Assembly (NCBI GenBank): GCA_019352035.1
Contig: JABBNZ010000015.1
Coordinates: 1-64,000 of the forward strand
Direction of reading: 5' to 3'
From: Pseudomonadota bacterium
Lineage (GTDB): Bacteria; Pseudomonadota; Gammaproteobacteria; Steroidobacterales; Steroidobacteraceae
Length of the DNA: 64,000 nucleotides
Shown: positions 1 through 64,000 of the stretch, piece after piece
How positions within the stretch are numbered: the first letter of the stretch is position 1
Layout of the letters: every line of letters starts with the position of its first letter
The notes under the pieces: model-generated
Told to the model about the DNA's origin: nothing
The model's input: only the letters and a program-made list of their open reading frames with translations
Database searches by the model: none
Made by a program: the position numbers and the translations under genes

Positions 1-408
1 AACGAGCAACCAAGTCGCAATCACTGCCAAACCCAACCAACCGCTGAGTCCAAATAAAACACCCAAACTTGTAGCCACACCTTTGCCGCCAGAAAATTTA
101 AAAAACATGGGGTAAATATGCCCTAATACAGCAATAAATCCGACATACCCAAGATAATCTGGTGCTAAATGACTCCATTTCAATAGCAAAACCGGCAGCA
201 ATCCTTTGAGAAAATCAGCCAATAATACAATAACAGCATATTTTTTGCCTGCGATACGTAAAATATTGGTCGTACCAGGATTACGTGACCCTTCTGTGCG
301 GGGATCAGGCAGATGACAAAGATGTGCTACTATAACGGCCGAACATAGAGAGCCAATGCAATACGTCGCCACCATAACAACAATGAAACTTAACATCGAA
401 ATACTCAC
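1..408 (-). CDS. plsY: PlsY glycerol-3-phosphate acyltransferase (partial, 3' end outside window)
   Basis: Membrane acyltransferase that moves an acyl group from acyl-phosphate to glycerol-3-phosphate, the first step of phospholipid synthesis. The reverse-strand translation shows the family motifs GSRNPGTTN and GHIYPMFFKFSGGKGVAT between hydrophobic segments. About 136 codons are present; the C-terminus lies beyond base 1. The start is GTG at 408 or ATG at 396; the ATG gives an N-terminus close in length to E. coli PlsY. It follows the queF stop by one base, so the two look co-transcribed. Base composition is about 40-45% GC, very unlike everything after base ~535, so this gene probably does not belong to the same genome. 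Confidence 0.85.
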   Translation of the reverse strand, partial: MSISMLSFIVVMVATYCIGSLCSAVIVAHLCHLPDPRTEGSRNPGTTNILRIAGKKYAVIVLLADFLKGLLPVLLLKWSHLAPDYLGYVGFIAVLGHIYPMFFKFSGGKGVATSLGVLFGLSGWLGLAVIATWLLV

Positions 409-409
409 G

Positions 410-535
410 TTATTGGCGTAGCAAGCGCAGATTGTTTTCTGCTAAATCGATAGCATGTTTCGAACGCAGAACATTAATATCCACCCCACCACGACGAGTA
501 TAACGGCCATAAACCATTAAATCCTCTGGACGGCA
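410..535 (-). CDS. queF: QueF 7-cyano-7-deazaguanine reductase, C-terminal fragment
   Basis: QueF reduces preQ0 to preQ1 with NADPH in queuosine synthesis. Only the last 41 codons are present. They contain CRPEDLMVYGRYTRRGGVDI and end in LRLLRQ, matching the E. coli QueF tail ([20 protein letters not shown], ending TTRLVRQ). Upstream of the Cys codon (533-535) the same frame runs into antisense of the PPTase gene and similarity stops. The fragment therefore lacks its catalytic core and cannot be functional as it stands. The low GC matches plsY next to it. Confidence 0.85.
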   Translation of the reverse strand, partial: CRPEDLMVYGRYTRRGGVDINVLRSKHAIDLAENNLRLLRQ

Positions 536-545
536 ACTATCCCGT
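525..545. other. Composition and gene-content breakpoint (probable chimeric join)
   Basis: To the left the DNA is about 40-45% GC and encodes queF/plsY; to the right it is about 70% GC and encodes a PPTase. The queF homology ends at about 533-535 and the PPTase stop codon (TAG, 539-537) lies within two bases of that point. No insertion-sequence end, target duplication or att-like repeat is visible. An assembly or library chimera at a contig end is the simplest explanation; a recent transfer is the alternative. Confidence 0.75.
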
Positions 546-1313
546 GCTGCGCGAGATCGTGACGTCGATGATCTTCTCGCCTGCGAGCGGCACGGCCTCG
601 CGCACGACGAGCCGCGGCGCGGCCTCCCCGCCCCGCGCCGCGCAGACCGCCGCCACATAGCCGGCGCGAAGATCGAGCTGCCACAGTTGCCAACCGGCCG
701 GGGAATCGCCCAGCTGCGGCCGCATGTGCAGCGACAGTCCCCGCTCTGAGGTCAGCTCGAAGCTGAAGGCATCGAGAGCGATCGCAAGGCCGAGCCCTCT
801 CGCCTTCATGTACGACTCCTTCAGGGTCCACAGCTCGAAGAACCGCCGCCGCCGGGCGGCCGGCGGCAGCGCGAGGAGCGCCGCGCTCTCCTGCGGGGCG
901 AAGTAGCGATCGAGCCCGTCGATGTCGGCTTCGCGCGCATCGGTGCTCTCGGCGTCGATGCCGAGCGCCCGGCCCGATGTGACGCCCATCATCACCAGAT
1001 CGGAGGAATGCGAGATGTTGAATTGCAGGCCGGGCTCCATTCGCGGCGCCGAGATCGCGGGCCGCCCGCGCGGTCCGGGCTCGAACACCCAGTCTTCGGG
1101 AGGCACAGGCACGTATCGTGACAGCACCGTGCGCGCCAGGGCGCGGGTGAGGAGATAACGCCGCCGATCCCGTGCGAACCGGTAGCGGGAGCGCCTGGCA
1201 CGCTCGTCCGGGCTGAGCAGCGCCTCGTAACGGGGCCAGAGCGAGTCATCGCCGATCTCGCTGATGAACGTGCACCAGAGGTCGATCCTGCGGCTGTCGG
1301 CTGCGAGCTCCAC
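537..1313 (-). CDS. 4'-phosphopantetheinyl transferase, Sfp/HetI type
   Basis: Transfers phosphopantetheine from CoA to a carrier-protein serine. The 258-residue protein shows GRP (83-85), FNISHS (98-103), the metal-binding GIDAE (118-122) and WTLKESYMKA (162-171), the signature set of Sfp-type enzymes. The start is GTG. It lies 9 nt downstream of hpnB on the same strand, so it may be the last gene of that transcript. Nothing in the window is an obvious carrier-protein substrate. The stop codon falls exactly at the composition breakpoint, so the true C-terminus could be different or longer in the source genome. Confidence 0.88.
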   Translation of the reverse strand: MELAADSRRIDLWCTFISEIGDDSLWPRYEALLSPDERARRSRYRFARDRRRYLLTRALARTVLSRYVPVPPEDWVFEPGPRGRPAISAPRMEPGLQFNISHSSDLVMMGVTSGRALGIDAESTDAREADIDGLDRYFAPQESAALLALPPAARRRRFFELWTLKESYMKARGLGLAIALDAFSFELTSERGLSLHMRPQLGDSPAGWQLWQLDLRAGYVAAVCAARGGEAAPRLVVREAVPLAGEKIIDVTISRSTG

Positions 1314-1322
1314 GGGTCGCGG

Positions 1323-2513
1323 CTACGTGCCGGGCTCGCCCGCCGAGCGCGCATCCTGCGCCCTGCCCTTCCACTTTCCGCCCCGTCCCGCGGCATATTG
1401 CACCGCGGAATGAGCGGTGGCCGCCGCATAGAAAAGCGCCACCGCGGGCAGAAGCAGCGCATAGGCGGCAGAGAGCCGATAGAAGCGGACCATCGGCAGA
1501 TAACATGCGCTCATCAGCAGCCACGCCGCGGCACCCAGGGCGATTGGCGTGGGTGCGCGCGTCAGCACGAGCAGCGGCGGGGCAAGATAGGTCGCGAACA
1601 ACCCGAGGAGCGTCCCGGCAAGCAGCAGGTACGAGTGCCGCAGCTGATTGAAGGCGGTGCGCGAGATCATCGCGCCGATCTCGGCGTACGAGCCATACAC
1701 GCGCAGACTGCGCGTCTGCCGCGCCAGACCCAGCCAGATGCGCCCGCCGCTCGACTTGACCACACGGGCCAGCGCGCAGTCGTCGATGATGCGGCCGCGG
1801 ATCGCGGCCAGGCCGCCGGCGCGCGCGAGCGCCGCCGGGCGCACCAGCATGCAGCCGCCGGCCGCCCCCGCGACTGCGGATCGGGGCGAGGCGATCCAGG
1901 CCGGCGGATAGAGCTTGAGAAAGAAAAACACGAACGCCGGGATCAGGCAGCGCTCCGCGAACGTCACCGTCGAGAGCCGCACCATGAGCGAGACGAGATC
2001 GAGCCGCTCCGCCTCGGCTTTTGCAGCCAGCGCCGCGACTTCACCAGGCGCGTACTCGATGTCGGCATCGGTGAAGAGCAGGAAATCGGGATCGCCTGGC
2101 GCTGCGGCCGCGACGCCCTGTGACATGGCCCAGAGCTTGCCCGTCCAGCCGGGCGCGGGCGGCGCTGCGGTCAAGATGGTCAAGCGCTGCGTCGCGGCGC
2201 AGTCCTCAGCCGCCCGCCTCGCTGCCTCCGCGGTACCATCCGTGCTGCCGTCGTCGACGACGATCACCTGGATGGGAGGCTCGAGTGTCTGGCGCAGAAG
2301 CGAGCTCACGGCCATGCCGATGCCTTCGGCCTCGTTGCGTGCAGGCACGACTGCGATGACGCGCCTGGCAGCCTGACTGACGGCGGCGCAGGACCGTGGC
2401 CCCAGCGCGCGTGAGACCCGCCAGAACCCGCCGCGTGCCAGCAGCAGATAGACCCAGATGGCAAGCGGCACCCCTGCGGCGGCGTGAGCAAAGTTCACGG
2501 CATCAACCGACAC
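1323..2513 (-). CDS. hpnB: HpnB, hopanoid-associated glycosyltransferase (GT2)
   Basis: Family 2 glycosyltransferase of the type found in hopanoid loci; its precise acceptor is not established. In 396 residues it shows an N-terminal membrane helix, PARNE (57-61), VVDDGSTDGT (85-94), the metal-binding FTDADIEY (147-154), IIDD (242-245) and two or three C-terminal membrane segments. This layout and the APGWTGKLWA stretch fit HpnB. The start is GTG at 2513. The hopanoid genes hpnA to hpnH lie 1.6 kb away on the same strand, separated from it by an oppositely oriented barrel gene. A generic GT2 is the fallback call. Confidence 0.85.
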   Translation of the reverse strand: MSVDAVNFAHAAAGVPLAIWVYLLLARGGFWRVSRALGPRSCAAVSQAARRVIAVVPARNEAEGIGMAVSSLLRQTLEPPIQVIVVDDGSTDGTAEAARRAAEDCAATQRLTILTAAPPAPGWTGKLWAMSQGVAAAAPGDPDFLLFTDADIEYAPGEVAALAAKAEAERLDLVSLMVRLSTVTFAERCLIPAFVFFFLKLYPPAWIASPRSAVAGAAGGCMLVRPAALARAGGLAAIRGRIIDDCALARVVKSSGGRIWLGLARQTRSLRVYGSYAEIGAMISRTAFNQLRHSYLLLAGTLLGLFATYLAPPLLVLTRAPTPIALGAAAWLLMSACYLPMVRFYRLSAAYALLLPAVALFYAAATAHSAVQYAAGRGGKWKGRAQDARSAGEPGT

Positions 2514-2699
2514 CTGGGAACCGGCCCTTCACAGGCAAGCGGGCGGACCCGCAACGCCGATATAATCGGCGGATTCGTTTCGCCATGCTGGCTTCCTTCG
2601 CTTCGACAACTTGCCGCGGAATGCCGCGGACCTGGAGGCCGCGGCCCAAACGCCGCGGAGAGCGTACTGATTGCCTCGAACGACCCGAGCGGACCGCCG

Positions 2700-4046
2700 T
2701 TGCCCAAGCATAGCCCAAGGCGCCTCACCCAGGCAGCGCTCGGGCTGATCGCCGCCGCTCCCTTCTGCCTCGCCGCGCGCGCCGCCCTGGCGCAGGGCAC
2801 GGCTGCGCTGAGCGCGCAGAAGCCGCCGATCACCGGCCCCATCCCGCTGAAGAAGCAGCCGAAGCCGGCGAAACCTCATCACAAGGTCAACTGGCTGAAC
2901 CCCACCGCCTGGCCGGTGCTGCCGGTCCCGCTCACCGCGGTGAATCCCAACAGCGGCACCACCCTCGGCGTCATCCCGACCCGGCTGGTGACCAATTCCC
3001 GCAGCGAGATCACGGACATCATCGCGCCGGACATCATGCACAACCCGTACTTCGGCTGGGGGGCGCATGCGCGCATACTCGCCTTCCCGTCGCAGGACAC
3101 GCAGTGGTCGATCGTCGCCGGCGGAGAGCAGCACATCGAGAGCACCTTCGATGCGCTCTATCAGACGGGCCTGCTGCGCGACTCCCCCTTCTCTCTTTCG
3201 GTGGAAGGCCTCTACGACCGCAGCGGCACGCCGCGCTTCTTCGGCATCGGCAACAACTCGTACAAGATCAATCAGACGGTATACACGGACCAACAGCTCG
3301 GCATCACGACCACCCTCGGCTGGAACATCACGCACGCCTGGCAGCTCGCGTATACCTTCGCCGCGCGCAAGGTCAAGGTCCTCGGCACGACCCTCCCCGG
3401 CATTCCCCCGATCACCTCGCGGTTCAAGGGCACATTCGGCATCGGCACGACGCACGAGCTGCTCAACCGCGTCATGCTCATCTACGACACGCGCAACGAC
3501 GTCACGATTCCCACCCGCGGCATGGAAGTGGCTTTCTACGGCGGCGTGGCGAGCCGCAATGTCGCATTGGACGATTCGCTGTTCACCGAGGCCGGCGGCG
3601 ACGGGCGGTTCTACTGGTCTCCATTCCACTCCCTCGTGGTGGCAACCCACATCGCCCTCAGATACGAGCCGACGGCTCACCACGTGCCGTTCTGGGCGCT
3701 GAGCAGCCTCGGCGGCGATGAGAGCACCATCGGCGGCTCACAGACGCTTCGGGGCTACGGTACCGGGCGCTTCTACGACCGCAATTCCTTCTCCTTCAAC
3801 CTCGAGCTGCGCGAAAACGTGCTCTCGATCAATGCGCTCTCGACGCACATCATTCTGCAGATCGCGCCGTTTTTCGACACCGGCCGCGTGTTCCACGACA
3901 CCGGGGCGTTTCCGATCCGGCACCTGCACAACGTCCTCGGAGTGGGCTTTCGCGGAATCGCCCCGCCGTCGGTCGTGGGCTATGTCGACATCGGGAGGGG
4001 CAGCGAGGGCATGGCGGTCTTCACCGGCATAAATTATCCTTTTTAG
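2700..4046 (+). CDS. Outer-membrane beta-barrel protein, Omp85/surface-antigen family
   Basis: Predicted outer-membrane barrel of about 448 residues. A signal peptide (RRLTQAALGLIAAAPFCLAA followed by an ALA-Q cleavage site) leads into a barrel with the Omp85 C-terminal pattern: GSQTLRGYGTGRFYDRNS (the conserved RGY/RGF loop motif), FNLELRENV, and a terminal Phe. No POTRA domains precede the barrel, so it resembles the short 'surface antigen (D15-like)' proteins, not BamA itself. I chose TTG at 2700 because it places the signal peptide correctly. An in-frame ATG at 2484 would add 72 residues of non-signal character and overlap the 5' end of hpnB. It sits inside the hopanoid locus on the other strand; whether it moves hopanoids or phospholipids is unknown. 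Confidence 0.75.
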   Translation: MPKHSPRRLTQAALGLIAAAPFCLAARAALAQGTAALSAQKPPITGPIPLKKQPKPAKPHHKVNWLNPTAWPVLPVPLTAVNPNSGTTLGVIPTRLVTNSRSEITDIIAPDIMHNPYFGWGAHARILAFPSQDTQWSIVAGGEQHIESTFDALYQTGLLRDSPFSLSVEGLYDRSGTPRFFGIGNNSYKINQTVYTDQQLGITTTLGWNITHAWQLAYTFAARKVKVLGTTLPGIPPITSRFKGTFGIGTTHELLNRVMLIYDTRNDVTIPTRGMEVAFYGGVASRNVALDDSLFTEAGGDGRFYWSPFHSLVVATHIALRYEPTAHHVPFWALSSLGGDESTIGGSQTLRGYGTGRFYDRNSFSFNLELRENVLSINALSTHIILQIAPFFDTGRVFHDTGAFPIRHLHNVLGVGFRGIAPPSVVGYVDIGRGSEGMAVFTGINYPF

Positions 4047-4089
4047 ATTGGCGCGCCCGCAAGGGCCGAGGCGCAGGGACGCGCCGAGT

Positions 4090-4108
4090 AAATCGCTCCC
4101 GGCGATTT
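4090..4108. repeat. 19-bp palindromic repeat, copy 1
   Basis: AAATCGCTCCCGGCGATTT, a 7-bp inverted repeat (AAATCGC/GCGATTT) around a 5-base loop. An identical 19-mer occurs at 5231-5249. This copy lies between the barrel gene (ending at 4046) and the end of hpnA (4167), so it could act in transcription termination, although no T-tract follows. Confidence 0.7.
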
Positions 4109-4166
4109 GCGCGGCCAGCCCGGTGACAGGGGTTCGCCTCGCGGGCCCGGGACGGCCCGGGTCCGC

Positions 4167-5255
4167 TCATTCACCTGCTTTCGGACGGCGCTGGTTGGTC
4201 AGGTAGCCGTTGGCTTCGAACCAGTGGAGCGCGTCGGCGAACGCTTCTGGCGGCGGGCGCCAGCGATAGCCGAGCTCGCGGGCCGCTTTCGCGCTGGAGA
4301 AGAACATGCGCTTGCGCGCCATGCGCACGCCCTCGACGGTGACGCGGGTCGGCCGGCCGGTAAGCCTGGCGTAGAGCTCCGATGCATATGCCACGGGAAG
4401 CACCGCGCCGTGGGGCAGCCGGATGCGCGGCGGGCTGCGCCCGACGCGCTCCGCGATCAGGGTCAGGATCTGGCGCAGAGTCATGTCCTCGCCGCCCAGA
4501 ATGTAGCGCTCGCCCACGCGCCCGTGGTGGAACGCCAGCAGGTGGCCCGCCGCGACATCATCCACGTGCACGATGTTGAGTCCCGTGTCGAGGTAAGCGG
4601 GCGTGCGGCCGCGGGCGGCGTCGAGCACGATCTGGCCGGTCGGCGTGGGTTTGACGTCCCCCGGGCCGATGGGTGTCGAGGGATTGACGATCACGACCGG
4701 AGCACCGGCGGCGGCCGCCGCGCGCGCGCGCTCCTCCGCCAGGAACTTCGACCGCTTGTAGTGGCCGATCATCTCGCCCAAGCCCACGGGGGTATCTTCA
4801 GTGCCCGGGCGCCCGTCCGCCGGCAGCCCGACCGTTGCGACGCTGCTCGTGTACACGATGCGCCGCACTCCCGCGCCGCGCGCCGCATCGAGGAGGTGGC
4901 CCGTTCCTTCGACGTTGGCGCGGTAGAGCTCCTCTGGACGCGGCGCCCAGAGCCGGTAATCGGCCGCCACGTGAAAGACCGCCCCGCATCCCTCGAGCGC
5001 TCCCCGCAGCGAGGCGGCATCCGTCAGGTCTCCTACGACCTGCTCGACCGGGAGGGAGGCGACATTGCGGCGGTCGGACCCGCGGCGCACCAGCGCACGG
5101 ACCTGCCAGCCCTGCGCGAGGAGCGCGCGCACGACTGCGGCACCGACGAATCCCGTCGCGCCCGTCACCAATGCTTTGCTCGGCTCATCCTGAGCCTCGC
5201 CTCTTCGGGGCCGCGGCTCCGCCGCGTCAAAAATCGCTCCCGGCGATTTTTTCAT
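4167..5255 (-). CDS. hpnA: HpnA, hopanoid-associated NAD-dependent sugar epimerase
   Basis: Extended short-chain dehydrogenase linked to hopanoid loci; the exact substrate is undefined. The 362-residue protein has the Rossmann motif TGATGFVG (31-38), YTSS near 135 and YKRSK (166-170) as the catalytic Tyr-Lys pair. ATG at 5255 overlaps the hpnG stop (ATGA), supporting coupled translation. This start gives a 26-residue leader before the usual N-terminus, partly encoded by the palindromic repeat at 5231-5249. The TTG at the ALVTGATG codons would give the family-typical start, so the leader may be an insertion. Confidence 0.88.
   Translation of the reverse strand: MKKSPGAIFDAAEPRPRRGEAQDEPSKALVTGATGFVGAAVVRALLAQGWQVRALVRRGSDRRNVASLPVEQVVGDLTDAASLRGALEGCGAVFHVAADYRLWAPRPEELYRANVEGTGHLLDAARGAGVRRIVYTSSVATVGLPADGRPGTEDTPVGLGEMIGHYKRSKFLAEERARAAAAAGAPVVIVNPSTPIGPGDVKPTPTGQIVLDAARGRTPAYLDTGLNIVHVDDVAAGHLLAFHHGRVGERYILGGEDMTLRQILTLIAERVGRSPPRIRLPHGAVLPVAYASELYARLTGRPTRVTVEGVRMARKRMFFSSAKAARELGYRWRPPPEAFADALHWFEANGYLTNQRRPKAGE
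5231..5249. repeat. 19-bp palindromic repeat, copy 2, inside the hpnA 5' coding end
   Basis: Identical to 4090-4108. Here the arms extend to 9 bp (AAAAATCGC/GCGATTTTT) and the hairpin is flanked by A and T runs on both strands, like a bidirectional intrinsic terminator. It covers hpnA codons 3-9, directly after the hpnG stop, so it could attenuate transcription or affect initiation at hpnA. Confidence 0.75.
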
Positions 5256-5998
5256 GAGCTCTCCGCGGCGGGGCCGCCGACGAGCGCGCGGCGTGAGGCC
5301 GATTCCGGACGCGCCACGGCCGAGAGCACCCGGCTTGCGATGCGGTACCGCGCCGAGAGCCGCACCAGCGCTCCGACATCTCCCGGAGCGCGCAGCAGAC
5401 CTGCGAGCAGTCCTCCGATGCGAAGCTGGCCGCCGCCGCTCGCAGCGATCACGGCGGGGGGCAGCTCATCGGAGGCGGTGTCGACGATGACCCGTACGGC
5501 GATGAACGGCAGCCCGGCCTGGCTTGCGACCCGCGCCACCGCGGCGCTCTCCATGTCGACCGCGGCAGCGCGCGAAATGCGCCAGGCGTCCGCTTTGACA
5601 GCGCGCCCGAGCGGCCGCGGGCTCGTGAGGAGCTTGCCCCCGACGGCGATGCAGGAAGCGGGCAGCGCGGCGCGCAGCCGCTGCCGCCACTGCCTCGAGG
5701 TTGCCGACACCGCCGATTCCAACCCGATGCCGTCCCATGCCGCGACTTCCTCCGGCAGCACCACGGCGCCGCAGATCAGTGTCGGGTCGAGGCCACCGGC
5801 CATTCCGAAGCTCGCGAGCGCGGTGGTGCCGGCAAGCACGAGTCTGCGCGCGGCGGCGGCGGCGGCGTTCTCCCCGATGCCGCTCACCGCCAGCAGAGCG
5901 CCGTCGGCGAGCTGACGCAAGCCCGCCCCGCGAGGAGCCGCCGGCCCGAGAGTGCGCGCCTCGGCCGCAAGCGCCGAGACGATGCCGATGGACTTCAA
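5252..5998 (-). CDS. hpnG: HpnG, hopanoid-associated nucleosidase/phosphorylase
   Basis: Nucleoside phosphorylase-family protein. HpnG is thought to remove adenine from adenosylhopane, giving a ribosyl or phosphoribosyl intermediate for bacteriohopanetetrol. The 248-residue protein begins MKSIGIVSALAAEA, has SGIGE near 39-43, VDMES (147-151) as the ribose-binding segment and VDTASDE (172-178) with the catalytic Asp. I chose TTG at 5998 because it overlaps the shc stop (TTGA) and gives the family N-terminus. A longer open frame upstream only reads antisense-like sequence of shc in another frame. It sits between shc and hpnA in one operon. Confidence 0.88.
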   Translation of the reverse strand: MKSIGIVSALAAEARTLGPAAPRGAGLRQLADGALLAVSGIGENAAAAAARRLVLAGTTALASFGMAGGLDPTLICGAVVLPEEVAAWDGIGLESAVSATSRQWRQRLRAALPASCIAVGGKLLTSPRPLGRAVKADAWRISRAAAVDMESAAVARVASQAGLPFIAVRVIVDTASDELPPAVIAASGGGQLRIGGLLAGLLRAPGDVGALVRLSARYRIASRVLSAVARPESASRRALVGGPAAESS

Positions 5999-7983
5999 GG
6001 GAGGTGAGGCTCGCCGCGGCGTCGGTAGGCGGCAAGCGCCCACAGCGGAAAGAAGGCGCAGTAGCCATGGTACTTGAGATAAAACACCCGCGGGAACCCG
6101 GGCGCGGTGAAGCTCGGATGCGACCACAGTCCGCCGCTCTCCTGCGTGCGCAGCAGGTATTCGATGCCGCGACGCACCGCCACCGAGCCGCCCTCTCCGG
6201 CCGAGATGAGCGCCAGCACCGCCCACGCCGTCTGATACGGCGTGCTGGCGAAACTGCGCTCGGGATACGTCTCTAGATCGTAGCTGTCGTTGCTCTCGCC
6301 CCAGCCGCCGTCCGCGTTCTGACACGAGAAAACCCAGTCAACGGCACGGCGCACGGCCGGATCGCCGGCGGGGATTCCCGCAAGCTCGAACGCCATGAGC
6401 ACCGACCACGTGCCGTAGACGAAGTTGGTGCCCCACCGGCCGAACCAGGAGCCGTCGGCCTCCTGCTCCCGCCGCAGATACGCGATGGCGCGCTCGAGGG
6501 TGGCGCGGTCCTGGGGCCGGCGCGCCCGCGAGAGCACCGCCACGACCCGCGCGGTCACATCGCTGGTCGGTGGATCGAGCAGGGCGCCGTGATCCGCGAA
6601 CGGGATGTAGTTGAGGTTGTAGTGGGTGTTGTCGGCATCGAAAGCCGCGAATCCCCCGTTCTCGCTCTGCATGCCGACCAGCCACTCGAGCGCTCGCTCG
6701 ATCGAGGCGGCGTAGCGCTCCGGAAGGTGCGCCTGGTGCATGGCCCAGCCGACGACGGCCGTGTCGTCGAGATCGGGATAATGCGCGTTGCCGTACTGAA
6801 AGGCCCAGCCGCCGCTCGGCACCCGCGGTCTGCTGGCGCGCCAGTCGCCGACCTCCTCCAGCAACTGGCGCGGGAGGAGCCAGTCGAGTGCGCGCACCGA
6901 GGCGCGGACCGCTTCGGTCCCGCCCGCCTCCTGCAGGGCGAGCGCCGCGAGGGCCGTATCCCACACCGGGGAGACGCAGGGCTGGCAATACGCGCGGTCC
7001 TGCCCCACCACCAGCAGCTTCTCGATCGCGCGCTTGGCGGTGACGCGGCGCGGATCATCCGCCGGATAGCCGAGCAGCACCATCATCTCGAGTGCGTTCA
7101 CCATGGCGGGGAAAATCGCGCCCAAGCCATCCTCTCCGTTCAGGCGCTCGAGCACCCAGGCTTCGGCCCGCCGCATCGCGGCCCTGCGCATCGCGGCCGG
7201 GATCAGCGGATCGATGCAGCGCGCCACGCGATCCACGGCGAAGAAGATCCGTGCGAGGAGCTTTCCCGTGCGCGGCAGTTGGAAGTAATGACGCTCCTCT
7301 TCCGGCGGGTTCGTGAAAAGCTCCCGCACATGGATGTTGCGCGGGTTGCGCGCCACCGGCTTCACGGTGCAGAGGACGAACAGCGGCACCATGACCGTGC
7401 GCGACCAGTAGGAGACCTTGTCGATGTGGAATGGAAACCACTTCGGCATCAACATGATCTCGACGGGGATGTAGGGCACCGCCCGCCAGGGAATCTCGCC
7501 GAAGAGCGCGAGCGCGATGCGCGTGAACACATTGGCGTGCGCGGCGCCGCCGCGGGCGAGGATGGCCTCGCGGGCGCGCCTCATGTGGGGCGCATCCGGG
7601 TCATCGCCCGCCAGCTTCAAGGCATAGTAGGCCTTGACGGTGCAGCTCAGATTGAGCTCCCCGCCGAAGTAGAGCGGCCAGCCGCCGTGCGCGGCCTGCT
7701 TCTCGCGCAGGTACACCGCGAGCTTGCGCTCGAGCTCCGGCTCGATCTCATCCAGATAATGCATCATCAGGATGTATTCGGCCGGAATCGTGCAATCGGC
7801 CTCGAGCTCGAACACCCAGTGTCCGTCGCTCCTCTGCAGTCCGATCAGGGCATCGCGCGCCGAGGCGATCGCCTGACCGAGGCGCTCGAGCGGCCGCGCG
7901 GTGCGCGCCCGGCCGGCCTCCGCTGCGGCGACAGGTCCGGGATCCTCGAGCGGGGCGGCCCCCGTCTGCATGCCCGGGCTCAC
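5995..7983 (-). CDS. shc: Squalene-hopene cyclase
   Basis: Monotopic membrane enzyme that cyclises squalene to hop-22(29)-ene, the committed hopanoid step. The 662-residue length is typical. The catalytic DLDDTA lies at 404-409, with D406 as the proton donor by homology. QW repeats include QEADGSWFGRWG (507-518), QNADGGWGE (555-563) and QSENGGFAAF (439-448). The C-terminus ends in the usual YHGYCAFFPLWAL. GTG at 7983 overlaps the sqs stop (GTGA); an ATG four codons on is an alternative. It is also called hpnF. Confidence 0.97.
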   Translation of the reverse strand: MSPGMQTGAAPLEDPGPVAAAEAGRARTARPLERLGQAIASARDALIGLQRSDGHWVFELEADCTIPAEYILMMHYLDEIEPELERKLAVYLREKQAAHGGWPLYFGGELNLSCTVKAYYALKLAGDDPDAPHMRRAREAILARGGAAHANVFTRIALALFGEIPWRAVPYIPVEIMLMPKWFPFHIDKVSYWSRTVMVPLFVLCTVKPVARNPRNIHVRELFTNPPEEERHYFQLPRTGKLLARIFFAVDRVARCIDPLIPAAMRRAAMRRAEAWVLERLNGEDGLGAIFPAMVNALEMMVLLGYPADDPRRVTAKRAIEKLLVVGQDRAYCQPCVSPVWDTALAALALQEAGGTEAVRASVRALDWLLPRQLLEEVGDWRASRPRVPSGGWAFQYGNAHYPDLDDTAVVGWAMHQAHLPERYAASIERALEWLVGMQSENGGFAAFDADNTHYNLNYIPFADHGALLDPPTSDVTARVVAVLSRARRPQDRATLERAIAYLRREQEADGSWFGRWGTNFVYGTWSVLMAFELAGIPAGDPAVRRAVDWVFSCQNADGGWGESNDSYDLETYPERSFASTPYQTAWAVLALISAGEGGSVAVRRGIEYLLRTQESGGLWSHPSFTAPGFPRVFYLKYHGYCAFFPLWALAAYRRRGEPHLP

Positions 7984-9095
7984 GGGAGCGACCCGCCGAA
8001 CCGCGGCGAGGCGCCGAGCTCATCCAGGTCAGGCGCGGCCGCCACCGCCGGCTTCGCCGGCACCGGTCCCTCCGCGAGCGGCAGGCCGCGGGCCGCGCGC
8101 TCGAAGAGCTGCTTCAGGACCCGGTCGTTGCGCACCGAGACCGTGGTCAATGTCCGGGTCATCATGACCGCCGATCGCGAGACCTTCACCTGTGCGCCGG
8201 CCGTGAAGCCCGGGGTCGTCTGAATCTTGCGCAGCGTCAGCGCGGCGAGGCCCAGCGCCCAGAGGCAGAAGAGCCGGATGCCCGCCTCCTCGCCGGGAAT
8301 GAGCAGCGTGAACGCGAGCGCGTTGCGCAGATGCCGGTGGGCGACCCCGATGAGCTCCAGCATCGCCGCATGGAAGCGCTCATCGCTGCGCTGCGCGGAC
8401 AGCTGGGCAAGGTCCACGCCGTAACGGCTGAACACTTCCTGCGGCAGCCAGCAGGCCCCGCGGCCGCGGTCTTCCCACACATCCTTCAGGATGTTGGTCA
8501 TCTGCAGCCCCTGCCCGAAGGAGGGGGCGAGCTCGTAGAGCGCCTCGTAGTGGCGCATGATCGCCGGCGAGTAGGCGCAGAACAGCTCCGTCAGCGTCTC
8601 ACCGACGATGCCCGCAACGTAATAGCAGTAGGCATCCATGTCGCTCGAGCGCGCCAGCCCGCGCAGACTCGCGGTCCGCTGGAACTGATGCATGCCGCGG
8701 CTCATTACCTCGATGCAGCGGCAGATGGCCGCGCGCTGGCGCTCGTCGAACCGGCCCACCACGCGCACGACCCGCTCCATGTTGGCGACGAGGTCGCGCT
8801 CCGCGGGCAGCGTGCGCTCGGAAAGCCGGGGCACCACGTCCCGGGCGAGCCGCGCCGCCCCCTCCCTGCCCTTCACGACCGCGGTGAAGCGCTCGAGAAA
8901 GAGGTGGGTGTCGCTCGCCGACAGCGCGGGCTCGTCCTCGATGGTGTCGGCGATGCGGCAGAGCAGGTACGCGCTCGTCACCGCGGTTCGCAGCGCCGCC
9001 GGAAGCTGCGGTATGGTCAGCGCGAAGGTACGCGAGACATGCGGCAGGATCTCGTCCTGGTAAGCCTCATCGGACGTGCTGGAAACGGATTCCAC
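7980..9095 (-). CDS. sqs: Squalene synthase (farnesyl-diphosphate farnesyltransferase type)
   Basis: Condenses two FPP to presqualene diphosphate and reduces it to squalene. The 371-residue protein shows VSRTFALTIPQLP (20-32), the first Asp-rich motif DTIED (50-54), YCYYVAGIVGE (156-166) and the second Asp-rich motif NILKDVWED (201-209). The YVAG-VGE spacing and C-terminal hydrophobic segment resemble the eukaryote-like squalene synthase seen in Methylococcus, not HpnC or HpnD. GTG at 9095 has GGAGG nine bases upstream. An upstream extension would overlap ispA in another frame and is rejected. No hpnC, hpnD or hpnE is present, consistent with a one-enzyme route. Confidence 0.88.
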   Translation of the reverse strand: MESVSSTSDEAYQDEILPHVSRTFALTIPQLPAALRTAVTSAYLLCRIADTIEDEPALSASDTHLFLERFTAVVKGREGAARLARDVVPRLSERTLPAERDLVANMERVVRVVGRFDERQRAAICRCIEVMSRGMHQFQRTASLRGLARSSDMDAYCYYVAGIVGETLTELFCAYSPAIMRHYEALYELAPSFGQGLQMTNILKDVWEDRGRGACWLPQEVFSRYGVDLAQLSAQRSDERFHAAMLELIGVAHRHLRNALAFTLLIPGEEAGIRLFCLWALGLAALTLRKIQTTPGFTAGAQVKVSRSAVMMTRTLTTVSVRNDRVLKQLFERAARGLPLAEGPVPAKPAVAAAPDLDELGASPRFGGSLP

Positions 9096-9111
9096 GAGCT
9101 CGGACCTCCGC

Positions 9112-10017
9112 TCAGTTGCGCCTGGCCAGCAGCCAGTCCGTGACGGCTCGAAGCGCCTCCGCGCGACTGCCGAACGGCGCCAGGGATTGCATCGCCTCGC
9201 CGTGCAGGCGGCGCACCTGCTCCTGGGAGGCTGCCACCCCGAGGAGGGCCGGGTACGTGGACTTGCCCCGCTCCTGGTCGGCGCCCGCCGCCTTGCCGAG
9301 CGTCGCCGTATCCGAGAGCACATCGAGCAGGTCGTCCTGGATCTGGAACGCGAGCCCGATCGGGGTCGCGAACCCGGTGAGCGCCTGCACGAGTTGCGGC
9401 TCGAGCGCCGGCACGCACGCCGCACCCATCATGACACTCGCCCGGATCAGCGCGCCGGTCTTCAGCGAATGCATCTTCTCGACCTGGGCGATCGCGAGCT
9501 TGCGGCCCTCCGCCTCGAGGTCGAGCGCCTGGCCGCCCGCCATGCCGAGGCTCCCGATGGCGCGTGCCAGAAGCTCCACCAGACGCACCCTGATGCCCGG
9601 ATCGGCGGGCAACGCCGGGTCGCGGGCGAGCAGCTCGAATGCGAGCGACTGCAGCGCATCGCCGACCAGCAGCGCGGTTGCTTCATCGTAAGCTTTGTGG
9701 CACGTCGGGCGACCCCGACGCAGGTCGTCATCGTCCATCGACGGCAGATCATCGTGCACCAGCGAATAGACGTGCACCAGCTCGAGCGCGCAGGCGGCGG
9801 CCTCTACCTGCTCCTCGGTGAGCCCGACCGCGCGCGCGGTCGCCATGAGCAGGATCGGTCGGACCCGCTTGCCTCCGGCGAGCACGCTGTAGCGCATTGC
9901 GGCGTGCAGCCGCTCCGGAGTCTGGTCGGCGCGCGCAAGGCGCGCCGCCAGCGCTCCTTCCATACGCATTCGCCAGGCCTCGAGCTGGCCGGCGAAAGAA
10001 TCAGGCACGACTGGCAC
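9112..10017 (-). CDS. ispA: Farnesyl diphosphate synthase (IspA-type polyprenyl synthetase)
   Basis: Makes FPP from DMAPP/GPP and IPP, feeding squalene synthase. The 301-residue protein contains GGKRVRP (48-54), the first Asp-rich motif DDLPSMDDDD (89-98) and the second DDLLD (228-232). Small residues near the first motif fit an FPP-length product. GTG at 10017 has AGGAGG nine bases upstream and starts inside the 3' end of hpnH (17-nt overlap). A second GTG at 10008 is possible. The gene order hpnH-ispA-sqs-shc follows the metabolic flow. Confidence 0.93.
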   Translation of the reverse strand: MPVVPDSFAGQLEAWRMRMEGALAARLARADQTPERLHAAMRYSVLAGGKRVRPILLMATARAVGLTEEQVEAAACALELVHVYSLVHDDLPSMDDDDLRRGRPTCHKAYDEATALLVGDALQSLAFELLARDPALPADPGIRVRLVELLARAIGSLGMAGGQALDLEAEGRKLAIAQVEKMHSLKTGALIRASVMMGAACVPALEPQLVQALTGFATPIGLAFQIQDDLLDVLSDTATLGKAAGADQERGKSTYPALLGVAASQEQVRRLHGEAMQSLAPFGSRAEALRAVTDWLLARRN

Positions 10018-11149
10018 GCCGGCTGTCCTCCTGGCGGCTCGCGCGCTTGATGTCAGCGACCGGGATCGTCGCCACCGGCGGCGGCGGCTCATCGTCGTAG
10101 AGGAAGGGCAGCTCCGGCGCCATCGGACCTTCGACCCGCGGACCGCGCAGCGCCACCTTGAGCGCCTTCAGCGGGTGGGCGAACGTGTCATCGACGGCGG
10201 TGCCCTCGAACCCGCAATGCGCCATGCAATTGTCGCACTTGCGGTTGCGGCCTACGCCATAGCGCTCCCAATCGGTCTCTTCCATCAGGGCGCGGAAGGA
10301 GCTGGCATGCCCCTCATCCGTGAGCAGGTAGCACGGCCGCTGCCAGCCGAAGATGTTGTAGGTCGGATTGCTCCACGGCGTGCACTGATAGGTCTGGTTA
10401 CCGGCCAGGAAGTCGAGGAAGAGCGAGGACTGGTTGAAGGGCCAGCGGGTACCGCGCTGGCGCCCGCGCTTGAAGATCTCGCGAAAGAGCTGCTTGCTGG
10501 CGCCGCGCCCGAGGAATACGTCCTGGCGGGGCGCGTGCTGATAGCTGTAGCCGGGGGAGACGGTGATGCCCTCGACCCCGAGGGACTGCGCCATGTCGAA
10601 GAAATCGGCCACTTCGTCCGGCTTCTCGTTCGCGAAGAGCGTGCAGTTCACCGTAACGCGAAAGCCCCTGGAGCGCGCGAGCTTGATGGCCGCGACCGCC
10701 TTGTCGAACACCCCTTCCATGCACACCGACTCGTCGTGCCGCTCGCGGTTGCCGTCGAGGTGCACGGAGAAGGTGAGATAGGGCGAAGGCTGGTACTCAT
10801 CGATGTGCTTCGCGAGCAGGATGGCGTTGGTGCAGAGGTAGACGAAGCGCTTGCGCGCGACGATCCCGGCGACGATCTGCGGCATCTCCTTGTGGATGAG
10901 CGGCTCACCGCCGGGAATCGAGACCATGGGCGCCCCGCACTCATCGACGGCACGCAGCGCATCCTCCAGGGAGACGCGCTTGTGCAGTATCTCCTTCGGA
11001 TAATCGATCTTGCCGCAGCCGGCGCAGGCGAGGTTGCATTGGAACAGAGGCTCGAGCATGAGCACCAGCGGATAGCGCTTGTCCCCGCTCAGTTTCCTGC
11101 CGAGGATGTAGCGTGCTACCCGGTACTTTTGAATCAGTGGAATACCCAA
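10001..11149 (-). CDS. hpnH: HpnH, radical SAM adenosylhopane synthase
   Basis: Adds a 5'-deoxyadenosyl unit to diploptene to give adenosylhopane. The 382-residue protein begins MGIPLIQKYRVARYILGRKL as HpnH proteins do. The cluster Cys residues are C38, C42 and C45 (CX3CX2C), followed by GGEP (80-83). A C-terminal CDNCMAHCGFEG segment is typical of the family. The start is TTG at 11149, supported by AAGGAG six bases upstream. It heads the leftward hopanoid operon unless idi, 27 nt upstream, is co-transcribed. Confidence 0.95.
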   Translation of the reverse strand: MGIPLIQKYRVARYILGRKLSGDKRYPLVLMLEPLFQCNLACAGCGKIDYPKEILHKRVSLEDALRAVDECGAPMVSIPGGEPLIHKEMPQIVAGIVARKRFVYLCTNAILLAKHIDEYQPSPYLTFSVHLDGNRERHDESVCMEGVFDKAVAAIKLARSRGFRVTVNCTLFANEKPDEVADFFDMAQSLGVEGITVSPGYSYQHAPRQDVFLGRGASKQLFREIFKRGRQRGTRWPFNQSSLFLDFLAGNQTYQCTPWSNPTYNIFGWQRPCYLLTDEGHASSFRALMEETDWERYGVGRNRKCDNCMAHCGFEGTAVDDTFAHPLKALKVALRGPRVEGPMAPELPFLYDDEPPPPVATIPVADIKRASRQEDSRRASRA

Positions 11150-11176
11150 AATCAGCTCCTTATATGAGTGCCGGGC

Positions 11177-11830
11177 TCAGCTAGAGGTTCCGCGGCGCGA
11201 CTGTAACGCATGCAGCGCCGGCAGGTGGTCCCGCCAAATCCGTTCCCACTCCATCGTGAACCAAGGGGTGAAACGGGACCCGCCCGCACCCCGCATCTCA
11301 TCGTCGAGCCCCTCCGGGCTCACCCAGCGCCAGTCCGCGATCTCGTTGCGGTCGGCGCGTACATCACCGCTGCTGCGCCCGATGAAGACCGAGCACAGCT
11401 CATGCTCCGACCCGACGCTGTCGTACTGCGCCTGGTACTGGAATTTGAAGAGGAACTGCAGCGGGCATGCCAGGCCCAGCTCCTCGTGCAGCCGCCGGTG
11501 GATCGCCTTCTCCAGGGTCTCCGCCCGGCGCGGATGGCTGCAGCAACTGTTCGACCAGTAGTGCGGCCACAGCCGCTTCGCCGCCGAGCGCCGCTGCAGC
11601 AGCAGCTCGCCGCGGTCGTTGAAGATCAGAAGGGAAAACGCACGGTGCAGGACTCCGTTGCCTTCGTGGCACCGCGCCTTGCTCATGAAGCCCACTTCCC
11701 GGTCCGCCTCGTCCACCAGGATGAGCGATTCGGCCTCCTCCGAACTGTCGCTGCCGGCCCACAGTCGCGCCTGAGCACCGCTCGAGTCGCTCACGCGGGC
11801 ACCCCGTGCCGGCGAGCAAACGTGTACCAT
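11177..11830 (-). CDS. idi: Isopentenyl-diphosphate delta-isomerase, type 1
   Basis: Interconverts IPP and DMAPP, balancing substrates for IspA. The 217-residue Nudix-fold protein has SNSCCSHPRR (93-102) carrying the catalytic Cys, the metal-site EELGL (116-120) and W-V-S-P near 170. The first ~30 residues look non-conserved, so a downstream start (GTG at the VSDSSG codons) is possible. It is divergent from hpnI with about 75 nt between, so the hopanoid locus splits here into two transcription units. Confidence 0.92.
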   Translation of the reverse strand: MVHVCSPARGARVSDSSGAQARLWAGSDSSEEAESLILVDEADREVGFMSKARCHEGNGVLHRAFSLLIFNDRGELLLQRRSAAKRLWPHYWSNSCCSHPRRAETLEKAIHRRLHEELGLACPLQFLFKFQYQAQYDSVGSEHELCSVFIGRSSGDVRADRNEIADWRWVSPEGLDDEMRGAGGSRFTPWFTMEWERIWRDHLPALHALQSRRGTSS

Positions 11831-11905
11831 GTGCGGAATTCATGGACTTGAAACCATCCGACTTCGTCGCTCATTGCAATCCGCGGGTTAGGCATTCCTC
11901 TACCC

Positions 11906-13087
11906 ATGATAACCGGCTCCACGGTCGCTGTAACTGCCCAGGCAGTAATGATCTCGCTCGGCACCGTGCTGGCCGCGGCCGCGCTCGCCTATGCGCTCAT
12001 CGCCTGGGTGGCCGTGCTGCTTTTGCGCAACAGTCACGCCAGGCGTGGACGCGGCCGCGTCGCGGCACCGCGACCGCTGCCGGTGACGATCCTCAAGCCT
12101 CTGTGCGGCGCGGAGCCAGGGCTTGACCATTCTCTGCGGTCCTTTTGCGAGCAGAGCTACCCCGCCGGCATGCAGATCGTCTTCGGCGTCCAGCACCCGT
12201 CCGATCCCGCCCTGGCGGCGCTCGAGAAACTGAAGCACGACTATCCCGGGCTCGATCTCGCCATCGTCATCGATCCGACCCGGCATGGCGCGAGCGCGAA
12301 AGTCAGCAACCTCATCAACATGATGCGTGCCGCCCGACATGACTGGCTGGTGCTGGCCGACAGCGACGTGAGCGTGCCGCCCGGGTATCTGTCAGCGGTG
12401 GCCGCGCCCCTCGCCGACCCGCGGGTCGGCATCGTCACCTGCCCCTACCGCGGTGTGCCCCGGCCCGGGCTCTGGTCGCTCCTCGGGGCGTTGTTCATCA
12501 ACGACTGGTTCATCCCCTCGGTCCGCGTGGCGGCGCTCTTCGGCTCCCGAGCCTTCGCCTTCGGCGCCACGATCGCTTTGCGACGCGGCACGCTCGAGGC
12601 CATCGGCGGCTTTCCCGCGATTGCAGACCAGCTCGCGGACGATTACCGGCTGGGTGAGCTGACGCGTCGACGGGGATTGCGCACGGTATTGTCGGACGTT
12701 GTCGTGGACACCTCGGTTGATGAGCGGTCGTTGAAGCAGCTCGTGCAGCACGGGCTGAGGTGGCTGCGCACCATCCGGGTCGTGCGTCCGGGCGGGTACG
12801 CCTGTTCCGGGATCACTTTCGCCCTGCCGGTGGCAGCGCTCGGTTGCGCCGTGGCCGGCGGAACCCCCCTCACGCTCTCTCTTCTGGCAGCAACGATCGT
12901 GTTGCGCTTGATGTTACATTCGGCCGTGCAGCCCCCTGCCCGGTCCTGGTCTAGAATCTGGGCCATCCCGCTCGCCGACGCACTCGGCTTTACGCTCTGG
13001 TGCGGCGCTTTCGTCACACGCGAGGTGCAGTGGCGGCAGGGTCGCTACCGAGTCGCGCGCGACGGCTCGGTTCAGCCGATTTACTGA
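11906..13087 (+). CDS. hpnI: HpnI, hopanoid-associated glycosyltransferase (ceramide-glucosyltransferase-like)
   Basis: GT21-like membrane glycosyltransferase. HpnI is proposed to add N-acetylglucosamine to bacteriohopanetetrol on the way to the cyclitol ether. The 393-residue protein has an N-terminal membrane helix (12-40), LKPLCGAEPGL near 63-73, DSDVSVP (152-158), ADDYRLG (244-250) and HGLRWLRT (282-289), the D, D and (Q/R)xxRW-like motifs of the family. C-terminal membrane helices follow. It is first in the rightward hpnIJKL group. Confidence 0.92.
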   Translation: MITGSTVAVTAQAVMISLGTVLAAAALAYALIAWVAVLLLRNSHARRGRGRVAAPRPLPVTILKPLCGAEPGLDHSLRSFCEQSYPAGMQIVFGVQHPSDPALAALEKLKHDYPGLDLAIVIDPTRHGASAKVSNLINMMRAARHDWLVLADSDVSVPPGYLSAVAAPLADPRVGIVTCPYRGVPRPGLWSLLGALFINDWFIPSVRVAALFGSRAFAFGATIALRRGTLEAIGGFPAIADQLADDYRLGELTRRRGLRTVLSDVVVDTSVDERSLKQLVQHGLRWLRTIRVVRPGGYACSGITFALPVAALGCAVAGGTPLTLSLLAATIVLRLMLHSAVQPPARSWSRIWAIPLADALGFTLWCGAFVTREVQWRQGRYRVARDGSVQPIY

Positions 13088-13097
13088 GGACGAAATC

Positions 13098-14522
13098 ATG
13101 ATGAGAACGCTCTTCCTGCACCCTCCCTCATTCGACGGATTCGATGGGGGCGCCGGCGCGCGCTACCAGGCGAAGCGCGAGATCCGCTCCTTCTGGTATC
13201 CCACCTGGCTGGCGCAGCCCGCGGCCCTCGTGCCGGGCAGCCGGCTGCTCGATGCGCCCGCGGACGGCACGCCGATGTCGGAAGTGCTGCCGCTCGCGAA
13301 GCAGTACGACCTGGTCATCATGCATACCAGCTCGCCGTCCTTCCCGACGGACGCGAAAGTCGCGGAGCTGCTCAAGGAGGAGAACCCGCGCCTCATGGTG
13401 GGCATGGTCGGCGCCAAGGTCGCGGTCGACCCTGCCGGCTCGCTCAGCGCCTCGCCCGCCATCGACTTCGTGGCACGCGAGGAGTTCGACTACACCTGCA
13501 AGGAGGTCGCGGAGGGGCGCGAGCTCGCAACCATTCCCGGGCTCTCCTTCCGCCGCCCCGACGGCACGATCGAGCACAACCCGACGCGGCCGATGATCGA
13601 GGCCATGGACGAGCTCCCCTGGGTCACGCCCGTCTACCAGCGCGATCTGACCATCGAGAATTACTTCATCGGCTATCTGCAGCATCCGTACGTCTCCTTC
13701 TACACCGGACGCGGCTGCCGCTCCAAGTGCACCTTCTGCCTCTGGCCGCAGACCGTGGGCGGCCACCGTTACCGCGTGCGCAGCCCCGAGAGCGTCGTCG
13801 CGGAAGTACGCTGGGTGAAGGAAAACATGCCGCAGGTGAAGGAGATCTTCTTCGACGACGACACCTTCACCGATTTTCGCCCGCGGGCGGAGGAGATCGC
13901 CCGCGGCCTCGGCAAGCTCGGCGTCACCTGGTCCTGCAACGCCAAGGCCAACGTGCCTTACGACACGCTGAAGGTCATGCGCGACAACGGGCTGCGGCTG
14001 CTGCTCGTCGGCTACGAGTCGGGGAACGATCAGATCCTGCACAACATCAGAAAGGGTTTGCGCACCGACATCGCTCGCCGCTTCACGAGCGACTGCCGCA
14101 AGCTCGGCATCATGATCCACGGCACGTTCATTCTGGGACTGCCCGGGGAGACGGCCGAGACGATTCGCGAGACCATCCAGTTCGCGGTCGACATCAACCC
14201 GCACACCATCCAGGTCTCTCTCGCAGCGCCCTACCCCGGCACGCAGCTCTACCAGGAGGCCGTCGACAACGGCTGGCTCACCGCTTACGACAATCTGAAT
14301 CTGGTGAACGACCGCGGCGTGCAGCTCTCGCCCATCAGCTATCCGCACCTGCCGGCGAAGGAGATCTACCACGCGGTGGAGACCTTCTATAAGAAGTTCT
14401 ACTTCCGGCCGCGCAAGATCGCCGAGCTGACAGGGGAGATGCTGCGCAGCTGGGAGATGACCAAGCGGCGGCTGCGCGAAGGCGTGGAGTTCTTCCGCTT
14501 CCTGCACGCGCACGAGGCCTGA
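13098..14522 (+). CDS. hpnJ: HpnJ, B12-type radical SAM hopanoid enzyme
   Basis: Radical SAM protein proposed to rearrange the glycosylated side chain to the cyclitol ether. The 474-residue protein has an N-terminal cobalamin-binding-like domain (about 1-160) and the [4Fe-4S] motif GRGCRSKCTFC with C207, C211 and C214, then ETAETIRETI in the SAM barrel. It starts 11 nt after hpnI. ATG ATG at 13098 gives two adjacent starts. Confidence 0.94.
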   Translation: MMRTLFLHPPSFDGFDGGAGARYQAKREIRSFWYPTWLAQPAALVPGSRLLDAPADGTPMSEVLPLAKQYDLVIMHTSSPSFPTDAKVAELLKEENPRLMVGMVGAKVAVDPAGSLSASPAIDFVAREEFDYTCKEVAEGRELATIPGLSFRRPDGTIEHNPTRPMIEAMDELPWVTPVYQRDLTIENYFIGYLQHPYVSFYTGRGCRSKCTFCLWPQTVGGHRYRVRSPESVVAEVRWVKENMPQVKEIFFDDDTFTDFRPRAEEIARGLGKLGVTWSCNAKANVPYDTLKVMRDNGLRLLLVGYESGNDQILHNIRKGLRTDIARRFTSDCRKLGIMIHGTFILGLPGETAETIRETIQFAVDINPHTIQVSLAAPYPGTQLYQEAVDNGWLTAYDNLNLVNDRGVQLSPISYPHLPAKEIYHAVETFYKKFYFRPRKIAELTGEMLRSWEMTKRRLREGVEFFRFLHAHEA

Positions 14523-14543
14523 AACGTCCGGCGGATCGAGCCG

Positions 14544-15422
14544 TTGAAGCTCCTCATCGTCACCGCGGACGATTTCGGTCTGCACCCGGCGGTCAACGGC
14601 GCGGTGGAGCGCGCGGCACGCGAGGGCGTCCTGACCGCCGCCAGCCTGATGGTCGGCGCCCCGGCGGCCGCGGATGCGGTGCGCCGCGCCCGCGATCTGC
14701 CAGGCCTCGCCGTGGGTCTGCACCTCGTGCTCGCCGACGGGTGCTCGGTCCTGCCTCCCTCCAGAATCCCGGCCCTGGTCGATGCCCAGGGCCGCTTCGG
14801 CAACAACATGGTGCGCGACGGCGTCCGCTTCTTCGCACTGCCGGCCGTGCGTCGCCAGCTCGAGGCGGAAATTCGCGCGCAGTTCCAGGCGTTCGCCGAC
14901 ACGGGCCTGCTGCTCGACCACGTGAACGCCCACAAGCACTTTCACCTTCATCCGACGCTCCTCGAGATGCTGGTGCGGATCGGGGGCGAGTTCGGGATAT
15001 CCGCCGTCAGGCTGCCGCGCGAGCCTGCATGGGCGGCGCGCCGCGCGGGCGGTGCCATTGCGGGTTCGACGGTCGCCGGGCTTCTCTCGCCGTGGCTCGC
15101 CATCATGCGCCGTCGGCTGCGGGCGGCTCGCATCGCGCACAACGATCATGTGTTCGGCATGTCAGGCAGCGGCGCGATGGATGAGGCGCGGCTGCTCGAG
15201 ATCCTCGGGAAGCTGCCCGAGGGCGTCACGGAAATCTATCTGCATCCGGGCGTCGAGTCCGGCGCCGCCATCGCGGCGAGCATGAGTGGCTACCGCCACG
15301 CGGACGAGCTCGCCGCGCTCGTGAGTCCGAGAGTCCGCGCCGCGATCGGCGCCTGCGGCGCCGCGACCGGAGGATTCCGGCAGATCTCACCGCGATCCCG
15401 GGAAGAGCGGCACGCTGCATGA
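14544..15422 (+). CDS. hpnK: HpnK, hopanoid-associated YdjC-like deacetylase
   Basis: Carbohydrate deacetylase fold. HpnK is thought to deacetylate the GlcNAc-hopanoid made by HpnI. The 292-residue protein shows TADDFGLH (7-14), GLHL (58-61) and HVNAHKHFHLHP (126-137), which supply the metal-binding Asp and His residues. The start is TTG at 14544, 21 nt after hpnJ. The stop overlaps the hpnL ATG (ATGA). Confidence 0.93.
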   Translation: MKLLIVTADDFGLHPAVNGAVERAAREGVLTAASLMVGAPAAADAVRRARDLPGLAVGLHLVLADGCSVLPPSRIPALVDAQGRFGNNMVRDGVRFFALPAVRRQLEAEIRAQFQAFADTGLLLDHVNAHKHFHLHPTLLEMLVRIGGEFGISAVRLPREPAWAARRAGGAIAGSTVAGLLSPWLAIMRRRLRAARIAHNDHVFGMSGSGAMDEARLLEILGKLPEGVTEIYLHPGVESGAAIAASMSGYRHADELAALVSPRVRAAIGACGAATGGFRQISPRSREERHAA

Positions 15423-16408
15423 GGCTCGCCGTCCGCATCGCCCTGGCGGCAGGGCTTGCGCTGCTCATCGCGCTGATCATGCACGAGGGCAGCGCCATCC
15501 TGATCCCGCTGGCCCGTGCGGGACGGGTGCTTCTCTGGCTGGTGCCGCTGCATGCGCTGCCAATCCTGCTCGACTCTCTCGGCTGGCGCGCGCTCCTCGC
15601 CCGCGCGAAGGAGACCCGGGTCGCCACCCTCTTCTGGATCGCCTCCATTCGCGAAGCCATCAACCGGCTGCTGCCGGCCGCGAACATCGGCGGGGAGATC
15701 GTCGGCATCCGCCTCCTGACGGAGACCGGGGTGGACGGCGTGACTGCCGCCGCCAGCGTCACGACCGAGGTGGTGCTCACCGTCTTCAGCCAGTACCTCT
15801 TCGTCGCACTGGGGGTGGCGTGTCTGCTGAAGCTCACGCACACGGTACAATTGGCCGACGACGTGCTCATGGGTCTCGGCGCGAGTCTGCCGGTGATCGT
15901 GCTGCTCGCGGTGCTAGTACGTTACGGCTCGATTTTCGAGCGCATGGAGCGATTCGCGGTCCGGGTTCTGGGCGAGAAGAAGCTCGGCTTTCTCGCCGGC
16001 CAGTCGGCGAACCTCGATGCCGCCGTCCGTGAGCTCTTCGCGGACCGGCCGCGCCTGCTCACCACGATGGCGTGGCAGCTGACGGCGATGGTGTCCGGGT
16101 CGCTCGAGACCTGGCTCGCGCTGCGCTGGCTCGGGCACCCGGTGCCTTTCGGGGCGGCGGTCGCGCTCGAGAGCCTGACGATGACCGTGCGCAACTTCGT
16201 CTTCCTGGTGCCGGCGGGGCTCGGCGTGCAGGAGGTGAGCCTGGTCGGTTTCGGGGCTCTGCTCGGCGTCAACGGCGATCTCGCCCTGGCGCTGTCGCTG
16301 GTCAAGCGCATGCGGGAGATCCTCTTCGGAGTGCCCGCGCTGGTGTCGTGGTATTGGGTGGAAGGACGGAGAGAGTTACAACATGTCCGTGGTTCCGGCA
16401 AATATTGA
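15419..16408 (+). CDS. hpnL: HpnL, hopanoid-associated membrane protein (UPF0104/LPG-synthase-like)
   Basis: Polytopic membrane protein of 329 residues with about seven or eight hydrophobic segments and the family stretches NIGGEIVGIRLL (about 85-96) and VPAGLGVQEV. It fits the hopanoid-associated HpnL model; a transport or flippase role is inference. It is coupled to hpnK by a 4-nt overlap, and its last 26 nt overlap the next gene. Confidence 0.88.
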   Translation: MRLAVRIALAAGLALLIALIMHEGSAILIPLARAGRVLLWLVPLHALPILLDSLGWRALLARAKETRVATLFWIASIREAINRLLPAANIGGEIVGIRLLTETGVDGVTAAASVTTEVVLTVFSQYLFVALGVACLLKLTHTVQLADDVLMGLGASLPVIVLLAVLVRYGSIFERMERFAVRVLGEKKLGFLAGQSANLDAAVRELFADRPRLLTTMAWQLTAMVSGSLETWLALRWLGHPVPFGAAVALESLTMTVRNFVFLVPAGLGVQEVSLVGFGALLGVNGDLALALSLVKRMREILFGVPALVSWYWVEGRRELQHVRGSGKY

Positions 16409-17255
16409 GTCGGAGATCCTGTCGATCGGGTCTGCCGAGCATCGGCGGCTCCTCGGCCAGTTCTTTCTCGACACGCACGTCGAGTACGTGCCCGAGCAGA
16501 TGCAGTGGCCGGCGCTCGCGGAAGAGGAACTGACGCGCCTGCGCAGCCTCCCGTTCTGGCAGGAAGCGGTGTCGACCGAGAACGTCACCTCCAACACGGT
16601 GGCCGCGGCCGCGGCGCTCGAGGCCGACCCCCTGGTGCGCAAGGCGATCGAGCTGCAGGGCTTCGAGGAGATGCGCCATGCGCGGCTCCTCGTCGCGCTC
16701 ACCTCTCACTACCGCATCCCCATCGAGTCGCCGCCGCGATTCACACCGCGCTCGCTCGAGAGCGACTTCCTATTCGCCGGCTTCGGCGAGTGCTTCGACT
16801 CCTTCTTCGCCTTCGGGCTCTTCGCGCTAGCCCGCGAGTCCGGGTTCTTCCCGCCGGCGCTGGTGAAGGTGTTCGAGCCGGTGATGCAGGAGGAGGCGCG
16901 TCACATCCTCTTCTTCGTCAACTGGGTGAAGTACCGGCGGTCCCAGCTTCCCGGGTGGCGCCGTCCGGCGTTTCGCCTGCGCTGCGCCTGGATCATCCTC
17001 AAGCAGGTGGCGTCGCGGGTGAAGACGGCGCGCAGCATGGGCCAGCCGCAGCCGGCGGGCGCAGGCTCCAGCGAGAATTTCACGCTGACTGCCCATCAGG
17101 ACCTCGGGGCGCAGGTCACTCTCCACCGGCTGCTCGAGCTGTGTCTCATCGAGAATGAGCGGCGAATGGCGGAGTATGACGCGCGCCTCGGACGGCCCCG
17201 CCTGGTCCCGGGCATCGCCCGCGTGCTCTTCCGGTTCGTTCCCTCGGGCATCTGA
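16383..17255 (+). CDS. Ferritin-like diiron protein of the hopanoid cluster
   Basis: Not assigned to a named hopanoid family. The 290-residue protein has two E-x-x-H pairs typical of diiron four-helix bundles: FEEMRH (E96, H99) and MQEEARH (E171, H174). Candidate bridging or terminal Glu residues are E66 and E136. No heme or flavin motif is seen. It overlaps hpnL by 26 nt, so it is the last gene of hpnIJKL and probably translated with it. An oxygenase or desaturase acting on the hopanoid side chain or rings is an inference from position and fold; a plain ferritin-like stress protein is the alternative. Start ATG at 16383. Confidence 0.7.
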   Translation: MSVVPANIESEILSIGSAEHRRLLGQFFLDTHVEYVPEQMQWPALAEEELTRLRSLPFWQEAVSTENVTSNTVAAAAALEADPLVRKAIELQGFEEMRHARLLVALTSHYRIPIESPPRFTPRSLESDFLFAGFGECFDSFFAFGLFALARESGFFPPALVKVFEPVMQEEARHILFFVNWVKYRRSQLPGWRRPAFRLRCAWIILKQVASRVKTARSMGQPQPAGAGSSENFTLTAHQDLGAQVTLHRLLELCLIENERRMAEYDARLGRPRLVPGIARVLFRFVPSGI

Positions 17256-17265
17256 GGGTTTCCTG

Positions 17266-17281
17266 GCGCACCATCGTGCGC
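17266..17281. terminator. Perfect 6-bp hairpin between convergent genes
   Basis: GCGCAC-CATC-GTGCGC lies between the ends of the diiron protein gene (17255) and purA (17325). There is no T-tract on either strand, so termination by this hairpin alone is uncertain. Confidence 0.3.
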
Positions 17282-17324
17282 GCAACGAGGGCTTTGCCAC
17301 CGCTCGTCATCGCGGCCCGGCCGC

Positions 17325-18638
<1,314 letters not shown>

Positions 18639-18644
18639 CTATTG

Positions 18645-18672
18645 GCCCAAAGTCGCCTGCGGCGCTTTGGGC
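18645..18672. promoter_or_regulatory. Strong hairpin in the purA 5' leader
   Basis: Arms GCCCAAAG (18645-18652) and CTTTGGGC (18665-18672), extended by CGCC/GGCG with one bulged T and a 3-base loop, about 12 bp in total. It ends 12 nt upstream of the purA ATG. No Shine-Dalgarno is evident between hairpin and start, so it may control initiation or end hflX transcription. Function unknown. Confidence 0.55.
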
Positions 18673-18702
18673 AGCCGGCCGACTTACTCTTTCGTGGTCC
18701 AG

Positions 18703-18762
18703 GGAGCGGTCTCTCTGAGGTCCGCTGCTGCCAGCCGGGACGCCCCAGGAAACGACCGCTCC
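18703..18762. repeat. Inverted-repeat-bounded segment between hflX and purA
   Basis: GGAGCGGTC (18703-18711) and its exact complement GACCGCTCC (18754-18762) bound a 60-bp stretch with no coding potential. It lies where hflK/hflC would be expected and might mark a deletion scar or a small palindromic element. Confidence 0.45.
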
Positions 18763-18780
18763 TTCACTTGCTGTTGCCGT

Positions 18781-20112
18781 TCAAGCAGTCCGCGATTCTA
18801 GGTAGCCATCGCCGGAGGCACAAGGAATATCGGGCTGCGGCGCCTCGAGGATCTGCACCCCGGCGGTGCGCGCCAGGGCCTGGATCTCGGTCTGCGGCAG
18901 CTCCACCGCGAGCTCGATCGAGCCGTCCTCGCCGGTGCGCTCCTCGCGCACGGCCTTCGCCGCGTAGAGCCGCGATCGCAACGCTCCGGCGTCCGCCGGC
19001 AGACGCACCCGGGCGCGGCGCGCGAATCGGGACAACCGCTCCGCGATGGCGCTCGTCAGCAGATCGAGACCGAGGCGCTTCTCCGCCGAAATCCACACCG
19101 CCGACGGCATGCCGGCGTCGTCGCGCTCGATGGCCGCCGGGCGCTCCAGGCGATCGATCTTGTTGTACACGATGATCTGTGGAATCGAGTCCGCGCCGAT
19201 CTGCGCCAGCACCTCGTTCACCTGCGCGATGTGCTCGTCCCGCCGCGGGTCGCTGGCATCGATGACGTGCAGCAGCAGCGTCGCCTCGCGCGCTTCGGTC
19301 AGAGTGGATTGAAATGCCGCAACCAACTCGTGCGGCAGCTCGCGGATGAACCCAACGGTATCGGCGGCAACGACCAGGGTACCGCCAGGCAGCGTGATGC
19401 GCCGGACGGTCGGATCGAGGGTGGCGAAGAGCTGATCCGCGACGTAAGCGTCCGCGCCAGTCAGCGCCCGGAAGAGCGTCGATTTACCGGCGTTGGTGTA
19501 TCCCACCAGGGCGAGCGAAGGCACCGGAATCTCGGCGCGCATCTGCCGTCCGGTCTCGCGTTGCTGCTGGATCTTCTCGAGCCGCCGCGCGAGCACGCGC
19601 ACGCGCTGCGCAATCAGGCGCCGGTCGGTCTCGAGCTGCGTCTCGCCGGGTCCGCGCATGCCGATACCGCCCTTCTGCCGCTCGAGGTGGCTCCAGCCGC
19701 GGACCAGGCGGCTGCCGATGTGACGCAGCTGCGCGAGCTCGACTTCGAGCTTGCCCTCGAAGCTGCGGGCCCGCTGGGCAAAGATGTCGAGGATCAGTCC
19801 GTTGCGGTCGAGCACGCGCCGGCCGGTGAGCTTCTCGAGGTTGCGTTCCTGACTCGGCGAGAGCGCATGATCCACGAGAATCACGTCCGCCTCGCCCGCC
19901 TCGGCCGCGCGCTTGAGCTCTTCCGCCTTGCCGCTGCCCACGAAAAACCGCGGATCCGGCCGCGCGCGGCGGCCGGTCACGGTGCCGACCGGCTCCGCGC
20001 CGGCCGAGCGCGCAAGCTGAGTGAACTCCTCGAGATCTTCCGGATCGACCTGGGCGCCTAGACCAATGCGCACCAGGAGTGCGCGCTCACCGGAGCGCGG
20101 GCGCTCGAACAC
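18781..20112 (-). CDS. hflX: HflX, ribosome-associated GTPase
   Basis: GTPase that binds the 50S subunit and helps rescue stalled ribosomes. In 443 residues it shows the N-terminal HflX domain (DPRFFVGSGKAEEL, DHALSPSQERNLE), a coiled region with GPGETQLETDRR, the P-loop GYTNAGKST near 205-213, DTVGFIRELP, and NKID. The C-terminal 90 residues are the less conserved tail. GTG at 20112 has GAGGAG upstream. It follows hfq by 18 nt. Confidence 0.96.
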   Translation of the reverse strand: MFERPRSGERALLVRIGLGAQVDPEDLEEFTQLARSAGAEPVGTVTGRRARPDPRFFVGSGKAEELKRAAEAGEADVILVDHALSPSQERNLEKLTGRRVLDRNGLILDIFAQRARSFEGKLEVELAQLRHIGSRLVRGWSHLERQKGGIGMRGPGETQLETDRRLIAQRVRVLARRLEKIQQQRETGRQMRAEIPVPSLALVGYTNAGKSTLFRALTGADAYVADQLFATLDPTVRRITLPGGTLVVAADTVGFIRELPHELVAAFQSTLTEAREATLLLHVIDASDPRRDEHIAQVNEVLAQIGADSIPQIIVYNKIDRLERPAAIERDDAGMPSAVWISAEKRLGLDLLTSAIAERLSRFARRARVRLPADAGALRSRLYAAKAVREERTGEDGSIELAVELPQTEIQALARTAGVQILEAPQPDIPCASGDGYLESRTA

Positions 20113-20130
20113 TCGGCTCCTCCGTGCGGC

Positions 20131-20385
20131 TCACTCCGCGGGCAACTCCGTGGCAGTGGCACCTTCTTCCGCCGTGAGGCGCACATTGCGCGCCGGGACG
20201 ACGGTGGAGATGGCGTGCTTGTATACCATCTGGCTGACGCTGTTCTTCAACAGCACCACGAACTGGTCGAACGAATCGATCTGACCCTGCAACTTGATGC
20301 CGTTGACGAGGTAGATGGATACGGGTACCCGTTCCTTGCGCAAGGCGTTCAGGAAAGGATCTTGGAGCGACTGGCCTTTGGCCAT
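20131..20385 (-). CDS. hfq: Hfq RNA chaperone
   Basis: Hexameric Sm-like protein that pairs small RNAs with mRNAs. The 84-residue protein has [38 protein letters not shown] (Sm1) and YKHAIST (Sm2). The tail after Sm2 is short and acidic ([12 protein letters not shown]). I chose ATG at 20385 because AAGGAG lies seven bases upstream and the protein matches Hfq from its first residue. A longer frame upstream adds 31 non-Hfq residues. It sits between miaA and hflX as in E. coli. Confidence 0.97.
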
Positions 20386-20535
20386 CGGGTTCTCCTTGTT
20401 TTTCACGGCTTCTAATTGTTTGAGAGAGAGCGGGAGAGTGGACAGCAAGCAAGCGAGCTTCCCGGGAACCTCCAGCAAGGTATGTGCCTCGCGGGGGGCA
20501 GGGACGGCCAGTGCAATCTTAACATGCGCACCTAA

Positions 20536-21507
20536 TCAAAGACCAAGCTGGCTCAACTCGTGATGCACGTCGCGATTCCACGACAGCTCATCGGCTTCCG
20601 GGTCGAGCCAGCGCGAGGCCGTCTCGGCTCGCATCCAGGTCATCTGGCGCTTGGCGAGCTGGCGCGTGGCGGCGATGCCCCGCTCCACCGCTTCGGCGAG
20701 ACTGCACTCACCTTCCAGGTGCGCCCAGAGCTGCCGATACCCGACCGCCCGCATCGAGGAATGGCGCGCCGTGAGGTCGCCCCGGCGATGGAGTGACCTC
20801 ACCTCATCGAGAAAGCCCGCGGCCATCATCACGTGGAAGCGATCGGCGAGGCGCTGATGCAACACCGGGCGGCTGCGGGGAACCAGCGCCCAGGCTTTGA
20901 GCGGCATCCCTGCGAGCGGACTCGTGGTCTCGCGTTGCAGCTCCGAGAGCCGCCGCCCGGTCGTGCGGCAGACCTCCAGAGCCCGTTGAATTCTCTGACT
21001 GTCGTTGGGGTTGATGCGGGCAGCGGCCTGCGGATCCAGCCGCGCGAGCTCACCGTGCAGTGCCGGCCAGCCGCAGCGCACGGCACGCTCGTCGATCTCG
21101 CGGCGGAGCTGCGCGGACGCCTGTGGCAGCGGCGCCAAACCCTTGAGCAGCGCGCGCAGATAAAGCATGGTGCCGCCGACCAGCAGAGGCACGCGGCCTC
21201 GCGCGTGAATGGCTCCGATCGCGGCCATTGCATCGGTCACGAACCGTCCCGCGGAGTAGCTCTCCGCCGGGTCGCAGATGTCGATGAGGTGATGCGGCAG
21301 CCGCTCGCGCAGCTCCCGGGCCGGTTTGGCGGCCCCGATGTCCAGACCCCGGTACACCAGCGCGGAATCGACGCTCACGATCTCGACCGGCGCGCCCTGC
21401 GCCAGGCGGATCCCCCAGTCACTCTTGCCGGTACCCGTGGGGCCGGTGAGCAGGTAGACCGGAAGCCGCAGCTCGGCAGCTATCCCGGCAGGCGGCGGTG
21501 GCGGCAC
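20536..21507 (-). CDS. miaA: MiaA, tRNA dimethylallyltransferase
   Basis: Prenylates A37 of tRNAs reading UNN codons, using DMAPP. The 323-residue protein has the P-loop LLTGPTGTGKSDWG, VDSALVYRGLDIGAAKP, HHLIDICDP, LVGGTMLYLRALL and TRQLAKRQMTWMR. GTG at 21507 shares its G with the mutL stop (TAG) and starts just before the kinase-like core; 25 extra upstream residues in the longer frame are not conserved. The N-terminal VPPPPPAGIAAE leader is proline-rich and unusual. Confidence 0.95.
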   Translation of the reverse strand: MPPPPPAGIAAELRLPVYLLTGPTGTGKSDWGIRLAQGAPVEIVSVDSALVYRGLDIGAAKPARELRERLPHHLIDICDPAESYSAGRFVTDAMAAIGAIHARGRVPLLVGGTMLYLRALLKGLAPLPQASAQLRREIDERAVRCGWPALHGELARLDPQAAARINPNDSQRIQRALEVCRTTGRRLSELQRETTSPLAGMPLKAWALVPRSRPVLHQRLADRFHVMMAAGFLDEVRSLHRRGDLTARHSSMRAVGYRQLWAHLEGECSLAEAVERGIAATRQLAKRQMTWMRAETASRWLDPEADELSWNRDVHHELSQLGL

Positions 21508-23372
21508 TACCGCCCCCGCAGGAAGAGCTGGTCCAGCTCCCCTAGGGTGAGGCGCGTCCAGGTGGGACGGCCATGATTGCATTGGTTGGCGCGGTCCGTG
21601 GCCTCCATCTGCCGTAGCAGCGCGTCCATCTCCGGCAGGGTCAGGCGGCGCCGGGCGTGGATCGAGGTACGGCAGGCGAGCGTGCCGAGGAACCGGTCCG
21701 CAGCCGATTCCAAGTGGTGCAGACCCTCCTCGCGCACGAGATCCTCGACCACCGATTTGACGATATCCGTGACGCGCTCGCGGGCAAGAAGGGCCGGGAT
21801 GCGCCGCAGCGCGAGCGCGGTCGGGCCCACGGAGTCGATCTCGAACCCCGCCCGCTCCCAGGGCTCCGGATCCTCGAGCACGGCATCGAGCTCGTGGGGC
21901 TTGACCGTCACGACCAGGGGCTCGAGGAGGAGCTGCGATGCCGCGGGGCCGTCGCCGCGATCCGCCTTGAGCTTCTCGTAGAGCACGCGCTCATGCGCGG
22001 CGTGCATGTCGACCAGGATCAGTCCCTCCTGGCTCTGAGCCAGGATGTAGATGCCGTGCAGCTGCGCGAGCGGGACCCCGAGAGGCGGATAGCCGGCCGC
22101 GACACTCTCGTGTCCGATGCGCTCCGTGAGACTCGCGCTCGACTCCCCGATTTCCCGTGCCGCGACCAGGGCGGCGGACGCGGGCTCGCTGACCGCCCGC
22201 GCCAACAGCCAGGGATCGCGGGAAGGCTCCGCGAGCGGCGCCTGCCATGGCAATGCGCCGGAGCCCCGAGCGCTGCCCGGCCAGCCGCGATCCTCGGCGG
22301 CGCCGCGGGCGGCCGCCCCCGCCAGCACCGGCTGCGCGCTCGCGGCCGGTGTGGCGCCTGCATCCGGGCGGGTGCCCGCCAGCGCGCGCTCGATCGCGCG
22401 GAAGATGAACTCGTGGATCTGATGGCCGTCGCGAAAGCGCACTTCGAGCTTGGCCGGATGCGCGTTGACATCGACCAGCTGCGGGTCGAGCGACAGGTGG
22501 AGCACGTAGGCGGCGTGCCTGCCGTGGTAGAGCACGTCGCGGTAGCCGAGCCTCACGGCGCTCGCGAGCAGCTTGTCGCGCACGCACCTGCCGTTGACGA
22601 ACCAGAACTGTTGGTCGGGCTGCGCACGCGAGGCGGTCGGCAGACCGATCCAACCCGTCAGCTGCACGGGGCCGGAGGCGTGATCGACGGGGATCAGGCT
22701 CCCGATGAGCTCACTGCCCAACACCTGCGCCAGACGCTCCTCCCCCGCAGGCTCCCGAGCCGGGAGCGGCGCATCGAGCAGCACGCGCTCGCCGCTGCGG
22801 AACCGGAAGGAGACGTCGGGGCGGGACAGTGCGAGCCGCTCGATGAGGCGCGCTATGTGGCTCGTCTCGGTTGCGGCGCTGCGCACGAACTTGCGCCGCG
22901 CGGGGATGTTGAAGAAGAGGTCCCGTACCTCCACCGTGGTGCCGCCCGGATGCGCCGCGGGCCGCACGCCGGTCACGGTCCCGGCATCGACGCCGATCTC
23001 GGCACCGCGCTCCACGCCTGTTGGATGGGAGATGACCCGCAGCCGCGATACCGATCCGATCGAGGGTAGCGCCTCCCCGCGAAAGCCGAGCGTGGTGATG
23101 GCACCGAGGTCGTCCAGGGAGGCGATCTTGCTCGTCGCGTGGCGGCAGATCGCGACGGGCAGATCTTCTGCGGAAATGCCGCAGCCGTCGTCGCGCACGC
23201 GCATGAGGCCCACCCCGCCGCGCTCGATGTCGACTTCGATGCGATGCGCGCCAGCGTCCAGGCTGTTCTCGACCAGCTCTTTGATCACCGAGGCGGGGCG
23301 CTCGATCACCTCGCCGGCGGCGATCTGGTCGATGAGCTCGTTCGGAAGGATGCGGATGGTGGGCACCCGCAC
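21507..23372 (-). CDS. mutL: MutL, DNA mismatch repair protein
   Basis: Matchmaker ATPase between MutS and MutH/strand-removal enzymes. The 621-residue protein carries the GHKL ATPase motifs IAAGEVIERPASVIKELVEN (17-36), DDGCGI (60-65) and TLGFRGEALPSI, then an Ala/Pro-rich linker (about 335-420) and a C-terminal dimerisation domain. The metal-binding DQHAxHE endonuclease motif is replaced by VDMHAAHERVLYE, with the C-terminal zinc motifs (CPHGRP-type) reduced to QCNHGRP. Start GTG at 23372. Confidence 0.96.
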   Translation of the reverse strand: MRVPTIRILPNELIDQIAAGEVIERPASVIKELVENSLDAGAHRIEVDIERGGVGLMRVRDDGCGISAEDLPVAICRHATSKIASLDDLGAITTLGFRGEALPSIGSVSRLRVISHPTGVERGAEIGVDAGTVTGVRPAAHPGGTTVEVRDLFFNIPARRKFVRSAATETSHIARLIERLALSRPDVSFRFRSGERVLLDAPLPAREPAGEERLAQVLGSELIGSLIPVDHASGPVQLTGWIGLPTASRAQPDQQFWFVNGRCVRDKLLASAVRLGYRDVLYHGRHAAYVLHLSLDPQLVDVNAHPAKLEVRFRDGHQIHEFIFRAIERALAGTRPDAGATPAASAQPVLAGAAARGAAEDRGWPGSARGSGALPWQAPLAEPSRDPWLLARAVSEPASAALVAAREIGESSASLTERIGHESVAAGYPPLGVPLAQLHGIYILAQSQEGLILVDMHAAHERVLYEKLKADRGDGPAASQLLLEPLVVTVKPHELDAVLEDPEPWERAGFEIDSVGPTALALRRIPALLARERVTDIVKSVVEDLVREEGLHHLESAADRFLGTLACRTSIHARRRLTLPEMDALLRQMEATDRANQCNHGRPTWTRLTLGELDQLFLRGR

Positions 23373-23401
23373 GAGTTTATAGCTCCGCAGCGGCTTCGGA
23401 G

Positions 23402-24637
23402 CTAGCGATTGCGGGCGACCAGGCGATCGCTCTGCCGCTCGCGCTCTTCGGCGAAGAGCGTGCCGGCGGGCGGGTGCTCGTGGAAGTAGACGCGAATGCC
23501 CTTGAAGATGGCGTCGGCGACTCTCCGCTGATAGGCCGGATTGCGCAGCTTGAGGTCCTCGCGCGGGTCGGAGATGTAGTCCGTCTCGATGAGCATCGAG
23601 GGAATGTCCGGAGACTTCAGCACCACGAAGGCGGCCTGCTGCACTTGGGGTTTGCGCACCGGGACGGAGCGGTCGAGCGAGGCGAGCACCTGCCGGGCGG
23701 CCGTCATGCTCTCGCTGATCGTGGCGGACTGGGAGAGATTGAGGAGGACCGAGGCCAGGGTGCTCGATTTATCGCTCAGCTTGATGCCGCCCTTGAGATC
23801 GGCGGCGTTCTCGCGCGCGGCGAGCAGGCGCGCCGCCTCGTTCGAAGCGCCGCGCAGGGAGAGGATGTACACCGACGCGCCCGCGATGTAGTGCTGGCTG
23901 ACATCATCGGCATGAATGGAGACGAAGAGGTCGGCGTGGGCGCGGCGGGCGATCACTCTGCGCTCGCGCAGGGGGATGAAGATGTCCCTGTCGCGTGTCA
24001 TCACGGCCCGCATACCGCGCTGCTCATCGATCCGATGGGCCAGCAGGCGGCCGATGGCCAGCGTCACGTTCTTCTCTTCCAGGCCGTCTGGGCCGATCGC
24101 GCCGGGGTCCACGCCTCCATGGCCGGGATCGACCGCCACGATGATGTCACGGCCGGTATTCGCCGGCGCGTGGCGCACACGAATCGGTGTTGGAATAGCC
24201 GAGGGCGCCGCAGCCGCCTCGAGCGTCGGCTGCACGCCGCCGAGCGTCAGAACGAGTTGGTGGCCCCGCGCCGGCGAAAAGGCCCAACCGACGTGAACTG
24301 CGGCTGGCGCGCGCAGCACGAACACGAGGCGCAGGGCGCCGTTGGGACGGCGAGCCATGTGGACGCCAGCGACGAGTCCTCGCCCGGCTGGAAGTCTGAG
24401 GCCGCGCAAGGCCTGGGTCTGCGGCAGATCGATGACCGCGCGGAAGGGGTGATCGAGGGTGAAGTAATGCTCCCCGGTGAAGCGCGAGAGATCGAGCGTC
24501 ACGCGCGCCGCCACCGGCGAAGCGGCGAAGCTGAGCGCGCGCAGGCGGGCGTCCGCCGCCAGGGCCGCGGCCGGCAGCGCTGCCGGGCCGATGCCGAGCA
24601 GGACGAGCACCCCTATCCGAAAGACCTTTCTAATCAT
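23402..24637 (-). CDS. N-acetylmuramoyl-L-alanine amidase, AmiC/AmiB type
   Basis: Periplasmic zinc amidase that splits septal peptidoglycan. The 411-residue protein has a signal peptide (1-27, ending ALAADA), an AMIN domain (about 30-140) and an Amidase_3 domain (about 165-390) with VAVDPGHGGVDPGA, VSIHADD, SKSSTLASVL-like helix residues and LIETDYIS with the catalytic Glu. No C-terminal LysM domain is present, as in AmiC; its position before mutL corresponds to amiB in E. coli. Confidence 0.94.
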   Translation of the reverse strand: MIRKVFRIGVLVLLGIGPAALPAAALAADARLRALSFAASPVAARVTLDLSRFTGEHYFTLDHPFRAVIDLPQTQALRGLRLPAGRGLVAGVHMARRPNGALRLVFVLRAPAAVHVGWAFSPARGHQLVLTLGGVQPTLEAAAAPSAIPTPIRVRHAPANTGRDIIVAVDPGHGGVDPGAIGPDGLEEKNVTLAIGRLLAHRIDEQRGMRAVMTRDRDIFIPLRERRVIARRAHADLFVSIHADDVSQHYIAGASVYILSLRGASNEAARLLAARENAADLKGGIKLSDKSSTLASVLLNLSQSATISESMTAARQVLASLDRSVPVRKPQVQQAAFVVLKSPDIPSMLIETDYISDPREDLKLRNPAYQRRVADAIFKGIRVYFHEHPPAGTLFAEERERQSDRLVARNR

Positions 24638-24688
24638 GTACTTTGCAGCGCAACTTGACTCATAATCTACGAGCCGCGCCGCAAAGTT

Positions 24689-25144
24689 TCAACTACTTCG
24701 GATACGCTCGAGCCAATGGGCCCCCGCGGGCGTTTCCGCGGAAACCTCCGCCACATGCGCCCCAGGGCCCGCCGCCAGGCGAATGGTCAGATCCGGCGGC
24801 GGCAGCAGCCCCACTGCCCGCTCCGGCCACTCGATGAGCCAGAGACAGCCGCGGCGAGCCCAGTCCCGCAGTCCCAGGTGCTCGAGCTCCCCCGGATCCC
24901 GCAATCGATAGAGATCCACATGCAGCAGCGTGAGCGTGCCCGATGTATGCACGTTCACGAGCGCGTACGTCGGGCTGCGCACCGGCGCCGCAATGCCGCA
25001 GGCACGCGCAAATCCCCTGGCCAGGGTGGTCTTGCCCGCGCCGAGGTCGCCAGTCAGATAGACGATGGCCGGCTGCTCGAGCGCGGCCGGCCGTGCGGCG
25101 GCGATACTCGCGCCCAGCGCCTCTGTCTCTTCCGGTGTCTTCAG
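24689..25144 (-). CDS. tsaE: TsaE, tRNA threonylcarbamoyladenosine synthesis ATPase
   Basis: ATPase partner of TsaBD in t6A37 formation. The P-loop TGDLGAGKTTLARG, SPTYALVNVH, HVDLYRL and LIEWPERAV are all present in 151 residues. No ATG, GTG or TTG occurs at the right place in frame. CTG at 25144 overlaps the nnr stop as CTGA, matching the other NTGA overlaps here, and gives the usual TsaE length. A longer frame upstream reads nnr out of frame. Confidence 0.92.
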   Translation of the reverse strand: MKTPEETEALGASIAAARPAALEQPAIVYLTGDLGAGKTTLARGFARACGIAAPVRSPTYALVNVHTSGTLTLLHVDLYRLRDPGELEHLGLRDWARRGCLWLIEWPERAVGLLPPPDLTIRLAAGPGAHVAEVSAETPAGAHWLERIRSS

Positions 25145-26619
25145 AGATTGACGCAGTTGCGCAGCTCCCGGGCGACATCGCTGGCGAGCAGCCCCCGCTG
25201 TCCCGTGCGGGCCGCTGCATCTCCCGCCATGGCATGCACCAGGACGCCCACCCTGGCCGCGAGCCAGGGGTCGCGGCACTGCCCGAGGATTCCCGCGATC
25301 GTCCCGGTCAGCACATCGCCCATACCCGCCGTGGCCATGCCGGGATTGCCGCGCTCGCAGAGCGCCGGAGTACGCCCCGGCGCGCCGACGAGAGTCCCGG
25401 CCCCCTTGAGGACGACCGTCCCGCGATAACGCGCGACGAGATGCTCGAGAGCGGCAAGCCGGTCCCGTTGGATCTCACGGGTATCCACCCCCAGCAGGCG
25501 CGCGGCCTCGCCTGGATGAGGCGTGAGGATCCAATCCTCGCGCGCGGGCGTGCGCGATTCCGCCACGATGTTGAGCGCGTCCGCATCGACCACGAGCGGT
25601 TTGCCGGAGCGCAGGACTGTCTCGAGCGCTCTGCGCGCCCACGGCGAGCGGCCGAGTCCAGGACCGATTGCGATCACATCGGCCCGCTCGCCCGCCTCGG
25701 CCAGCGCCTCCGTTTCCTCGAGCGGCAGGCAGATGAGCTCCGGCCGGCCCGCGGAGATCGCCGCCACGTTTTCCGGCGCCACGGCCACCGTGACCAGACC
25801 GGCGCCGACGCGCAGACAGGCCTCCCCGGCCAGCCGTACGGCCCCCGGCATGCCCGCCCCCCCTCCCACGATCAGCACGCGGCCGAAATCGCCCTTGTGG
25901 GACGAGCGCGCGCGGCGCGGCAGCGCCTGTTGGATGGCTGACTCCAGGATGCGCTCGAGGCGCGCCGGGGGCCCGCCCGCCGCCTCCGGCGTGATCTCCA
26001 GGTCGTCGAAGAACACCGTGCCGGTGAATTCAGGCCCATCGCCGATGAACAGACCCGTCTTCAATCCGACGAACGTGACGGTGCAATCCGCGCGCACGGT
26101 CTCCCCGAGCGGCACACCAGTGTCGCTGTCGAGGCCGGATGGAACATCGACCGCAAGCACGGGACGTCCCGAGCTGTTGATGTCGCGGATGACGCGCGCC
26201 GCCTCCTCGCGCGCGGGCCCGCGCAGCCCCGTGCCCAACAGGGCATCGACGATCACTTCGCCCTGCGCCAGCCGTTCCGGCGCATAGGGTTGGACCTGAA
26301 TGCCGCTCGCGCGCAGGTCCTCGAATGCCTGACGCGCATCGCCCTGGAGCACATCGGGTGAGGCCGCAGCGAGCGCAGTCACCGTGAGGCCCGCTGCGTG
26401 CGCGAAGCGGGCGAGCACGTAGCCGTCACCGCCATTGTTGCCGGCGCCGCAGACGATGACGATGCGGTGGGAGACCGGAAAGCGAGTGCGCAGATATCTC
26501 AACGCGGCCTCGCCTGCCCGCTTCATCAGGGTGTAGCCGGGAACGCCGAGCGTCTCGATGGCGTAGGCATCGAGCGCGCGCACTTCAGCGGTCGAGTAGA
26601 GGCAGACTGGCAGCGCCAT
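25141..26619 (-). CDS. nnr: Bifunctional NAD(P)H-hydrate repair enzyme (epimerase/dehydratase)
   Basis: Repairs hydrated NAD(P)H. The N-terminal YjeF_N epimerase domain (about 1-215) shows VCGAGNNGGDGYVLAR and VDVPSGLDSDTG. The C-terminal ADP-dependent dehydratase domain (about 225-490) has SSHKGDFGRVLIVGGGAGMPGA (here split by its glycines), LTPHPGEAARLLG, VLKGAGTL and NPGMATAGMGDVLTG. Length 492 is normal. ATG at 26619 lies six bases downstream of a TATAAT, hinting at a leaderless message. It leads the tsaE-ami-mutL superoperon. Confidence 0.96.
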   Translation of the reverse strand: MALPVCLYSTAEVRALDAYAIETLGVPGYTLMKRAGEAALRYLRTRFPVSHRIVIVCGAGNNGGDGYVLARFAHAAGLTVTALAAASPDVLQGDARQAFEDLRASGIQVQPYAPERLAQGEVIVDALLGTGLRGPAREEAARVIRDINSSGRPVLAVDVPSGLDSDTGVPLGETVRADCTVTFVGLKTGLFIGDGPEFTGTVFFDDLEITPEAAGGPPARLERILESAIQQALPRRARSSHKGDFGRVLIVGGGAGMPGAVRLAGEACLRVGAGLVTVAVAPENVAAISAGRPELICLPLEETEALAEAGERADVIAIGPGLGRSPWARRALETVLRSGKPLVVDADALNIVAESRTPAREDWILTPHPGEAARLLGVDTREIQRDRLAALEHLVARYRGTVVLKGAGTLVGAPGRTPALCERGNPGMATAGMGDVLTGTIAGILGQCRDPWLAARVGVLVHAMAGDAAARTGQRGLLASDVARELRNCVNL

Positions 26620-26625
26620 GGGCCG

Positions 26626-26631
26626 ATTATA
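26626..26631 (-). promoter_or_regulatory. -10 element (TATAAT) for nnr
   Basis: A perfect TATAAT on the reverse strand, with six bases before the nnr ATG. No good -35 is visible. A start of transcription at or one base from the ATG is expected from the usual -10 spacing. Confidence 0.5.
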
Positions 26632-26642
26632 CTGATATGAAG

Positions 26643-26746
26643 CGCTGGATCCGGGCTCCTGCCCGGCCCAGCGCGCGTTGAGCCAAAAAGCGCGGTCTTT
26701 GCCTCAACGCCCGCCACCTGCGGCGGCGGGGCACATCCTGTGCCCG
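26643..26746. repeat. Run of four adjacent hairpins between nnr and queG
   Basis: Successive inverted repeats: GCGCTGG/CCAGCGC (26643-26675) enclosing CCGGGC-TCCT-GCCCGG; CGTTGAG/CTCAACG (26677-26710); CCCGCC/GGCGGG (about 26711-26731); and GGGCACA-TCC-TGTGCCC (26730-26746). The arms differ from each other. They fill nearly all of the divergent nnr/queG intergenic space, so they would lie in the queG leader or upstream of the nnr promoter. Confidence 0.65.
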
Positions 26747-26799
26747 CGCTGCCAGCTGCGTGCGTGCGCAGTGCTCGGCAACCGGCCGGAGTGAGGACT

Positions 26800-27897
26800 A
26801 TGACCCAACCACGGCATGTGGACCCGGCAGCGGCCAAGCGCCAGCTCGCGGCTCGGGCTCGGGAGCTGGGCTTCGAACGCATCGGCGTGGCGCCCATCGA
26901 CATCCCGGAGGACGAGCGGCACCTGCTGCGCTGGCTCGATGACGGCTTTCATGGCGAGATGCACTACATGCGCCGCCATGGCCTCATGCGCAGCCGGCCG
27001 CGGGATCTCATGCCGGGGACTCTCCGTGTGATCAGTGCCCGGATGGACTACTGGCCGGGAGAGGCCCGAGCGCCCGAAGCGGTGCTGGAGGATGCCGAGA
27101 CCGGCTACATCTCGCGCTACGCGCTCGGGCGCGACTATCACAAGGTGTTGCGCGGAGCGCTGGCGCGGCTCGCCACGGACCTCGCGCGGGAGATCGGGCC
27201 ATTCGGCTACCGTGTCTGCGTCGACAGCGCTCCGGTGCTGGAGAAGGCGCTCGCCCGCGACGCGGGGCTGGGTTGGATCGGTAAGCACACCAACCTGATC
27301 GCGCGGGATGCGGGATCGTGGTTCTTCCTGGGGGAGATCCTGACAGACCTGCCGCTGCCGCAGGACGAGCCGGCGAGCGCGCATTGCGGCACCTGCACCG
27401 CCTGCATCGCGGCCTGTCCGACGGCGGCGATCGTGGCGCCGTACCGGCTGGATGCGCGCCGCTGCATCGCCTATCTCACAATCGAGCATCACAGCGCCAT
27501 TCCGGTGGAGCTGCGGCCGGCGATCGGCAACCGGATCTACGGCTGCGATGATTGTCAGCTCGTCTGTCCGTGGAACAAGTTCTCGCACGCGGCTTCGCAT
27601 CCGGATTTCAAGGTGCGCCATGGGCTGGATGCGGCGCGGCTGACGGAGCTCTTCGGATGGACCGAGGCGCAGTTCGAGGAGCGGATGCGCGGGTCGGCGA
27701 TTTATCGCATCGGCTATGAGAAATGGCTGCGCAACCTCGCGGTGGCGCTGGGGAATGCGCCGGCTTCGGAGGCGGTGATCGCCGCGCTCGAGGGACGCCG
27801 GGAGGGAGCATCGGAGCTGGTGCGGGAGCACATCGATTGGGCACTATCCGAGCACCGCCGTCGCGCCGCCAACCTCCTAAGCTACAGCGCGAGCTGA
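26800..27897 (+). CDS. queG: QueG, epoxyqueuosine reductase
   Basis: Cobalamin- and iron-sulfur-dependent enzyme that converts epoxyqueuosine to queuosine in tRNA. The 365-residue protein has the N-terminal cobalamin-binding domain, then C196, C199, C202, C206 (CGTCTACIAACPT) and C222, C249, C252, C256 for two [4Fe-4S] clusters, with IGKHTNLI (160-167) before them. ATG at 26800 follows GAGGA; an upstream in-frame ATG adds 20 poorly conserved residues. It is divergent from nnr as in E. coli. The 3' end overlaps panC by 16 nt, convergent. Confidence 0.95.
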   Translation: MTQPRHVDPAAAKRQLAARARELGFERIGVAPIDIPEDERHLLRWLDDGFHGEMHYMRRHGLMRSRPRDLMPGTLRVISARMDYWPGEARAPEAVLEDAETGYISRYALGRDYHKVLRGALARLATDLAREIGPFGYRVCVDSAPVLEKALARDAGLGWIGKHTNLIARDAGSWFFLGEILTDLPLPQDEPASAHCGTCTACIAACPTAAIVAPYRLDARRCIAYLTIEHHSAIPVELRPAIGNRIYGCDDCQLVCPWNKFSHAASHPDFKVRHGLDAARLTELFGWTEAQFEERMRGSAIYRIGYEKWLRNLAVALGNAPASEAVIAALEGRREGASELVREHIDWALSEHRRRAANLLSYSAS

Positions 27898-28730
27898 AGG
27901 TTATCGATCAGGCGGGCGCGGCCGAGGCGCGCGGCGGTGAGAACCACGAAGTGGCGGGTGTCGGCGTCGGGAGGGCCGAGGTCGTCGGCGCGGCGGACGG
28001 CAAAGTAGTCGGGGCGCAAGCCGGAGCGCTCCAGCGAGTCCGTGCCGACGCGCTCGATGGCGGCGAAATCCTTGTCCGCGGCGCGCAAACGCTCCACTGC
28101 CGCCGATAGAGTCTGATGGATGAGGGGCGCTTTGCGGCGCTCATCGTCGGTGAGGTACTGATTGCGCGAGCTCATGGCGAGGCCATCGGCCTCGCGCACG
28201 GTGGGGGCGCCGATGAGGGTGACCGGCATGCACAGGTCGGTCACCATCCGCCGGATGATGGTCAGCTGTTGGAAGTCTTTTTCCCCGAATACGGCGACAT
28301 CGGGCTCGACTATGTGGAAAAGCTTCGCCACGACGGTCGTGACGCCCTCGAAGTGCCCAGGGCGGAACTCGCCGCAAAGGGTGTCAGAGAGGCCGGGTAC
28401 CGCGACCCGCGTCGCCCGCTCCGACCCATTGGGATAGATCTCGGCAACCTCGGGCATGAACATCAGGTTGCAGCCGGCTTCGGCCAGCATGCGCGCATCC
28501 TGGGCCGGCGTGCGCGGATAGTGCGCGAAATCCTCGTTCGGCCCGAACTGCATGGGATTGACGAAGATGCTCGCCACGAAGCGCTCGCCATGGCTGCGCG
28601 CGGCCTCGATGAGACTCACGTGGCCGGTGTGGAGATTTCCCATGGTGGGAACGAAGGCGATGCGCCGCCCCTCGGCGCGCCAGCGGCGCACGCGCTCGCG
28701 CACCGCCGAAATGGTGGTGGCCGTCTCCAT
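27882..28730 (-). CDS. panC: Pantothenate synthetase
   Basis: Joins pantoate and beta-alanine with ATP. The 282-residue protein shows PTMGNLHTGHVSLI with the HxGH nucleotide motif, FVNPMQFGPNED, GEKDFQQL and SSRNQYL (KMSKS equivalent). ATG at 28730 is chosen because it begins just before the conserved domain; a longer frame upstream runs antisense-like through panB. It lies five bases after panB, in one operon. Confidence 0.96.
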   Translation of the reverse strand: METATTISAVRERVRRWRAEGRRIAFVPTMGNLHTGHVSLIEAARSHGERFVASIFVNPMQFGPNEDFAHYPRTPAQDARMLAEAGCNLMFMPEVAEIYPNGSERATRVAVPGLSDTLCGEFRPGHFEGVTTVVAKLFHIVEPDVAVFGEKDFQQLTIIRRMVTDLCMPVTLIGAPTVREADGLAMSSRNQYLTDDERRKAPLIHQTLSAAVERLRAADKDFAAIERVGTDSLERSGLRPDYFAVRRADDLGPPDADTRHFVVLTAARLGRARLIDNLQLAL

Positions 28731-28735
28731 CCCCG

Positions 28736-29563
28736 TCAGAAGCAGTGCTCCGGGGCCGGATAGGCGCCCGAGCGGACGGCCTCCACGTAGCGCTTCAACG
28801 CCTCGCGGTTGCTGCCGGCGCCTTTCATGAAGTCCTGTACGAAGCGCGGCTTGCGGCCGGTGGTGATGTCCAGCATGTCGTAGACGACCAGGATCTGTCC
28901 GTCCGTGTGAGGTCCGGCGCCGATGCCGATGACCGGCACGTGCAACTCCTCCGTGATCGCCTTCCCGAGGTCCGCGGGGATGCATTCGAGAAGCACGATG
29001 TCGGCCCCCGCGGACTCGAGCCGCTTGGCGTTCTCGATCATCTGCGCGGCGGCGTCGCGCTCGCGGCCCTGCACGCGAAAGCCGCCGGTCTTGTGCACGG
29101 ACTGGGGTCTCAAGCCGAGGTGCGCGCAGACGGCGATGTCGTGACCGGCGAGGAATTCGACGATCTCCGCCTGGGTGCCGCCGCTCTCGAGCTTCACCAT
29201 CTTGGCGCCGCCTTCCTGCATGAGGCGCACGGCATTCTCGAGCGCCCGGTCCTTCGACGGATAGCTCATGAACGGCAGGTCGGCCATGAGGAACGGCCGA
29301 TGCAGGCCGCGCGCCACCGCGCGGGTGTGGTAGACGATGTCATCCATCGTCACCGGCACGGTCGTATCGTGGCCCTGAATGACCATGCCCAGCGAGTCGC
29401 CGACCAGCACGACATCGACATCCGCCTCGTCCAGCAGCACCGCGAAGCTCGCGTCGTAGCAGGTGAGGCTCGCAATTTTTTTTCCGTCCGCCTTCATGCG
29501 CGCGAGCGTGCTCAACGTCACCGGCTGGCGGTCGGAATCGCGAAGCTGCAGGTGTGTGTACAT
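28736..29563 (-). CDS. panB: 3-methyl-2-oxobutanoate hydroxymethyltransferase
   Basis: Makes ketopantoate from alpha-ketoisovalerate and methylene-THF. The 275-residue protein has SLTCYDASFA (32-41), VGDSLGM (54-60) with a metal-ligand Asp, KLESGG, VCAHLGLRPQ and GIGAGPHTDGQILV. It precedes panC and follows the nucleoside kinase gene by nine bases. panD is not in the window. Confidence 0.96.
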   Translation of the reverse strand: MYTHLQLRDSDRQPVTLSTLARMKADGKKIASLTCYDASFAVLLDEADVDVVLVGDSLGMVIQGHDTTVPVTMDDIVYHTRAVARGLHRPFLMADLPFMSYPSKDRALENAVRLMQEGGAKMVKLESGGTQAEIVEFLAGHDIAVCAHLGLRPQSVHKTGGFRVQGRERDAAAQMIENAKRLESAGADIVLLECIPADLGKAITEELHVPVIGIGAGPHTDGQILVVYDMLDITTGRKPRFVQDFMKGAGSNREALKRYVEAVRSGAYPAPEHCF

Positions 29564-29572
29564 GAGGGCAGT

Positions 29573-30232
29573 CTAGCCTTTGCCGAGAGGGCTGCGCATC
29601 GGGTTGTAATAGAGGCGCCCGCGCTTCATGCGCCGGATCGCGGTCAGCAGCTCCTCATAATCCGCGGCGTTGTTGACCGGATCGATGGAGGCGGCGTTGA
29701 CGATGAGAAGCGCAGCGGTCTCGAACTCATGGAAGAAGCGCGCATAAGCCTCATTGAGCCGCACCAGGTAATCGCGGTCGATGTACTGCTCGTAGCCGAT
29801 GCCGCGCCTCGCGATGCGCTCGAGGAGCACATCCACGGGGGCCTGCAGATACACAACGAGATCGGGCTTCGGCGCCTGCACGTCGAGCCTGGCGTAGATC
29901 TGCTCGTAGAGGGCGAACTCCGCATCGTCCAGCGTCAGCCGCGCGAACAGGCGATCCTTGTCCAAGAGGTAATCCGCCACCCGAACCGGGGCGAAGAGGT
30001 CCTGCTGGTTCAGGGCGCCGAGCTGCTGGCAGCGCTGGAACAGGAAATAAAGCTGCGCCGGCAGCGCACCCGCGCGCGGATGCTTGTAGAAGCGCTCGAG
30101 AAACGGGTTCTGCGCCGCATCCTCCAGCACGGGCTGTGCCGACAGGCTCTCGGCCAGACGCCGGGCAAGGCTGGTCTTGCCGACACCGATCGACCCTTCC
30201 ACCACGATGAACTGGTGCTCCGCCCCGGTCAT
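29573..30232 (-). CDS. Deoxynucleoside kinase (dAK/dGK-type)
   Basis: P-loop kinase phosphorylating deoxynucleosides, substrate not determinable here. The 219-residue protein has VEGSIGVGKTSLA (11-23), QLYFLFQRCQQL, the DRLFA/DRD-Y region (YIDRDYLVRLNEAY) and the lid RIARRGIGYEQ. A kinase of this type lies between folK and panB in several gamma-proteobacteria. The ends are about 25 nt from folK and nine from panB, so it is in the operon. Confidence 0.85.
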   Translation of the reverse strand: MTGAEHQFIVVEGSIGVGKTSLARRLAESLSAQPVLEDAAQNPFLERFYKHPRAGALPAQLYFLFQRCQQLGALNQQDLFAPVRVADYLLDKDRLFARLTLDDAEFALYEQIYARLDVQAPKPDLVVYLQAPVDVLLERIARRGIGYEQYIDRDYLVRLNEAYARFFHEFETAALLIVNAASIDPVNNAADYEELLTAIRRMKRGRLYYNPMRSPLGKG

Positions 30233-30257
30233 TGATCACGCCGTCTTCTAGTCGGAT

Positions 30258-30770
30258 TCAGGGCTCGCCCAGGCGTTCGAGGCCCTCGGGCGTGACACGC
30301 CCTCTGAGCTCGGCCACCCGGCCGAGCCCGGGCACATCGAGCTCCGGGGCGAGGTCGGCAAGAGGATACAGAACGAAGTTCCGCTCCACTATCCCACTAT
30401 GGGGGAGCGTCAAGCCCGGCTCCTCGCGCCGCTCCCGGCCGTAGACCAGGAGGTCGAGGTCGATGACCCGCGGTCCCCAGCGCTCGCGCTCCGCAGGTCG
30501 GCCGAGCGCCCTTTCCAGGGCCTGCAGCTCACCGAGGAGCGTGCGGGCATCGAGCTGGGTGAGGATCCCGGCCACCGCATTGGTGAAGTCCGGTTGCGGC
30601 ACCGGACCAAAAGGCTTGGATCGGTAGAGCGGCGAAACGCGCACGAGCCGCGTGCAAGCCAGGGCTTGCAGGCCGGCGCAGGCTCGCCGCACCTGGGCAT
30701 TCGGCTCCTGGAGATTGCTGCCGAGGCCGATGTATGCGGGCTGCCAGATCGCCAGTGGCGGCCTCCTCAC
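30258..30770 (-). CDS. folK: FolK, 6-hydroxymethyl-7,8-dihydropterin pyrophosphokinase
   Basis: Pyrophosphorylates hydroxymethyldihydropterin in folate synthesis. The 170-residue protein has AYIGLGSNLQ (12-21), RSKPFGPVPQPDFTNAV, and RWGPRVIDLDLLVYG with the metal-binding DLDLL. GTG at 30770 overlaps the pcnB stop (GTGA); a longer frame upstream is out-of-frame pcnB. Confidence 0.94.
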   Translation of the reverse strand: MRRPPLAIWQPAYIGLGSNLQEPNAQVRRACAGLQALACTRLVRVSPLYRSKPFGPVPQPDFTNAVAGILTQLDARTLLGELQALERALGRPAERERWGPRVIDLDLLVYGRERREEPGLTLPHSGIVERNFVLYPLADLAPELDVPGLGRVAELRGRVTPEGLERLGEP

Positions 30771-32314
30771 GAAGCCCGGGGACCGCGTCGACCCCTGCGG
30801 CGCCGGCGGCCCGTCCTCGAACGCTCCGGCCGCGGCCCGGTCCTCTGGGAGAGCGCATCCGCCATGTTCCCCTGCTCCTCGTGCGGTACCTCCTGCACCT
30901 GGGTCCACCAGCGCGCCATTTCCGGCGAGGCGAGCCCCAGCTCCGCCCGCAGCAACAGCAGGTCGTAGGCTGCACGGAACCGCGGATGCGTGAGAAGGCG
31001 CAGCGCGCGCCGTCCGCTCGGGTGCTCGAGGCGCGGCTGCAGCGCGAACATCTCGCTCAGCCCGAGCGAGAAGCGCCGAGGAATGGCGAGATGCGCCTGC
31101 GCATTACGCACCGCACGGTCGCAGGCCTCCACGATGGCCGAGAGCTCGTGCCACTTCTCGGGCGGCATCGACTCGATGATCTCGGCGATGGGACCGTAGA
31201 GGAGGAGCGCCAGGAGAAAAGTGGGTGTCAACGGCCGGCCGGCGGCGGCGCGAGCATCCGTGTTGGCCAGGCCCTTCAGCAGCAACTGCTCGACCAGCCC
31301 GCCCGAGTGCGAGGCGAGATACGCATCCACGCTCGGCAGGAGTTGCGCCAGAAGCCCCCGGCGGCGCAGGACTTCCAGGCTCTTGGCCCCGTGACCCGTG
31401 AGAAACAGCTTCAGCATCTCATCGAAGAGCCGCGCCGGCGGCACCCCGGCCAGAAGCTCCCGAAGCGTCCCGACGGGCTCGGCGGTCTGCCGGTCGATCT
31501 CGAAGCCGAGCTTCGCCTCGAAGCGGGCTGCGCGCAGCATGCGCACCGGATCCTCGCGAAACCGCGTCTCCGGCTCGCCGATGAGGCGCAGGCGCCTGGC
31601 GGCGATGTCCTCCATGCCGCCGACGTAGTCCCAAATGGAGAAGTCGGCGATATTGTAGTAGAGGGAATTGGCCGTGAAATCCCGGCGCCAGACATCCTCG
31701 TCGATCGTGCCGTAGACGTTGTCCCGCAGGATGCGGCCGGTCTCATCGAACCTGCGCTCCGAATCCGCATGAAGAGGCGGCCGCGCTTCCCGGGCGAACG
31801 CCTGGACGGGAGCGGCCTCGGCCGGTGCCGCCCTCAGCTCCGGCTCATCGAGCTGCGACTCATCGAGGTCCGGCTCATCGAGCTCCGGCGCTTCGCCGTC
31901 TTCCGGGTCGGCATCCGCGAGCGGCTCCTCGCCCTGCGAGGGCGCGCTCGCCGCGCGGAAGGTCGCGACCTCGATGATCTCCTGGCCGAAAAAGACGTGC
32001 GCCAGGCGGAAGCGCCGGCCCACCAGCCGGCAGTTGCGGAAGAGCCGCTTGACCTGCTCCGGCAGCGCGTCCGTCGCCACGTCGAAATCCTTCGGCTCCA
32101 TGCCGAGCAGGAGATCCCGCACGCAGCCGCCGACCAGGAATCCCTGGAATCCGGCGTCCTTCAGGCGGTAAAGCACGCGTAAGGCGTTGGGCAAGATATG
32201 CGACCGCGAGATCGTGTGTTCGGCCCGCGGGATCACCCGGGGCTTGGCCGCGGGTGCGACGATGCGCTCTTGGGGGGCGTTCAATTCCTGGCTTTCAGCT
32301 TGAGCATTGGACAC
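30767..32314 (-). CDS. pcnB: Poly(A) polymerase I
   Basis: Adds 3' poly(A) tails that promote RNA decay. The 515-residue protein has GFLVGGCVRDLLLG (57-70), the catalytic KDFDVAT (75-81), RRDFTANSLYY (210-220) and the basic C-terminal tail RTGRRRRRGRRGPRAS. An acidic, repeat-bearing insert (about 122-190, containing ELDEPDLDESQLDEPELR) lies between EVATFR and RRFDETG, longer than the E. coli segment. GTG at 32314 lies eight bases after a TATAAT. CCA-adding enzyme is excluded by the basic tail and operon position. Confidence 0.93.
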   Translation of the reverse strand: MSNAQAESQELNAPQERIVAPAAKPRVIPRAEHTISRSHILPNALRVLYRLKDAGFQGFLVGGCVRDLLLGMEPKDFDVATDALPEQVKRLFRNCRLVGRRFRLAHVFFGQEIIEVATFRAASAPSQGEEPLADADPEDGEAPELDEPDLDESQLDEPELRAAPAEAAPVQAFAREARPPLHADSERRFDETGRILRDNVYGTIDEDVWRRDFTANSLYYNIADFSIWDYVGGMEDIAARRLRLIGEPETRFREDPVRMLRAARFEAKLGFEIDRQTAEPVGTLRELLAGVPPARLFDEMLKLFLTGHGAKSLEVLRRRGLLAQLLPSVDAYLASHSGGLVEQLLLKGLANTDARAAAGRPLTPTFLLALLLYGPIAEIIESMPPEKWHELSAIVEACDRAVRNAQAHLAIPRRFSLGLSEMFALQPRLEHPSGRRALRLLTHPRFRAAYDLLLLRAELGLASPEMARWWTQVQEVPHEEQGNMADALSQRTGPRPERSRTGRRRRRGRRGPRAS

Positions 32315-32322
32315 AGCCTTCT

Positions 32323-32328
32323 ATTATA
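32323..32328 (-). promoter_or_regulatory. -10 element (TATAAT) for pcnB
   Basis: Perfect TATAAT on the reverse strand, eight bases from the pcnB GTG, with AGAAGG between. No convincing -35. Transcription would start at or beside the GTG, so the message would be leaderless or nearly so. Confidence 0.5.
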
Positions 32329-32439
32329 CCGAGGCGGGCGCCGGTTTCCTTTTTGCTCAAAGCATTGCACGACTGGCCGATTCGCGCCCCCCGGCCCAGT
32401 CATCCAGCAGGCGCAAAGGAATGCGTGGGGGATGAAAGA

Positions 32440-34074
32440 ATGGCAGGTCCGGCAAAGCTCAGGCGCGACGCGGGAGTCATCGGGCTCCTCTACGCCAGTC
32501 TCGGCAGCATCATCGGCTCCGGATGGCTCTTCGGCGCGCTTCATGCCGCGGTGCAGGCCGGACCCTGGAGCGTCATCTCCTGGGTCATCGGCGCGGCAGC
32601 CATCCTCTTGCTCGCATTCGTGTTCGCCGAGCTGTCGACCATGTTTCCGAACTCCGGAGCCTTGGTGCACATGACCCACGTCAGCCACGGCGACCTCGTC
32701 GGCAAGATCTGGAGCTGGATCCTGTTTCTCGCCTTCGTGTCCGTGCCTCCGGTGGAGGTGAGCGCCGTCCTCACCTACTCCAACAATTACATCCCCGGCC
32801 TGATCGAGCCGCACACGGGCCTCATGACGGGCACGGGCATGGCCTGGGCGGCCCTGCTGCTCGCCGGCGTGGTGGCGCTCAATTTTCTGTCGGTGCGCTG
32901 GGTGCTGGCCATCAACAGCGCGGCGACCTGGTGGAAGCTCGTCATTCCCATCGCGACCATCGCCATCCTGATGGCGTATTCGTTTCATCCGTCCAACATG
33001 GTGCTGCACGCTTCCAGCACGCCGAAAAGCGGCATCTTCACGGCGGTGGCCACCGCCGGCATCGTGTTCAGCTTTCTGGGATTCCAGCAGGCCATCGCGC
33101 TCGCAGGCGAGACGCGCAACCCCAGCCGCTACGTGCCCATCGCGCTGATCAGCTCGGTACTGATCGGCATGGTGATCTACGTCGGTCTGCAGATCGCGTT
33201 CATCACGGCACTCAACCCCCACGACATCAGCAATGGGTGGGAGCACCTGCGCTTCACGGGGATGTTCGGCCCCCTGGCGGCGATCGCGGTCGGCGTCGGC
33301 GCGCTCTGGTGGGCCGTCGTGCTCTACGTGGATGCCATCATCTCGCCCCTCGGGACCGCATTCATCTATATCACCGGCAGCCCGCGCATCATCATGGCCG
33401 CCGGCGAGATGGGCAATGCGCCCGGACAGATGGTCCGACTCAACCGGCACGGCGTACCCTGGGCGGGACTCATCGTCACCTACGTCGTTGGCGTGGTGTT
33501 TTTCTTCCCCTTCCCCTCCTGGCAGAAGCTGGTCTCCGCCGTTTCGCTGATCACCGTGCTTTCCTACAGCATCGGGCCGGTGATATTGCTGCACCTGCGC
33601 AAGGCCATGCCGGATGCCGTACGCCCATTCCGGCTGCGCGCCGCGGGCATCATCGCGCCCATCGCCTTCGTCGCATCGAACTGGATCATCTACTGGACGG
33701 GCTATGGGGTGGCCCGGTGGATGTTCAGCGCAGTGGCCGTCTACGTCGTCGCGTATCTCGCGTGGTATCTGCTGCGCCGCCGGCCCCTGCGGGAGCTCGG
33801 CTGGCGCCAGGCCTGGTGGATCATTCCCTACCTCGGGGGCATGTGGGCGGTGAGCTATCTGGGGCCCTCGGGCGTGATGGGCGGCACGGGCAGGATCGGG
33901 TTCTTCACCGGCATGTGGATCATTGCGGGATTCAGCCTGGTCATTCTGTGGCTCGCGCTCGCCGCGGGGCAGGACGCGCAGGCCGTGCGGCAGTGCGCCG
34001 ATCACGTGAAGACGCTGGGATCGAGCGGCCTCGAATCCCGCCGGGAGACGAGGGAGCTGGAGCCCGCTCCATGA
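32440..34074 (+). CDS. APC-superfamily amino acid permease
   Basis: Inner-membrane amino acid or polyamine transporter of unknown substrate, 544 residues with about 12-14 membrane segments. The first helix contains YASLGSIIGSGWLFG, the unwound substrate-binding motif of APC proteins. A second conserved stretch is FSFLGFQQAIALAGETRNPSR. I chose ATG at 32440, just before the first helix; GTG at 32425 with AGGA upstream is an alternative. The region before it, back to pcnB, only holds the pcnB promoter. The last residues form a charged cytoplasmic tail. Confidence 0.88.
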   Translation: MAGPAKLRRDAGVIGLLYASLGSIIGSGWLFGALHAAVQAGPWSVISWVIGAAAILLLAFVFAELSTMFPNSGALVHMTHVSHGDLVGKIWSWILFLAFVSVPPVEVSAVLTYSNNYIPGLIEPHTGLMTGTGMAWAALLLAGVVALNFLSVRWVLAINSAATWWKLVIPIATIAILMAYSFHPSNMVLHASSTPKSGIFTAVATAGIVFSFLGFQQAIALAGETRNPSRYVPIALISSVLIGMVIYVGLQIAFITALNPHDISNGWEHLRFTGMFGPLAAIAVGVGALWWAVVLYVDAIISPLGTAFIYITGSPRIIMAAGEMGNAPGQMVRLNRHGVPWAGLIVTYVVGVVFFFPFPSWQKLVSAVSLITVLSYSIGPVILLHLRKAMPDAVRPFRLRAAGIIAPIAFVASNWIIYWTGYGVARWMFSAVAVYVVAYLAWYLLRRRPLRELGWRQAWWIIPYLGGMWAVSYLGPSGVMGGTGRIGFFTGMWIIAGFSLVILWLALAAGQDAQAVRQCADHVKTLGSSGLESRRETRELEPAP

Positions 34075-34107
34075 GCCGGCCCGTATGTCCTTGAAAACAA
34101 AGAATTC

Positions 34108-34135
34108 TGGACAGCAGCTAATTCCTCCCTATAAT
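34108..34135 (+). promoter_or_regulatory. Promoter for tRNA-Glu
   Basis: TGGACA (34108-34113), a 16-base spacer and a perfect TATAAT (34130-34135). A GC-rich discriminator (ACCGCGC) follows, as is common at stringently controlled stable-RNA promoters. Transcription would begin near 34142, about 27 nt before the tRNA. Confidence 0.65.
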
Positions 34136-34168
34136 ACCGCGCTCCTGAAGCCGGCCCTCAGCCACACC

Positions 34169-34244
34169 GCTCCCTTCGTCTAGAGGCCCAGGACATAGCC
34201 CTCTCAAGGCTGTAACACGGGTTCGAATCCCGTAGGGAGCGCCA
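34169..34244 (+). tRNA. tRNA-Glu (anticodon CTC)
   Basis: Complete cloverleaf of 76 nt including encoded CCA. The acceptor stem is GCTCCCT/AGGGAGC, the D arm TCGTCTAGAGGCCCAGGA closely matches E. coli tRNA-Glu, the anticodon loop is CTCTCAA, and the T arm is ACGGG-TTCGAAT-CCCGT. Discriminator G, as expected for Glu. Its 3' end is partly repeated at 35059-35101. Confidence 0.95.
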
Positions 34245-34394
34245 ATCCATTGACCGCGCTGCTACCGCGAGCTCGCCTATTCCAGACAGGCTCACTCGCG
34301 GCGCCCGTTTCGCGCTTCCTCGGTGGAGGAAGATTTGCCGCGGTATGGCGCCGTCGGTCAGCGAGAGCTTGAGGCGGGTGGACCCGCTGGTACG

Positions 34395-34715
34395 TCAGAC
34401 TCCGAGGAACAGCAGGTCGAGTGCAGCGACGATCTCGTTTCGGTAGGCCGACAGGCTGTCCCTGACAGTGCGGAGCTCGGCTGCGGGTACCGCCATCAGG
34501 CGCGGCACGATCAGCACGCAATCGACCCCCGCTACTGTAACGATCGGCATCAGTCTGCCGACGACGCCGGGAATGTGGGCGCTCGGCACGAGAGGAGCGA
34601 CGATCCGATCAGACCCGGTATCCGCCAGATCGGATTGCAGGATCGCGACGAAGGGAAACGCCTTGCGTGCACGGGGGACCGGGTTATCGACGACGTCGTA
34701 CTGAGCCGTGCTCAC
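34395..34715 (-). CDS. ccdB: CcdB-family toxin
   Basis: CcdB toxins poison DNA gyrase. The 106-residue protein aligns along its length with F-plasmid CcdB: YDVVDNP, FVAILQSDLAD (VDVQSDIID), RIVAPLVP (RMVIPLAS), MPIVTVAG (YPVVHIGD) and a final ALDLLFLGV (NLMFWGI). The Trp of the toxic C-terminal Trp-Gly-Ile is Leu here (Leu-Gly-Val), so gyrase poisoning may be weak or altered. The start is GTG at 34715, overlapping the ccdA stop (GTGA). Confidence 0.88.
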   Translation of the reverse strand: MSTAQYDVVDNPVPRARKAFPFVAILQSDLADTGSDRIVAPLVPSAHIPGVVGRLMPIVTVAGVDCVLIVPRLMAVPAAELRTVRDSLSAYRNEIVAALDLLFLGV

Positions 34716-34987
34716 AGGGCGTCGTCGGTCCCTGACTGGTAATGCTGCCGGGCCATTTCAGCGAACGAGCCATGCTCGGCCTCATAAGCATCGAGCGCCT
34801 TGAGATCCTTGCCAACCTCCTCCCTGAGCCGCTCCGCATTGCGGCGCGCCACCTCCTGGGCAAGCGCTTCTTCCGCAACCTGCGAGGCGTTGACTCCGAA
34901 ACGCCTGGCCTGGGCGTAAAGATCGGAATTGATGGTAAGGCTGACGGTCTGCTTGGCTGCTTTGACGTCGTAAGGTGCTGCTCTCAT
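34712..34987 (-). CDS. ccdA: CcdA-family antitoxin
   Basis: Labile antitoxin of CcdB and probable autorepressor. The 91-residue protein has an N-terminal ribbon-helix-helix region (KQTVSLTINSDLYAQARRFG) and the C-terminal toxin-binding segment EEVGKDLKALDAYEAEHGSF. ATG at 34987 is preferred to one 24 bases upstream because it gives the CcdA-typical start. Base composition is a little lower in GC than its neighbours, in keeping with transfer. Confidence 0.88.
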   Translation of the reverse strand: MRAAPYDVKAAKQTVSLTINSDLYAQARRFGVNASQVAEEALAQEVARRNAERLREEVGKDLKALDAYEAEHGSFAEMARQHYQSGTDDAL

Positions 34988-34997
34988 GGAGATTAAA

Positions 34998-35041
34998 TGT
35001 GCCAAGAACACATATAATATACCCGTGCCCAGAAACCGGGT
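34998..35041 (-). promoter_or_regulatory. ccdAB promoter with a palindromic operator candidate
   Basis: On the reverse strand TAGACC, a 17-base spacer and TATATT precede ccdA. Between the -10 and the ATG lies the imperfect palindrome TGTGTTCTTGGCACA (34998-35012), a plausible site for CcdA/CcdAB autorepression. Confidence 0.45.
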
Positions 35042-35058
35042 CTAGTACGCGCCCGTCC

Positions 35059-35101
35059 CCCTCGAGGCTGCATCACGGGTTCGAATCCTCGTGGGGCGCC
35101 A
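35059..35101 (+). repeat. Degenerate copy of the tRNA-Glu 3' half (att-like)
   Basis: About 36 of 44 positions match the 3' part of tRNA-Glu (34201-34244), with the run CACGGGTTCGAATCC exact and CGCCA at the end. No matching 5' half precedes it. It flanks ccdAB on the side opposite the intact tRNA, as expected for an att site left by integration at a tRNA gene. Confidence 0.65.
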
Positions 35102-35452
35102 AAAGGCTCGCCTGGATCAGCTGCTTGTAATCACCTCGGCCGCCCTTGCCATCGCTCGTGCCCGGCTGGCCCCCCCGCCCGCCGGTGGGGCCGCTCCTCC
35201 AATACTCGCGGGCTGGATCGCTCCAACATTTCCCGGAGCGCGATGACGTCTCGCTGATCCTGGGGCCGGCGCGAGCCTCTTTCGGGTGCAGAATGTCTTT
35301 GCGGCTGACCGCGTGCATGCCGGCGCCGAGATCCCGGAGCGCGGCGGCGATATGGCCAGCTTCATCGGGCTGGGGCCTCGAGTTCCGACAGACCATCGAA
35401 CCGCATTTTGCATGAAGCTTCGCTTGATTCAACAATCGCCCCAGGGGGTTCC
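35102..35452. other. Non-coding or degenerate segment next to the att-like repeat
   Basis: 351 bases with no gene I can recognise. A reverse-strand open frame across it ends in residues that merely read the tRNA fragment backwards. It may be decayed DNA of an integrated element. GAAGCTTC occurs at 35413-35420, and the ribosome site for the next gene (CAGGGGG) is at 35442-35448. Confidence 0.4.
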
Positions 35453-37309
35453 ATGATTCGTGCATCCGTCGTTGCGCTCGCTCTGACTCTGGCGCCGCTC
35501 GCGCTGGGCGCGGCCGCGCCGACGCCCGCTGGAGCGTACGTCGGACCAGGTTACAACATCGAGATGAGCCGCATGATTCCCATGCGGGACGGCGTGAAGC
35601 TGGAGGCCTGGATCTTCAAGCCTGCCCACCTGCGAAGCAGGGCGCCTGCGATCCTGGAGTTGACGCAGTACGCCATCGACGGCGGCCGCAATCAGGACTT
35701 CAAGGCGTTCGTGAAGCGCGGCTACGTGTTCGTACAGGTGGAGGTGCGCGGCCGCGGCCGCTCGGGCGGCGTCAAGAGCGATGACTTGGGTCTTCAGGTT
35801 GGCCGGGACGGCTACGACGCCGTGGAATGGATCGCCCATCAGGCGTGGAGCGATGGGCACGTGTTCATGTACGGCGGCTCCTTCGTCGGAATGACCCAGT
35901 GGCATACCGCGGCGCAGCTGCCGCCGAATCTGTCGGGCATTGCGCCCTATGTACCGATCTATCCGGGCTGGGACGTGCCCAACACCAACGGCATACCGCA
36001 GGCATGGTCGGCCGTGATCATGGGGTACGTGTCGGGCCGCATGCTCAACGACGATTTCATCCGCAGCGACTACTGGCGCGAGAAGATGCTCGAGCATTAC
36101 TCCCGGCAGGAGCCGTTCAGCACGCTCGACAACGACATCGGCATCGCCCAGGACGACTGGTGGATGAAGGACAGCCGCGGCCGGAAGCTGTCATTCATGA
36201 AGATGTGGCTCGATCACGTCGGCGACAGGACCTTCAATCTCGCGGCCCAGCCGACGCGTGCGCAGATCGCGAAGATGAATTTTCCGGTGCTCACGGCGAC
36301 CGGCTTCTTCGATGACGATCAGCCGGGCGCGCTGCATTACTACCGGCGTTTCCTCGCGTATGCCTCGCCGGAGGAAGCCGCCCGCATCCTGCTCGTGGTC
36401 GGCCCCTGGGGCCACCTCGGCACGCAGCATCCCGAGAAAGTGATCGAGGGCCTCGCCATCCCCGACTCCGCCGTGCTCGACATGAATGAGCTGCACGCCG
36501 AGTGGTACGACTGGGTGCTCGGCCGTGGACCGCGGCCGGCGCTGCTGCGCGATCGCGTGACCTACTACATGATGGGCGCGAACCAATGGCGCTACGCGCA
36601 CTCGCTGGCCAGCGCCTCTTCCGGCCGCAGCCTCACGCTCTATCTGGAGGATGCGGCCGGCACCCCGAAGGATATCTTCCATTCCGGCTCGCTGCGGCCC
36701 TCAAAGCCCGGCGCCGAGCCGCCGGCCATGATCGTCGATGATCCGCGCACGCTCCCGGAGCTGGCGGTCGCCCGATACGCGGCCGATGAGAACCTGCACA
36801 GCCAGTTCCGCGCCTACGAGAAGGGCGCGCTGGTCTTTCATTCCGCCCCGCTGCCGCAGGCGGTCGAGGTGGCCGGGCAGATGCGCCTGAATCTCATCGT
36901 GCAGTCCGATGCGCCGGATTTCGACCTCTGGGCGCAGGTGCAGATGGTGCGGCCCGACGGCACGGCCGTCACGCTCGGCGAAGATATCCGCCGCGCGCGC
37001 TTCCGCAACGGCTTCTTCAAGCAGGAGCTGCTGAAGCCGGATCAGGTGGTCACGGTCCCGTTTCGCTTCAAATGGCTGGCCTGGCGCATTCCGGCGGGTA
37101 CACGCATCCGGCTGGTGGTCATGCCGCTCAACTCACCCTACTATCAGAAGAACTACAACACAGGCGGCCGGATCGGCTACGAGAACCCGAAAAACGCGCG
37201 CGTGGCGCACATCAAGCTCTTCCACGACGGGCGCCGTGCCAGCGCTCTTCTGATGCCGCTCGCTGCCGCGAGCTCGCAGCCGCCCACCGCTCAGGTGGGC
37301 TGGAAGTAG
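35453..37309 (+). CDS. CocE/NonD-family secreted hydrolase (X-Pro dipeptidyl-peptidase-like)
   Basis: Alpha/beta hydrolase of the Xaa-Pro peptidase S15/cocaine esterase family, substrate unknown. The 618-residue protein has a signal peptide (1-21), an N-terminal hydrolase domain with the nucleophile motif MYGGSFVGMTQW (Ser in GGSFVG), a helical cap, the acid in FFDDDQPG and the His in GPWGHLG, then a C-terminal jelly-roll (about 440-600). ATG at 35453 has CAGGGGG just upstream. Its 3' end overlaps the convergent DUF5916 gene by 19 nt. Confidence 0.9.
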   Translation: MIRASVVALALTLAPLALGAAAPTPAGAYVGPGYNIEMSRMIPMRDGVKLEAWIFKPAHLRSRAPAILELTQYAIDGGRNQDFKAFVKRGYVFVQVEVRGRGRSGGVKSDDLGLQVGRDGYDAVEWIAHQAWSDGHVFMYGGSFVGMTQWHTAAQLPPNLSGIAPYVPIYPGWDVPNTNGIPQAWSAVIMGYVSGRMLNDDFIRSDYWREKMLEHYSRQEPFSTLDNDIGIAQDDWWMKDSRGRKLSFMKMWLDHVGDRTFNLAAQPTRAQIAKMNFPVLTATGFFDDDQPGALHYYRRFLAYASPEEAARILLVVGPWGHLGTQHPEKVIEGLAIPDSAVLDMNELHAEWYDWVLGRGPRPALLRDRVTYYMMGANQWRYAHSLASASSGRSLTLYLEDAAGTPKDIFHSGSLRPSKPGAEPPAMIVDDPRTLPELAVARYAADENLHSQFRAYEKGALVFHSAPLPQAVEVAGQMRLNLIVQSDAPDFDLWAQVQMVRPDGTAVTLGEDIRRARFRNGFFKQELLKPDQVVTVPFRFKWLAWRIPAGTRIRLVVMPLNSPYYQKNYNTGGRIGYENPKNARVAHIKLFHDGRRASALLMPLAAASSQPPTAQVGWK

Positions 37310-39600
37310 TAGCTCGCCTTCAGATAGAAGGTGCGCTGCTGCGGCAGCAGCTGCCCATCGGCGCTCGCCTGGTACCCTTCCGTGCTGCCGGCATAGAAGA
37401 CCGTCCAGGGATTGACCTGATAGCCGACCAGCCACTGCGTGGCGAGAGTGCCGCTGTGGCCGGCAGTTCCGGGTGGAAACAACGCCGTGTCGTTGGTCAC
37501 GCTCTGTCCCTGCCCGATGGCGTTGATGAAGAAGTGCGAGGTGAAGTACCAGCCCACGCGCAGATCGTAGACATTGGCGGTAAAGAGCGGCGTGCCGGCG
37601 AGAGCGAGCCGCTCGTAATCGTCGACCAGATCGATCTTCAGATGCCGCCCGGGGGAGAGATCGAGCGTGGTATCGACTGAGATGAGTCCGCCTTTGCGTA
37701 CGCCGACGTAATCCACGCCGTCGCCCCCGGTCACGGTCACCTCCGCATACAGCCAGCCGGTCGGCTGCGTGGTGACATCCGCCTCGTACTGGTTGAGCCT
37801 GAAGCGCTTGCCGCGGTAATACTGCTCATCGTGGGTCGCGTAGAGGATGACGTGTGTCTGATAATCGGAATGGACGAAGGTGTAGAACTTGATCCTGCGG
37901 TCCAGGGTCGGGCCGCCGCCGGTTGACACGGCATCGTTGGACGCGAAGCCGAAGCCCCCGTTCTGCCACCAGTCCTCATCCGGCGCGTAGAAGTCGTACT
38001 CACCCGAGAGAGCACCCTGGTCATAGCCGACCTGCGGCATATAACCCAGGTCGGCGCGGAAACCACTGGCGACGTGCAGAAGATTGAGATCCAGGTTGTA
38101 GTTGTGCCGGGTCCGGGCGTAGTCCAGGCTCCAGAGCGCTCCCGCCACGCTGCCTGGAGCGATCCCGAAAGCGCTTGCCACCGCGGCTGGATAGGTGGTC
38201 GTCGAGGAACCGACGACAGCGGTCAGGGCATCACTCGAATCGATCTGCCAGTCGCCGTCGGCGGCATAGAGGCCGTTCCGATAGCCGCTGCCCTCGCGCT
38301 CGGACGCGTACACGCCGTAGGCCGAGGCGCCAACATCGCGCCGATAGCGCAGCAGGCCATCCCGGGTGCTGAAATCGAATGAGCGCGTCGTCGAGCCCTG
38401 AGGACCGGGAAGAAGGATGTTCGTGACAGTGTCCTCGGTGGCCAGAGCGCCGATTTCGTTGGCGCCCACCTGACCGACGAGCTTGGTCGCATAGCGCGGG
38501 TCGGAGATCGCCAGCGTGTCCACCAGCGTCCCCGAAGGGGTGAACGAGTCCGAGCTCAAACGCACGTTCGGCGTATTGAAAACCTGAGTGCCCTGCTCGA
38601 AGAACGGACGATTCTCCTGGTAGAAGAGGGCGAACTGCTGGTTCGCGCTCAACTGCAGCACATCGGGCGCGACCTCGGAGAAGTTCGGATCGACCGTCGC
38701 CGACCATTCGAGGTCCGGGCGCACGACCCAGCGCGCATCGAGGCTCGCCTTCAGGGCCGGCGGCCCCTGCTTCAGCCCTCCGGAGGGCTTTCTCGAGTCG
38801 GTACGGATCACCGTCACGGCGGGAATCAACTGCAGATCCGCGGGACTCGTTTTGATGGGGGTCGCCGTGCGCACCGGCAGCATGCTGCAAAGAGTGCAGC
38901 TGCTGTTGTAATCGACGGGGCGGCTCAACATCTGATGACGGAGATTGCGCGGCCAGTTGCGGAAGAACATCAGAGCCCAGTGCTGCGGCGCCGGGCTGTG
39001 GGGAAACTTGATGGCGGAGAACGGAATTCTCATGACGACCCGATAGCCCGTGGGGGTGCGGGAGGCGCTGCAGGTCCATACGGCATCCCACGATGAGTAC
39101 TCGTTATTCTGCTGACGGAATGCGTCCCACTCCGTGCCCCCGGCCGTGCAGAAGAGCTCGTACGCCCACTGAAAGTCATCGAACGGGCTCAGGAAGACGC
39201 CCACGTAGTCATCCGCGTAGTCGGCGATGTCGTCGTGCTCGCGGTAGCGCACTCCGATCTCGCCGGGATGAGGATCCCGGGCCCGGAATCGCAGCCACAG
39301 CGCGTGCGCGGTATACCCGACGTCGACTCGCGTGGAGACGGGAGCCGGGGCGTTGTGCGCAGGGTTGATCTCGTACGCAATGGAGAAGTGCGCCGCATGC
39401 CGCCATGCCGCCGGACCCGGCTTGCCGCTCTTCGCCAACCAGTGCGTGAGGTCGGGAATCACCGGCGCTGCGGCGGCACGGGGCGCACAGAGCGCCGGCG
39501 GCACCAGGCCACCGATCATCATGAGCGCGAAGGCGAGGAGCGCGAGCCGGTGGAGGCTTCGCGTGCAGATCCTGATTTGCATTCGATGCAACCGTTTCAT
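37291..39600 (-). CDS. DUF5916 protein with CBM9-like N-terminus, outer-membrane barrel
   Basis: Function unknown. The 769-residue protein has a signal peptide (about 10-45), a CBM9-like beta-sandwich (about 50-230; YTAHALWLRFRARDP, YVGVFLSPFDD) and a long beta-strand-rich region ending YLKASYYFQPT, the pattern of an outer-membrane barrel. DPNFSEVAPDVLQLSANQQF and NRPFFEQG are hallmarks of DUF5916. Such proteins often sit with secreted peptidases or TonB receptors. Here it is convergent with the CocE-type hydrolase and upstream of nothing obvious. Confidence 0.85.
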   Translation of the reverse strand: MKRLHRMQIRICTRSLHRLALLAFALMMIGGLVPPALCAPRAAAAPVIPDLTHWLAKSGKPGPAAWRHAAHFSIAYEINPAHNAPAPVSTRVDVGYTAHALWLRFRARDPHPGEIGVRYREHDDIADYADDYVGVFLSPFDDFQWAYELFCTAGGTEWDAFRQQNNEYSSWDAVWTCSASRTPTGYRVVMRIPFSAIKFPHSPAPQHWALMFFRNWPRNLRHQMLSRPVDYNSSCTLCSMLPVRTATPIKTSPADLQLIPAVTVIRTDSRKPSGGLKQGPPALKASLDARWVVRPDLEWSATVDPNFSEVAPDVLQLSANQQFALFYQENRPFFEQGTQVFNTPNVRLSSDSFTPSGTLVDTLAISDPRYATKLVGQVGANEIGALATEDTVTNILLPGPQGSTTRSFDFSTRDGLLRYRRDVGASAYGVYASEREGSGYRNGLYAADGDWQIDSSDALTAVVGSSTTTYPAAVASAFGIAPGSVAGALWSLDYARTRHNYNLDLNLLHVASGFRADLGYMPQVGYDQGALSGEYDFYAPDEDWWQNGGFGFASNDAVSTGGGPTLDRRIKFYTFVHSDYQTHVILYATHDEQYYRGKRFRLNQYEADVTTQPTGWLYAEVTVTGGDGVDYVGVRKGGLISVDTTLDLSPGRHLKIDLVDDYERLALAGTPLFTANVYDLRVGWYFTSHFFINAIGQGQSVTNDTALFPPGTAGHSGTLATQWLVGYQVNPWTVFYAGSTEGYQASADGQLLPQQRTFYLKASYYFQPT

Positions 39601-39715
39601 CCGGCCGAGGTCATATGCCTGTTGGACTCGGCAGCGGGCTGAATCGTTTAAATGGTCGAGTCGCCGAGGCCGGGCGGCGGGATTGTACCTGCGGCAGCCT
39701 TCGACTATCCCGGCG

Positions 39716-39732
39716 ACGGCCCGAAGGGCCGT
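39716..39732. terminator. Hairpin downstream of the POT transporter gene
   Basis: ACGGCCC-GAA-GGGCCGT, a perfect 7-bp stem, 43 nt after the transporter stop on the reverse strand. No T-tract follows, so termination is only possible. The surrounding 39601-39774 holds no gene. Confidence 0.35.
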
Positions 39733-39774
39733 GCCTCCGATCGCAGGCTTAGCTCGCCTCGTCGCCCTGCTGGC

Positions 39775-41244
39775 TCAGTGCACGCCGTGCATCAGCTTCT
39801 GCACCTTCGGGGCCGCGAGCAGATAGACGATGCTCACGGCAACGCCGGCGAGGAAGAGCTCCCAGTAGACATGCGCGTAGGCGGCAATCCCCGTCCGCGC
39901 GCCCGAGGTCGTCAGGGTTGCGATCCAGCCCGCCAATTGATAGGCCAGCGCGAATCCGAAGAACCAGCCGCCCATCGCGAAAGACGCATCCTCGGGGGCC
40001 GCCAGCAGACCGATCAGCGAATAGCCGATCGGATTGATGGCGAGCTCACCCACGGTCTGCAACCCATAGCATCCGGCGAGAACGCCCCAGCCCACCTTGC
40101 CGTCCGGGGCCATGGCGTGGCGGATCGCCCATGCGGTGAGTCCATAGCTCAACGCGACGAGCAGCAGCCCGATGCCGAATTTTCGGGGTGTGGAAGGATC
40201 CTTGCCGCGGCGGCCGAGCCAGGGCCAGAGGACCGCGAGCAGCGGCGCGAAGATCAGGATGTAGAGCGGATTGGCCGACTGGAACAGCGTGTAATTGAAC
40301 GGGGAGTTGACGTAATCGCGGGCGAAGAAATTGAGCGAGGTGACGCCCTGGAAACTCAAGGTCCAGAAGAGCACGAGGGCGATGAAGAGCAGGAGCAGCG
40401 CGATGTAGCGCTGTGTTTGAACGCGGTCGCGGCGCCGGATGCAGCTCGCGACGAAATAGAGCGCCAGCAGCCCCATGAGCACGTACATCGCCGCTCTCAG
40501 AATGCCGGGGTGCGAGAGCAGCAAGGCGGTCGGCACCAGCAACACGGCCATTCCTGCCAGCACCGCGAGGATGGCTCGCGTGCGCGGGCCCTCTCCGACG
40601 CGAGGCAGCACCGGGCGCAACTTGTGACGGCGCAGCTGAAACACCACGGCCGCGAGCGCCATTCCCACCGCGGCGGCGACGAATCCCATGCGGTCTCCCC
40701 ACCGTCCCGCGACCCAGTCGGCGCAGATGAAAGGCGCAATGAAACTGCCCAGGTTCACGGCGAGATAGAAGAGCATGTAGCCGCCCTGGCGCCGGGGATC
40801 GGACGAGTCGTAGTTTCTTCCGATCAGCACGGGCAGCGGCACGTTGAGGCCCGAGGAGAGCGCGAACGCGGCCATGCCGATCTCGAAGCCGAAAAGCGTC
40901 GGCAGAGCCATCAGCACGAGCCCAAGCGCGCTGAGCCATAGAGACAGCAGCAGCGACACCGCCTCGCCGAGCACCTTGTCCGCGAGGTACCCGCCGATGA
41001 TCGGCGTGGCATACATGAGCGCGAGCAAGCCGCTCGTCAGCAGATCGGAATGGCTCTGCGCCGCGGCCTGCCCCAGGCCGGAATAGAAGGTCTGCGCGAT
41101 GTAGGGAGCGATGTAGGCGCGGAAGCCGTAATAGCCGAAATTCATCCCTACGGTCACCGCGAGCAGCATCCAGAGCTGCCGCGGATGCCCGCACCAATCC
41201 GCCGGCTGCCCGGCTTCGCGCTCGAGTGCGACTTGCGTGCTCAC
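39775..41244 (-). CDS. POT-family proton-coupled oligopeptide transporter
   Basis: Major-facilitator peptide importer, 489 residues with about 12-14 membrane helices. N-terminal FGYYGFRAYIAPYI carries a variant of the ExxER-type POT helix-1 region (the Glu-Arg residues are not obvious). GGYLADKVLG fits the POT motif DxxLG, and FYLAVNLGSFIAP fits the family signature FYxxINxG(S/A). NPIGYSLIGLLAP-like residues close the domain. GTG at 41244 gives the usual short cytoplasmic start; the longer frame adds 46 unlikely residues. Confidence 0.88.
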   Translation of the reverse strand: MSTQVALEREAGQPADWCGHPRQLWMLLAVTVGMNFGYYGFRAYIAPYIAQTFYSGLGQAAAQSHSDLLTSGLLALMYATPIIGGYLADKVLGEAVSLLLSLWLSALGLVLMALPTLFGFEIGMAAFALSSGLNVPLPVLIGRNYDSSDPRRQGGYMLFYLAVNLGSFIAPFICADWVAGRWGDRMGFVAAAVGMALAAVVFQLRRHKLRPVLPRVGEGPRTRAILAVLAGMAVLLVPTALLLSHPGILRAAMYVLMGLLALYFVASCIRRRDRVQTQRYIALLLLFIALVLFWTLSFQGVTSLNFFARDYVNSPFNYTLFQSANPLYILIFAPLLAVLWPWLGRRGKDPSTPRKFGIGLLLVALSYGLTAWAIRHAMAPDGKVGWGVLAGCYGLQTVGELAINPIGYSLIGLLAAPEDASFAMGGWFFGFALAYQLAGWIATLTTSGARTGIAAYAHVYWELFLAGVAVSIVYLLAAPKVQKLMHGVH

Positions 41245-41444
41245 GCGCCGCCGCTCCCCGACCCCCGCTCGATCGTTCTGGAATTCAGCACGCCGCCTGT
41301 ATAACACAGCGCACCCGGAGACGGAATCGGCGCGCCTCGGCGCTCGCCTTCCGGGTCGCGCACTCGGACGCGGCTCGACCACGGGAGGCCCGATGAGGCA
41401 TGCTCGCGCTGCCCGACTGTCCGAATTCGTGACGCGAACCGCCG

Positions 41445-42437
<993 letters not shown>

Positions 42438-42508
42438 GAGATCTCTCCTTCAGCCGAGACGGCCAGCGTAGAGGCTCGATGCGCGCCCCACAAGCGGGAA
42501 AAAGAGCT

Positions 42509-42916
42509 TCACCAGACGGTGACCACCACTTGGCGCCGATGCGGCGCGGTGCGGTGCTCCCACAGGTAGATGCCTTGCCAGGTGCCAAGCTGCGGCTTGC
42601 CGCCGGCGACAGGAATCACGATAGAGCTCTGGGTGAGCATGGTGCGGATGTGCGCCGGCATGTCATCCGGACCTTCGGCGTCGTGCTCGTGGCGCGGATC
42701 GCCGTCCGGCGCAATACGGCTCATGAAAGCCTCGAGGTCGCGGCGAACGCTGGGGTCCCAGTTCTCCCCTGCCAGGAGCGAGGCGCTCGTATGCGGAACG
42801 AAGACGTTGCACAACCCATCCGCCACGGCGCTGGCGCCCACAGCGGCCGTGATGTCCCCGGTCAGCTCGATCAGACCCCGGCCGGTCGTGGTGACTGAGA
42901 GCTCTCGTCGAAACAT
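42509..42916 (-). CDS. yjbQ: YjbQ/UPF0047 family protein
   Basis: Small enzyme-like protein. E. coli YjbQ has weak thiamine-phosphate synthase activity; its real job is unclear. In 135 residues it shows CNVFVPHTSASLLAGEN (the HTSAS motif), EGPDDMPAHIRTML and GTWQGIYLWEHR, the conserved family blocks with His and Asp metal-site candidates. GGAGG precedes the ATG. It is divergent from the SDR gene over a 52-nt promoter region. Confidence 0.93.
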   Translation of the reverse strand: MFRRELSVTTTGRGLIELTGDITAAVGASAVADGLCNVFVPHTSASLLAGENWDPSVRRDLEAFMSRIAPDGDPRHEHDAEGPDDMPAHIRTMLTQSSIVIPVAGGKPQLGTWQGIYLWEHRTAPHRRQVVVTVW

Positions 42917-42936
42917 CGGATCGCCTCCTCAGCCTC

Positions 42937-42942
42937 TATAAT
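42937..42942 (+). promoter_or_regulatory. -10 element in the yjbQ/SDR divergent region
   Basis: TATAAT on the forward strand, 26 nt before the SDR ATG. The AT-rich centre also gives TATTAT on the reverse strand for yjbQ, so the two promoters may overlap. No clear -35. Confidence 0.35.
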
Positions 42943-42968
42943 ATCGCTTTCGAAACGAGGGCCTGCGG

Positions 42969-43727
42969 ATGCGAATCGACCTCAGCGGCACGAGCGTGCT
43001 CGTCACCGGCGCCAGCCGGGGAATCGGCGCAGCGGTGGCCCGAGCCATGGGCGAGGCCGGCGCACGCGTCGCGATTCATTATCGGGGCCAGCGTCAGCAG
43101 GCCGCCGCCCTCGCGGCCCGGATCGGCGCCGGCGCCGAGATCTTTCAGGCCGACCTGGGCAACCCCGAGGAGTGCCTCGCTCTCTGGGAGGCCGTGACCG
43201 CGCGCTTCGGGCGCGTGAATACGCTGGTGAACAACGCAGGGATCGCCATAGCCTCCCCGTTGGAGAGCGCGCCTGGGGAGTGGCTGCAAGCGTGGGACAC
43301 CACGATGGCCGTCAACCTGCGCGCGCCGGCCATTCTCTCGAAGCTCGCGATCGAGCACTTCCGAAACCACGGCGGCGGCCGCATCATCAACATCTCATCG
43401 CGCGCCGCCTTCCGCGGCGATCAGCCTCCCTACCTCGCTTATGCCGCATCCAAGGGCGGCCTCGTCGCCCTGACACGCTCCATTGCCAGGGGTTTCGGCA
43501 AAGAGGGCGTCATCGCGTTCAACGTGGCCCCCGGGTTCACGAGAACCGACATGGCGAAGGATTTCCTGGACGAGTACGGCGAGGACTACGTCGCCGGAGA
43601 TATCGCTCTGCGGCGGCTGACGGAGCCCGAGGACATAGCGCCCATCGTCGTATTTCTCGCAAGCGGCCTCGGCGATCATTCGACCGGCGGCACGATCGAT
43701 GTGAACGCAGGGTCCTACGTTCACTGA
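42969..43727 (+). CDS. Short-chain dehydrogenase/reductase (FabG-like)
   Basis: Classical SDR of 252 residues, substrate unknown. It shows TGASRGIG (13-20), NNAGIA near 86-91, the catalytic Ser in INISSRAAF, Y-AASKGG and VAPGFTRTDM, and ends STGGTIDVNAGSYVH. The sequence resembles 3-oxoacyl-ACP reductases, but the isolated position gives no link to fatty acid synthesis. Bases 43728-43869 downstream hold only short GC palindromes. Confidence 0.93.
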   Translation: MRIDLSGTSVLVTGASRGIGAAVARAMGEAGARVAIHYRGQRQQAAALAARIGAGAEIFQADLGNPEECLALWEAVTARFGRVNTLVNNAGIAIASPLESAPGEWLQAWDTTMAVNLRAPAILSKLAIEHFRNHGGGRIINISSRAAFRGDQPPYLAYAASKGGLVALTRSIARGFGKEGVIAFNVAPGFTRTDMAKDFLDEYGEDYVAGDIALRRLTEPEDIAPIVVFLASGLGDHSTGGTIDVNAGSYVH

Positions 43728-43869
43728 CCCGGCCATGCGCGGCCATTGATCGGCGCAGGTGTCACCCTCCCGCTCAGGCGATCGCGCGGGCGTCGCGGGA
43801 AAACGCCCCGATTCCGTGAACCAGGTCCAAGCCCGCCGCTGCAGCGCCAGGAGCGCCGCGGACCTGGCG

Positions 43870-44169
43870 TCAGCGCCGGCGGCCTGACTCCTCGCTCCCC
43901 GCCAGTAGGTCATGAACGTCGGGATGCCGGCGCATGTAGTACTCGATGAAGGGACAGAGCGGCACGACTTTCTCGCCCCGCTCGCGCACCAGCTCGAGGG
44001 CTCCCGCGACCAACACCGAGCCGATACCCCGGCCGCGTAGCGCCGACGGCACTTCGGCATGTGTCATGGTCACCATGCGGCCCGCGCGGCGATAGTCGAT
44101 GAAGGCGCACGCATCGCCTGCCTGAAGCTCGTAGCGCTGCCGCGCCGCGTCATCGCGGACTTCCGTCAT
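43870..44169 (-). CDS. GNAT-family N-acetyltransferase (YjdJ-like)
   Basis: Small acetyltransferase-like protein of 99 residues with FIDYRRAGRMVTMTHAEVP, LRGRGIGSVLVAGAL (acetyl-CoA P-loop type Q/RxxGxG/A) and LCPFIEYYMRRHPDV. This compact 'GNAT_CG' form is common next to unrelated genes; no substrate is suggested. It lies 12 nt upstream of nothing and 12 nt after the S46 peptidase stop on the same strand. Confidence 0.88.
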   Translation of the reverse strand: MTEVRDDAARQRYELQAGDACAFIDYRRAGRMVTMTHAEVPSALRGRGIGSVLVAGALELVRERGEKVVPLCPFIEYYMRRHPDVHDLLAGSEESGRRR

Positions 44170-44181
44170 GGTGCAGCCCGC

Positions 44182-46269
44182 CTACCCGCGCCCCGTCAGC
44201 TCTTTCACCAGCGCATTGGCGTGGTACACGTTCTTCAGCGCCTCGACGATGATGGCGCTATCGACCGATACCGCCCGGTTGAGCTTGCCGTCATACCAGA
44301 ATGCGCCGCCGAGCGAGGGTAGGTTGCCGTCGAATATGAGTCCCACCAGGCGCCCGTCTCGATCGATCACCGGGCTGCCGGAATTGCCGCCGACGATGTC
44401 GTTGGTGGAGACGAAGTTCATGGGCGTCGCCGGATTCAGGCGGCTTTTCGCGGCGAGCCACGCCGCGGAGAGCTGGAGCGGCGCATAGCTGCGCGCGTGG
44501 GCGTAAAGCCCGCTCACATAGGTGAAGGGACCCACGGACTGGCCGTGCTTCTTCCAGCCTTTTACGACGCCGTACGACAAACGCTCGGTGAAAGTCGCAT
44601 CGGGAGAGATGCTGGTACCGTACAGCGCAAATCGTGCCTGCGCGATCTTGGTCGTGTTGGCCTCGATCGGCGCCTTCACTTCGTCATCGTACGTCTTGCG
44701 GACCTCGAGGTAGTACGGCAACACCTCGCGCGCCAGCGCGATCATGGGGTCGCTGGAATCAGCGACCGCCTTCTGGCCGCCGGCCCACAAAGTCTTGCGC
44801 ACTGCGACGTCGGCCAGCTTCGTGCCGCCCACGGCGTGCCCGGCGACCTCCGCGGGCGAGGCAGTTGCGAACAGCGTCCTTACGATCGGCGCGTCCGTCC
44901 CCATCAGGTCACGCAGCATCGTGAGTGAGGAGGTCAGCCGCACCCTGTCGTAGTTGCGATAAACCGGCGCCGGCGAGAACAGCTGCTGCTCGAGAAGCGG
45001 CAGATTGGCCGAGCGATACTCCGCGAATCGCTGCGCGTCGGGCAGGGTACGCTCATATGCGCCGAGGACGATCCCGAAGGCCATCCTGTAGAGACGGGAG
45101 TAGAAGCCCTGGCCACCCTGCGGCACGAGCATGAGGTACGGGAGGAACATGGCGTTATAGCGCCTCTGGGCGGCGGCGATCCCGGTCCACGCATCGCCGA
45201 CCTTCCCCGCCAACGCGGGGTCTGCTGCGACCTTCGCGCGCAACGCCGCCTCTTCCTTCGCCTTGCGGGCAAAGGCCTGCCGGTCGTTGAGCGCCTGCAA
45301 CTGTCCGTCGAAGGACTTGATGGCATTGTCGATGAAGAAGAGATCTCCGCGGGCGATGCGCGCGTTGCTCGCGCTTTGGGCGGAGAATCCTTCGAGCAAG
45401 CCCTGGAAATGACTGAAGACCTGCAGCAGGACCGGGAAGATCGGGTACCGCAGCGCCTGAAGCTGCGCGATCGTGTCGTCGCGCTCCGTCGCGCCCGGAT
45501 TGCCGGAGGTAAACACCAGCTCCCCGGCCTTCGGACCCGTTGTCGACATCGGGAAGTAATCGGGCGTGTGCGCCGGCTTGCCGTCGACGTAGACCCGCAG
45601 GATGCTGACGTCGAAGTCGTATCGCGGAAAATTGAAATTGTCCGGATAGCCGCCGAAGAAGGAAGTCGACTGGCTCGGCACGAATACCAGCCGCACATCC
45701 TGGTAGCGCCGGTATTTGTACAGCCAGTCCTGTCCGCCGTGATAGAGGGCAACCACCTCGCACCGCCACCGCTTCGGATGGCCGGCCACGCAAGCCGACT
45801 CGAGCCGGCTCGTCGCCGCCCTGCGGGCTGCCGCGTAGGCCGCGCCGCTCTTGCTCTGCGTCGCCCGGTTCACGGCCCCGGTCACGTCGGTGCGGCGGAC
45901 CAACTGCTCGACTTCCATCGCGGGACATTTGAGCTCGTCTTCCCGCGTGGCCGCATAGAAGGATTCCCCCATGAGATTCCTTCCGGGCCGCGACAGCCCT
46001 TCCAGACAGTCCACGGCGCAGTGATGATTGCTCAGCACCAGGCCGTCGGCTGAAACGAACGAGCCCGAGCACCCTCCCGCGAGGCGGACCGAGGCGAGCT
46101 GCACGTGCTCGATCCACTTCGCGGAGGGCGTGAAGCCGAACCGCTTCTGCAGCGCTGCAGCCGGTAGATTGGACAATGGCCACATCCCCTCGGCCGCGAA
46201 TGACCTGGGAGCGGCCAGGAGCAGGAACACGAGCAATGCGCCAATCGGCAACGCGGCCCATTTCTTCAT
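44182..46269 (-). CDS. S46-family dipeptidyl-peptidase (DPP7/DPP11-like)
   Basis: Periplasmic serine exopeptidase that removes dipeptides from N-termini. The 695-residue protein has a signal peptide (1-26), GLVLSNHHCA with the catalytic His (H83), GGYPDNFNFPRYDFDVSILR with the Asp candidate, and VGGNSGSPV with Ser630. ATG at 46269 fits the signal peptide; a longer frame upstream has no such signal. With the POT transporter and CocE-type enzyme it suggests peptide use. I cannot tell DPP7 from DPP11 specificity here. Confidence 0.94.
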   Translation of the reverse strand: MKKWAALPIGALLVFLLLAAPRSFAAEGMWPLSNLPAAALQKRFGFTPSAKWIEHVQLASVRLAGGCSGSFVSADGLVLSNHHCAVDCLEGLSRPGRNLMGESFYAATREDELKCPAMEVEQLVRRTDVTGAVNRATQSKSGAAYAAARRAATSRLESACVAGHPKRWRCEVVALYHGGQDWLYKYRRYQDVRLVFVPSQSTSFFGGYPDNFNFPRYDFDVSILRVYVDGKPAHTPDYFPMSTTGPKAGELVFTSGNPGATERDDTIAQLQALRYPIFPVLLQVFSHFQGLLEGFSAQSASNARIARGDLFFIDNAIKSFDGQLQALNDRQAFARKAKEEAALRAKVAADPALAGKVGDAWTGIAAAQRRYNAMFLPYLMLVPQGGQGFYSRLYRMAFGIVLGAYERTLPDAQRFAEYRSANLPLLEQQLFSPAPVYRNYDRVRLTSSLTMLRDLMGTDAPIVRTLFATASPAEVAGHAVGGTKLADVAVRKTLWAGGQKAVADSSDPMIALAREVLPYYLEVRKTYDDEVKAPIEANTTKIAQARFALYGTSISPDATFTERLSYGVVKGWKKHGQSVGPFTYVSGLYAHARSYAPLQLSAAWLAAKSRLNPATPMNFVSTNDIVGGNSGSPVIDRDGRLVGLIFDGNLPSLGGAFWYDGKLNRAVSVDSAIIVEALKNVYHANALVKELTGRG

Positions 46270-46421
46270 GATTTTCGATCCCGGCAAAGGTTTGCGCGAC
46301 GATAAGAGACATCCGCCGTGCGCGTCAACTGTGCCGTCCCCGCGCCCCCTCGCACCTTCGCCTGCTCGCCTGACACGCACGTGGCAGCCGGAGTCCCGGC
46401 CCGACCGCCACGGTCGGCATG

Positions 46422-47540
46422 CTACATTCCACGCCCGCCGTCGCTGCCAGCGCGCGCGCCGGCCGGCTCGCTGATCGCGATCCCGCTGAACGCGGGCACG
46501 CCGACCGGGCTCGATGTGGCCTCCGGCGTCAGGTCGCCGTACTTGTCTATCGCGAACACGGCGACGTAACCGTTGTCGTTTGCGGAGTAGATGACGGCCA
46601 GCCACCTACCGTCCTTCGAGACTGTCAGGTCGGTGGGCACTCCCGGTACGGGCACCGACTTGTAGAACACTCCGCCCTTGCCGTCGGTGAAGAATGTGGA
46701 GATCGCCTGACCGGGGCTGTTGCCCGTGTACCAGACACTGCCCGGCCCTTTCGCCACCCAGCAAGGCGCATTGGCGGGAAAGGGCGGAGTCGGGCCGGCG
46801 ATCGGATACACCTTCCGTTGCGCATCGACGATCGCGAAGCTGTCCGGACTGTGGGCGGGCGTGAATCCGAGAATGTCGCCCCAGAATGCCGCACCGAGCG
46901 GCGTATCATTGGCCGCGCTCGGAAGCGCGACCGGCGCGAGCGATCCGCTGAGCGCACCCCAGGAGGTGAGGCCGACCTGCTGGACCGAGCCGGAGGTGAA
47001 GGTCACTGCGCCCCAGGTTTCGCCGATCGCGACCTGCGCGGCCGACGCGTCGGAAAGGTGAACGACGGCGCCGTCCAGGATGCCCGAGGGCCAATCATGG
47101 CTCTCCAGGCAGGTCGCCCCCGCCACGAAGAGCTGCCGGCCGCTAAGCGCCACCGAGTCGGGCTTGACGCAGCCGGGCGCGAGCCTGATCTGTCGCCCCA
47201 CCCGTATGAAGTCTCCCTCCCTCACGAGCTCACTGACACTGTTCGATCCATAATTGGCCACGGCCCCGAGATCGTCCTTCATCTGCAGGATGCCGGCGTT
47301 TCCGCCCGCGCCGCCGCGGCCGCCCGTCGGCAGCGTCTGGACCAGGGAAAGTGCGGGTGCGGCGCCGGTCTGCATTCTGTACACCAGCACCTGATTGCTG
47401 CCCGGGTCATTCGTGCTCGTGAGCACGAGCACGCCGCGATCGCTCTCGTGGGCAGCCGCCAGACCGGCCGCGAGCAGGGAGGCGGCCGCGACGGCACAGG
47501 CGCGCCGCACCAGGAATCGAGTCAGGGTCTGCAATGGCAT
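46422..47540 (-). CDS. Secreted beta-propeller (lactonase/YncE-like) protein of unknown role
   Basis: No enzyme assignment. The 372-residue protein has a signal peptide (1-30, ending AAAHES) and repeating strands of a beta-propeller: GVLVLTSTNDPGSNQVLVYR, SVALSGRQLFVAG, SVWYTGNSPGQAI and DLTVSKDGRWLAVIYSANDN. The region resembles 6-phosphogluconolactonase-like extracellular proteins, but no catalytic pattern is evident. GGGAGA precedes the ATG. A GTAAC-N16-CGAA promoter upstream points to control by the ECF factor on the opposite strand. Confidence 0.72.
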   Translation of the reverse strand: MPLQTLTRFLVRRACAVAAASLLAAGLAAAHESDRGVLVLTSTNDPGSNQVLVYRMQTGAAPALSLVQTLPTGGRGGAGGNAGILQMKDDLGAVANYGSNSVSELVREGDFIRVGRQIRLAPGCVKPDSVALSGRQLFVAGATCLESHDWPSGILDGAVVHLSDASAAQVAIGETWGAVTFTSGSVQQVGLTSWGALSGSLAPVALPSAANDTPLGAAFWGDILGFTPAHSPDSFAIVDAQRKVYPIAGPTPPFPANAPCWVAKGPGSVWYTGNSPGQAISTFFTDGKGGVFYKSVPVPGVPTDLTVSKDGRWLAVIYSANDNGYVAVFAIDKYGDLTPEATSSPVGVPAFSGIAISEPAGARAGSDGGRGM

Positions 47541-47571
47541 GGTGATCTCCCGTCTCTAGATGCCGGCTTAA

Positions 47572-47596
47572 TTCGCAGCCGGACGCGCGGTGTTAC
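47572..47596 (-). promoter_or_regulatory. Candidate ECF (SigF-like) promoter of the beta-propeller gene
   Basis: On the reverse strand GTAAC (47596-47592), 16 bases and CGAA (47575-47572). This resembles the GTAACC-N16-CGAA consensus I recall for Caulobacter SigF, whose anti-sigma factor is NrsF, with spacing one base shorter if the sixth -35 base is counted. The start of transcription would be near 47565, 25 nt before the ATG. Confidence 0.5.
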
Positions 47597-47685
47597 ACGG
47601 CCGCCGCCGCCGGCCGGTTTGTGGTTTGTGGATCGGCCGCGTTAGAATCCCGCGCGTCGCGCCCCGGAAGCGAGTCGACCCTCCA

Positions 47686-48231
47686 GTGCTGCAGCAGGAT
47701 CAGACCGAAGAGCGCCTCCGGCCGCTGATGATCCGCAGCCTGGCGGGGGATTCGGGCGCTCACCGTGAGCTCCTCGGCGTGCTCGGCCGCTATCTGCGCA
47801 GCTATTTCGCGCGCCGTATCGGCGCCGCGGAGGTCGAGGATCTCGTCCAGGAGACTCTCCTCGCAGTGCATTTGAAGCGCGACAGTTACGACCGATCGCT
47901 TCCCTTCACGCCCTGGGCGTACGCGCTCGCCCGCTACAAGCTCATCGATCATCTGCGGCGCCGCAAGCGCTCCCGGCACGTGCCCCTCGAGGACGCCGGC
48001 GCTCTCTTTGCGGCCGATGATGCGGAGCAAGGCGCGCTGCACACCGATCTCGATCGGCTGCTGCAACGTCTGCCCGACCGCCAACGAAGTCTGCTGGAGG
48101 ACGTGAAGCTGCAGGGCCTTTCCGTCGAGGAGGCCGCCCGCAAGCGCGGCGTGACCGCGGTATCGGCTCGCGTCATGCTGCATCGAAGCCTCAAATGGCT
48201 GAATCAGGCGCTACGCGATGAGAACGGCTGA
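47686..48231 (+). CDS. ECF sigma factor (SigF/NrsF-linked type)
   Basis: Alternative sigma factor of 181 residues: region 2 with EVEDLVQETLLAVHLKRDSY and FTPWAYALARYKLIDHLRRR, region 4 with LPDRQRSLLEDVKLQGLSVE and KRGVTAVSARVMLHRSLKWL. GTG at 47686 is a guess without a clear ribosome site; a GTG/ATG further into region 2 is not excluded. It overlaps the next gene by 14 nt, and that gene encodes its probable anti-sigma factor. Likely stress role by family; inducer unknown. Confidence 0.88.
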   Translation: MLQQDQTEERLRPLMIRSLAGDSGAHRELLGVLGRYLRSYFARRIGAAEVEDLVQETLLAVHLKRDSYDRSLPFTPWAYALARYKLIDHLRRRKRSRHVPLEDAGALFAADDAEQGALHTDLDRLLQRLPDRQRSLLEDVKLQGLSVEEAARKRGVTAVSARVMLHRSLKWLNQALRDENG

Positions 48232-48856
48232 CCTCATAGAGCTCCTGGCGCGCGACGTGAGCGCGACTCCTCCGGGAGTCGTGAGCAGACGGCTGCTGGC
48301 CGCTCTCGTCGCAGGCGGCCTCGTCACATTCGCCATCGTCGCTCTGGTGCTGCACTGCCAGCCGCTTGCGGCCGCTGCGCAACAATCATGGTTCTGGATG
48401 AAGGCGGTCTACACCGGCCTGCTCACGGTGACGGGCGCGCTCATCGTGAGACGCCTGTCCGTGCCGGGCTCGCGCCTCGGCACGGCACCCCTCGCAGCGG
48501 TCCTGGTGGTTCTGGCCATGCTCGCGCTCGGCGCCGGTCAGATCCTGTCCGCGGCGCCGGCCGCGCGCCTCACCCTATGGTTGGGCCAAACCTGGAAGAT
48601 CTGCTCGCCGCTCATTCTGTTGCTCGCACTGCCGATCTACGCCTGCCTGGTCGTGGCGATCCGCAGGCTCGCGCCGACGCGGCTCGCGCGGACGGGCGCC
48701 GCAGCGGGATTCGCGGCTGGCGCACTCGCGGCAACACTCTACGGGCTGCACTGTCCGGAGCAGGCCGCGGCCTTCGTGGCGACCTGGTATACGCTCGGCA
48801 TCGCTGCCGCGACGGCCGTCGGCGCCATCAGCGGGCGGTGGCTCCTGCGCTGGTGA
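48218..48856 (+). CDS. NrsF/DUF1109 membrane anti-sigma factor
   Basis: Probable anti-sigma factor of the upstream ECF factor. The 212-residue protein starts MRTADLIELLARDVSATPPG, the DUF1109 start, and has six hydrophobic segments. Conserved Cys residues (C47 in LHCQP, C128 in KICSP, C190-like in LHCPEQA) could sense oxidants or metals, as reported for Caulobacter NrsF. The 14-nt overlap with the sigma gene supports a fixed ratio of the two. Confidence 0.85.
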   Translation: MRTADLIELLARDVSATPPGVVSRRLLAALVAGGLVTFAIVALVLHCQPLAAAAQQSWFWMKAVYTGLLTVTGALIVRRLSVPGSRLGTAPLAAVLVVLAMLALGAGQILSAAPAARLTLWLGQTWKICSPLILLLALPIYACLVVAIRRLAPTRLARTGAAAGFAAGALAATLYGLHCPEQAAAFVATWYTLGIAAATAVGAISGRWLLRW

Positions 48857-48946
48857 GCCTGGCCCCGCTCAACCATAGTCGTAAGCCGAACTCAGGCACG
48901 ACAGTTGCGGCACTGCGCGGCACGCCGGAATGCGACGGAACTATGA

Positions 48947-50878
48947 ATGACGAGCGACTGCGGCCACGATAAAAACGACAAGCACTTCCGGCCGGGGAGC
49001 GAGATGCTCGCAGTCACCCTGAGGAGCATCGGGGACGGCGTCATCGTGACTGACGTCGGCGGCCGCGTAACGTTCCTCAATCCGGTGGCCGAGCGGCTCA
49101 CCGGCTGGTCTTTGATTGAGGCGAGAGATCAACCCTCCGAGAAGGTCTTTCACATCGTCAACGAGCAGACTGGCGCGCCGGTCGCGCATCCGGTCGCCGA
49201 GGTCCTGAAAAGCGGCGGCATCGTCGGGCTCGCCGACCCGACCGTTTTGATCGCACGCGACGGCCGGCGCATTCCGATCGAGGACAGCGGGGCCCCCGTG
49301 CGGCTCGCGAACGGGGAGCTCGTCGGCATCGTCGTCGTCTTCCGTGACGTCACCGAGCGAAAACGCGCGGAGCACGATCACGCCTGGCTCGCCTCCCTGG
49401 TCGACTCATCGGACGATGTGATCGCGAGCAAGACATTGGACGGCATCGTGACCTCCTGGAATCCGGCCGCGACACGCCTCTTCGGATATGAGCCGGCGCA
49501 GATCGTCGGCAAGTCCATCACGACCATCATTCCGCCGGAGCTGCACGCCGAAGAACTCGAGATTCTGGCCCAACTGCGGCGTGGCCAGCGGATCGAGCAC
49601 TACGAGACCGTGCGGATCGCCAAGAACGGGCGCCGGATCCAGGTCGCGCTGACCGTCTCGCCCATCCGCGGCACGGACGGGAGAATCGTGGGCGCATCCA
49701 AGATCGCCCGCGACATCACTGAGCGCAAGCGCTCCGAGCGCGCTTTGCGAGAGGCGGACCGTCAGAAGGACGAGTTCCTCGCCACCCTCGCACACGAGCT
49801 GCGCAACCCCCTGGCTCCGATCTGCGCCGCGGCGCAGCTGCTGAAGAATGCCAAGAGCCTCGCACCCGAGCTTCGGGCCGCCACCGCCATTCTCGAGCGC
49901 CAGGCTCGGCACATGACCCATCTCGTCGATGACCTGCTCGAGATGTCGCGCATCATGAACGGCCGGCTTCTCCTGCATCCCGAGCCGCTCGATCTGGCCG
50001 ACCTGCTGAGAGCCGTGATAGAGGCGTCCCGTCAAGCCCTGGAGACGGCCCGGCATCAGATTGCTCTTGCGGTGCCGAGCGAGCCCGTCCACGTGAACGG
50101 GGATCGCATCCGCCTGACACAGGTTCTCTCGAATCTTCTGCATAACGCCGTGAAGCACACGCCGCCGGGAGGAAGAATCGAGATTTCGCTCCGTGCGGAG
50201 GGCGCACAGGCGATCGTGAGCGTTCGCGACAACGGCAGCGGCATTCCGCCGGAAATGCTCGAGCACATCTTCGAGCCGTTTGCGCAGCTCGATCGCTCGT
50301 TCGAGCACCCGGACGGCGGACTCGGAATCGGACTCACGCTCGCCAAGAGGCTCCTTGACCTGCACCAGGGCCGCATCGAGGCCGCAAGTGCCGGACGCGG
50401 CCAGGGAACGGAATTCCTGATCCATCTGCCCACCATTACGGCGACCACTGGAAAGCGCGCAAGCGCTCCGCAGAAGCGGTCGGACTTCTCAGGCAGCCGC
50501 AGGGTTCTCATAGCGGATGACAACCACGACGCGGGAATCAGCCTCAGCATGCTTCTGCAGTCCATGGGGCACGATACGCGCGTCGTGCATGACGGCATCG
50601 AGGCTCTGGAGGAGGCGGAGCTCTTCCGCCCCGACGTCGTGCTGCTCGACATCGGCATGCCCAGGCTCGATGGCTACGATACGGCGCGCAGGATGGCGGC
50701 CAGACCCTGGGCGGCCGATACGCAGATCGTCGCCGTGACGGGCTGGGGTCAGGAAGCGGATCGGCAGCGGGCCAAGGCGGCCGGGTTCCATCGGCACCTG
50801 ATCAAGCCCGTCGATGTCGTTGCGCTCCAAGAGGTCATGGCGGACGAGCCCGGGCCGCGCGAGCCGCCATCAGTCTAG
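48947..50878 (+). CDS. Hybrid sensor histidine kinase/response regulator with two PAS domains
   Basis: Cytoplasmic two-component kinase with its own receiver and no DNA-binding domain. Domains in 643 residues: PAS (about 20-135), PAS (about 145-260), HisKA with H283 in AHELRNP, HATPase (about 385-505; LSNLLHNAVKHTP, DNGSGI, GLGIGLTL) and a C-terminal REC with acceptor D568 (LLDIGMP) and K620. No membrane segment is seen. ATG at 48947; ATG at 49004 has a better ribosome site (GGGGAG). No partner regulator is adjacent, and the signal is unknown. Confidence 0.93.
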   Translation: MTSDCGHDKNDKHFRPGSEMLAVTLRSIGDGVIVTDVGGRVTFLNPVAERLTGWSLIEARDQPSEKVFHIVNEQTGAPVAHPVAEVLKSGGIVGLADPTVLIARDGRRIPIEDSGAPVRLANGELVGIVVVFRDVTERKRAEHDHAWLASLVDSSDDVIASKTLDGIVTSWNPAATRLFGYEPAQIVGKSITTIIPPELHAEELEILAQLRRGQRIEHYETVRIAKNGRRIQVALTVSPIRGTDGRIVGASKIARDITERKRSERALREADRQKDEFLATLAHELRNPLAPICAAAQLLKNAKSLAPELRAATAILERQARHMTHLVDDLLEMSRIMNGRLLLHPEPLDLADLLRAVIEASRQALETARHQIALAVPSEPVHVNGDRIRLTQVLSNLLHNAVKHTPPGGRIEISLRAEGAQAIVSVRDNGSGIPPEMLEHIFEPFAQLDRSFEHPDGGLGIGLTLAKRLLDLHQGRIEAASAGRGQGTEFLIHLPTITATTGKRASAPQKRSDFSGSRRVLIADDNHDAGISLSMLLQSMGHDTRVVHDGIEALEEAELFRPDVVLLDIGMPRLDGYDTARRMAARPWAADTQIVAVTGWGQEADRQRAKAAGFHRHLIKPVDVVALQEVMADEPGPREPPSV

Positions 50879-50929
50879 CGAGCGCACCGAGTCGCTACTC
50901 GGCGCAGCTTCTCACACGCGCTCCAGACC

Positions 50930-53212
50930 TCAGTGCAGTCCGCTGAGCTGCACCGCGCCCGCCGCGCCCCGCGTAACGCGGATGGTCATGAGCTTGCCGC
51001 GGAAGGTGATGTTGCTCAATGTCATGGAACGCCAGCCTGCCGGCAGCGCCGGCGGATAGGCATCGAGCAAACCCGACTCGCGGACCCTCAGGCCGGTGAG
51101 CCCGTAGACCAGGCTCTGCACGTACCCACCCGTGCCCGTGAGGAACGGGCCGACATTGTTGCTCGCCGTCTCCGTACGCACGTTGAACGGCGGCTTGAGG
51201 GTGCCGCCGGTCACGTAGAGATCGAGCCACTGGCCGGCGGCCGCTCCATCGCCGGCCTCATCGGCGGCGACGGCGAGCGGCATCGGCGCCATGCTGAAGC
51301 CGGCGGCGGGCCCCGCCGGCTGACCGCGAACTGCATAATCGTAGTCTCCCTGGAGGAGCCTGCGGGGCATCTGGAAGTCGAGCGACGGAAGAAAGAGGAG
51401 CGGCAACGGACCGCCGCCGCGGTGGGCAGGCACCGCCGGGTCGAAGGGAAGATGGTGTGCGCCGTCCGCCGCCACGGGAATGTACAGCCCGCGCGCGATG
51501 CGGCTCCAGAGCGGATCCGGCACCACCCCGAGCGCCGCCGCGGCCGCCGTGGCGATCTCGAGCGCCTTGGCCGCCTCCACGTTGGTGAAGGTGTCGTTGG
51601 GGATGTCATTGTGCGATTCCGACACCGATGTGACGTGCGCGATGTCGTAACGATGGTGGACCGGGTCATAACTGGCGCGGCTCGCCCAGAATCGAGCCAC
51701 GGCGCGGATCACCGGCCAGCCTTCCCGCGCCAGCCAATTGCGATCGAGCGTTGCCAGGTAGTATTGCCATTGCGCAATGGCGACGTCCGCATTCACGTGG
51801 ATCTCGCTGTCGGAGAGCACCCGCGCGGAATACGGCGTGACATCGGTGCCGTACTGCGGATCGGATTCCCAGGGATACATCGCGCCCTTCAGTCCATGCC
51901 GGCGAGCCCGCAGCTGCGCGGCGGCGAGCGTCCGCGCCCGGAACGACACCAGCGACTGCGCATGCCGCGGGTGAAGCAGCAGCAGCGCCGGAAAGATCCA
52001 GCTGTCGGAATCCCAGAAGACATGTCCCGCATAGCAGGGGGTGAGACCGCAGGGACCCGTGGCCCACCCGGTATCCGCCGTCGTGCTCGCCAGCAGGTAA
52101 TAGAGAGCCGAATGCGCCAGCCGCTGCGCCTTGGGATCCCCATCGATCTCGATGTCGGCGTGCCACAGCCTGGCCCACGCCGCGCGCTGTCGCTCGAGAA
52201 GGCGCGAGAACCCGCTTCGCCGCGCCGCACGCGCGAGAGTCAGGTCATCCGCCGCATCACCGCCCCATCCCGATCGGGAAATGGCGACGAATTTGGTGAA
52301 GGAATAGGTGTGGTACCGCGCGACAGGCATCATCACCTCGAGCGCGAGGTGATGGTGATCGCGCCGCAGAGTGACCTTGGCGTCATGGACCGCCGGCGGC
52401 AGTCGCGTGGCCGCGGCCATCGCCATCGGCAGGCCGTAAGCTGCCTTGCCGTCGAGCCACAACGAGAGCGATCTGACATTCCCCCCGCTCTTTCGCACTT
52501 GGGTGAAGCCGGGATACCAGATGGCGGCGCGGTCGGCGGTCGCCGGGCCCTTTGGCAGCAGCGCAAGACCGTGAGCGGCAAGCGCCTTCCCCATCTGCGG
52601 GCCGGTCATTCGCCCCAAGGGAAACCTCGGCTGGTGCTGCCGCCATATCGTCAGCGGAAACGAGAGCCGCACCCAGCCGTTGAATTGCGGCGTGATCGTG
52701 AAGCGTGTCGCGGCGAGATGCGGCGAGGCCTCGCTCACGAGACTGACGACATCGATCTTCGTGTCCCTCCCGTGATCCCGGAAGAGATAGCGCGTCGTCA
52801 GGGTGCCGTCGTGCACGTCGAGAGTCTGCCGATAGCCGCTGAAATGCGCACCGCTCACGGGTACTCGATCCAGCCAGGCGCCTTTGCCTGCCGCGCGGCC
52901 GGGGCTGAAGTCGATTCCCATCCAGCCAGGGACGAGCGCCGGACGTGAGACGTCCCCCGGCGTGTAGTCCATGAATGCGACGAGGTAGGTCTGAGTCGGC
53001 TCCGTGCCGCGCGGCGCGGTCAGACTCGCGATGTAGCCGTTGCCGAGCAGGCCGGGAAAGTAGGCGGGCACATCGTCGAGATGCGCGACCAACTGGAAGC
53101 TCGGATCGGTCGCGCGCCGGGCCGCTGCCGCGGTGAGCGGGACCAGCGCCGCGCAGGCGATCGCGCACGCAATACGAGCCACCCCCCCTGCTCTTAATCC
53201 ACTGCGATTCAC
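50930..53212 (-). CDS. GH65-like secreted glycoside hydrolase (ATH1/PGGHG type)
   Basis: Six-hairpin glycosidase, likely acting on an alpha-glucoside; substrate not certain. The 760-residue protein has a signal peptide (1-31), an N-terminal beta-sandwich (about 40-300) and a helical barrel (about 330-650). GHVFWDSDSWIFPALLLLHP and YPWESDPQYG with SDSEIHVNADVAIAQWQYY match acid-trehalase and PGGHG proteins; candidate catalytic residues are the Asp and Glu in these blocks. GTG at 53212 overlaps the previous gene's stop (GTGA), so both are made together. Confidence 0.82.
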   Translation of the reverse strand: MNRSGLRAGGVARIACAIACAALVPLTAAAARRATDPSFQLVAHLDDVPAYFPGLLGNGYIASLTAPRGTEPTQTYLVAFMDYTPGDVSRPALVPGWMGIDFSPGRAAGKGAWLDRVPVSGAHFSGYRQTLDVHDGTLTTRYLFRDHGRDTKIDVVSLVSEASPHLAATRFTITPQFNGWVRLSFPLTIWRQHQPRFPLGRMTGPQMGKALAAHGLALLPKGPATADRAAIWYPGFTQVRKSGGNVRSLSLWLDGKAAYGLPMAMAAATRLPPAVHDAKVTLRRDHHHLALEVMMPVARYHTYSFTKFVAISRSGWGGDAADDLTLARAARRSGFSRLLERQRAAWARLWHADIEIDGDPKAQRLAHSALYYLLASTTADTGWATGPCGLTPCYAGHVFWDSDSWIFPALLLLHPRHAQSLVSFRARTLAAAQLRARRHGLKGAMYPWESDPQYGTDVTPYSARVLSDSEIHVNADVAIAQWQYYLATLDRNWLAREGWPVIRAVARFWASRASYDPVHHRYDIAHVTSVSESHNDIPNDTFTNVEAAKALEIATAAAAALGVVPDPLWSRIARGLYIPVAADGAHHLPFDPAVPAHRGGGPLPLLFLPSLDFQMPRRLLQGDYDYAVRGQPAGPAAGFSMAPMPLAVAADEAGDGAAAGQWLDLYVTGGTLKPPFNVRTETASNNVGPFLTGTGGYVQSLVYGLTGLRVRESGLLDAYPPALPAGWRSMTLSNITFRGKLMTIRVTRGAAGAVQLSGLH

Positions 53213-55290
53213 TTCGCGACCTGCGCACCCGCGTGAGGCGCGGACACGGGAGGCCTCACTGCGAGGTAGACCGTGCTCCAGAGCTGAGCTGCATCGGCTT
53301 CCGTGGCATCTGCGGAGGACGAGCCGAACGGCCTCACGTGGTAACGCCCGGTGGCATAGGACCACGACCAGAGCTCGGAATTCGCCATCGCGCGTGTAGC
53401 CTCGATTGCCGCCCACAGCGTGTGCTGCGCTCCCACGAGACGGTCCCGGAGTCGTGCCGGCAGATCTTGCCGCTGCAGCTGCCGCGCGAGACCCGCGGCG
53501 AAGAGCGCCTGCTGCCACGACCATATGACGGTGCCGTGATAGTCATGGCGGGTGAAAATCGCCTGCACCGAGGGCGGCGCGAATACCGGGTTGGCGACCA
53601 CCATTCCCGCGCCCGTCATCAGCCCGGCGGGAAAGGGCCGCATCAGCACCGAGACGATCCGCTCGAGAGTCTCGGGGTCAGGTCGTCCGAAGAGCAGCTC
53701 GTATCCGTCATCCGACTGCATGACCGGGATGGGCTTGCCGCGGGTGGTGAGCGAGAGCGCGTAGAAGCTCTCGCCGGCGCGCCCGAGCGCGGTGACCCCC
53801 GGCTGCGGCGCAATGCCCTGGGACGCCGAGTAAGCCTCGATGTCCTTCACGGCTGCCGCGTGGGACACGCTGACCTCGAAAAATGCCGGCGCCTTCCCCC
53901 GCCACACCCCAGCCATGGACGCAGCCCGGGCGAAAAGCGCCCGATCCGCCGATGTCAGGTAAGGGCCGAGCAGTCCACTGCGATAGAGACGCGCCGCGGC
54001 ATCGAGCGCTTCCGGCACCAACACCGCGTTGACGTCATAAGGATAGTGGCCGCCGCCCAGGCCGGTCGTGCTGTCGCGCCAGTCGCCGGCCGGCACACCG
54101 GGCTTGAGCCCGATCAGATTCGTGTAGCCCGGCTGGCGCACGAAATGCTCGGCGCTCAGCAGCACGTAGTGCAGATTCCGGACCAGAGCGGCGCCGCGGG
54201 CATCGCGCAGCGCCATGGGGCCGCCGACCGCTCCGGCGAGGAAGACGGCCGAGTGCGTCCGCTCGCGCGGATTGAGCAGCCACGCGGCCGCCACCGGCGC
54301 CAGCATGTAATCCTCATCGATCATCTGGTAGTGATACACAGGGGCCGCCGACAGGCTCCCGTTCTCCTTGCGATGATCGAGCACCGCTTGCTCACCGATA
54401 TCCTCCTCGTGCGCGACCTCTCCTTGCGGCGAGAGACGCGCCAGCGCCGAATCGAGGCCATCCTCGATCGCGGTGGCGCTCAGCGCCGGCATGAGGAGCC
54501 TCAGGCTCATGAGCGTGTCACGGCCGAAATACGTGTCGAACCGCCACGAGCCGGCCAGCAGCTTCTGCCGGTAGGCGAGAAAGGTGAGCGTATCGCGCGC
54601 CGCCGTATTCCCGGAGTCGGGCCGCCTCAGAAGCTCGCGTCCTGCGAGCGGAGTGAGAGGCCTCTCGCCGGTGAGCCCCGTGATGCGCAGCTCGATCCGC
54701 CCATGGCTCCCGGCGAGAATCTGGCTGCCTCGAAGCGTTCCGTGCAGCACCTCGACGGCGAGCCGGTAGCCGGCGGCACCGTCGAGCCGATCGCGGGTCC
54801 AAACGAGCGTGCGTCCCTCCAGCGCGGGCGCGATCCCGATCCCCTGCGGCAACTTCCCGAGCGATCCATAGTCGCGAAGCACCCGAATGCTGGAGAGGAC
54901 GGCCTGGTGGATCGTGAGCGCCGGATCGGCGATCTCGACCGATGCGGTGATGCCGTAGAGAGCCCTCCCCTTCGCGTCGCGGGCATGGACGCCCTTCAGG
55001 GGGCCGATGACGCGCCAGGCTCCGCGGCCCGACTGAGGCGCGAACCAGATTCCAACGCCGCTGTCTCCCGCGGGGAAGGCAACGAGGATGCGGGGATCCG
55101 CTCCCGAGCGCAGCACCAGATTCGCTGCGACCGGTCCCTCACGCAGGAAGTAATTGAGAAATCTGCCCGCGCTCACATGGAAAGCGAGACGCGGCGCCTC
55201 CGCCCGCGCCCAAGCTGCCCCGGAGAACAGAGCGGCCAGCAGGTAAGCCGCGGCGGCGGACCGAATCAGTAAAGCTCGTGCATGACCCAT
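53209..55290 (-). CDS. Secreted six-hairpin glycosidase-like protein (debranching-enzyme-like)
   Basis: I do not recognise a precise family. The 693-residue protein has a signal peptide (1-30) and a late alpha-toroid: RRPDSGNTAARDTLTFLAYR, SWRFDTYFGRDTLMSLRLLM, GSLSAAPVYHYQMIDEDYML, PYDVNAVLVPEAL and HGTVIWSWQQALFAAGL. FGRDTLMSL and the W-S-W-QQ segment recall glycogen-debranching and GH63-type barrels. It is coupled to the GH65-like gene, so the pair probably acts on one glycan. It is divergent from the TonB receptor gene. Confidence 0.65.
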   Translation of the reverse strand: MGHARALLIRSAAAAYLLAALFSGAAWARAEAPRLAFHVSAGRFLNYFLREGPVAANLVLRSGADPRILVAFPAGDSGVGIWFAPQSGRGAWRVIGPLKGVHARDAKGRALYGITASVEIADPALTIHQAVLSSIRVLRDYGSLGKLPQGIGIAPALEGRTLVWTRDRLDGAAGYRLAVEVLHGTLRGSQILAGSHGRIELRITGLTGERPLTPLAGRELLRRPDSGNTAARDTLTFLAYRQKLLAGSWRFDTYFGRDTLMSLRLLMPALSATAIEDGLDSALARLSPQGEVAHEEDIGEQAVLDHRKENGSLSAAPVYHYQMIDEDYMLAPVAAAWLLNPRERTHSAVFLAGAVGGPMALRDARGAALVRNLHYVLLSAEHFVRQPGYTNLIGLKPGVPAGDWRDSTTGLGGGHYPYDVNAVLVPEALDAAARLYRSGLLGPYLTSADRALFARAASMAGVWRGKAPAFFEVSVSHAAAVKDIEAYSASQGIAPQPGVTALGRAGESFYALSLTTRGKPIPVMQSDDGYELLFGRPDPETLERIVSVLMRPFPAGLMTGAGMVVANPVFAPPSVQAIFTRHDYHGTVIWSWQQALFAAGLARQLQRQDLPARLRDRLVGAQHTLWAAIEATRAMANSELWSWSYATGRYHVRPFGSSSADATEADAAQLWSTVYLAVRPPVSAPHAGAQVAK

Positions 55291-55628
55291 GAGCGGCGCT
55301 TCCTCCAGCGGCTTGTGGCGAATCCACGACTTATAGCCGCTTCGCCCGCCGCCGTCATCCTCATTGCCCCGCCCGCCGAGGAAGATCAGGGTGCCGCGAT
55401 ATTTCTACTTCATCGGAATGGCGGAGATCTCGCCGCCAAACGTCTACTCCCTAGATGACCGCTCGCCCGGAACGGCCGTGCCGGACTGCCGCGCGCCGCC
55501 CGGAGTCTCTCCCCAGCCGCAGGCCGGGGATGTTGCCATCGCGCAACGACACGCTTCCGAACGGGCGGCATCACGAATAGTGGTCCCGTCGCCGGCTTCC
55601 GGCGGCACTTTTTATTGGGGGATTTTCC
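55291..55628. other. Divergent intergenic region, glycosidase operon / TonB receptor
   Basis: 338 bases with no gene. It should contain promoters for both directions, though I see no strong -10 or -35. GAGATCTC (an 8-bp palindrome) is near 55420, and a terminator-like hairpin lies at 55590-55604. No cobalamin riboswitch B12 box was found. Confidence 0.5.
55590..55615 (+). terminator. Terminator-like hairpin in the TonB receptor leader
   Basis: CGCCGG-CTT-CCGGCG (55590-55604), then GCACTTTTTATT. It ends 13 nt before the receptor ATG, between any upstream promoter and the gene, so it would act as an attenuator or mask the ribosome site rather than end a separate transcript. Confidence 0.4.
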
Positions 55629-58265
55629 ATGAGTGTCAATGCCAAGAATGCGCCCCGCGGGGCGCTCCATCCGGCCCGCCAGCGGCTCATCGCGACCCGC
55701 AATGCGCTGGCCGCATCGCCCTCCCGGCGGAACCGGTTGAGCGGCGCCGGAACAAGCAGCGTGGCGGCCGTCGTCGCCGGAATTCTCGCCGCCGGGGGTC
55801 TGGCCGTCTGCGCAAGCGCCCAGGCGCAAACCGCGACACTTCCTCCGACTGCGACGCAGACCACCCAGCCCCTGCAGGAGGTCGTCGTCACCGCCACGGC
55901 GACCGCCGTGAAGCAACTGGATGCGAGCTACAACATCGTAGCGGCATCCGAACATCAGATTGCAATGGCGAACCCCGCGAGCGTAGCCGATATCTACAAA
56001 CTCTCGCCCGGCGTCTGGCCGGAATCCTCGGGCGGACAAACCGGCGCCAACATCGACGTGGCCGGCTTTCCGCTCGGCGGCGGTGATTCCCCGTATTTCA
56101 CCACCATGATCGAGGGCACGCCTCTCTACGGCGCTCCTTTTCTCTCCTTCATGGACAACAGCTCGCTGATACGCATGGATGACACGGTCAAGCGCGTCGA
56201 GATCGTGCAGGGCGGACCCAGCGCGATCTTCGGTCCGGGCCAGCCGGGCGCGACCGCCAACTTCATCCTGCGGACCGGCTCGGACCAGCAGAAGGGGTCG
56301 GTGGGCGTCACTTACGGCACCCAGGGAATGTACCGCCTGGATGCGTTCGAAAGCGGCAAGCTGACCGACGGCTGGTACGGCAGCATCGGCGGCTTTTACC
56401 GCAAATCCGACGGTGTGCGCAATCCGCAGTATCCGGCCGACATCGGCGGGCAGCTGACGGCCACGTTGAAGCACGATCTCGACCATGGGTCGATCATGTT
56501 CTGGGCCAGAACCCTGCACGACCGTAATCAATGGGTCGCCGACTTTCCCTATACCGTCTCCAACGGCGCGGTTCACACGTATCCCGGCTTCAATCAGCTA
56601 AACTCCACCTACAACAGCAGGCAGCTGGAGAATTTCCAGGTACCGGACCCGGGGTGCAACTGCTTTCAGAACGACAACATCAGCTCTGGCCGCGGCGCCG
56701 ACCTGAACTATTTAGGCTCGGTCTTCCACGACGCATTCGGCAACGGCTGGTCGCTCAGCAACAACTTCATATTTGACGGCGGTCATGTCCCCACGCACGC
56801 GCTGATCAACAACGGGAACCCCTCGACGCTGGCGTCCTTCGTTTCAGGCCTGACCCTGCCGAGCGCCCTGACGCCGACCATGGTGCAAGCCAACTTCAAC
56901 AACGGGCAGGCGGTGGACCCGAACCAAAGCGTCGTCACCCAGCAGGTCTGGGACGTTCAGAAGAAAATCACGAACGTCATCGATGAATTGCGCGTGAACA
57001 AGGCCCTTGGCGACGGTAATACCCTGACCCTCGGCCTGTATTTGGCCCACTACACCATGAACGACAACTGGTCGTTGAGCTCCAACGTGCTGATCACCAA
57101 TCAGCCGAACGCGGCGCCGATCATCCTGTCGGCCGCCGCGGGCGGGAACCTCTACCAGGTGAGCAGCCCTCAGGGCGTCGTGAATGCCAACGGGGGCTAC
57201 TACATCCTGCAGAACGGCAGCGCCACGAATATCGCCCCCTATCTTTCCGACTCATGGAAGATTGATCGCTGGCTGTTCGATGCCGGGATCCGCGTCGAGC
57301 ACATCAACCTGAGCCAGGAAACCACCAACTCTTCTCCGGTTCAGATGGGGACGCAGTACGATCTCTGGGACAACGCGGTCGAACTGCCCAACGGCACGTG
57401 GTCGCACGGCCACGAGAACAACACCATGCCGACGTATTCCGTGGGCGCGAATTACGAGTTCAACGACCATATGAGCGCCTATGTGCGCATCAATAATGGC
57501 GTGCTGTTCGAGAACTTCGACGATGTTCGCTGCAACGTTTACAACGGCTCGAACGGCTGCCCCAACAGGACGCCCCTGCAAACGGTGCAGAACTACGAGT
57601 TCGGCTTCAAGATTCAGAACCGCTGGACGTACGTCGATGCGTCGGTTTACCGCAAGACCTTCAAGGGAATTGCGTATACACCAACGAATATCGACAGCGT
57701 GCCGATCGGCCCGGCCTCCACCTATGGGTCGACCTCCACGGGCGTGCGACTCGTCGGCAGCATAAATCCCTTTGCGTCGAGCGATATCGAAGCCTTGAGC
57801 GGGTTCAGGATCGAACTCAATGGCATCTACGAAAATGCCTACTACCAAGACTTCCACGGCTGCTTCACATACACAAACATCAACAATCAGGTGATCTGCG
57901 GCACCATCAACGGTAACCAGCTCGCGCGTCTGCCGAAGTTTCAGATCCGGGTGACACCGAGCGACATGCAGTCGTTCAACTGGGGCACGTTGACCGAGCA
58001 ACTGACGTACGAAAACATAGGTCAGCGCTACCAGGACAACACCAGTCTGACGCCGCTGCCCGCTTATTACGACCTGGCCGCGGGTATCGACGCCATGATC
58101 GGGGAGCACTTCGAGCTGCGGGTACTCGGCTCCAATCTCACCAACCAGCTCGGGCTCACCGAGGGTAACGCCCGGTTCGGCGGCAACACGGTGCAGAACA
58201 ACGTCGGCTTCGGCCGTTCGATCGTCGGCCGCGAAGTCAACGTCACGGCCAAGTACTACTGGTAA
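55629..58265 (+). CDS. TonB-dependent receptor
   Basis: Outer-membrane importer of 878 residues. A long N-terminal leader (signal helix near 40-65, ending ASAQAQ) is followed by a TonB-box-like QEVVVTATAT, a plug domain (about 90-220; VKRVEIVQGGPSAIFGPGQP) and a 22-strand-type barrel ending AKYYW with terminal aromatic. The GGxxSxxYG-type plug residues and N-rich loops suggest a sugar or siderophore ligand; the glycosidase genes next door favour a glycan. GGGGGA precedes the ATG. Confidence 0.94.
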   Translation: MSVNAKNAPRGALHPARQRLIATRNALAASPSRRNRLSGAGTSSVAAVVAGILAAGGLAVCASAQAQTATLPPTATQTTQPLQEVVVTATATAVKQLDASYNIVAASEHQIAMANPASVADIYKLSPGVWPESSGGQTGANIDVAGFPLGGGDSPYFTTMIEGTPLYGAPFLSFMDNSSLIRMDDTVKRVEIVQGGPSAIFGPGQPGATANFILRTGSDQQKGSVGVTYGTQGMYRLDAFESGKLTDGWYGSIGGFYRKSDGVRNPQYPADIGGQLTATLKHDLDHGSIMFWARTLHDRNQWVADFPYTVSNGAVHTYPGFNQLNSTYNSRQLENFQVPDPGCNCFQNDNISSGRGADLNYLGSVFHDAFGNGWSLSNNFIFDGGHVPTHALINNGNPSTLASFVSGLTLPSALTPTMVQANFNNGQAVDPNQSVVTQQVWDVQKKITNVIDELRVNKALGDGNTLTLGLYLAHYTMNDNWSLSSNVLITNQPNAAPIILSAAAGGNLYQVSSPQGVVNANGGYYILQNGSATNIAPYLSDSWKIDRWLFDAGIRVEHINLSQETTNSSPVQMGTQYDLWDNAVELPNGTWSHGHENNTMPTYSVGANYEFNDHMSAYVRINNGVLFENFDDVRCNVYNGSNGCPNRTPLQTVQNYEFGFKIQNRWTYVDASVYRKTFKGIAYTPTNIDSVPIGPASTYGSTSTGVRLVGSINPFASSDIEALSGFRIELNGIYENAYYQDFHGCFTYTNINNQVICGTINGNQLARLPKFQIRVTPSDMQSFNWGTLTEQLTYENIGQRYQDNTSLTPLPAYYDLAAGIDAMIGEHFELRVLGSNLTNQLGLTEGNARFGGNTVQNNVGFGRSIVGREVNVTAKYYW

Positions 58266-58280
58266 CGCCACCGAGACCTT

Positions 58281-58312
58281 CTCCCCTCACGACCAAGTGA
58301 GGGGAGATTTTT
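58281..58312 (+). terminator. Rho-independent terminator of the TonB receptor gene
   Basis: CTCCCCTCAC-GACCAA-GTGAGGGGAG, a perfect 10-bp stem with a 6-base loop, followed by ATTTTTG. It begins 15 nt after the receptor stop, so the next gene needs its own promoter. Confidence 0.88.
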
Positions 58313-58478
58313 GTCACATTACCCCTCGCGTCATCGGGCGCGAGGAGACGGCGGCGGCGCTCTTCCCCCGGAGCGCCGCCGCGCATTTCGGGCAGGCCGA
58401 TCGGCGACCCGATGCGTGAGAACTCCGTCCGTGCGAGAATCGGCCGGCTGTCTCCCGCGATTCCCGGGTTCACCTCCA

Positions 58479-60302
58479 GTGTCCGTTCCGGCTTCCGTTC
58501 TCGAAGCGATGCGCGCCATCAGTGGCCTGCTGCAGGCGGGCCAGTTCCGCGCGGCGCATGAGCGCCTCGAGGCCATCGCCGAGGCCAACCCCACCTTCGT
58601 GGAAGCCCTGCGGCTATTGGCAGGCACCAAGCTCGCCTTGGGGGATGCGCGGGCCGCGGAGGCGCTGCTTCGGCGTGCCCTCGAGCTCGATCCCGGCTGG
58701 GCGGCGACGCACACGACGCTCGGGGAGTTGCTGCTGGCGAGCGGCCGCGGCAGCGAAGCCGAGATCGCGCTGCGGCGCGCGATCGAGGGCGCCCGGGCCG
58801 ATCCACGGGCTGCCCTGGTGCTGGCGCGCTACTACAACGACACCGGGCGGCCGGCACAGGCGCTGACAGTCGCCGCGTCGTTTTGCACGCCGGGCCGGCG
58901 GCTGGACTCCGAGCTGGCTACGCAACATGTCACCGCGCTCATCGCGCTCGGGCGGCAGGCGGAAGCCCTCTCCCTATTCGGCGAAGTCGCCGGCACCGTG
59001 CCGGATAACCCCGCGTCCGCCCAGGCGCTCGCGCTCGCGCTCAACGCGGTGGGCCGCCATGCGGAGGCCGGGCAGGTTGCGCAGCGGGCTCTGGCGCGGG
59101 GCTTCAGGACGGCGACGCTCTGCCTGACTTACGCCAAGAGTCTGATGGCGGAAGGCGCCAATGAACGCGCCGAGGCGGCATTGCGCGATTGCCTGAGGCT
59201 CGAGCCGCGGCTCACCGAGGCGCACAACAGTCTCGCGCAGCTCATCTGGGTGCGCACGGGCGATCTCGCAAGCGCCACCGAAGCGCTCGATGAGGCCTTG
59301 CGGCGGTTCGGCAACGACGATGCGCTCTGGGCAACCAAGGCGGCCATCCTGCAGGGCGCGGGAGATGCCCGGGCCGCCTTTGAGTGCCTCGCTCCACGGG
59401 CCGAGCGCGCCCAGGCCCCGCCCGTGCTGCTCGTGCGTGCGGGACTCTCGGCGCTGGATTTCGATCCGGCCCAGGCACTCACTCTTGCGCAGCGGGCGAT
59501 ACGCCTTCTGCCCGATAACACTCCCGCCCGCAACCTCCTGGCGGCGGCCCAACTTGGCGTGGGCGATGCAAGGGGCGCTTTGCAGAACTGCGAGCAGCTC
59601 CTGGCCCGGACACCGGACGATCAGTATCTGATCGCCTTACAGAGCACGGCGCTGCGCCTCCTGGGCGATGCGCGCTACGCGCAACTTTGCGACTACCGCA
59701 ATCTGATCCTGCCGCTCGCCATCGAGCCGCCCCCGCCCTGGCGGGATCTTCCGAGCTTCCTCGCCGACCTGACGGCCAGTCTCAACCGCATGCACGACCC
59801 CAACGGTCATGCCCTGCTCTTCCAATCACTGCGCCACGGCACCGAGACGACCCAGGATCTCACGCGCAGCGCCGATCCCGCGGTGCGCGCGCTCTTTGAC
59901 GCCTTTGCCGCTCCGATCGCGCGTTACCTCGATCACATCGGCCGAGGCACCGACGCGCTGCGCCGGCGCAATGCGGGCCGGTGGCGATTCAATGGCAGCT
60001 GGTCGGTGCGGCTGCGCAATCGCGGCTTTCACATGAGCCACGTCCATCCGCGCGGGTGGATCTCCTCCGCGTTTTACGTGGAGCTTCCCGACGTCATGGT
60101 GGACGGCCGCACGGAGGAAGGCGTCCTCAGCTTCGGCAAGCCCGGCATCTTGACGACCCCGTCGCTCGATGCCGAATACTCCGTGCGCCCGAGCCCCGGT
60201 ATGCTCGTGCTCTTCCCGTCGTACTTCTGGCACGGCACCATCCCGTTCCAGAGCCCGCAACCGCGCCTCACGGTAGCTTTTGACGCCGTACCGGAGCGTT
60301 GA
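58479..60302 (+). CDS. TPR protein with C-terminal 2OG-Fe(II) oxygenase-like domain
   Basis: Putative 2-oxoglutarate/iron dioxygenase with a large TPR region. About 607 residues: TPR-like repeats across about 1-430 (LLAGTKLALGDARAAEALLR and similar A-x-x-x-L-x-x-A periodicity) then an oxygenase fold with HMSHVHPRGWISSAFYVELP (His ligands) and LFPSYFWHGTIPF with RLTVAFD. Such genes often lie beside TonB receptors. The substrate is unknown. Start GTG at 58479 or ATG at 58509; an upstream TTG lies inside the terminator and is rejected. Confidence 0.82.
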   Translation: MSVPASVLEAMRAISGLLQAGQFRAAHERLEAIAEANPTFVEALRLLAGTKLALGDARAAEALLRRALELDPGWAATHTTLGELLLASGRGSEAEIALRRAIEGARADPRAALVLARYYNDTGRPAQALTVAASFCTPGRRLDSELATQHVTALIALGRQAEALSLFGEVAGTVPDNPASAQALALALNAVGRHAEAGQVAQRALARGFRTATLCLTYAKSLMAEGANERAEAALRDCLRLEPRLTEAHNSLAQLIWVRTGDLASATEALDEALRRFGNDDALWATKAAILQGAGDARAAFECLAPRAERAQAPPVLLVRAGLSALDFDPAQALTLAQRAIRLLPDNTPARNLLAAAQLGVGDARGALQNCEQLLARTPDDQYLIALQSTALRLLGDARYAQLCDYRNLILPLAIEPPPPWRDLPSFLADLTASLNRMHDPNGHALLFQSLRHGTETTQDLTRSADPAVRALFDAFAAPIARYLDHIGRGTDALRRRNAGRWRFNGSWSVRLRNRGFHMSHVHPRGWISSAFYVELPDVMVDGRTEEGVLSFGKPGILTTPSLDAEYSVRPSPGMLVLFPSYFWHGTIPFQSPQPRLTVAFDAVPER

Positions 60303-60399
60303 TCGAGCAGCCCGTCGATTTCGGCCTGTTCCGTTCGACTATCCGATGCGCACGGCGGCGACGGCAGCCGCTTTCCGCGAAAACCCGAGGAGCACGACC

Positions 60400-61014
60400 A
60401 TGGCCGAGCTGACCGTAACGACTTTCCTGAGCGTGGATGGCGTCATCCAGGCTCCCGGGGGGCCCAAGGAAGATACCGCCGGCGGTTTCCGGTACGGCGG
60501 CTGGGTCTTCCCCCATGCCGGTCCGGACATGGGTGCGATCATGGTGGAGATCTTCTCCAAGGCGGACGCGTTTCTTCTGGGGCGAGGCACGTACGACCTC
60601 TTTGCCGCGCATTGGCCGCGGGTCACCGATCCCAATGACCCGATCGCCGGCAAGCTCAATGCGCTGCCCAAACACATCGTCTCACGCAGCCGGGAATCGT
60701 TCGAGTGGCAGAACGCCTCCCTCGTCCGGGATGTCGTCGAGGAGATCGCCGGGCTCAAGAAGCGCTACCGGGGCGAGATCCAGGTCCATGGCAGCGCAGG
60801 ACTCCTTCAGACCCTGATCCAGCGGGATCTGATCGACGAATACCGGTTGCTGACTTTTCCGCTGATCCTCGGATCGGGCAAGCGACTCTTCGGTCCCGCC
60901 GCCGCCCCCGGGGCCCTCACGCTGAAGGAATCCCGAACGACGCCTGCGGGCGTCGTCTACTGCGCATACCGTCGCTCGGGGCCGGTGAAGACAGGCTCTT
61001 TTGCGCTCGACTGA
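60400..61014 (+). CDS. DHFR/RibD-like reductase
   Basis: Dihydrofolate reductase-fold protein of the RibD C-terminal family, 204 residues. It shows FLSVDGVIQAPGG (9-21), LLGRGTYDLFA, GEIQVHGSAGLLQTLI and FPLILGSGKRLF, the pattern of the many small YyaP/YwjB-like reductases of unknown substrate. GAGGAG precedes the ATG at 60400. A longer frame upstream is not conserved. It is not part of the riboflavin operon here. Confidence 0.88.
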   Translation: MAELTVTTFLSVDGVIQAPGGPKEDTAGGFRYGGWVFPHAGPDMGAIMVEIFSKADAFLLGRGTYDLFAAHWPRVTDPNDPIAGKLNALPKHIVSRSRESFEWQNASLVRDVVEEIAGLKKRYRGEIQVHGSAGLLQTLIQRDLIDEYRLLTFPLILGSGKRLFGPAAAPGALTLKESRTTPAGVVYCAYRRSGPVKTGSFALD

Positions 61015-61108
61015 CCGCCGCCCCCCTGGACCTCCCGAAGCGGCCTGCCCAGCGATCCATTCGTGCGCTGCTTCGCACGCGCAATAGCCGTCGTGTACGC
61101 TTGCCGAC

Positions 61109-62083
61109 ATGGTTATGACGGCAGATCGCACCTGCGGACGGCAGTGGACGGACGTGCGCCGCATCACCGCGCTCGGTGAGCCGCTGCTCGAGCTGCAACC
61201 GGGAGCGGCCGGCGATGTCCGGCTGGCGTTCGGCGGCGACGTCGCCAACTCAATGGTCTGTCTCGCCAGGATTCTCGGGCCGGGCGCCGCACGCATCTCG
61301 GTGGTTACTGCACTGGGTGACAGCAGCTACTCCGCGTGGCTGCGCGAGCGGCTGACGCGCGAGAGCATCCATGTCATCGAGGCCTCGATCGGAGGCGAGC
61401 CGGGCATCTATGGCTTGCCGCTCGAGGCGGGAAGCCGTTGCGGATTTTCCTACTGGCGGGAGCAGTCGGCGGCGCGCGCCTTCCTGCAAGCGGCCGATCT
61501 CGGCCGCTTCGAGGAACTCCTCGGGGATCCCCAGGTGCTGCTCGTCACCGGCATCACGCTCGCCCTCTGCTCGCGCGCGAGCTTCGAGCACCTCTGCCGC
61601 TGGGCGGATCGGCACCGTGACTGCCGTATCGTTTTCGACTGCAACTTCCGCAAGCGCCTCTGGGACAGCGAGGCGCAAGCTCGGGAGCGCATCGGCGCGT
61701 TCGAGCCGCTCTCCTCGCTGATCGCCACCGGCGCGGAGGACGAAAGGACGCTCTGGGGCGCCACAAGCACGCCGCAGATCATCGCGCGTGTCAGCCGCCT
61801 TCCGGCCGAATACCTGATCCGCGGCGGACCCGAGGGATGCTGGGTGGGATCGGGGCAGAACAGTCAGCATGTCGCGACCGAGCCCGTCAGGGTAGTTGGA
61901 GACACCGCAGGCGCCGGCGACGCGCACCTCGCCAGTTACCTGGGCGCCAGGATCTCGGGACTCGAGCGGACCGAAGCGGCCGCGTACGCGAACAAGGCCG
62001 CCGCGGTCATCGTCGCCCAGCGCGGCTCCATGCCCCATCGCGGCACGCAATTTCCGCCCCTTCCGATTCGCGCGCCAGCGTAG
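61109..62083 (+). CDS. PfkB-family sugar kinase (2-keto-3-deoxygluconate kinase-like)
   Basis: Ribokinase-fold sugar kinase of 324 residues, probably KdgK-like. ITALGEPLLELQPG opens the fold, FGGDVANSMVCLAR fits the KDG-kinase GGDxxN site, FDCNFRKRLW the central segment, and DTAGAGDA (265-272) carries the catalytic Asp (D271). KDG phosphorylation would feed the Entner-Doudoroff route from uronates. Glycosidase and receptor genes nearby fit that, but there is no aldolase or dehydratase in the window. Confidence 0.85.
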   Translation: MVMTADRTCGRQWTDVRRITALGEPLLELQPGAAGDVRLAFGGDVANSMVCLARILGPGAARISVVTALGDSSYSAWLRERLTRESIHVIEASIGGEPGIYGLPLEAGSRCGFSYWREQSAARAFLQAADLGRFEELLGDPQVLLVTGITLALCSRASFEHLCRWADRHRDCRIVFDCNFRKRLWDSEAQARERIGAFEPLSSLIATGAEDERTLWGATSTPQIIARVSRLPAEYLIRGGPEGCWVGSGQNSQHVATEPVRVVGDTAGAGDAHLASYLGARISGLERTEAAAYANKAAAVIVAQRGSMPHRGTQFPPLPIRAPA

Positions 62084-62117
62084 CTTCGCCGCCCTCTTCT
62101 GACTCGGGGACACCCTG

Positions 62118-63368
62118 ATGCATTGGCCCACAGCACTTTTCATCGCCGCCGTCGCGGCCACTACGGCAGTGGAGCTTTGGCTCGCCTCACGGCAGGTTGC
62201 GGCCGTCGAGGCGCACCGCGACCGCATACCGGAGCCCTTCGCGGGCCGGCTCTCGGAGGAGGATCACCGCAAGGCGGCCGACTACACCGCGGCCAAGATC
62301 CGCCTGGGCAATATCGGTACTTTGATCAACGCGGGGGTGACGCTCGCCCTGACTGTGGGGGGCGGTATCGCGGCGATCGATGCCCTCTGGCGCCGCACGG
62401 GGTGGGGCGAGCCATGGCTCGGCCTCGCCGTCATTGCAACCGTCGCGGCGGGGATGGGTGTGATCGGCCTGCCCGTCTCCCTGTGGCGTACCTTTCGCCT
62501 CGAGGCCCGCTTCGGATTCAACCGCACGACACCGAAGATCTTCCTGGCCGATCTCGGCAAGGGGATCGCGCTGGCGGCGCTGATCGGCGGACCGCTGCTG
62601 CTCGCGGTCCTGGTACTGATGGATCGCGCCGGCCGCTGGTGGTGGCTCGCCGCCTTCGGCTGCTGGGAAGCCGTGACGCTGCTCATCACCTGGGCGTGGC
62701 CCGCCTTCATCGCGCCCTTCTTCAACAAGTTCTCGCCGCTCGAGGACGCCGCCCTCAAAGCGCGCATCGAGGCGCTGCTCGCGCGCTGCGGATTCCGCTC
62801 GAGCGGCGTTTTCGTCATCGACGGATCGCGACGGTCCGCGCACGGCAACGCATACTTCACCGGCATCGGCCGCCACAAGCGGATCGTATTCTTCGACACG
62901 CTGCTCGGTCAGCTCGGCGCTGCGGAGATCGAGGCCGTGCTCGCTCATGAGCTCGGGCATTTTCGCCTGCGGCACATCCGCCATCGGCTGCTCGTATCGT
63001 TCGTCACGACGCTCGCCGGTTTCGCGCTCCTCGGCTGGCTCGCCGCGCGTCCGGCCTTCTATGAGCTCCTCGGAGTCCCGGTTCCTTCGGCGCACGCGGC
63101 GCTGCTGCTGTTCGCGCTCGTAGTCCCCGTGGCGCTCTTCTTCACCACTCCGCTCGGCTCGCTCTGGTCGCGCCGTCACGAGTTCGCGGCCGACCGCTTC
63201 GCCTCGCAGCACGCGAGCGCGCACGAGCTGGCCTCGGCCCTCGTCAAGCTCCATCGCGACAATGCGAGCACCCTCACGCCGGATCGGCTCTACACGGCCT
63301 TCTACTACTCGCACCCGCCCGCGCTCGAGCGAATCGCGCGGCTGACCGGCGCACCGTCACCCGGTTGA
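62118..63368 (+). CDS. M48-family zinc metalloprotease (Ste24/CAAX protease-like)
   Basis: Membrane zinc protease of 416 residues with a Ste24-like N-terminal helical domain (about 1-220) and the active site HELGH (277-281), third zinc ligand E355 in RHEFAAD. SRRSAHGNAYFTGIG and the HEFAAD-to-end helices complete the Peptidase_M48 pattern. Bacterial members are thought to work in membrane-protein quality control. It starts 34 nt after the kinase gene. Confidence 0.92.
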   Translation: MHWPTALFIAAVAATTAVELWLASRQVAAVEAHRDRIPEPFAGRLSEEDHRKAADYTAAKIRLGNIGTLINAGVTLALTVGGGIAAIDALWRRTGWGEPWLGLAVIATVAAGMGVIGLPVSLWRTFRLEARFGFNRTTPKIFLADLGKGIALAALIGGPLLLAVLVLMDRAGRWWWLAAFGCWEAVTLLITWAWPAFIAPFFNKFSPLEDAALKARIEALLARCGFRSSGVFVIDGSRRSAHGNAYFTGIGRHKRIVFFDTLLGQLGAAEIEAVLAHELGHFRLRHIRHRLLVSFVTTLAGFALLGWLAARPAFYELLGVPVPSAHAALLLFALVVPVALFFTTPLGSLWSRRHEFAADRFASQHASAHELASALVKLHRDNASTLTPDRLYTAFYYSHPPALERIARLTGAPSPG

Positions 63369-63394
63369 CGAGAAGCTGAGCGCGGCGCAGTGCC

Positions 63395-63865
63395 TCAGCG
63401 CGGACGCTGCGGATACGGCGTACCGTCCTTGTGCCCGAAGGTGCGGGTTCCGGCCGGGATCGTCAGATCGATGTCGGGATAATCGACCGCATCGCGTTCG
63501 GGCTGGCGCGCGCCGATCTCGAGGAGAACGGCCTCGGCATTGGAGCGGTTCTGCAGCTGATGGCCGTCCCGCTCCCCGGCCCTGAACCCGGCGCAATCGC
63601 CCGTCCGCAGCACCTCCTCGCCGGCATCCGTCACCAGCACGACCTCGCCCTCGAGCACGAAGACGAACTCGTCCTCCGCCGAGTGCCAGTGCCGTTGGCT
63701 CGACCATACGCCCGGCGCCAGTCGCAGAAGATTGACACCGAACTGGGTCAGCCCCGCCGCATCCCCCAGCCGCATCCGCCTGCGCTCCCGGCAAGGCTCG
63801 TCGTACGGCGCGGGGTAGCCGCTGCCGATCACCGCCTTGACCGCCGAGAGATCTATTCTCTTCAT
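63395..63865 (-). CDS. Cupin-domain protein
   Basis: Small double-stranded beta-helix protein of 156 residues, no enzyme role assigned. Cupin motif 1 is RHWHSAEDEFVFVLEGEV with likely metal ligands His, His and Glu; motif 2 is in TGDCAGFRAGERDGHQLQNR. It begins MKRIDLSAVKAVIGSGYPAP and ends near KDGTPYPQRP, the layout of the 'cupin_2' proteins annotated as XRE-associated or sugar-related. ATG at 63865 is chosen over longer starts that lack similarity. It is divergent from the HAD gene. Confidence 0.85.
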   Translation of the reverse strand: MKRIDLSAVKAVIGSGYPAPYDEPCRERRRMRLGDAAGLTQFGVNLLRLAPGVWSSQRHWHSAEDEFVFVLEGEVVLVTDAGEEVLRTGDCAGFRAGERDGHQLQNRSNAEAVLLEIGARQPERDAVDYPDIDLTIPAGTRTFGHKDGTPYPQRPR

Positions 63866-63920
63866 GGTCCGCCTCCGACAAAATGCGTGCGTCGCAAGTG
63901 TACAGCGCGGGTCCCCGTCC

Positions 63921-64000
63921 ATGAGCAGCTCCGGCGTCAGTTTCCTCTTCGATCTCGACGGCACTCTGGTCGACAGCGTGTATCAGCATGTGCTCGCCTG
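63921..64000 (+). CDS. HAD-superfamily phosphatase, 5' end only
   Basis: First 26 codons of a haloacid-dehalogenase-type phosphatase, cut by the window end. MSSSGVSFLFDLDGTLVDSV carries the DxDGTLVDS nucleophile motif of phosphoglycolate-phosphatase-like proteins. Function cannot be narrowed without the rest. Confidence 0.85.
   Translation, partial: MSSSGVSFLFDLDGTLVDSVYQHVLA

Follow-up and report, generated by a model that had tools for sequence, protein, structure and literature searches.

A ferritin-like, putative diiron protein family tied to hpnH: a candidate for hopanoid tailoring encoded at the end of an hpnI-J-K-L operon

The window (the whole stretch of 64,000 nucleotides that was analysed, from contig JABBNZ010000015.1 of a Steroidobacteraceae bacterium) contains an hpnI-J-K-L operon, the last gene of which encodes a ferritin-like protein with a full predicted set of diiron ligands. 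The family to which it belongs is real, conserved and uncharacterised and, at the level of genomes, is strongly tied to C35 hopanoids; its function is likely at the level of class. From the ligands, the predicted fold, the position in the operon and the association with hpnH, it is quite probable that the protein is a diiron oxidase that tailors hopanoids. The gene is a good candidate for a hopanoid-modifying step whose gene still lacks assignment. Hopanoids are widely used as molecular fossils and are the bacterial analogues of sterols.

The gene and its neighbourhood

The genes of the hopanoid island, with their NCBIfam scores and cut-offs in bits, are as follows.

1323..2513, minus strand: hpnB (TIGR03469, 484.1 bits, cut-off 379.25)
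4167..5255, minus strand: hpnA (TIGR03466, 492.3 bits, cut-off 367.65)
5252..6325, minus strand: hpnG-like phosphorylase (TIGR03468, 146.7 bits, under the cut-off of 187.1)
5995..7983, minus strand: squalene-hopene cyclase (TIGR01507, 848.1 bits, cut-off 431.1)
10001..11149, minus strand: hpnH, adenosyl-hopene transferase (TIGR03470, 536.6 bits, cut-off 225.05; coordinates of the longest frame)
11906..13087, plus strand: hpnI, glycosyltransferase (TIGR03472, 437.2 bits, cut-off 310)
13098..14522, plus strand: hpnJ, radical SAM (TIGR03471, 820 bits, cut-off 577.6)
14544..15422, plus strand: hpnK (TIGR03473, 406.6 bits, cut-off 232.6)
15419..16408, plus strand: hpnL (TIGR03476, 298 bits, cut-off 195.65; 26-nt overlap with the diiron gene)
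16383..17255, plus strand: ferritin-like diiron protein gene (290 aa, ATG start), last gene of the hpnI-J-K-L operon

The minus strand of the island carries hpnB, hpnA, the hpnG-like gene (the start of which is probably placed too far upstream), the squalene-hopene cyclase gene, a squalene-synthase-like gene, farnesyl diphosphate synthase, hpnH and idi, and the plus strand carries hpnI, hpnJ, hpnK, hpnL and then the diiron gene. A sequence-only reading had placed an unnamed diiron protein in a hopanoid cluster, its gene overlapping hpnL by 26 nt. The position and the setting are both borne out, as the frame opens with ATG ahead of the HpnL end at 16408, and HpnI, HpnJ, HpnK, HpnL and HpnH all score over their NCBIfam cut-offs. 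HpnL lies immediately upstream and overlaps into the diiron gene in all 20 of the loci L001-L020, that is, the window's own copy and 19 congeners. The third-position G+C of the diiron gene is 0.89, in line with the 0.82-0.91 of its neighbours. The convergent gene on the other side (17325-18632) is presumably PurA.

Scanning for promoters and terminators gave no useful signal, and clustering of neighbours, an analysis marred by spurious long ORFs in the high-GC DNA, yielded no partner gene for the family. Two other features of the window may be recorded here. Within the island, a 384-aa frame at 2529-3683 on the minus strand has no match in NCBIfam (E ≤ 1e-20) or Pfam (E ≤ 1e-10). At 1-408, a frame that we take to be PlsY-like runs off the start of the window with a G+C content of about 41%, as against about 62-73% in the next 3.5 kb, and the contig end there may be chimeric or contaminant.

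Conserved ligands and predicted fold

The family alignment has 163 rows, corresponding to 159 members once repeats of one gene are collapsed. The predicted metal ligands of the window protein, all on the plus strand, are listed with the modelled helices on which they lie and the number of members in which they are kept.

16578..16580, plus strand: predicted ligand E66, helix 59-79, kept in 158 of 159 members (the exception is the incomplete copy L021)
16668..16679, plus strand: predicted ligands E96-x-x-H99, helix 83-109, kept in 159 of 159
16788..16790, plus strand: predicted ligand E136, helix 125-153, kept in 159 of 159
16893..16904, plus strand: predicted ligands E171-x-x-H174, helix 158-188, kept in 159 of 159

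E95, E96, H99, E136, E170, E171 and H174 are invariant throughout the 163 rows, as is E66 except in L021. The two E-x-x-H pairs pointed out earlier are present as E96-M-R-H99 and E171-A-R-H174. The motif is weak by itself, because 763 of 20000 shuffles of the window protein also give two such pairs 50-100 residues apart, and its weight comes from the conservation. The AlphaFold2 model of the protein (mean pLDDT 85.5, pTM 0.84) has four successive long helices that bear E66, E96/H99, E136 and E171/H174 in this order, which agrees with the earlier description of the protein as helical bundle-like. With conserved E / E-x-x-H / E / E-x-x-H ligands and four ligand-bearing helices in the predicted structure, the protein would belong to the ferritin-like diiron-carboxylate superfamily.

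The distant matches of its homologues also place it in the ferritin-like superfamily, within which it is claimed by no curated family. The window protein matches Pfam only below the gathering cut-offs (AurF 15.7 bits against 29.6, Ferritin_2 12.2 against 24.7), rubrerythrin (PF02915) is not among its Pfam matches at E ≤ 10, and it has no NCBIfam match. An assignment as a plain AurF or rubrerythrin was discarded on these scores; the window protein has a full predicted diiron ligand set and falls under every curated cut-off. Among 61 homologues searched against Pfam at E ≤ 1, AurF was matched by 36 (best 2e-4) and Rubrerythrin by 31 (best 1.1e-6). Seven of the 61 also matched a magnesium-protoporphyrin cyclase model (best E 0.0013). 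Neither the sterol desaturase / fatty acid hydroxylase family nor acyl-ACP desaturase is among the nine Pfam families that these 61 members matched.

The nearest solved folds found by Foldseek are ribonucleotide reductase R2 and the R2-like ligand-binding oxidase R2lox (all 50 of the matches listed). The values are loose (TM 0.36-0.55, best E 1.3e-3 with none ≤ 0.001, rmsd 6-13 Angstrom and identity 8-15% among the matches listed), and the likeness therefore appears to be one of general fold and not of close kinship.

Clades and operon arrangements

Clade types were first given by the best-scoring query, and the FastTree phylogeny of the 163 rows agrees with them. The window-type clade (support 0.99) comprises 21 different genes, all from the genus of the window; the A clade (support 0.92) has 120 members after collapsing, and the B clade (support 1.0) has 18. 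B was seen only together with A: every one of the 18 genomes that have B has both, at a distance of about 1 kb in 17 of them and of about 14 kb in G198. In several MAG loci an A-B pair immediately precedes hpnL, and in two loci the A and B diiron domains are fused in one reading frame (L113, 9926-11671; L053, 8845-10614, on the contig of KSS8, which is also L114 and G404).

The position of the gene around the hpn genes varies. The order is hpnI-J-K-L-diiron in the window genus and in Nevskia MAGs, hpnI-J-K-diiron-hpnL in Sphingomonas formosensis and others, and hpnI-J-diiron-K-L in L085; A-B-hpnL tandems also occur, and in Cupriavidus and G198 the diiron gene lies some kb from hpnH. Among sphingomonads, the gene stands between hpnK and hpnL in S. 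formosensis and G282 and after hpnK in G816. Fourteen sphingomonads have hpnH and lack the gene, and ten of these were inspected; hpnK adjoins hpnL in six (L151-L155, L161), and the other four have no hpnI-L within the stretch. The sphingomonad clusters thus point to gain or loss of the gene at a single site, and it acts as an optional module of hpn operons that otherwise resemble one another.

A search for relatives gave a match in 27 of 60 genomes, namely the window's own and 26 of 36 congeners (several of the matches being partial), and in none of 23 genomes from other families of the same order. Some congeners depart from the window type. In L022-L025 and L063-L066 the diiron gene is of the A clade despite the genus, and hpnL is divergent (28-31% identity to that of the window). 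The order, wherever it can be made out, is hpnK-diiron-hpnL, as in L022-L024; L025 stops within the diiron gene, with hpnL adjoining. The operon of these congeners looks as if it had been replaced from outside. In congener G022 (L067, 9514-9897) only both ends of the diiron gene are left, with matches to hpnI, J, K and L alongside, and the gap reflects either a deletion or an assembly collapse.

Distribution and association with hpnH

In a sample of 398 Pseudomonadota genomes, the window's own included, the diiron gene was found in 14 and hpnH in 49, and all 14 carriers have hpnH. The chance of finding hpnH in all 13 carriers other than the own genome is about 2e-13 if the genomes are taken as independent, and 1e-6 to 4e-6 if counted over seven families, the number of families being inferred from codes. 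The diiron gene is absent from 35 of the 49 hpnH-bearing genomes in this sample.

A scan of named contigs gave at least 427 candidate stretches encoding relatives, of which the best 80 were analysed (31 of them shorter than 20 kb). The genomes of 50 of these 80 loci were searched; the remainder are 29 loci of the Burkholderia group, together with L068, a repeat of G067. From this best 80 of at least 427, hpnH was found in 47 of the 50 carriers. The three without an hpnH match are MAGs. In L085 and L102 the diiron gene adjoins further hpn genes; in L139, labelled Myxococcales, it adjoins none. hpnJ was found in 40 of the same 50 carriers, in 39 of them over the cut-off, and Dongia mobilis (G741) is one of those in which it was not found; the cyclitol-ether branch is therefore seemingly not required. 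From these results, the diiron gene is truly tied to hpnH, that is, to the extended C35 hopanoids.

The tie is less evident at the level of the locus. A gene of the hpnH/I/J/K/L set lies nearby in 26 of the 80 named loci (best 80 of at least 427) and in 15 of the 49 full 20-kb stretches; none of the 32 loci from Burkholderia, Paraburkholderia or Trinickia has one, as against 26 of 48 elsewhere. Strict co-occurrence with hpnIJKL, which the sequence-only reading had named as support, is thus not borne out, either by these loci or by the 40 of 50 genomes with hpnJ. The related concern that homologues might lie mostly outside hopanoid loci is justified when loci are counted (26 of 80, best 80 of at least 427) and is not when genomes are counted (hpnH in 47 of 50).

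Within families, the gene occurs in 191 of 347 genomes and 61 of 102 genera of the Acetobacteraceae. In the Sphingomonadaceae it occurs in 3 of 17 hpnH-positive and 0 of 14 hpnH-negative genomes, a difference that alone is not significant (p 0.23). It was found in none of the 295 genomes of the family of G094, with the same query that matched in Acetobacteraceae and Sphingomonadaceae; to judge from its size and its hpnH content, this family is probably that of Bradyrhizobium, in the Hyphomicrobiales, and it is taken to include Afipia.

Viral contigs gave eight pattern matches and no relative of the family. In a plasmid collection 13 Burkholderiaceae records were matched, and three that were inspected have no gene annotation at the match. 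Among the 35 hpnH-bearing genomes that lack the diiron gene, 25 were tested for the AMO family, and two matched. One of these, G161, had been chosen on this account as a methanotroph control and was dropped, since its AmoA-like protein seems to us to be of the kind found in beta-type ammonia oxidisers; for this reason the finding of the diiron gene in 0 of 125 genomes of its family is uninformative on methanotroph pentols. G246, which we take to be an alphaproteobacterial methanotroph, had no diiron match in the scan of 398 genomes.

Hopanoid chemistry of the carriers and the proposed reaction

No prior description of the family was found in the accessible parts of the hopanoid literature (PMC12583986, PMC8560942, PMC5462960, PMC6460317 and PMC5438186 among them), subscription papers aside. 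In its available parts, the 2025 survey PMC12583986 gives the percentages of unsaturated and of pentol/hexol hopanoids for 54 species (Table 3), calls the genes for both unknown, and reports that enzymes for pentols and hexols were sought near hpn clusters with no candidate resulting. With an hpnH-tied family present in Acetobacteraceae, in Burkholderia and in one strain of that survey, and located in or apart from hpn clusters, the questions of the genes for unsaturation and for pentols and hexols, as framed in those parts, become testable.

The sequence-only reading had proposed an undescribed hopanoid-tailoring oxygenase or desaturase. The proposal holds at the class level, on the ferritin-like assignment, the full predicted ligand set and the co-occurrence with hpnH; the strict link to hpnIJKL does not. 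The protein would be a ferritin-like enzyme, soluble or peripheral to the membrane, in which E66, E96, H99, E136, E171 and H174 bind two irons. It would activate O2 and oxidise extended C35, hpnH-dependent hopanoids, presumably as an accessory tailoring step. As to the reaction, we lean slightly, and short of an even chance, toward a desaturation of the rings in which two hydrogens are taken away (delta-6, perhaps delta-11) over hydroxylation. In a narrower form, which must be considered rather unlikely, the family would be the missing ring desaturase, with the A clade making the delta-6 bond, the B clade the delta-11 bond, and the window clade representing a third, genus-specific form. If this were true, a polycyclic triterpenoid would be desaturated by a ferritin-like diiron enzyme, as sterols are by membrane His-box desaturases. 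The carriers whose chemistry is known all fall in the A clade, which is separate from the clade of the window protein, and any function of the window protein would be one transferred from theirs.

The alternative that the enzyme hydroxylates the side chain, placing an OH on C-31 of bacteriohopanetetrol (and on C-30 with the B paralogue) to give pentols and hexols, is possible but somewhat doubtful. S. formosensis CC-Nfb-2, the very strain lipid-profiled in PMC12583986, carries the gene in the operon, and according to that paper 1% of its hopanoids are unsaturated while pentol and hexol together make up 23%. That it is barely unsaturated despite its operon copy, and yet has this much pentol and hexol, argues against a desaturase. 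Burkholderia cenocepacia, by putative mass-spectral annotation in the available text of PMC8560942, is reported to make hop-6-ene and pentol cyclitol ethers, although the carriers L030 and L107 are other strains than those of that study; both carriers with reported chemistry thus make pentol. The presence of the gene in Acetobacteraceae and some sphingomonads, and its absence from all 295 genomes of the probably-Hyphomicrobiales family, also match the distribution given in parts of PMC12583986, where pentols and hexols are restricted to Rhodospirillales and Sphingomonadales and the Hyphomicrobiales are without them, though Table 3 has one at 1%. Against hydroxylation, pentol is made by six of the eight hopanoid-making sphingomonads of Table 3, as against 3 of 17 hpnH-bearing sphingomonad genomes with the gene (Fisher p 0.01; S. 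formosensis is common to both sets, whose other entries are unmatched by name). Pentol being commoner than the gene in this group, sphingomonads would have to possess a further pentol enzyme if the diiron protein were the hydroxylase. Unsaturation and the gene, for their part, are about equally rare among sphingomonads, which favours a desaturase: S. formosensis is the sole non-zero entry for it among the same eight.

Other lineages bear on both reactions. In Table 3, the unsaturated share of the hopanoids is 49-82% in seven acetic acid bacteria; these bacteria show both unsaturation and pentol/hexol features, and their link to the gene is only at the family level (191 of 347 Acetobacteraceae). 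Hypericibacter terrae is given 4% unsaturated and 5% pentol plus hexol hopanoids (PMC12583986, in part), and the carrier Dongia mobilis is of the same family. The corresponding values in that paper are 37% and 26% for Skermanella aerolata, 43% and 0 for Afipia broomeae, 0 and 44% for Nitrospirillum amazonense, 0 and 90% for Sphingomonas mali, and 1% and 77% for Enhydrobacter aerosaccus. Afipia broomeae has 43% unsaturated hopanoids in the same table and, with no carrier among the 295 genomes of the family taken as its own, either another delta-6 enzyme or an unsampled copy is therefore indicated. Nostoc and Azotobacter are named as pentol makers in the text available of PMC8560942.

Two further explanations are both improbable. 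The protein might store iron or, like a rubrerythrin, scavenge peroxide to shield the radical-SAM enzymes HpnH and HpnJ, without lipid catalysis in either case, and it is true that radical-SAM genes often adjoin the diiron gene and that 31 of the 61 members have distant rubrerythrin matches (best 1.1e-6). Such a role is hard to reconcile with the absence of the gene from 35 of the 49 hpnH-bearing genomes, and neither rubrerythrin nor ferritin is among the 50 best fold matches listed, which belong to R2 and R2lox. Still less credible is action on the cyclitol-ether head group formed by HpnI, HpnK and HpnJ, for example as an AurF-like N-oxygenase. Many loci have the diiron gene in the midst of hpnI, J, K and L, which would suit it, and more members match AurF than any other Pfam family (36 of 61 at E ≤ 1, best 2e-4). 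The window protein, however, scores under the AurF gathering cut-off (15.7 bits, cut-off 29.6), 10 of the 50 carriers gave no hpnJ match (some of them incomplete MAGs, and one the hpnH-positive isolate Dongia mobilis, G741), and an N-oxidised cyclitol ether was not found in the accessible parts of the hopanoid literature.

Comparison with known systems

The family resembles R2lox and ribonucleotide reductase R2 in its ferritin-like helical fold (Foldseek TM 0.36-0.55 among the matches listed). In R2lox the ligand pattern is likewise E / ExxH / E / ExxH, and the hallmarks of this oxidase are a Tyr-Val crosslink and a Mn/Fe site with a bound fatty acid. The diiron family differs from both in sequence, with 8-15% identity among the matches listed and neither of them matched in a search of PDB sequences, and in its hopanoid gene context. 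AurF (PF11583, p-aminobenzoate N-oxygenase) is a ferritin-like diiron oxygenase. It is distantly matched by 36 of 61 members, whereas the window protein is under its gathering cut-off and the family is tied to hopanoid genes. The likeness to MiaE-like and AcsF-like diiron hydroxylases is weak (MiaE-like 5ux1, E 0.53; magnesium-protoporphyrin cyclase model in 7 of 61, best E 0.0013), and the window protein itself has no such match.

Hopanoid desaturase candidates have been proposed from the sterol-desaturase / fatty-acid-hydroxylase superfamily, according to the available parts of PMC12583986 and PMC6460317; the M. psychrotolerans candidate is described in the latter as an integral membrane protein with His motifs. 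These candidates have been proposed, in those parts, for the same reaction, hopanoid unsaturation. In contrast, the diiron family has no Pfam match of that kind and lies in the hpn operon in many lineages.
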